A DNA stretch of 21,284 nucleotides from IMG/VR virus record IMGVR_UViG_3300007541_000280, positions 1 through 21,284 of that record. One strand, 5' to 3'. Under the pieces are notes generated by a model that worked only from the letters and a program-made list of their open reading frames with translations, did not search any database and was not told where the DNA came from. Shown here one piece after another: positions 1-21,284 of the stretch. Every line of letters starts with the position of its first letter. Positions within the stretch are counted from its first letter, which is position 1. The position numbers were made by a program, and so were the translations under genes. The DNA is from a virus.

Positions 1-222
1 GAAGAAATGCTAATCAAAAAAATTGATGGTGATAATATAACCGTTGTTAGAGGTATGGATACTTCAATAGCATCATCACATAAAAGTGGAGATGCTATTG
101 ACATTATTAATTCAATTGATGATGATTTAATTGATATTGGAGATGACTTTGGTTTCAGTGAGTCTAGATTTGATTTTGGTGATGGAAGAGTTTATAGTCC
201 AACTAAAGGAGTAGATGTATGA
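1..222 (+). CDS. C-terminal end of a probable virion (neck/tail) structural protein, 5'-truncated
   Basis: The reading frame is open from the first base of the window (two Glu codons precede the first Met), so this is the tail end of a gene starting upstream. About 73 residues are visible. The segment EEMLIKKIDGDNITVVRG followed by an ASSHKSGD stretch is a pattern I know from phage structural proteins, where a beta-strand pair carries a (V/T)VVRG motif. The remaining tail is rich in Asp, Ser and Gly. The next gene, gp16, starts inside its stop codon (ATGA), so the two are translationally coupled. In T4-like phages the genes before gp16 are the neck and tail-terminator genes gp13, gp14 and gp15, so one of these or a cyanophage-specific neighbour is likely, but too little remains to choose. 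Confidence 0.6.
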   Translation, partial: EEMLIKKIDGDNITVVRGMDTSIASSHKSGDAIDIINSIDDDLIDIGDDFGFSESRFDFGDGRVYSPTKGVDV

Positions 223-632
223 GTGAAACATTTGATAAAATAAATCAATCCTTAGATGTAGAAGTCACTGCTAATGAAGTAGTGAAAGAAACTAAAAAGC
301 AGTTAGCAGAGATCCAAAAGAAGAGTGATTCGGTTACTGACTATGAGTATACACGAGGAAATCTTTATTCTTTGATCGAAAAGGGTCAAGAAGCAATTAA
401 TGGTATTCTTGAACTGGCAGAAGAAGGGCAACAACCAAGATCATATGAAGTTGTTGGACAATTGATCAAAAGTGTCGGTGATGTAACAGATAAGTTAATA
501 GATCTTCAGCAGAAGATGAAAGATCTAAATAAAGAAGAGAAGAACACTCCAACTACTGTTAATAATGCATTGTTTGTTGGATCAACCGCAGAACTACAAA
601 AACTCCTAAAGCAAGGATTTAGCAAAGAATGA
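219..632 (+). CDS. gp16: Terminase small subunit gp16
   Basis: 137 residues, predicted almost entirely helical. In T4, gp16 forms an oligomeric ring that recognises concatemeric DNA and stimulates the gp17 packaging motor. The central segment (about residues 40-100) with TRGNLYSLIEKGQEAINGIL and a YEVVGQLIKSV helix matches the conserved core of T4-like small terminases, which includes the coiled-coil oligomerisation region. The length is close to T4 gp16 (about 164), slightly shorter as is usual in cyanophages. The start overlaps the upstream stop (ATGA), and the stop TGA overlaps the ATG of the next gene. Its position just before gp17, separated only by two accessory genes, supports the call. 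Confidence 0.85.
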   Translation: MSETFDKINQSLDVEVTANEVVKETKKQLAEIQKKSDSVTDYEYTRGNLYSLIEKGQEAINGILELAEEGQQPRSYEVVGQLIKSVGDVTDKLIDLQQKMKDLNKEEKNTPTTVNNALFVGSTAELQKLLKQGFSKE

Positions 633-1588
633 AAACTTTCAAAAACTTTATGGAGGCGTCAACTTGCCTTCACACAAAAGAAGGGGAGAAGTGTCCAGTT
701 CATGGCACGAAAGAATGCCCAGAAGTTATTGAAACACCAAGAAAGAAAAGTAAAAATTATCTTTTGAATAATAAAACAATTGGTGAAGCAAAAGAGAAAG
801 ACCATGAATATTCAATGGCACGGTCTGAACTAAAGACTGTAACTAATGCAGCAAAACGTCTTCAGAAGAAGATGGGCAAAAAAGGTGAAGGAAATCTTCA
901 GGCATGGGTACAATCAAAAATTACTAAGGCAGCAGATTACATTGATACGGCAGCAGATTATGTCACTAATGAAGAAACCATTGTAGAAAAACTGGATGGA
1001 AAAACACCAAGAGATCCTGGTTATTCGTTGAAGGACTGGTTTAAGGGTTGGGTTCAAACTGGTGGAAAATATGATGGAAAACCTTGTGCTAAGCAACCAG
1101 GTCAGACCACTAAACCTTATTGTAGAGATGCGGATGTTCGTGCATCAATGGATCCTGAAGAGAGAGAAAGAAGAGTAAAGAAAAAACGTAGAGAAGACCC
1201 AAATCCAAACCGTAAAGGTAAAGCAAAAAATGTTTCAATGGAAGCAGTTGATGCAACAAAGTATGGTGGTCCAGATAAACTCCTTCAGAGATTGGTTCCA
1301 AAAGGAGAAAAGGTTATTCCATCAACTCCCAAAAAAACTGCTAATGTAAAAGAGTCGTATTTAAGAATACAGGAAAGAGGAAAAACATATAGTATTATTT
1401 TAAATTGGAGGGGTAAATCAATTACAACTCAAATGTTTTTCCCTAAGTTTGGAAGACCGTCCAAATCTGAAGTTTTAGGAGAAATCGTAAAGGTTTATCC
1501 TGGTGCAAAGGTTCTGTACTATAATCCAGTCATGAGGGATCCAACCCAACCTTTACTTTTTGCAGGTACACAAAATGAACCCAGATGA
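629..1588 (+). CDS. Modular protein with T4 internal-protein-like N-terminus; candidate capsid-internal protein
   Basis: 319 residues in several blocks. (1) Residues 1-10, MKTFKNFMEA, resemble the T4 internal-protein targeting peptide MKTYQEFIAEA. (2) Residues 13-30 hold Cys13, His15, Cys22, His25 and Cys30, a possible zinc-binding cluster. (3) Residues 58-112 form a helical block containing HEYSMARSEL and WVQSKITKAADYIDTAADY. (4) Residues 131-205 contain DWFKGWVQTGGKYDGKPC, an Arg/Lys-rich tail and a second Cys, resembling DUF5872-type domains. (5) Residues 243-312 contain YLRIQERGKTYSII, FFPKFGRPSKSEV and YPGAKV. I recall blocks 3-5 from other marine T4-like phage proteins in other combinations, but could not check. 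IGE|A at residues 51-54 fits the gp21 cleavage consensus [L/I]xE|A. Inserted between gp16 and gp17 with an ATGA overlap upstream. Function unknown. Confidence 0.8.
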   Translation: MKTFKNFMEASTCLHTKEGEKCPVHGTKECPEVIETPRKKSKNYLLNNKTIGEAKEKDHEYSMARSELKTVTNAAKRLQKKMGKKGEGNLQAWVQSKITKAADYIDTAADYVTNEETIVEKLDGKTPRDPGYSLKDWFKGWVQTGGKYDGKPCAKQPGQTTKPYCRDADVRASMDPEERERRVKKKRREDPNPNRKGKAKNVSMEAVDATKYGGPDKLLQRLVPKGEKVIPSTPKKTANVKESYLRIQERGKTYSIILNWRGKSITTQMFFPKFGRPSKSEVLGEIVKVYPGAKVLYYNPVMRDPTQPLLFAGTQNEPR

Positions 1589-1748
1589 AATCAAACTAGA
1601 TAATGTAAGCAAAAACTTTGAGTATGCTAAAATTTCAAGAGAAATTGATGCATGTGATGACTTAGAGTATTTAAAAAATCTTTCAAAGTCTTACGTAAAA
1701 CTTTATTTCAAAACACAGGAAACGTTTGCAGATCTTATCAAAATGTAA
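1575..1748 (+). CDS. Small helical protein preceding the large terminase
   Basis: 57 residues from ATG at 1575, overlapping the 3' end of the preceding gene by 14 nt. An upstream in-frame TTG at 1560 is less likely. The protein is acidic at its N-terminus (MNPDEIKLDNVSKNFEYAK) and predicted helical throughout, with no signal peptide or membrane segment. It ends three bases before the gp17 start, so it is almost certainly co-translated with the terminase genes. A short protein of this type before gp17 is, to my recollection, a regular feature of T4-like cyanophages; T4 itself has no obvious counterpart. The position suggests a packaging-related role, but nothing in the sequence shows one. Confidence 0.7.
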   Translation: MNPDEIKLDNVSKNFEYAKISREIDACDDLEYLKNLSKSYVKLYFKTQETFADLIKM

Positions 1749-1751
1749 GTT

Positions 1752-3398
1752 ATGAGTGATAATGTATATCTTGGCAATCCTAATCTAAAAAAGGCAAATA
1801 CGCCTATTGAATTTACACAGGATCAAGTTTTAGAATTCATCAGGTGTAAAGATGATCCTGTGTATTTTGCAAACAATTATGTAAAGATTGTTTCTCTGGA
1901 CGAAGGTCTTGTACCATTTAGTCCATATCACTTCCAAGAGAAGTTAATTAACAATTTTCATAAAAATAGATTCAACATCTGTAAGATGCCACGTCAGACT
2001 GGTAAGTCTACTACTGTGGTCTCGTATCTTCTTCATTATCTTATCTTCAACGATAGCGTAAACATTGGCATTCTTGCTAACAAAGCAGCAACCGCAAGAG
2101 AATTGTTAGGAAGGTTAGCAACTGCTTATGAAAACTTGCCAAAATGGATGCAACAAGGTATCATAGCATGGAACAAAGGAAACATAGAACTGGAAAATGG
2201 CAGTAAGATATTGGCAGCTTCTACATCTGCGAGTGCTGTCCGAGGCATGTCGTTCAATATCCTCTTTCTCGACGAATTCGCCTTCGTCCCTAATCACATC
2301 GCTGACTCCTTCTTTGCATCTGTTTATCCTACTATTACTTCTGGTAAAAGCACAAAAGTCATCATCGTCTCAACGCCGCATGGCATGAATCACTTCTACC
2401 GCATGTGGCACGATGCGGAGAGAGGAAAGAACGAATATATTCCAACTGATGTTCACTGGTCTGAAGTTCCAGGACGTGATGATGAGTGGAAAAAACAGAC
2501 GATTGCAAACACATCAGAACAGCAATTCAAAATTGAGTTTGAGTGTGAATTTTTAGGATCGGTTGATACTCTCATTGCACCAAGTAAACTTAGAAATTTA
2601 GTATACGATAATCCAAAAACTAAGAGTGCTGGTTTAGATGTATATTTGGATGTACAAGATGAGCATGATTATGTTGTAACTGTAGACGTTGCAAGGGGAG
2701 TCAGTGAAGACTATTCTGCATTCGTTGTGGTAGACATTACAGAGTTTCCGCATAAAGTAGTAGCAAAATATAGAAATAACGAAATCAAACCAATGCTATT
2801 CCCCAATATAATTTGGGAAGTAGCAAAGAATTATAATAACGCATTTATCCTTTGCGAAGTAAATGATATTGGAGACCAGGTAGCAAGTATTCTCCAATAT
2901 GATTTGGAATACCAGAATCTGCTGATGTGTTCTATGAGAGGTAGAGCAGGTCAGATTGTTGGTCAGGGTTTCTCTGGAAAGAAAACTCAACTTGGTGTAA
3001 AGATGAGTAAAACTGTCAAGAAGGTTGGATCACTTAACCTTAAGGCAATGATTGAAGAAGATAAACTCATATTTAATGACTATGAGATCATCTCAGAATT
3101 GACTACTTTCGTTTCAAAGCACAATTCATTTGAAGCAGAAGAAGGTTGCAATGATGACCTTGCAATGTGTTTGGTCATTTATGCTTGGTTAGTTGCACAA
3201 GACTACTTCAAAGAACTAACAGATCAGGACGTTAGAAAAAGATTATACGAAGAACAAAAGAATCAGATTGAGCAAGATATGTCTCCATTTGGATTCATTA
3301 GTGATGGATTAGATGATAGTTCTTTTGTAGATGATAGTGGAGATAGGTGGTATACGGATGAATATGGTGATCGTTCATACATGTGGGAGTACATGTAA
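1752..3398 (+). CDS. gp17: Terminase large subunit gp17 (packaging ATPase and nuclease)
   Basis: 548 residues (T4 gp17 is 610). It pumps DNA into the prohead at the portal and cuts the concatemer at headful. The N-terminal ATPase shows Walker A RQTGKST (81-87), Walker B LFLDE (171-175, with the catalytic Glu) and coupling motif STPHG (207-211). The C-terminal RNase H-like nuclease shows VTVDVARGVSEDYSAF with the first metal-binding Asp, then CEVNDIGDQV, and the last acidic pair in GCNDDLAMCL. The C-terminal tail is Asp/Tyr-rich. The stop TAA overlaps the ATG of the zinc-finger gene (TAATG). No intron or inserted homing gene is visible. A patch of about 210 bases around Walker B (2220-2430) has unusually many C-ending codons compared with the rest of the gene. 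Confidence 0.97.
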   Translation: MSDNVYLGNPNLKKANTPIEFTQDQVLEFIRCKDDPVYFANNYVKIVSLDEGLVPFSPYHFQEKLINNFHKNRFNICKMPRQTGKSTTVVSYLLHYLIFNDSVNIGILANKAATARELLGRLATAYENLPKWMQQGIIAWNKGNIELENGSKILAASTSASAVRGMSFNILFLDEFAFVPNHIADSFFASVYPTITSGKSTKVIIVSTPHGMNHFYRMWHDAERGKNEYIPTDVHWSEVPGRDDEWKKQTIANTSEQQFKIEFECEFLGSVDTLIAPSKLRNLVYDNPKTKSAGLDVYLDVQDEHDYVVTVDVARGVSEDYSAFVVVDITEFPHKVVAKYRNNEIKPMLFPNIIWEVAKNYNNAFILCEVNDIGDQVASILQYDLEYQNLLMCSMRGRAGQIVGQGFSGKKTQLGVKMSKTVKKVGSLNLKAMIEEDKLIFNDYEIISELTTFVSKHNSFEAEEGCNDDLAMCLVIYAWLVAQDYFKELTDQDVRKRLYEEQKNQIEQDMSPFGFISDGLDDSSFVDDSGDRWYTDEYGDRSYMWEYM

Positions 3399-3625
3399 TG
3401 GATTTTGAAGAACAGTTTGGACTAGAGCACTTACTGTTCAAAGAAAGAAAATGCAGGACTTGTGGTGAAATAAAAGATTTAATTGATGGTTTTTATCTGA
3501 CAAGAAAAAATAGAGGAATGTATCCATCATCATATTCATATGAGTGTAAGGAATGCACCAAAAAACGAGTACTCAATGCGAGAAAAGCGGAATTGGTTCT
3601 AAGGTGGGAATATCCTGACTGGTAG
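3398..3625 (+). CDS. Small zinc-finger protein (CxxC...CxxC)
   Basis: 75 residues from ATG at 3398, whose A is the last base of the gp17 stop codon; an in-frame GTG at 3383 would add five residues and is less likely. Two CxxC pairs, in KCRTCGEI and YECKECTKKR, are separated by about 30 residues with aromatic/basic spacing (GFYLTRKNRGMYPSSY). This is the treble-clef-like zinc module found at the N-terminus of many phage HNH endonucleases and as stand-alone small proteins. No HNH catalytic residues follow, so it is probably a stand-alone nucleic-acid or protein-binding module rather than a nuclease. It is the last gene of the terminase operon; the gp18 late promoter lies in the 85-nt gap after it. 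Confidence 0.75.
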   Translation: MDFEEQFGLEHLLFKERKCRTCGEIKDLIDGFYLTRKNRGMYPSSYSYECKECTKKRVLNARKAELVLRWEYPDW

Positions 3626-3665
3626 TATGTTCATGCACTGTTTCCCCAATGTAAAAGTAGCAAAT

Positions 3666-3673
3666 AATAAATA
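3666..3673 (+). promoter_or_regulatory. Late promoter-like AATAAATA upstream of gp18
   Basis: AATAAATA fits the T4 late promoter TATAAATA and the NATAAATA form seen in T4-like cyanophages, read by gp55-RNA polymerase. It lies 37 nt before the gp18 start in an otherwise empty gap, followed by ATAGTTTT and a clear Shine-Dalgarno (AGGA at 3701-3704). Confidence 0.6.
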
Positions 3674-3710
3674 GTTTTAGAAAAAATGAATCTTCTTACG
3701 AGGAATAAAA

Positions 3711-6107
3711 ATGTCGCTTAACTTAGTATCACCTGGCGTCAAGGTAAGAGAAGTTGATTTGACTATTGGTAGAGTAGATGCTGCTAACGATCAAGTTGGC
3801 GCTATTGCAGGACCATTTGCAAAGGGTCCAGTAGATGTACCTATTCTAATTGAAACGGAACAGGATCTTCTCAGAACTTTTGGTAAGCCAATTTCTACAG
3901 ACGCACAGTATGATTACTGGTTAAGTGCGTCGTCATATCTCTCATACGGCGGAATCCTAAGAGTTCTCAGATCTGATGGTTCCACTCTCAATAACGCAAA
4001 CGCTGGCGTAAGTGCAGACTCAGTGACTTTAAAGGTCAAGTCATACGAAGACTACGTAAATGACTATAGTACTGCAACTACCTGGTCATATGCCGCTAAG
4101 AACCCAGGAAGATGGGCAAATAACTTAAAAGTCTGCACTATTGATGGATTTGCAGATCAGACTATATCTGGAATTGATACATCTGCAATTTCTGTTGGAT
4201 TTGCGGTAACTCAATCTATTGAAGGGAGAATTTCCGCTGGTGCTGGATCAACTAGCACTTATAGTGGTTACATTAGATCTATTGTTACTGGAATTGGTCA
4301 AAGTGAAATCTACGTAAAAGTAACGGATAGAGTTTCAGGTAATGATTCTGTTGCTGCAGAGTATTCTCAAGGAGGATCATTATCAATTCTGGCTCCAACA
4401 ACAACAACAGTTACCACTACAGTTGGTGTAGCAACAACCGCTGGTGTAATTGATGCTGCATTTGACGTTTCAATTAGTGGAATTACTACAACTGGAATTC
4501 AAGTAGGTGACGCAGTTGCCAGCACTGGTGGCAACTCAACTGTTCCAGCAGGAACTACTGTTGCTGCAGTTGGAGTTGGTACAATTTTTGTAGATAGAAC
4601 TATTACTGGAATTAGTACCGCTGGCGATGGTGCTGTATTTACATTTACAAGATCATCTACTACTTCCACTCAAGCAAATACAATCTCTGTAAGTGATAAC
4701 ACTGGAACAGGTGCCACATCGTTTACATCTGCAACAGTAAATGATTGGTATGATCAACAAACTCTCGGATTAACCAATTCAACCGTATACTGGAAGAGCA
4801 TTGCCGAGAAACCAGGAACCTCACAGTACGCTTCCGAAAGAAGTGCAGCAAACGACGAAATTCACGTTGTCGTCGTTGATGATACTGGCGCAGTCACTGG
4901 TTCAGCAGGAAACATTGTAGAGAAGTTTACCTATCTCACTAAGTCCTCAGACGGATTAACTTCACCAACTGAGTCAGTATACTACAAAGATTATCTGGCA
5001 AGAATCTCTGAATATGTTTATGCTGGTGCTGCTCCTGCTGGAATTGCTGGTGGATTAACTGCTGGTAATTCTAACTCTTTCAATGTATCGGGAATTGGTA
5101 ACTGGGGTACTGCTGCACAAGGAACTAAGTTCGCAGTTGCAGGAGCAAAAACTTACAACCTCGTTGGTGGTGAAAACTACACTGCAAGCGGTGGTTTCGC
5201 TGCAACTCTTGATAATATCGTTTCTTCTTATGAGGTTCTTAAGAATCCAGCAGAGTATAATGTAAACTTCCTGATCAACGGACCTTCTGGTGGCGACACA
5301 ATTTATGAGTCACAAGCAAAAGCAAATAAACTGATTGAAATTGCAAACCTGAGAAAGGATTGTATCGCTTGCATCTCACCACATAGAGCAGGAGTTGTTA
5401 ACGTAGCAAACTCCGATACACAAACCAATAATATTATTGCCTTCTTTGATGGACTGACCTCCTCATCTTATGCAGTATTTGACTCTGGTTATAAGTATAT
5501 GTTTGACAGATTTAACAATCAGTTCAGATACATTCCTTGCAATGCTGACGTTGCAGGTCTTATGGCAAGAACCTCAATCAACCAGTATTCTTGGTTCTCA
5601 CCTGCAGGTTCGTCAAGAGGAGCAATCAACGGTGCGGTCAAACTCGCATACAACCCATCACAAGCACAGAGAGATCTGATCTATCCTAAGAGAATCAATC
5701 CAGTTATTGCTTCTCCTGGTTCTGGAATTATTCTCTTTGGTGACAAGACTGGTCTTTCATATGCTTCTGCATTTGACAGAATTAACGTTCGTCGTTTGTT
5801 CCTTACTATTGAAAGTTCGATCGAAAGAGCGGCAAGAGACCAACTCTTTGAGTTTAATGATGTTATCACAAGATCTAATTTTGTAAACATTGTCGAACCA
5901 TATCTTCGTGATGTTAAGGCGAAGAGGGGAATTAATGATTTCATCGTAATCTGCGATGAGACAAATAACACTCCTGACGTTATTGACTCTAACCAGTTTA
6001 GAGCAGACATCTTTGTCAAACCCGCAAGATCCATTAACTTCATCGGTCTTACCTTCGTTGCTACCCGCACGGGCGTAAGTTTTGAAGAAGTCGTTGGTAA
6101 CGTTTAA
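3711..6107 (+). CDS. gp18: Contractile tail sheath protein gp18, with large internal insertion
   Basis: 798 residues against 659 in T4. The N-terminal region (SPGVKVREVDLTIG, later LLRTFGKP and YLSYGGILRVLR) and the C-terminal core (MARTSINQYSWFSPAGSSRG, RINVRRLF, TNNTPDVIDSNQF, PARSINFIGLTFVATRTG) match T4-type sheath proteins strand for strand. The extra length sits between about residues 148 and 320. It is Gly/Thr/Ser-rich and holds two related units, one beginning ISGIDTSAISVGFAV and one beginning ISGITTTGIQVGDAV. This is where T4 gp18 places its surface-exposed variable domains, so the insertion probably decorates the outside of the sheath. It is preceded by a late promoter and the RBS CGAGGAA. 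It polymerises around the gp19 tube and contracts during infection. Confidence 0.97.
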   Translation: MSLNLVSPGVKVREVDLTIGRVDAANDQVGAIAGPFAKGPVDVPILIETEQDLLRTFGKPISTDAQYDYWLSASSYLSYGGILRVLRSDGSTLNNANAGVSADSVTLKVKSYEDYVNDYSTATTWSYAAKNPGRWANNLKVCTIDGFADQTISGIDTSAISVGFAVTQSIEGRISAGAGSTSTYSGYIRSIVTGIGQSEIYVKVTDRVSGNDSVAAEYSQGGSLSILAPTTTTVTTTVGVATTAGVIDAAFDVSISGITTTGIQVGDAVASTGGNSTVPAGTTVAAVGVGTIFVDRTITGISTAGDGAVFTFTRSSTTSTQANTISVSDNTGTGATSFTSATVNDWYDQQTLGLTNSTVYWKSIAEKPGTSQYASERSAANDEIHVVVVDDTGAVTGSAGNIVEKFTYLTKSSDGLTSPTESVYYKDYLARISEYVYAGAAPAGIAGGLTAGNSNSFNVSGIGNWGTAAQGTKFAVAGAKTYNLVGGENYTASGGFAATLDNIVSSYEVLKNPAEYNVNFLINGPSGGDTIYESQAKANKLIEIANLRKDCIACISPHRAGVVNVANSDTQTNNIIAFFDGLTSSSYAVFDSGYKYMFDRFNNQFRYIPCNADVAGLMARTSINQYSWFSPAGSSRGAINGAVKLAYNPSQAQRDLIYPKRINPVIASPGSGIILFGDKTGLSYASAFDRINVRRLFLTIESSIERAARDQLFEFNDVITRSNFVNIVEPYLRDVKAKRGINDFIVICDETNNTPDVIDSNQFRADIFVKPARSINFIGLTFVATRTGVSFEEVVGNV

Positions 6108-6127
6108 TTCACTAGAGGAAACGATTA

Positions 6128-6763
6128 ATGGCTAACTTAAACATTCCAAACACGAAGGATAGAACCCTTGATGCATTCAAGGGTAGAATGATTGGGGGTG
6201 GTGCGAGACCTAATTTATTTGAGTGTGAATTATACTTCCCCGATGATGCTATTCCCGATTCAACCACAAGAGATGCACTGACTGATAGAAGTAGATTCTT
6301 AGTCAAGGCAGCAAACCTGCCAGCGTCAAACATCGCACCTATCAATATTCCTTTCAGAGGAAGAAACCTGAAGGTTGCTGGTGACAGAACATTTGATCCA
6401 TGGACCGTCACTATCATCAACGATGTAGATTTCACAATTAGAACTGCATTCGAGAGATGGATGAACCTCATCAACAAGCATGAGGACAATGCTGGAATTA
6501 CTGATCCTACTGCATATCAGAAGGATGTATTCGTAAGACAACTCGGTAGATCACCAGTTAATGGTACTCTTCCTTCTTCTTCCGCTCAAGTTCCTGTACT
6601 GAAGCAGTACAGATTCTATGGTGTATTCCCAACCAATGTTTCTGACATCGCACTTTCATACGATAGTTCAGATACCATTGAAGAGTTCACAGTAGAACTG
6701 CAAGTTCAGTGGTTTGATGCTCTTGATCCATCTGGTTCAACCCAGTTGGGAACAGGTTCATAA
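6128..6763 (+). CDS. gp19: Tail tube protein gp19
   Basis: 211 residues (T4 gp19 is 163; cyanophage forms are longer). It forms the hexameric inner tube through which DNA passes, inside the gp18 sheath. The N-terminal loop segment (MANLNIPNTKDRTLDAFKGR) is followed by tube-fold features: LVKAANLPASNIAPINIPFRG, then FDPWTVTIINDVDFTIRTAFERWM, and a C-terminal SYDSSDTIEEFTVELQVQWF strand typical of tail-tube domains. A good RBS (AGAGGAA) lies about 8 nt upstream. It directly follows gp18, as in T4. The stop codon TAA is embedded in the late-promoter motif CATAAATA for gp20. Confidence 0.93.
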   Translation: MANLNIPNTKDRTLDAFKGRMIGGGARPNLFECELYFPDDAIPDSTTRDALTDRSRFLVKAANLPASNIAPINIPFRGRNLKVAGDRTFDPWTVTIINDVDFTIRTAFERWMNLINKHEDNAGITDPTAYQKDVFVRQLGRSPVNGTLPSSSAQVPVLKQYRFYGVFPTNVSDIALSYDSSDTIEEFTVELQVQWFDALDPSGSTQLGTGS

Positions 6764-6766
6764 ATA
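6759..6766 (+). promoter_or_regulatory. Late promoter-like CATAAATA overlapping the gp19 stop
   Basis: CATAAATA matches the NATAAATA late motif. It overlaps the TAA stop of gp19 (6761-6763) and lies 26 nt before the gp20 start. Confidence 0.5.
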
Positions 6767-6792
6767 GTAGATAATAGTTCAAACTTTGATTA

Positions 6793-8484
6793 ATGGCTAA
6801 ATTATTTGGTTTCAAACTACCAGATCCTGGGGAAGGCAAGGTTTCTAAAAGCATTGTCTCCCCAGTTCCTCCTAGTGAGGAAGATAAATCAGACTTTTAT
6901 CTCTCTAGCGGTTTCTACGGACAATACGTAGATATTGAGGGAGTATATAAAAGTGAACAGGATCTGGTACGTAGATACCGTGAAATGTGTCTGCACCCAG
7001 AGTGCGATAGTGCAATTGAAGATATTGTAAATGAGGCGATCGTATCTGACTCAAACGATTCGCCTCTAGAAATTGAATTGTCGAATTTACCCGCTTCTGA
7101 TAAACTGAAAGAAATCATCAGAAATGAGTTTAAGACTATTAAAAGTCTGATGAACTTTGATAAAAAGTGTCATGAGATTTTCAGGAATTGGTACATTGAT
7201 GGAAGAATCTTTTATCACAAGGTAATTGATCTTAAGGATCCTTCCGCTGGAATTCAAGAAATTAGATATATTGATCCATTAAAAATTAGATTAATCCGTA
7301 AGGCAGAGAAAGACGGACAAAATAATCAATCACCTTTTTATGTTGCAAGAAACGGAAAGGATCCAATGAATCCTGAAAGTTATGCAGCACCAGAAATTGA
7401 AGAATACTATCTCTATGATCCAAATTCTGCATCAAAGAGTAGTGGTATTATACCGAGCAGACATAATAAAGGTTCAGTAAAAATTGCAAAAGATGCAATT
7501 ACATACGTAACATCTGGTCTAGTAGATAGAAATAAGCAAACTGTTTTATCATATTTACATAAAGCGATCAAGGCACTCAATCAACTTCGAATGATTGAGG
7601 ATTCTCTTGTTATCTACAGATTATCCCGAGCTCCAGAGCGTAGAATTTTCTATATTGATGTTGGCAATCTTCCCAAGATCAAAGCGGAACAATATCTCCG
7701 TGATGTGATGAATCGTTATCGTAATAAGTTGGTTTACAACGCCGATACTGGAGAAATTCGTGATGATCGCAAATACATGGCGATGCTTGAGGATTTCTGG
7801 TTACCAAGAAGAGAAGGTGGAAGAGGAACTGAAATCTCTACACTTCCTGGTGGACAAAATCTTGGTGAACTTGCTGATATTGAGTACTTCCAAGCCAAAC
7901 TTTACAAATCACTGAATGTTCCTTCCAGCAGACTTGATAGTGCTGGTGGATTTAATCTTGGTCGTTCTTCCGAAATTCTGAGAGATGAACTTAAGTTTAC
8001 TAAGTTTGTAGGAAGACTCCGTAAGAGATTCTCTGGTATTTTCAACGATATGTTGAAAACTCAATTGATTCTCAAAAATATTATCACTCCAGAAGATTGG
8101 GATTTACTTGAAGAGCATATTCAATATGACTTCTTGTATGACAACCACTTCTCAGATCTCAAGAAAAATGAACTTCTGACTGAGCAACTTGGAGTAGTTG
8201 CTGCTATGGAACCATACATGGGCAAATACTTCTCTGCATATTACGTCAGAACCAAAGTTCTCAAGCAAACAGAAACTGAGATCATTGAGATTGATAAGCA
8301 GATTGATAAAGAAATCAAAGATGGAATTCTTCCCGATCCAAATGCACCAATTGATCCAAATACTGGATTGCCAATTGAACCTGGTGCAGCAGGAATGGAT
8401 TTAGGTGCTCCAATCAATGAACCAAACATAGATAAGCAAGGTGCTGCAACAGAAGTAAAACCTCCAAAAGGAGGAGAGATATAA
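6793..8484 (+). CDS. gp20: Portal vertex protein gp20
   Basis: 563 residues (T4 gp20 is 524). It forms the dodecameric portal ring that nucleates the prohead, docks the gp17 motor and later joins the neck. Characteristic segments are the YREMCLHPECDSAIEDIVNEAI helix region near residues 60-80, WYIDGRIFYHKVID, IRYIDPLKIRLIRK, the central VIYRLSRAPERRIFYIDVGNLPK (about 272-294), and KLYKSLNVPSSRL followed by the FNLGRSSEI segment. The C-terminus is a Pro/Asn/Gly-rich tail. There is no real Shine-Dalgarno; the leader ends in TTTGATTAATG. The stop codon lies inside the TATAAATA of the next late promoter. Upstream and downstream genes are the T4 neighbours. Confidence 0.97.
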   Translation: MAKLFGFKLPDPGEGKVSKSIVSPVPPSEEDKSDFYLSSGFYGQYVDIEGVYKSEQDLVRRYREMCLHPECDSAIEDIVNEAIVSDSNDSPLEIELSNLPASDKLKEIIRNEFKTIKSLMNFDKKCHEIFRNWYIDGRIFYHKVIDLKDPSAGIQEIRYIDPLKIRLIRKAEKDGQNNQSPFYVARNGKDPMNPESYAAPEIEEYYLYDPNSASKSSGIIPSRHNKGSVKIAKDAITYVTSGLVDRNKQTVLSYLHKAIKALNQLRMIEDSLVIYRLSRAPERRIFYIDVGNLPKIKAEQYLRDVMNRYRNKLVYNADTGEIRDDRKYMAMLEDFWLPRREGGRGTEISTLPGGQNLGELADIEYFQAKLYKSLNVPSSRLDSAGGFNLGRSSEILRDELKFTKFVGRLRKRFSGIFNDMLKTQLILKNIITPEDWDLLEEHIQYDFLYDNHFSDLKKNELLTEQLGVVAAMEPYMGKYFSAYYVRTKVLKQTETEIIEIDKQIDKEIKDGILPDPNAPIDPNTGLPIEPGAAGMDLGAPINEPNIDKQGAATEVKPPKGGEI

Positions 8485-8487
8485 ATA
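8480..8487 (+). promoter_or_regulatory. Late promoter TATAAATA overlapping the gp20 stop
   Basis: Exact match to the T4 late consensus TATAAATA, containing the gp20 stop codon (8482-8484), 30 nt before the gp67-like start. It is followed by a small palindrome, ATTATA-GTT-TATAAT (8489-8503), near the predicted 5' end of the transcript. Confidence 0.65.
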
Positions 8488-8517
8488 CATTATAGTTTAT
8501 AATATTTTGATTAAAAA

Positions 8518-8724
8518 ATGGACGATTTAATGGACATGATCATTTCTGGTGAATCTTCTCCATCTGAAGTTAGCGATAAAATCAAAGAGATTTTATATAC
8601 TAAGTCAGCAGAAAAGATTGATGCAGCAAGACCATATGTTGCCTCTACTCTTTTTGGAGAAGATGAAGTTTCCGACGAAATTGATTCTGAAGAAGATGAG
8701 GATCAACCTGGAGAAGAAGAATGA
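8518..8724 (+). CDS. gp67: gp67-like prohead core protein
   Basis: 68 residues: a helical N-terminal half (MDDLMDMIISGESSPSEVSD to about residue 48) and a strongly acidic C-terminal tail with runs of Glu and Asp. T4 gp67 (80 residues) has the same plan and the same place between the portal gp20 and the protease gp21. In T4 it is an essential component of the internal prohead scaffold and is degraded by gp21. The identity rests on architecture and synteny more than on strong residue matches, so gp68 or an unrelated small core protein remains possible. There is no Shine-Dalgarno (leader TTTGATTAAAAAATG). The stop overlaps the next start as ATGA. Confidence 0.7.
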   Translation: MDDLMDMIISGESSPSEVSDKIKEILYTKSAEKIDAARPYVASTLFGEDEVSDEIDSEEDEDQPGEEE

Positions 8725-8990
8725 TTATTAGACCAGTATCTGCTTCTGAGGATATTCAAGCAGCAGCAAGTGTAGATGCAACTATTCTTTCGAATACGTT
8801 AATTTATATTGTAAATACAAATAACGCAGCTGCTGGAATCCTAGTTGCAGGATCTACGCCCAGAACCATTTACGTTTCAGCAAACAGTAGCATTGTTATT
8901 GAAAAAGAACATGGTGCTGCATTAGATTCTACTGGACAAGCTGGAATAAGTACACATGTTTGGGCTCAAGCAGTAGCATACACAAATTAA
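8721..8990 (+). CDS. Unknown 89-residue beta-rich protein in the prohead operon
   Basis: 89 residues, translationally coupled to the gp67-like gene (ATGA) and followed six bases later by gp21. It begins MIIRPVSASEDIQAAASVD, then alternates short hydrophobic strands (TLIYIVNT, RTIYVSANSSIVIEKE) with small-residue loops, and ends HVWAQAVAYTN. No cysteines, signal peptide or membrane segment. This looks like a small beta-sandwich, of the sort used for capsid decoration or tail attachment. I recall similar proteins at this place in other marine T4-like phages but know no assigned function. T4 has gp68 at this spot, but the sequence does not look like gp68, which is a helical core protein. Confidence 0.75.
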   Translation: MIIRPVSASEDIQAAASVDATILSNTLIYIVNTNNAAAGILVAGSTPRTIYVSANSSIVIEKEHGAALDSTGQAGISTHVWAQAVAYTN

Positions 8991-8995
8991 GAAAA

Positions 8996-9646
8996 ATGAA
9001 ACTTATCCGAGAAGAAGTCGAAACCGTAGATTTTATCGTTGAAGAAAAAAACGGTAAAAAGAGCATGTATATTGAGGGAACTTTCCTTCAAGGCGATATC
9101 AAGAACCGCAACGGTAGAATGTATCCTATTCAAACTCTCTGCAGAGAGGTTAATAGATACAATGAAATGTATACCAACAAAGGTAGAGCACTTGGTGAAC
9201 TCGGTCACCCCGATGGACCAACAATCAACCTTGATCGTGTATCACACAAAATCGTAAAACTTGAGCAAAGAGGTTCAAACATTTACGGTAAGGCGAAACT
9301 TCTTGAAACTCCAATGGGCAAAATTGCCAAATCCCTGATTAATGAGGGAGTAAAACTTGGTGTTTCTTCTCGTGGCGTTGGTTCAATCAAAATGAACAAC
9401 GAGGGCGTAAATATTGTTGGTGAAGACTTTATGTTGGCAACCGCTGCAGATATCGTCGCTGATCCTTCTGCACCAGATGCATTTGTTGATGGAATCATGG
9501 AAGGAAAAGAATGGGTTTGGGAAGGTGGAATCCTTCGTGAAAGATTTGCATCCCATACCAGAAACAGGATAAATACATTAGTTGATCAACGTGCTCTTGA
9601 AGAGCACAAACTTCAACTGTTTAATGATTTTCTATCAAATTTGTAA
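8996..9646 (+). CDS. gp21: Prohead maturation protease gp21
   Basis: 216 residues from ATG at 8996 (T4 gp21 is 212). An in-frame TTG at 8960 would add twelve residues that belong to the upstream gene's region and is rejected. It is the serine protease of the T4-type prohead (herpesvirus assemblin-like fold). It cleaves scaffold, capsid N-terminus and internal proteins after Glu in [L/I]xE sites. The catalytic His lies in the GELGHP motif (His71), and the nucleophile Ser in KLGVSSRGVGS (Ser124 or Ser125). IKNRNGRMYP near residues 36-44 is also typical of phage prohead proteases. The substrates gp22, gp23 and the gp67-like protein surround it, and several other window proteins carry candidate cleavage sites. 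Confidence 0.95.
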   Translation: MKLIREEVETVDFIVEEKNGKKSMYIEGTFLQGDIKNRNGRMYPIQTLCREVNRYNEMYTNKGRALGELGHPDGPTINLDRVSHKIVKLEQRGSNIYGKAKLLETPMGKIAKSLINEGVKLGVSSRGVGSIKMNNEGVNIVGEDFMLATAADIVADPSAPDAFVDGIMEGKEWVWEGGILRERFASHTRNRINTLVDQRALEEHKLQLFNDFLSNL

Positions 9647-9648
9647 TT

Positions 9649-9656
9649 TATAAATA
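9649..9656 (+). promoter_or_regulatory. Late promoter TATAAATA upstream of gp22
   Basis: Exact TATAAATA two bases after the gp21 stop. It is followed by a near-palindrome TAGTTTT-A-AAAACTA (9661-9675) at the likely transcript start, then GGAGAG as RBS before gp22. Confidence 0.65.
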
Positions 9657-9702
9657 AATATAGTTTTAAAAACTACACAAAGGTTAAAATCGGAGAGTTC
9701 AA

Positions 9703-10836
9703 ATGTCCAGTGGAAAAGATTTACAAGAAATGGAAGTAGGCACTGCTCAATCCAAGACAGCCGTTAACGCTAACGCAAAACCTGGCGATCCAATGCCTTC
9801 GGGTAATGCATCTGGTGTAATGGCACCAGGTCAAACTGGATCTTGGGAAGATCTTGGCGGTCCTACCCCAGAGAATTACAAAGCAGACGACGATTCAGCA
9901 AAACTGAAGACTCCTGGTGCTTCACTGAAGCAAGTAAGAGATGTCGTCAATTCTAAGGCGGTTAAGGCTGAGGAAGTTGAGGTAGAAGACCAAGAATTAG
10001 TTGCCGAAGAAGAAGTGACCGAAGAGGACGCTCTCCGTAGCAAAGTTGAAGAAGCAATTTCCGAATCAGAAGAAGAGGTTGTTGCTGAAGAGACCGAAGA
10101 AGAAGTCGTTGAACTGAACATTGAAGAAGATGTTGAAGCACTTCTTCAAGGTGAAGAACTCTCCGAAGAGTTCCAGGAAAAGGCAAAAGTTATCTTTGAA
10201 TCTGCAATCAATGCTAAAGTTGCAGCAATCAGAGAAGAACTGCAGCAGTCCTACGAAAATGCAATCGTAGAACAAGTAGAAGAATTCAAGAGTGAGATCA
10301 CCGAAAGAGTTGACTCATATCTTGAGTATGTTGCTGACGAGTGGATCCAAGAAAATGCACTCGCAGTTGAAGAAGGTCTTAAGACCGAGATGACCGAATC
10401 ATTCCTCCAAGGAATGAAGGGTCTTTTTGAAGAACATTATGTAACAATCCCTGAAGATAGATATGATGTACTTGAGAGCATGGTAAATAAACTTGATGAA
10501 ATGGAAGAAAAACTCAACGAGCAAATCGAAAGAAATGTTGCTCTAAACAAGAGACTGGCAGAGTCTGTTACCGATGGAATCTTAGGTGAAGTTTCTGAGG
10601 GACTTGCAGTTACTCAGAAAGAAAAACTCGCTTCTCTTTCCGAAAGTGTTGAGTTTGAAAGTGAAGAAGACTACCGTGAGAAACTGGTTACCTTGAAGGA
10701 AGCATACTTCCCATCAAGAGTAGTTAGTGCTCAAAGAGATTCCGCTGAGTTTATTTCAGAAAACAATTCACAGATCTATTCATCTGGATCCATGAGTGGT
10801 TATCTGTCTGCACTCCAGAGAGTTTCTAAAAAGTAA
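9703..10836 (+). CDS. gp22: Prohead core scaffolding protein gp22
   Basis: 377 residues (T4 gp22 is 269), forming the bulk of the internal scaffold on which gp23 assembles, then digested by gp21. The N-terminal 90 residues are low-complexity (MEVGTAQSKTAVNANAKPGD, several Gly/Pro stretches). Residues about 85-150 are extremely acidic, with many Glu repeats. The remainder is predicted long helical coiled coil, with FESAINAKVAAIREELQQSY and MVNKLDEMEEKLNEQIERNV. The C-terminal end resembles T4-like scaffolds (AYFPSRVV, SGSMSGYLSALQRVSKK). It is preceded by a late promoter and GGAGAG, and followed by gp23, exactly as in T4. The longer acidic N-terminal part accounts for the extra length. Confidence 0.93.
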   Translation: MSSGKDLQEMEVGTAQSKTAVNANAKPGDPMPSGNASGVMAPGQTGSWEDLGGPTPENYKADDDSAKLKTPGASLKQVRDVVNSKAVKAEEVEVEDQELVAEEEVTEEDALRSKVEEAISESEEEVVAEETEEEVVELNIEEDVEALLQGEELSEEFQEKAKVIFESAINAKVAAIREELQQSYENAIVEQVEEFKSEITERVDSYLEYVADEWIQENALAVEEGLKTEMTESFLQGMKGLFEEHYVTIPEDRYDVLESMVNKLDEMEEKLNEQIERNVALNKRLAESVTDGILGEVSEGLAVTQKEKLASLSESVEFESEEDYREKLVTLKEAYFPSRVVSAQRDSAEFISENNSQIYSSGSMSGYLSALQRVSKK

Positions 10837-10845
10837 GTTTTACAT

Positions 10846-10853
10846 TATAAACT
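10846..10853 (+). promoter_or_regulatory. Weak late promoter-like TATAAACT before gp23
   Basis: TATAAACT matches six of eight bases of TATAAATA, 34 nt before gp23. The major capsid gene therefore may depend partly on read-through from the gp22 promoter. An AGAGG Shine-Dalgarno follows at about 10873. Confidence 0.3.
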
Positions 10854-10886
10854 AAACCACAAACACTTTTAAAGAGGTAAAATCAA

Positions 10887-12311
10887 ATGCAAATGTTCAA
10901 TTCTGAGCATCTGCAGGAGAAGTGGGCACCATTACTTGATTATGATGGAGTTGATCCTATTAGGGATTCCCATCGCAGAATGGTAACCGCTGTCCTGCTC
11001 GAAAACCAAGAAAAATTCATGACCGAGGAGCGTGCGTTCCTCTCCGAATCACCCACCAACGCTGCTAACGCTGCTGGTGCATCTGGTGCATTCGGTGGTA
11101 GCTCTGCCGCTGGTGGTGCTACCGCAGGTTTCGACCCCGTTCTGATCTCGCTGATCAGACGTTCAATGCCCAACCTGGTCGCTTATGACCTCGCAGGCGT
11201 TCAACCAATGAACGGTCCTACTGGACTGATCTTTGCAATGCGTTCACGCTACACCAACCAGTCTGGTACTGAGGCACTCTTTGACGAGGCACAGTCACAG
11301 TTCTCTGGTCAGGACAGCGGCTACAATCTGGAGCAAGGTCTTTACACCGCTCAAGCATCTGACGGTGTGTCAGTTGGTTTCGGTACTACTAGTTCCACCA
11401 ACCTCGGTTCAAATCCTGGTCTTCTCAACTCGTCAATCTCACAAGCTGAGTACGCAGTTGGTCAGGGTATGCACACTGGCGACGCTGAGACTCTTGGCGA
11501 CGGTGTTGGTAATGCATTCAACGAGATGGCATTCTCTATTGAGAAAGTCACCGTTACTGCAAAGTCAAGAGCACTGAAGGCCGAGTATTCACTCGAACTC
11601 GCTCAGGACCTCAAGGCAATTCACGGTCTGAACGCAGAAGCTGAGTTGGCAAACATTCTGTCAACTGAGATCCTTGCAGAAATCAACCGTGAAGTCATCA
11701 GAACCATCTATAAGGTTGCTGAGCCTGGTGCTGCTGCAAACACCGCAACTTCAGGTATCTTTGACCTGGACGTTGACTCCAACGGTCGCTGGAGCGTTGA
11801 GAAGTTCAAGGGTCTGCTGTTCCAAATTGAAAGAGATGCGAACGCTATCGCCCAAAGAACTCGTAGAGGGAAGGGCAACATGATCCTCTGCTCTGCAGAC
11901 GTTGCCTCCGCACTCACCATGGCAGGTGTTCTTGATTACACCCCTGCTCTGAACGCCAACCTCAACGTTGACGACACTGGCAACACCTTCGCTGGTGTTC
12001 TCCAAGGTAAGTATCGTGTATACATCGATCCTTATTCTGCAAACGTTTCTGCTAATCAGTACTACGTTGTTGGTTATAAGGGTTCTTCACCTTATGACGC
12101 TGGTCTGTTCTATTGCCCATACGTTCCTCTCCAAATGGTTCGTGCCGTTGGTCAGGACACCTTCCAACCCAAGATCGGATTCAAGACCCGTTACGGAATG
12201 GTTTCTAACCCATTCGCTGAGGGTTCATTTGCTGATGGTCAAGGTCTTGGTCGTATCAAGGCAAACAGCAACCGCTACTACAGAAGAGTACGTGTTGACA
12301 ACCTCATGTGA
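10887..12311 (+). CDS. gp23: Major capsid protein gp23
   Basis: 474 residues (T4 precursor 521), HK97 fold. The segments SLIRRSMPNLVAYDLAGVQP and MNGPTGLIFAMRSRY are the hallmark of T4-like gp23, as are EMAFSIEKVTVTAKSRALKA and YKGSSPYDAGLFYCPYVPL. The N-terminal prodomain (1-54) ends in FLSE|S, which fits the gp21 consensus [L/I]xE; T4 gp23 is cut after Glu65 just before a similar Ala/Gly-rich stretch. The mature chain would start at Ser55. Codon use is visibly richer in C-ending codons than in the neighbouring small genes, as expected for the most highly expressed late gene. It is followed after 26 nt by a strong terminator, closing the head operon. Confidence 0.98.
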   Translation: MQMFNSEHLQEKWAPLLDYDGVDPIRDSHRRMVTAVLLENQEKFMTEERAFLSESPTNAANAAGASGAFGGSSAAGGATAGFDPVLISLIRRSMPNLVAYDLAGVQPMNGPTGLIFAMRSRYTNQSGTEALFDEAQSQFSGQDSGYNLEQGLYTAQASDGVSVGFGTTSSTNLGSNPGLLNSSISQAEYAVGQGMHTGDAETLGDGVGNAFNEMAFSIEKVTVTAKSRALKAEYSLELAQDLKAIHGLNAEAELANILSTEILAEINREVIRTIYKVAEPGAAANTATSGIFDLDVDSNGRWSVEKFKGLLFQIERDANAIAQRTRRGKGNMILCSADVASALTMAGVLDYTPALNANLNVDDTGNTFAGVLQGKYRVYIDPYSANVSANQYYVVGYKGSSPYDAGLFYCPYVPLQMVRAVGQDTFQPKIGFKTRYGMVSNPFAEGSFADGQGLGRIKANSNRYYRRVRVDNLM

Positions 12312-12337
12312 TCCATTAGATCCACAAGGTTATACAG

Positions 12338-12362
12338 GAGGGGCGAATGCCCCTCTTTTTTT
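12338..12362 (+). terminator. Rho-independent terminator after gp23
   Basis: Perfect 7-bp stem GAGGGGC/GCCCCTC with a GAAT loop, followed by seven T. It ends the structural operon. Confidence 0.92.
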
Positions 12363-12367
12363 ATCTA

Positions 12368-12375
12368 AATAAATA
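12368..12375 (+). promoter_or_regulatory. Late promoter-like AATAAATA after the gp23 terminator
   Basis: AATAAATA directly behind the T-tract of the gp23 terminator and 8 nt before the ATG of the next gene. Such a short distance would give a very short leader, so the motif may be imperfectly placed or shared with an adjacent A/T-rich copy. Confidence 0.4.
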
Positions 12376-12383
12376 TAAAACTC

Positions 12384-12590
12384 ATGAAATCATATCAAAA
12401 TTTCATCAGTGAAGCATCTAAAAAAAGATGTCCTTCGGGGAAGTATTGGTGTTTTACTGATAAAAAATGTAAGAATATTCCAGCAGGTTTCATGATAGAT
12501 CGTGCAGGAATGTTAGCAAAAGAGAATGGTCACACTCAAGATTCCGAATCTGAGGAGAATGGTAATGGTGGAAATGGAGGAGGAGAATGA
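12384..12590 (+). CDS. Small cysteine-containing protein with capsid-targeting-like N-terminus
   Basis: 68 residues. Residues 1-11, MKSYQNFISEA, align without gaps to the T4 internal-protein targeting peptide MKTYQEFIAEA, with 8 of 11 identical, and ISE|A fits the gp21 cleavage consensus. Behind it is a compact cysteine motif, RCPSGKYWCFTDKKCKNIP (Cys16, Cys23, Cys29), which could bind metal or form a disulfide. The C-terminal tail is polar and ends in Asn/Gly/Glu repeats. These last codons (GGAGGAGGAG) also serve as the Shine-Dalgarno for the next gene, which starts within the stop codon (ATGA). It sits directly after the capsid operon terminator with a late promoter motif. If cleaved it would leave a 58-residue packaged peptide. 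Function unknown. Confidence 0.75.
   Translation: MKSYQNFISEASKKRCPSGKYWCFTDKKCKNIPAGFMIDRAGMLAKENGHTQDSESEENGNGGNGGGE
12576..12585 (+). promoter_or_regulatory. Coding Shine-Dalgarno GGAGGAGGAG
   Basis: The Gly-Gly-Glu codons at the end of the preceding gene make a very strong ribosome binding site about 6 nt before the ATG at 12587, supporting that start and tight translational coupling. Confidence 0.7.
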
Positions 12591-13129
12591 AACCCTGGAC
12601 TAATCAAATTGATAACAGGAACTATCTTTCTCCTGTAGGATTTAAATTTTCAATTACAAGAGTACCCAAAGCAGACTTCTTTTCAAACTCTGCTTCAATT
12701 CCAGGTATCAATCTTGGATTTGCTCTACAACCAACTTATCTGAAGGACATTCCAGTTCCTGGGGATAAGTTAACATATCAAGATTTCACATTAAGATTTT
12801 TTGTTGACGAAAACTTAACCAACTACATGGAAGTTCATAATTGGTTAAGGGGTCTTGGATATCCAGAAAGTGTCCAAGAATTTATTGATATGAAAGCAGA
12901 AAATATATATGATCCGAGTATATCATCTAAGGATCCAATGAATGAGTATTCGGATGCAAGTCTCTTTATCTACAACAGTAATTTTAATGAGATTGCAAGA
13001 ATAGATTTCAAAGATGTATTCCCCGTAAGTCTTTCTACAGTTCAGTTTGACGCAACTGCAGAAGACATTGATTATGTCACTGCAGAAGTCACTTTTAAAT
13101 ACTCGATATATAATATAGTGGTTTTATGA
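12587..13129 (+). CDS. gp3: Tail tube-fold protein, probably tail completion protein gp3
   Basis: 180 residues. The pattern is that of a tail-tube domain: SPVGFKFSITRVPKADFF and ASIPGINLGFALQPTYLKDI (loop before the first sheet), KLTYQDFTLRFFVDENLTNY (beta hairpin), MEVHNWLRGLGYPES (helix), IARIDFKDVFPVSLSTVQFD and a closing YVTAEVTFKYSIYNIV strand. In T4, gp19, gp3, gp48 and gp54 share this fold. gp3 caps the tube end and is about the same size (176), and I recall gp3 lying between gp23 and uvsW in T4-like cyanophages. A baseplate tube protein is the alternative. Translationally coupled to the small cysteine protein before it. UvsY follows after eight bases. Confidence 0.65.
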   Translation: MKPWTNQIDNRNYLSPVGFKFSITRVPKADFFSNSASIPGINLGFALQPTYLKDIPVPGDKLTYQDFTLRFFVDENLTNYMEVHNWLRGLGYPESVQEFIDMKAENIYDPSISSKDPMNEYSDASLFIYNSNFNEIARIDFKDVFPVSLSTVQFDATAEDIDYVTAEVTFKYSIYNIVVL

Positions 13130-13137
13130 TTTGATTT

Positions 13138-13566
13138 ATGAATCTTGATGAAATTCAAACATTATGGGAAGAAGATTCAAAAATAGACGAAGACAATCTA
13201 CACGCAGAGTCTACAAAGATTCCTTCTCTTCATGCAAAATATTATAAAATTTTAAATAATATTCTTCTGCTGAAGAAGATTGAAGAAAACAAATTAAAGC
13301 AACTCAAAAAAGATAAATGGCAATATTACACGGGCAAAGCAGACCCAGAAGTGTATATTGATAAACCATTTGATTATAAAGTCTTAAGGCAAGATGTAGA
13401 CAAGTACATAGATGCCGATGAAGATCTTATCAAGATTAGTAGTAAGATTGATTATTACCAAATAATGTTAAATTATTTGGATAGTATCCTAAAAACCATC
13501 AATAATAGAACTTATCAAATTAAGAATTCTATTGAGTGGCAACAGTTTATAAGGGGTTATAGTTGA
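13138..13566 (+). CDS. uvsY: UvsY recombination mediator
   Basis: 142 residues (T4 UvsY is 137). UvsY forms hexamers that load the UvsX recombinase onto gp32-coated single-stranded DNA. Resemblance to T4 UvsY covers the whole length: N-terminal LDEIQTLWEEDSKID, the central KWQYYTGKADPEVY (T4 has a comparable DYYSGRGD segment), then DADEDLIKISSKIDYYQIML against the T4 SADKDVLKVDTSLQYWGILL, and a C-terminal IKNSIEWQQF helix. It is Lys-rich, as expected of a DNA-binding protein. There is no Shine-Dalgarno; the start context is TTTGATTTATG. The stop TGA overlaps the uvsW ATG (TGATG), so mediator and helicase are coupled, as their joint role in recombination-dependent replication suggests. Confidence 0.9.
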   Translation: MNLDEIQTLWEEDSKIDEDNLHAESTKIPSLHAKYYKILNNILLLKKIEENKLKQLKKDKWQYYTGKADPEVYIDKPFDYKVLRQDVDKYIDADEDLIKISSKIDYYQIMLNYLDSILKTINNRTYQIKNSIEWQQFIRGYS

Positions 13567-15035
13567 TGGCAGATCTCGTTATCCGTAAAAAGAATGAGGT
13601 ATATGTAACAATCAAAGCAGAACCACATATCAACCAAGAACTATCTGACCATTTTACGTTTGATGTTCCTGGTGCAAAGTTCATGCCTCAATACCGTAGT
13701 AAGTATTGGGATGGAAAGATCAGACTGTATAGTTCTCATACTGGTGAGATCTATGTTGGTCTTCTTGATAAAGTAATGGCATGGGCAAAAAACTCTGGAT
13801 ATACAGTAGAGTTTGAGTATAATAAGTTCTATGGTGCTCCATTTGAAGTCAATGAAATGATTTCAAGAGAGGGTGTCAAGGATTATATGACACGGATTGC
13901 CAAATTTAAACCAAGAGATTATCAAGTTGATGCAGTATATGATGCACTTAGATATAATCGTAAACTGTTAATTTCACCAACTGCTTCTGGTAAATCCTTG
14001 ATGATTTATTCTGTGGTGAGATACTTTTCAGAAAAAAATAAAAAAATTCTTCTTGTTGTTCCAACTACATCTCTCGTAGAGCAGATGTTCAAGGACTTCC
14101 AGGACTATGGATGGAATGCAGAAGATTATTGCCATAAGATCTATTCGGGTAAAGAAAAGACAAATCAAGCACCTGTCACAATTACAACTTGGCAGTCTAT
14201 TTACAAATTACAAAGATCATTCTTCAAGGACTTTGAAGTTATCATCGGAGACGAAGCACACCTATTTAAGTCTAAGTCTCTAGTGAGCATCATGACCAAG
14301 ATGGACAGTGCCAAATATAGATTTGGTTTCACTGGAACATTAGATGGCACACAGACGCATAAATGGGTGTTAGAAGGATTATTTGGACCATCATACAAAG
14401 TGACACAAACAAAAGATCTTATTGATAAGGGACATCTTTCACAGTTACAAATTCACGTTTTGCTGATGAAGCATGATTCACAACAGTTTGAAACTTATGA
14501 AGATGAGATTCAATATATTATTGGGCACGAAAAAAGAAATAACTTTATCAAAAACTTGGTCTTGGATTTAAAAGGCAATAGTCTTGTATTGTTTAGTAGA
14601 GTAGAATCTCATGGACAACCACTCTACGAATTAATAAATAATTCTGTGAAAGATAATCGTAAAATATTTTATGTACACGGTGGAGTTGACGCAGAACAAA
14701 GAGAACTAGTTAGAGAGATCACAGAAAAAGAAAACAATGCTGTAATTGTTGCATCTTATGGAACATTTTCAACTGGTATCAACATTAAGAATCTACACAA
14801 TGTAATCTTTGCATCACCATCCAAATCAAGAGTTAGAAACTTACAATCAATCGGAAGAGTTCTAAGAAAAGGAGACAACAAGACTCAAGCAGTTCTTTAT
14901 GATATTGCTGACGATATAACTTTTAAATCAAGAAAAAATTATACATTAAATCATTTGGTTGAAAGAATCAAGATTTATAATCAAGAGAAATTCAATTATG
15001 AAATCGTACAAGTAAGTTTAAAGAAAAATGTATAA
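13566..15035 (+). CDS. uvsW: UvsW ATP-dependent DNA/RNA helicase
   Basis: 489 residues from ATG at 13566, which overlaps the uvsY stop; a TTG one codon earlier is less likely. UvsW is a superfamily 2 helicase that unwinds R-loops and branched DNA and helps switch T4 from origin- to recombination-dependent replication. The N-terminal about 100 residues correspond to the T4 UvsW DNA-binding domain. Helicase motifs follow: Q120 in RDYQVDAVYDAL, Walker A SPTASGKS (137-144), DEAH (229-232), FGFTGTLDG (motif III), and the C-terminal domain with VIVASYGTFSTGIN and the arginine-finger motif QSIGRVLRKGD. The length is close to T4 UvsW (about 500). It overlaps the next gene by 8 nt. Confidence 0.97.
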   Translation: MADLVIRKKNEVYVTIKAEPHINQELSDHFTFDVPGAKFMPQYRSKYWDGKIRLYSSHTGEIYVGLLDKVMAWAKNSGYTVEFEYNKFYGAPFEVNEMISREGVKDYMTRIAKFKPRDYQVDAVYDALRYNRKLLISPTASGKSLMIYSVVRYFSEKNKKILLVVPTTSLVEQMFKDFQDYGWNAEDYCHKIYSGKEKTNQAPVTITTWQSIYKLQRSFFKDFEVIIGDEAHLFKSKSLVSIMTKMDSAKYRFGFTGTLDGTQTHKWVLEGLFGPSYKVTQTKDLIDKGHLSQLQIHVLLMKHDSQQFETYEDEIQYIIGHEKRNNFIKNLVLDLKGNSLVLFSRVESHGQPLYELINNSVKDNRKIFYVHGGVDAEQRELVREITEKENNAVIVASYGTFSTGINIKNLHNVIFASPSKSRVRNLQSIGRVLRKGDNKTQAVLYDIADDITFKSRKNYTLNHLVERIKIYNQEKFNYEIVQVSLKKNV

Positions 15036-15420
15036 AGACGAATTCTATGCAACTATTAAATTAATATCTGGAGAAGAAATATTTGCTAAAGTAACTCCAT
15101 GTGAAGAAGAAGAAAAAACCCTATTGCTTTTAGAAGATCCTGTTACATTTGAAATAATCACTATTCGTCAAATGGGAGTGAATGCTATTCAAATAAATCC
15201 ATGGATGTCAATGTCAAGTGATGCAATCTTAGTTATTAATATGGAAAAAATAATAACTATTAGTGAAGTTAATGACGATGAAATTATTTCAGTTTATAAT
15301 AGATACTTAAGAGATAAAAATAGAGATACAAATCAAACAAGAGTAAATGAAAAAATGGGATTCTTATCATCCATCTCTAATGCTAGAGAGTCTTTAGAAA
15401 GACTTTATAAAAGTAGCTAA
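15028..15420 (+). CDS. Sm-like small protein between uvsW and gp55
   Basis: 130 residues, starting inside the end of uvsW (8-nt overlap). The N-terminal about 75 residues have the pattern of an Sm/LSm barrel: YATIKLISGEEIFAKVTP (Sm1-like, with the variable-hydrophobic-SGEE turn), then LLLLEDPVTFEII, and a later strand AILVINMEKIITI that could be the Sm2-like strand. The C-terminal region is charged and helical, ending in NARESLERLYKSS. There are no cysteines or membrane segments. Sm-fold proteins bind RNA or act as ring adaptors, but the fold is inferred from pattern only. It is the last gene before a 106-nt gap containing the gp55 promoter, so it belongs to the uvsY-uvsW transcript. Confidence 0.75.
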   Translation: MYKDEFYATIKLISGEEIFAKVTPCEEEEKTLLLLEDPVTFEIITIRQMGVNAIQINPWMSMSSDAILVINMEKIITISEVNDDEIISVYNRYLRDKNRDTNQTRVNEKMGFLSSISNARESLERLYKSS

Positions 15421-15461
15421 AGTAACCCTTTAACCCTGACAGAGTGATTCTACTTAAAATA

Positions 15462-15476
15462 CTTGAACTTGTCAAG
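15462..15476 (+). repeat. Inverted repeat CTTGA-N5-TCAAG overlapping a -35 box
   Basis: A 5-bp perfect inverted repeat with a 5-nt spacer overlaps the TTGTCA -35 hexamer of the gp55 promoter. It could be an operator or a weak hairpin terminator (CCTTTTAGTTTT follows). A short direct repeat, TAACCCT-T-TAACCCT (15423-15437), lies upstream. The rest of the 106-nt gap shows no gene. Confidence 0.4.
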
Positions 15477-15498
15477 CCTTTTAGTTTTATGCTATAAT
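15469..15498 (+). promoter_or_regulatory. Sigma70-type promoter for gp55-gp47-gp46
   Basis: TTGTCA (15469-15474), an 18-nt spacer, then a perfect TATAAT (15493-15498). Initiation would fall near 15505, giving a leader of about 22 nt before gp55. This is the clearest host-type promoter in the window and fits early expression of gp55, gp47 and gp46. Confidence 0.8.
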
Positions 15499-15526
15499 AT
15501 GAACATACTTAAAAAGAAATCATGAA

Positions 15527-16003
15527 ATGTCCAGAACTAGAAAAAAATCAGAACATTATGTAAACAATAAAGAGTTTTTAGAAGCACTGATTGTTTACAG
15601 AAACAAAGTTAGAATAGCACACGAGAAAGGAGAACCAACTCCTCGTATCACTAATTATCTTGGAGAATGTTTTCTCAAGATTGCCACTCACCTCTCATAC
15701 AAACCTAATTTTGTGAACTATATGTTTAGGGAGGACATGATCTGCGATGGCATTGAAAACTGTGTCCAATACATTAAGAATTTTGATCCAGAGAAGTCTT
15801 CTAATCCTTTTGCATACTTCACTCAGATCATTCACTATGCGTTCCTGAGAAGGATTCAAAAGGAAAAACGTCAAATGGATATTCGGACTAAGATCATCGA
15901 ACGATCAGGATTTGATGAAGTGTTTAGTGGAGATGGTGACATTTACAATACTTCCGATTATAATACCATTAAGGAGAACATTCAATCTAAACTTTATTCA
16001 TGA
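15527..16003 (+). CDS. gp55: Late transcription sigma factor gp55
   Basis: 158 residues (T4 gp55 is 185). In T4, gp55 is a minimal sigma that directs host RNA polymerase to TATAAATA late promoters, working with gp33 and the gp45 clamp. The conserved core is seen as EFLEALIVYRNKVRIAHEKG, then IGTHL-like KIATHLSYKPNF, MICDGIENCVQYIKNFDPEK, and NPFAYFTQIIHYAFLRRIQKEKRQ, which corresponds to sigma region 2. The visible late motifs at 3666, 6759, 8480, 9649, 12368, 19015 and 19329 are its likely targets. It has its own sigma70 promoter immediately upstream. The stop TGA overlaps the gp47 ATG (ATGA). Confidence 0.95.
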   Translation: MSRTRKKSEHYVNNKEFLEALIVYRNKVRIAHEKGEPTPRITNYLGECFLKIATHLSYKPNFVNYMFREDMICDGIENCVQYIKNFDPEKSSNPFAYFTQIIHYAFLRRIQKEKRQMDIRTKIIERSGFDEVFSGDGDIYNTSDYNTIKENIQSKLYS

Positions 16004-17043
16004 AAATTGCTCTGATAACCGATACTCATTATGGTGCTCGTAAGAGCAGTAAAACATTTCATGATTTCTTTCAAAAGTTCTATGACAATGTTTTTTTCCC
16101 AACCCTAGAGGAAAGAAACATTAAAACGGTTATCCACCTTGGAGATGCCTTTGATAGTCGTAAGACTATTGACTTTTGGGCATTAGATTGGGCAAAGAAG
16201 CACGTCTACAATAAGTTTAGAGATTTAGGAGTTAAGTTATACAACATTGTTGGTAACCATGATGCTTACTACAAAAATACCAATGATGTTAACTCTATCA
16301 ATTCCTTGCTTACTGAGTATAAGAATGTAGTTAAAGTTACAGAACCAAAAGAGTATAAGGTTGGGAATACTAATATTCTTTTAGTTCCTTGGATTTGTCA
16401 GGACAATGAGCAGCAGACTTTTGAAGTTGTAAAGAGTTCTAAGGCAAAAGTTGTCATGGGGCATCTTGAGTTGAATGGATTCCAGTCTCACCGTGGTCAT
16501 GTTATGGATCATGGCATGGATCCATCTTCTTTTGATAAGTTTGATCTTGTATTTTCTGGTCATTATCATACACGATCTAATGATGGAAAGATTTTCTATA
16601 TTGGAAATCCCTATCAGATGTTCTGGAACGATGTAGATGATAAACGAGGATTTCATATCTTTGATACAGAAACATATGAAATGGAGTTCATTGAGAACCC
16701 ATATACAATGTTTGAAAGAATCTACTATGAGGATTCTAATTACAAAACATTCAACTCCTCTTTTCTGAAAGACAAGATCGTTAAGGTTGTTGTCCGTAAA
16801 AAATCAGATCAACTCCAATTTGAAAAGTTCATTGATAAAATTATAAAAACAGGATGTGTTGATATTAAGATTGTTGAGAACTTTGCGATCAATGATGATG
16901 AGGTCAATTTATCCCAAGATGAGTGCGAAGACACATTAACCATTTTGAATAAATACATTGACGATTCGGACTTTGATCTGGATAAAGATATTGTCAAACA
17001 GTTGATGAAAGAAGTTTATCAAGAGGCTTGCGAGTTGGAATAA
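16000..17043 (+). CDS. gp47: Recombination endonuclease subunit gp47 (Mre11-like)
   Basis: 347 residues (T4 gp47 is 339). It is the nuclease subunit of the gp46-gp47 complex that resects double-strand ends for recombination and degrades host DNA. All phosphoesterase motifs are present: DTHYGARK (Asp8, His10), HLGDAFDSR (Asp49), VGNHDAYY (Asn86, His87), VVMGHLELNG, and FSGHYHTRS with the GHxH pair. The C-terminal about 120 residues form the capping/gp46-binding region. The start is fixed by the ATGA overlap with gp55. The stop TAA shares its last base with the ATG of the DUF3110 gene (TAATG). Confidence 0.97.
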   Translation: MKIALITDTHYGARKSSKTFHDFFQKFYDNVFFPTLEERNIKTVIHLGDAFDSRKTIDFWALDWAKKHVYNKFRDLGVKLYNIVGNHDAYYKNTNDVNSINSLLTEYKNVVKVTEPKEYKVGNTNILLVPWICQDNEQQTFEVVKSSKAKVVMGHLELNGFQSHRGHVMDHGMDPSSFDKFDLVFSGHYHTRSNDGKIFYIGNPYQMFWNDVDDKRGFHIFDTETYEMEFIENPYTMFERIYYEDSNYKTFNSSFLKDKIVKVVVRKKSDQLQFEKFIDKIIKTGCVDIKIVENFAINDDEVNLSQDECEDTLTILNKYIDDSDFDLDKDIVKQLMKEVYQEACELE

Positions 17044-17330
17044 TGTTTATACTTACAGTTGCTGGGCAAGAAGAGGAGGGTGCCTATGCAGTTCACGACG
17101 AAGACGGAGAAAAGGCACTGTACCTTTTTGAAGATAAAGATGATGCAACTAGATATGCAGGACTTTTAGAGGCAGAAGACTATCCAGAAATGTCCGTTGT
17201 GGAAGTTGATCATGAGGTTGCAATAAACACCTGTAACGTGTATAATTACCGATATGTGATTATCACATCTGACGACCTAGTGATCCCACCAAGAGATAAT
17301 GATTTTATTCAAACAGATAAGATGGCGTAA
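17043..17330 (+). CDS. DUF3110-type protein
   Basis: 95 residues from ATG at 17043, coupled to gp47 by TAATG; an in-frame TTG at 17028 is rejected. The core, VHDEDGEKALYLFEDKDDAT followed by RYAGLLEAEDYPEMSVVEVD, matches my memory of the DUF3110 family, found in cyanobacteria, plastid-bearing eukaryotes and cyanophages. Family function is unknown; the fold looks like a small alpha/beta ferredoxin-like domain. It starts with MFILTVAGQEEEGAYAV and ends in a polar tail overlapping the gp46 start by 32 nt. Insertion between two interacting recombination subunits, with tight overlaps on both sides, implies co-expression with gp46/gp47. It is also the best single clue to a cyanobacterial host. Confidence 0.8.
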   Translation: MFILTVAGQEEEGAYAVHDEDGEKALYLFEDKDDATRYAGLLEAEDYPEMSVVEVDHEVAINTCNVYNYRYVIITSDDLVIPPRDNDFIQTDKMA

Positions 17331-19014
17331 TTTCCTTTCCACTGGGAATCACTTTACTGAGATTGATTTTACTGAAGCACAAACGAATCTGATTGTTGGA
17401 ACCAACGGAGCAGGCAAGAGTACGATTCTGGATGCTCTTACCTTTGTTCTTTTTAACAAACCATTTCGTAAAATCAATAAACCTCAACTAATTAATAGTG
17501 TGAACGAAAAAGATTGTCTAGTGGAGATTGAGTTTTCCACTGGTGCAATTGATTGGAAAGTTGTTCGTGGGATTAAACCGAACATCTTTGAAATTTATAA
17601 GAACGGATCACTTCTTGATCGTGAAGCAGCAGCAACCGATCAGCAGAAGTGGTTGGAGGAAAATGTTCTTAAACTGAATTACAAGTCTTTCACTCAGATC
17701 GTGATCCTTGGCAGTGCATCCTTTGTTCCTTTCATGCAACTGCCCGCTGCCAGTCGTCGTGAAATCATTGAGGATCTCTTGGATATTAGGATCTTCTCTT
17801 TTATGAGTAATATTCTTCGTGACCGAATTCGTAGCACGAATGAAACTGTTCGTGAACTCACCATCCGTAAGGACTTGGTAGAAGAAAAGATTGATATGCA
17901 GAAGAATTTTATTTCTGATCTGGAAGAAACTGGAAAGAAAAATATTCAAGATAAGAGAGATAAGATCAAGCAAATTGGTACGGATATTGATTCTCATCTC
18001 AAGGAAGTTGATGAGTACAATGGTGAACTGAAGGCAGTTGAAGAGAAGATGCAGGACTTTTCTGGTTCTGATACTAAACTTAAGAAACTTGGAACCCTCC
18101 GTGGCAAACTACAACAAAAAGTTGCAACCATTACCAAAGAACATAAGTTTTTTAGTGAAAATACGGTATGCCCTACCTGTACTCAAAGTATTGAGGAATC
18201 ATTTCGCTTAAATAGAATTAATGATGCCGAAACTAAGGCAAAGGAACTCCAACAGGGTTTTGAAGAGTTAGAGGAGGCCATCAGACTTGAAGAGGAAAAT
18301 GAAAACCAATTCAAGGTACTTTCTAGGGAGGCAACTAACTTAACGCATGAGATTTCTAAAGCAAATACTCGGATTTCAGGACTGCACACCAGAACAAGAG
18401 ATCTGGAGCAGGAAATTCAAACTATTACCGAACAACTTGAAAACCGAAATTCTGAACGCCATGCATTAGAAAAGTTAATTGAAGAACTGGAGGATCTTCA
18501 AAAGACACAATCCAAACAAAAAGAAAAAAACGTTTACCACGATTTTGCACATTCTTTAATGAAGGATGGTGGAGTAAAATCCAAAATCATTAAGAGATAT
18601 CTGCCTCTTATGAATCAGCAGATCAACAAATATCTTCAATTGATGGACTTCTATATTAACTTCTCTCTGGATGAAGAATTCAAAGAGACGGTGAAGTCCC
18701 CAATTCATGAAGATTTTAGTTATGAGTCATTCAGCGAAGGGGAGAAGATGAGGATTGACCTTTCTCTCCTCTTCACCTGGAGGGAGATTGCAAAGATGAA
18801 AAATTCTGCAAGTACTAATCTCTTAATTCTTGATGAGATCTTTGATAGTTCACTTGATGGATTCGGAACAGATTATTTTACAAAGATCATTAAGTATGTT
18901 GTAACTGATGCGAATGTTTTTGTGATTTCACATAAGACTGATGATCTTATGGATAAGTTTGATAACATCGTTAGATTTGATAAGGTCAAAGGTTTCAGTA
19001 AAAAGGTTTCTTGA
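17299..19014 (+). CDS. gp46: Recombination endonuclease subunit gp46 (Rad50-like ATPase)
   Basis: 571 residues (T4 gp46 is 560). SMC-like ATPase partner of gp47. Walker A GTNGAGKST (34-42) sits in the N-terminal lobe, with FNKPFRKINKPQLINSVNEK behind it as in T4. VILGSASFVPFMQLPAASRR is the conserved segment before the coiled coil. A zinc-hook CPTC (291-294) lies in the middle of a roughly 250-residue coiled coil. The C-terminal lobe has the ABC signature FSEGEKMRIDLSLL (about 478) and Walker B LLILDEIFDSSLDG (Asp512, Glu513), followed by the switch His in VISHK. All catalytic motifs are intact. The stop is immediately followed by a late-promoter-like AATAAATA. Confidence 0.97.
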   Translation: MILFKQIRWRNFLSTGNHFTEIDFTEAQTNLIVGTNGAGKSTILDALTFVLFNKPFRKINKPQLINSVNEKDCLVEIEFSTGAIDWKVVRGIKPNIFEIYKNGSLLDREAAATDQQKWLEENVLKLNYKSFTQIVILGSASFVPFMQLPAASRREIIEDLLDIRIFSFMSNILRDRIRSTNETVRELTIRKDLVEEKIDMQKNFISDLEETGKKNIQDKRDKIKQIGTDIDSHLKEVDEYNGELKAVEEKMQDFSGSDTKLKKLGTLRGKLQQKVATITKEHKFFSENTVCPTCTQSIEESFRLNRINDAETKAKELQQGFEELEEAIRLEEENENQFKVLSREATNLTHEISKANTRISGLHTRTRDLEQEIQTITEQLENRNSERHALEKLIEELEDLQKTQSKQKEKNVYHDFAHSLMKDGGVKSKIIKRYLPLMNQQINKYLQLMDFYINFSLDEEFKETVKSPIHEDFSYESFSEGEKMRIDLSLLFTWREIAKMKNSASTNLLILDEIFDSSLDGFGTDYFTKIIKYVVTDANVFVISHKTDDLMDKFDNIVRFDKVKGFSKKVS

Positions 19015-19022
19015 AATAAATA
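19015..19022 (+). promoter_or_regulatory. Late promoter-like AATAAATA directly after the gp46 stop
   Basis: AATAAATA begins at the base after the gp46 TGA and lies 16 nt before the next ATG. It marks a switch from an early-type operon to a late cassette. Confidence 0.55.
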
Positions 19023-19037
19023 AAAGTAAAAAGTTCA

Positions 19038-19199
19038 ATGAAGACTTTTAGTAAATTTATTGAAGAGAGTGGTTCTCCATATCAAGAGTATAAAGGAAAA
19101 CCACAACCAAAACCATCTGCTCCCCCTGAAGGTTGGGAAGAGTTCAAAAAGAAGTACCTTCATGGTAAAATGAGTGAGAAGAAAAAACCAGAGCAATGA
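19038..19199 (+). CDS. Small protein with capsid-targeting-like N-terminus
   Basis: 53 residues. Residues 1-11, MKTFSKFIEES, align without gaps to the T4 internal-protein peptide MKTYQEFIAEA, and IEE|S fits the gp21 [L/I]xE consensus. The remainder is short, Pro/Lys-rich and ends basic (PQPKPSAPPEGWEEFKKKY, then a Lys-rich tail). After cleavage a 43-residue basic peptide would be left, comparable in nature to the small basic peptides found inside T4 heads. It is preceded by a late promoter motif, has only a weak ribosome site, and overlaps the next small gene by ATGA. I do not recognise the family. Confidence 0.65.
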   Translation: MKTFSKFIEESGSPYQEYKGKPQPKPSAPPEGWEEFKKKYLHGKMSEKKKPEQ

Positions 19200-19333
19200 A
19201 CACTCCAAACTGGCAACACCACTCCAAGAAGGAGCAGAAGCGGAAACTGAAACCGCAAGCACTCCGACAAGCAAAGGCACGTCGCCAAGCACTCAAGAAG
19301 CGTCTCAATCAACGAGACGCTTCTTTTTTATAA
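19196..19333 (+). CDS. Very basic 45-residue protein ending in a terminator
   Basis: 45 residues, translationally coupled to the preceding gene (ATGA). The composition is extreme: mainly Lys, Arg, Gln, Ala and Leu (KKEQKRKLKPQALRQAKARR), predicted as one long amphipathic basic helix, with no acidic residues until Asp41. This suggests nucleic-acid binding, for example DNA condensation, but is not proof. Its last about ten codons form the stem, loop and T-tract of a perfect intrinsic terminator, and its TAA stop lies inside the next late promoter. It could be a spurious reading through a terminator, but the ATGA coupling and uninterrupted basic character favour a real gene. Confidence 0.5.
   Translation: MNTPNWQHHSKKEQKRKLKPQALRQAKARRQALKKRLNQRDASFL
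19297..19329 (+). terminator. Rho-independent terminator inside the basic-protein gene end
   Basis: Perfect 10-bp stem GAAGCGTCTC/GAGACGCTTC with a 7-nt loop (AATCAAC), followed by six T. It overlaps the coding end of the 45-residue basic protein and abuts the next late promoter. Confidence 0.92.
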
Positions 19334-19336
19334 ATA
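19329..19336 (+). promoter_or_regulatory. Late promoter TATAAATA behind the terminator
   Basis: Exact TATAAATA starting in the T-tract of the terminator and containing the stop codon of the basic-protein gene (19331-19333), 18 nt before the next ATG. Confidence 0.65.
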
Positions 19337-19353
19337 CCTAGAAAGTCAAGAAA

Positions 19354-19680
19354 ATGGATTTAAAGAAATTTAGGGGATTTATTGAGGCATATGCTTCAAT
19401 CTATGTACCAATTAGCGAATCCCACTTTAAGGTTGGTGATGAAGTCACCTGCAAAGAAAGTGGAATGGAAGGTGAAGTTGTAAAGGTTGATCCAGAAGGA
19501 AAGGGGAAGTATTATACTGTCAAGCGTGAAGATGGTAAGACAGTAAAGTATGCTCCTGATGAATTGGAAAAGGAAAGCGAAGAAGAGGAAGGAGCAAGTA
19601 AAGAGAAGGAGACTGAGTTTCATTCAAAGTTAGATACGATGGTGCATAAGACCTTCGGCAAGAGAGAGGGGGAGAAGTAA
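19354..19680 (+). CDS. KOW/SH3-like small protein with possible capsid-targeting N-terminus
   Basis: 108 residues. The centre, FKVGDEVTCKESGMEGEVVK followed by YYTVKREDGKTVKYAPDELE (about 25-73), has the alternating beta pattern and Gly turns of a KOW/SH3-like barrel, a fold used for RNA, DNA or protein contacts. The N-terminus MDLKKFRGFIEAYAS loosely fits the K-x-F-x-x-F-x-EA pattern of the other candidates, three residues displaced, and PISE|S at residues 19-23 fits the gp21 cleavage consensus. The C-terminus is a charged Glu/Lys tail. It is a one-gene late unit: exact late promoter directly upstream, terminator 25 nt downstream. Function unknown. Confidence 0.75.
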   Translation: MDLKKFRGFIEAYASIYVPISESHFKVGDEVTCKESGMEGEVVKVDPEGKGKYYTVKREDGKTVKYAPDELEKESEEEEGASKEKETEFHSKLDTMVHKTFGKREGEK

Positions 19681-19705
19681 ACCACTTTTCAAACTGGCAC
19701 ACTGG

Positions 19706-19730
19706 GGGGGTCTTCGGACCTCCTTTTTTT
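19706..19730 (+). terminator. Rho-independent terminator with TTCG tetraloop
   Basis: A 7-bp stem with one G-U pair closes a C(TTCG)G tetraloop (19712-19717), followed by seven T. It ends the one-gene late cassette and separates it from the VWA protein gene. Confidence 0.9.
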
Positions 19731-19731
19731 G

Positions 19732-19737
19732 TATAAT
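19732..19737 (+). promoter_or_regulatory. Candidate -10 box TATAAT before the VWA gene
   Basis: A perfect TATAAT lies directly after the terminator T-tract, 21 nt before the ATG. No convincing -35 is visible at the right spacing, since that position is inside the terminator hairpin, so this may be a host-type promoter needing an activator or a chance match. Confidence 0.4.
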
Positions 19738-19758
19738 AGGTCCATACGCAACAGAGCA

Positions 19759-21284
19759 ATGACCGTTCGCCACGAAATCAAGTCCCAACTTGCCAAACTC
19801 CTTGCTACTGAGGACCTGGTGGTTGAGCACAAGAAAGTGGAAACTGCTTGTTTCAATGTCCACACTCGTGTGCTGACCCTGCCAATGTGGGAGAAGGCAA
19901 GTAACACCATGTATGATCTTCTGGTTGGACATGAAGTGGGACATGCTCTCTACACTCCAGATGAGGATTGGTTGGAGACTCATAAGATTCCACCTCAGTT
20001 TGTGAATGTGGTTGAAGATGCTCGTATTGAGAAACTGATGAAGCGTCGTTATGCTGGACTTGCTAAGACGTTCTATAGTGGTTACAAGGAGTTGTCTGAG
20101 GAAGACTTCTTTCAACTTGAAAATGAAGATATTGATGCCTTCAATCTTGCTGACCGTGCTAACTTGTGGTTTAAGATTGGTAATTTTGTAGATATTCCTA
20201 TTGAACCTGGTGAAGAAACGGAAATTATTAACCTGATTGCTGAGTCTGAAACCTTTGCTGATGTTCTGATTGCTGCAGAGCAACTCTATAAGTTCTGTAA
20301 AGCAAAGCAGCAAGAAGAAACTAAGACCCCGATGGATGATTTGGAGTCTCAGACTTCTGGTTCTAATCAAGGTGCTTCTGATTTCTCTGATCAACCTGAG
20401 GGTGATACTGAGAATGCCAACGACAATGCCAACGAAGAAGATAATGCCAACGAAGGTGCTCCTGTTGGCAATCAATCCAAACCTCAAGGTGGTGGCGACA
20501 CTGCTGGAGATCTTGGTGGCGAAACCAATGAGGAACCTGAAGTCAAAACTATGGACTCACTTGAGGAAGCACTCAAGAATTTGGTTGATCATAATGGACA
20601 GGAGAATGTCTACCTGGAACTTCCCAAACTTGATTTGAATAAAATTATTGTTCCTAATGCTGAAATTTACGACAAGTGTAAGGAATATTGGGGTTCTTGG
20701 ATGGAAGAACATGAATATACCACCGAAGAAATCTTTGGTGAAGTTGATAAGAAGTTCTTAGAATTCAAGCGTTCGGCGCAGAAAGAAGTAAACTATCTGG
20801 TCAAAGAGTTTGAGTGCCGTAAGGCAGCAGACTCATATGCCCGTGCTACTACTGCTCGGACTGGTGTGTTGGACTGCACCAAACTCCACACCTACAAGTA
20901 CAATGAAGACCTCTTTAAGAAGGTCACTACTCTTGCTGATGGTAAGAATCACGGTCTGGTGTTTATCCTTGACTGGTCTGGTTCTATGGGTGATGTAATG
21001 CAGGATACCGTCAAGCAACTCTTTAATCTTGTGTGGTTCTGTAAGAAAGTTGCCATTCCTTTTGAGGTTTATGCTTTCACTAGCGATTATCCTCTAGTTT
21101 CCTATGATGAGGATGGTAAAGCAAATTTTCGTGAACTTGCTTATACCAAGAAAGATGGTTTGGTGCAAGTGGGTGAGTGGTTCTCTCTGATGAATATTCT
21201 CACCAGCAAGACTAATGGTAAGACACTGGAAGAACAGATGAAGAACATCTTTCGTCTTGCCACTGCCTTCCGATATAACTGCTA
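19759..21284 (+). CDS. CobT-like protein: HExxH zinc-peptidase region plus VWA domain, 3'-truncated
   Basis: At least 508 residues; the frame is open to the window end. The N-terminal region has HEVGH (58-62), a zinc-metallopeptidase motif, and downstream VVEDARIEKLMKRRYAG (84-100) with a candidate third ligand Glu86. A low-complexity acidic linker follows (about 195-255, with repeated NAN and acidic triplets). The C-terminal part is a von Willebrand factor A domain with the MIDAS motif DWSGS (405-409) after HGLVFIL. The order helical domain, acidic linker, VWA resembles CobT, and the EDARIE..RRYAG stretch recalls CobT's EQARVE..RRMAG. T4-like cyanophages commonly carry a CobS-like AAA+ gene, which would be the natural partner, but none is inside this window. 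It begins after a terminator and a TATAAT. The large minus-strand frame across it is a shadow. Confidence 0.85.
   Translation, partial: MTVRHEIKSQLAKLLATEDLVVEHKKVETACFNVHTRVLTLPMWEKASNTMYDLLVGHEVGHALYTPDEDWLETHKIPPQFVNVVEDARIEKLMKRRYAGLAKTFYSGYKELSEEDFFQLENEDIDAFNLADRANLWFKIGNFVDIPIEPGEETEIINLIAESETFADVLIAAEQLYKFCKAKQQEETKTPMDDLESQTSGSNQGASDFSDQPEGDTENANDNANEEDNANEGAPVGNQSKPQGGGDTAGDLGGETNEEPEVKTMDSLEEALKNLVDHNGQENVYLELPKLDLNKIIVPNAEIYDKCKEYWGSWMEEHEYTTEEIFGEVDKKFLEFKRSAQKEVNYLVKEFECRKAADSYARATTARTGVLDCTKLHTYKYNEDLFKKVTTLADGKNHGLVFILDWSGSMGDVMQDTVKQLFNLVWFCKKVAIPFEVYAFTSDYPLVSYDEDGKANFRELAYTKKDGLVQVGEWFSLMNILTSKTNGKTLEEQMKNIFRLATAFRYNC

Follow-up and report, generated by a model that had tools for sequence, protein, structure and literature searches.

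The proteins starting at 12384 and 19038 in the head region of a T4-like cyanophage, and in a variant form the protein at 629, begin with what is probably a capsid-targeting peptide like those of T4 IPII and IPIII, probably cut by the prohead protease gp21 and carried on an accessory set of internal proteins. The window, by which we mean the whole 21,284-base stretch of DNA that was analysed, comprises the head and packaging module of this phage, an ocean virus of cyanobacteria. A first-pass annotation had proposed such a tag on four proteins; we find the observation real for two of them, possible for a third (629) and not for the fourth (19354). Targeting is strongly supported, because the peptide is enriched at N-termini, is absent from the T7-like contigs scanned, conserves the residues for targeting and cleavage and marks proteins most of which were detected in purified virions of relatives. 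Cleavage and delivery, which would make these proteins a cyanophage counterpart of the T4 internal proteins, are plausible. If true, the targeting peptide would explain enzymes in cyanophage virions, would predict packaged unknown proteins from sequence and would show viruses abundant in the ocean to share the internal-protein principle of T4.

Genomic setting of the tagged proteins

Genes in the window follow the order small terminase, large terminase, sheath, tube, portal, gp21, gp22, gp23, gp3-like, uvsY, uvsW, gp55, gp47 and gp46, the names of several being based on order and resemblance to P-SSM2 (Table 1). Nearly the same phage is represented by a 52.7-kb contig (G001), which encodes these tagged proteins too, spaced as in the window. 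The open reading frames annotated at 629, 12384, 19038 and 19354 were recovered with these starts, and their bodies proved unrelated, as had been claimed, with no phmmer cross-matches among the four at E<=1e-4. The cognate gp21 protease, also noted as encoded in the window, was confirmed there (PF03420, E 1.7e-33) together with the gp22 scaffold gene (PF25623). A late promoter motif had been noted before three of the four genes, and this too held: the late-promoter-like motif HTAAATA, of whose 16 occurrences in the window 7 fall within the 10.6% that is intergenic, lies upstream of 12384 (-19/-15), 19038 (-22) and 19354 (-24), and none precedes 629.

Table 1. Features of the window discussed in the text, with positions counted from its first base; the arrow marks a predicted cleavage site.
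Feature	Position	Strand	Basis
Small terminase (gp16)	219..632	+	phrog_445, E 3.7e-53
319-aa protein with variant tag MKTFKNFME↓AS (629-658); gene lies between those of the small and large terminases	629..1588	+	ORF
gp21 prohead protease, proposed processing enzyme	8996..9646	+	PF03420, E 1.7e-33, scanned from TTG at 8960
gp22 scaffold, proposed tag receptor of the prohead core	9703..10836	+	PF25623, E 1.7e-77
gp23 major capsid protein	10887..12311	+	PF07068; propeptide predicted to end at residue 54 (AFLSE↓S)
Late-promoter-like CTAAATAAATA upstream of 12384	12365..12375	+	HTAAATA motif
68-aa protein with tag MKSYQNFISE↓A, followed by Cys domain RCPSGKYWCFTDKKCKNIP and a tail rich in Gly and Asn	12384..12590	+	10-residue tag coded by 12384-12413
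Late-promoter-like ATAAATA upstream of 19038	19016..19022	+	HTAAATA motif
53-aa protein: tag MKTFSKFIEE↓S (19038-19067), short Pro/Lys-rich body	19038..19199	+	ORF; full four-position match
Late-promoter-like ATAAATA upstream of 19354	19330..19336	+	HTAAATA motif
108-aa protein MDLKKFRGFIEAYASIY, start MDLKKFRGFIEAYAS	19354..19680	+	weak SH3-like match; by its conservation the start is not a T4-type tag

Comparison with the T4 internal proteins

Mutagenesis of T4 IPIII, as described in the available text of PMC9026906, assigns targeting mainly to residues 4 and 7 and processing to residues 8 and 10, the first ten residues being required for packaging. From this we derived a four-position rule (aromatic 4, Phe7, hydrophobic 8, Glu10), and took the IPII/IPIII reference MKTYQEFIAEA from NC_000866. 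MKSYQNFISEA of the 12384 protein is identical to it at 8 of 11 positions, as first noted. The targeting residues are present as Y4/F7 in 12384 and F4/F7 in both 19038 and 629, and the processing residues (aliphatic 8, then Glu10 followed by a small residue) as I8/E10↓A in 12384 and I8/E10↓S in 19038. The 629 protein fits at residues 4, 7 and 8 and has Glu at 9 instead of 10; 19354 has neither set at these positions. Within T4, a start-codon scan with the rule recovered IPII, IPIII and gp61.1. IPI and Alt were not recovered, so the rule overlooks some true cases. T4 gp61.1, a 54-aa protein annotated as hypothetical, starts MKTFKEFIKED, a full four-position match (L212 1467-1631; NC_000866 18966-19130).

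The window tags thus resemble those of IPII and IPIII (MKTYQEFIAE↓A) in length, N-terminal place, aromatic 4, Phe7, aliphatic 8 and Glu10 before a small residue. As in T4, the bodies are unrelated, gp21, gp22 and gp23 are present, and late-promoter-like motifs lie upstream of two of the three accepted genes (12384 and 19038, not 629). The predicted gp23 propeptide junction is of the same type as the tag junctions, both in the window and, as FLxE↓A, in P-SSM2, S-SCSM1, S-CAM9 and S-SRM01; gp23 of P-TIM68, S-CREM2 and Syn9 has related junctions, and in SynMITS9220M01, S-SM2 and contig G003 the junction regex had no match. In contrast, none of the four window proteins matched a T4 protein at E<=1e-4, and, unlike in T4, the cargo of cyanophage relatives includes enzymes; the tag also has a Glu9 variant, is in places fused to domains and is accompanied by a second common module. 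Head proteins of the giant phages SPN3US and phiKZ are also cut after Glu by a prohead protease, a likeness drawn from descriptions rather than compared sequences; the phiKZ motif, given as S/A-x-E in the available text of PMC9026906, differs. Our search of the open-licence PMC literature found no report of this tag in cyanophages.

Conservation of the tags within protein families

Homologs of 12384 were collected with six seed peptides, one of them the tag. The tag stands before the Cys domain in 71 of 80 loci (53 with Phe/Tyr4, the rest with Leu4), and the domain occurs without a tag in 9. Across 21 aligned rows, Lys2, Phe7, Ile8 and Glu10 are each at least 90% conserved. The AlphaFold model of 12384 was poor (pLDDT 68, pTM 0.42), and a PDB search with it returned nothing significant (best E 0.74); Pfam assigned none of 629, 12384 and 19038 to a family at E<=0.1. 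The 12384 gene ends in GGAGGAGGAGAATGA (12570-12590), which resembles a ribosome-binding site of the overlapping gp3-like gene, and this may be why a C-terminal GGE is conserved in the homologs.

For 19038, where the six seed peptides included the tag itself, Phe4 and Phe7 are found in 11/11 homologous loci, with Glu10 in 6 and only Glu9 (F[IM]E↓S) in 5. Linker and length have changed in four homologs that retain the tag.

Support for 629 is weaker. Its targeting residues are in place; the Glu is shifted, and Phe4/Phe7 are kept in only 4 of 79 relatives of the body, of which three have the form seen in the window; the fourth, L268, matches residues 41-115 of 629 at 83% identity and has a full tag, MKSFKSFLVEA. 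Five relatives at 70% identity begin MKKFTDWQRDVIEATTC, and most others have only body domains in common and start differently. The Glu9 form is nonetheless credible, since it occurs inside the 19038 family. Domains of 629 are also found in proteins of virions: S-SCSM1 gp29, labelled a virion protein, joins a 12384-like Cys domain to 629-like domains (phmmer E 3.5e-13 and 1.2e-15), and of two S-CREM2 proteins detected in virions, ORF160 is a 629 relative (phmmer E 2.7e-36) and ORF137 has the 629 C-terminal domain (E 2.6e-4). None of the three bears a strict tag, and these domains therefore enter virions by more than one route. The C-terminal domain is related to the tagged S-SCSM1 gp30 family as well. 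The AlphaFold model of 629 was poor (pLDDT 59, pTM 0.28).

The protein at 19354 was rejected as a fourth member. Its Phe pair sits two residues further in and is kept by only 8 of 48 homologs, 32 of which keep an EAYxSxY-like motif instead; this motif is weakly enriched near N-termini (10 found, 4.1 expected). A link between 19354 and the NMNAT C-terminal domain was too weak to retain (whole-sequence E 0.001, domain 0.028; BLASTP E 0.067). S-SCSM1 gp89 (L216 10357-11328), labelled a virion protein, begins MDSKTFNSLSEAYAAVY and resembles the 19354 start. The proposal of a capsid-packaged internal-protein set is well supported with respect to targeting, with a good fit for 12384 and 19038 and a partial one for 629, but not for 19354.

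Enrichment of the tag at N-termini of T4-like cyanophages

The first-pass annotation had named a motif no commoner at N-termini than by chance as a refuting outcome. Of the 2,684 proteins predicted in ten marine T4-like genomes, 13 matched at the N-terminus. The rate over all internal positions predicts 0.14 matches and shuffled N-termini 0.2, which gives roughly a ninety-fold enrichment over the any-position rate; the four-position pattern followed 0 of 9,947 internal Met residues. Each of the five pattern versions run on these genomes was enriched. By our own count the 13 matches are seven NMNAT orthologs, three members of one small family and three single proteins, that is, five families, and they are for this reason not independent.

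One gene caller missed 19038 and another S-CREM2 ORF6, and we therefore used a start-codon scan without gene calling. Across 16 records it gave 33 tag matches, compared with 6 for four altered-spacing patterns combined; two of the 33 have GTG starts that look spurious, and two in G001 repeat those of the window. HTVC008M gave no match and S-PM2 one doubtful GTG match. With a narrower pattern, which also misses the Syn9 tag, KVP40, S-SSM7 and P-HM2 gave none and S-SKS1 two.

As a control lineage we used T7-like contigs, 50 of the 80 found by the P-SSP7 head-tail adaptor gene, against 50 of the 80 found by the window's gp23. The coding pattern matched 19 times in the gp23-bearing set (1.15 Mb), in 14 of the 50 contigs; these are raw DNA pattern counts rather than individually verified open frames, and at least one, in G060 (the contig of L008), repeats 12384 almost exactly. 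The T7-like set (0.58 Mb) gave 0 matches, with 9.6 expected at the gp23-set rate, and the reversed pattern gave 0 in both sets.

These results leave next to no probability for a chance resemblance among short amphipathic N-termini. Such resemblances do arise, as 19354 illustrates, its start being tag-like although most homologs do not conserve it, and a looser regex, which we dropped, also picked up small terminases. The strength of the N-terminal enrichment, the few matches to altered spacings and the negative control lineage argue against chance as the general explanation.

Tagged enzymes in related phages

The same tag (MKSFxQFLxEA and variants) heads the T4-GC190 cytidylyltransferase/NMNAT of cyanophages, which differs from the window proteins in being an enzyme of about 400 aa and is absent from the 21-kb fragment. 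We found 49 IMG/VR loci with the S-SCSM1 NMNAT protein, using seed peptides that all lay outside the tag; 47 reach residue 1, and the other two end at a contig edge, one of these being absent from the N-terminal alignment. Phe7, a hydrophobic residue 8 and Glu10 are present in 47/47, with Phe/Tyr4 in 41 and Leu4 in 6. The alignment holds 19 distinct N-termini, which all agree at residues 2, 7, 8 and 10 but vary at residue 9; the residue after Glu10 is Ala in 17 of them, Ser in 1 and Gly in 1. Tagged cargo of relatives includes a CTP_transf_like domain (PF01467) and, in S-CREM2 ORF6, a Pfam S-adenosylmethionine lyase domain (PF23780, E 2.3e-19). S-CREM2 ORF12 is annotated as a Cas9 nuclease; no Pfam family was found in it, so this name comes from the paper and the record alone.

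That the common N-terminus is one domain duplicated before several genes by common descent, with no sorting role, has very little probability in our view. N-terminal segments do move together, as follows from a second N-terminal module, GLxSDGHGxWxDxxxGxxVAxT, common to NMNAT, the S-CREM2 kinase (two copies) and ORF12 (L220 7704-12846; S-SCSM1 L214 2320-3549). However, tags are also found without this module, tag-adjacent linkers diverge around an unchanging Phe7, position 8 and Glu10, and the 19038 homologs hold on to the tag despite replaced linkers.

Detection of tagged proteins in virions of relatives

Virion mass spectrometry, named by the first-pass annotation as a check, is published for relatives of this phage, and we compared the tags with the portions of those papers that list or discuss virion proteins. 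For S-CREM2, 52 proteins with coordinates are reported (PMC10665884). Our scan of its genome found strict tags on ORF6 (SAM hydrolase), ORF14 (kinase), ORF136 and ORF154 (cytidylyltransferase), and a Leu4 tag on ORF13, a form that we admitted after the S-CREM2 table was known because NMNAT homologs show it too. The list contains all four strict carriers (p 0.0028) and, with ORF13, all five (p 0.0006), taking 221 features as the total. Two further detected proteins were left uncounted: ORF12, which has FASFMAEA at residue 19, and ORF15, which has MNFSEFNES before a Cys motif. Of the two tagged genes of S-SCSM1, one has a product found in the virion: mass spectrometry places the NMNAT there (PMC9602691), and gp30 is without a virion label. 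We counted 47 virion-labelled CDS in S-SCSM1, against 45 stated in the available text of that paper. In S-SM1 the only strict tag, by a DNA pattern scan that did not cover the Leu4 form, is on T4-GC190, which is reported from S-SM1 virions (1/1) and, in the sections available of PMC3037559, not from S-PM2 virions. In S-PM2 the homolog is embedded in a longer open frame, and the 200 residues preceding it contain no tag.

Pooled over S-CREM2, S-SCSM1 and S-SM1, 6 of 7 strictly tagged proteins were detected (p 4e-4), or 7 of 8 with the Leu4 form (p 1e-4); leaving out the three NMNAT orthologs gives 3 of 4 strict (p 0.033), or 4 of 5 once Leu4 is admitted (p 0.009), the gene totals of S-SCSM1 and S-SM1 in these pooled p values being estimates from feature counts. 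The S-CRM01 kinase, also reported from virions (PMC10665884), starts MISFDQFLSE, which was read after the pooled counts. Against these counts stands S-CREM1, whose genome has three to four tagged starts and whose shallow virion proteome comprises 14 proteins, four structural and the other ten described as unknown or without matches in the part of PMC9964418 available. Given that description of the ten, its tagged NadR-like protein evidently went undetected. Most of the virion proteins listed for S-CREM2 and S-SCSM1 carry no tag.

The S-SM1, S-SCSM1 and S-CREM2 papers all report enzymes in virions, and in their available text two leave cargo versus contamination open. Contamination by abundant proteins is allowed for by the authors on S-SCSM1 (PMC9602691) and S-CREM2 (PMC10665884), and the missing NadR-like protein of S-CREM1 fits it as well. 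On this account the tagged proteins are abundant late cytoplasmic contaminants of CsCl-purified virions, with an N-terminus serving expression or stability. We hold this to be quite improbable, as detection is repeated across independent phages in the lists consulted, the T4 targeting and cleavage positions are conserved while position 9 varies and a small residue follows Glu10, and our scan of T7-like contigs did not find the pattern.

A different reading accepts that a scaffold-binding peptide puts the proteins into the prohead core, and takes them for assembly factors that are destroyed or leave rather than for delivered cargo. The T4 core components gp67 and gp68 are indeed fragmented or absent in the mature head (PMC9026906, available text), the window's tagged genes lie among or beside head genes, and the gp3-like gene directly follows 12384 homologs in 18 of 20 loci examined. 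Yet tagged proteins of relatives are reported from purified mature virions, and cargo such as the SAM lyase (PF23780) and the CTP_transf_like enzymes (PF01467) has no evident role in assembly; we therefore judge this reading unlikely.

Proposed route of tagged proteins into the virion

Under the preferred reading, a targeting peptide on packaged internal proteins, the tagged proteins would be expressed late and retained in the core of the prohead through the aromatic residue 4 and Phe7, with gp22 as the most likely partner. gp21 would cut after Glu10, or Glu9 in the variant, before Ala or Ser, and so free the mature protein inside the head before DNA packaging. In T4-like cyanophages this portable tag is joined to unrelated cargo, including NMNAT/cytidylyltransferase, kinase, SAM lyase and small proteins, which would be carried in the virion and, by the T4 model, probably delivered along with the DNA. 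By analogy with IPI, an anti-restriction role for a packaged SAM lyase is plausible. We lean slightly towards a broader proposal, in which one portable ten-residue label pre-loads and injects an exchangeable effector set (NAD metabolism, kinase, SAM lyase, nuclease-like and small Cys-domain proteins) that includes the 12384, 19038 and 629 proteins of the window, so that host take-over and anti-restriction would begin before phage gene expression.

Tag fusions and neighbouring genes

P-TIM68 gp111 (L086 7708-8829) has an internal MKNFTSFMEAS directly before its Cys domain; CTAAATA precedes the ATG of this segment by 26 bases, and the internal sequence may be either a fused tag unit or an internal start. 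In seven loci (L027, L028, L046, L053, L058, L078 and L081) one protein bears two tags, the first at its N-terminus and the other ahead of the Cys domain; in L079 and L080 the second copy is tag-like. Tagged or tag-like neighbour genes (kinase, nuclease-like and small proteins) recur in S-CREM2 and S-CRM01 (L427, L220), and in S-N03 (L428) the tags are partly degraded.
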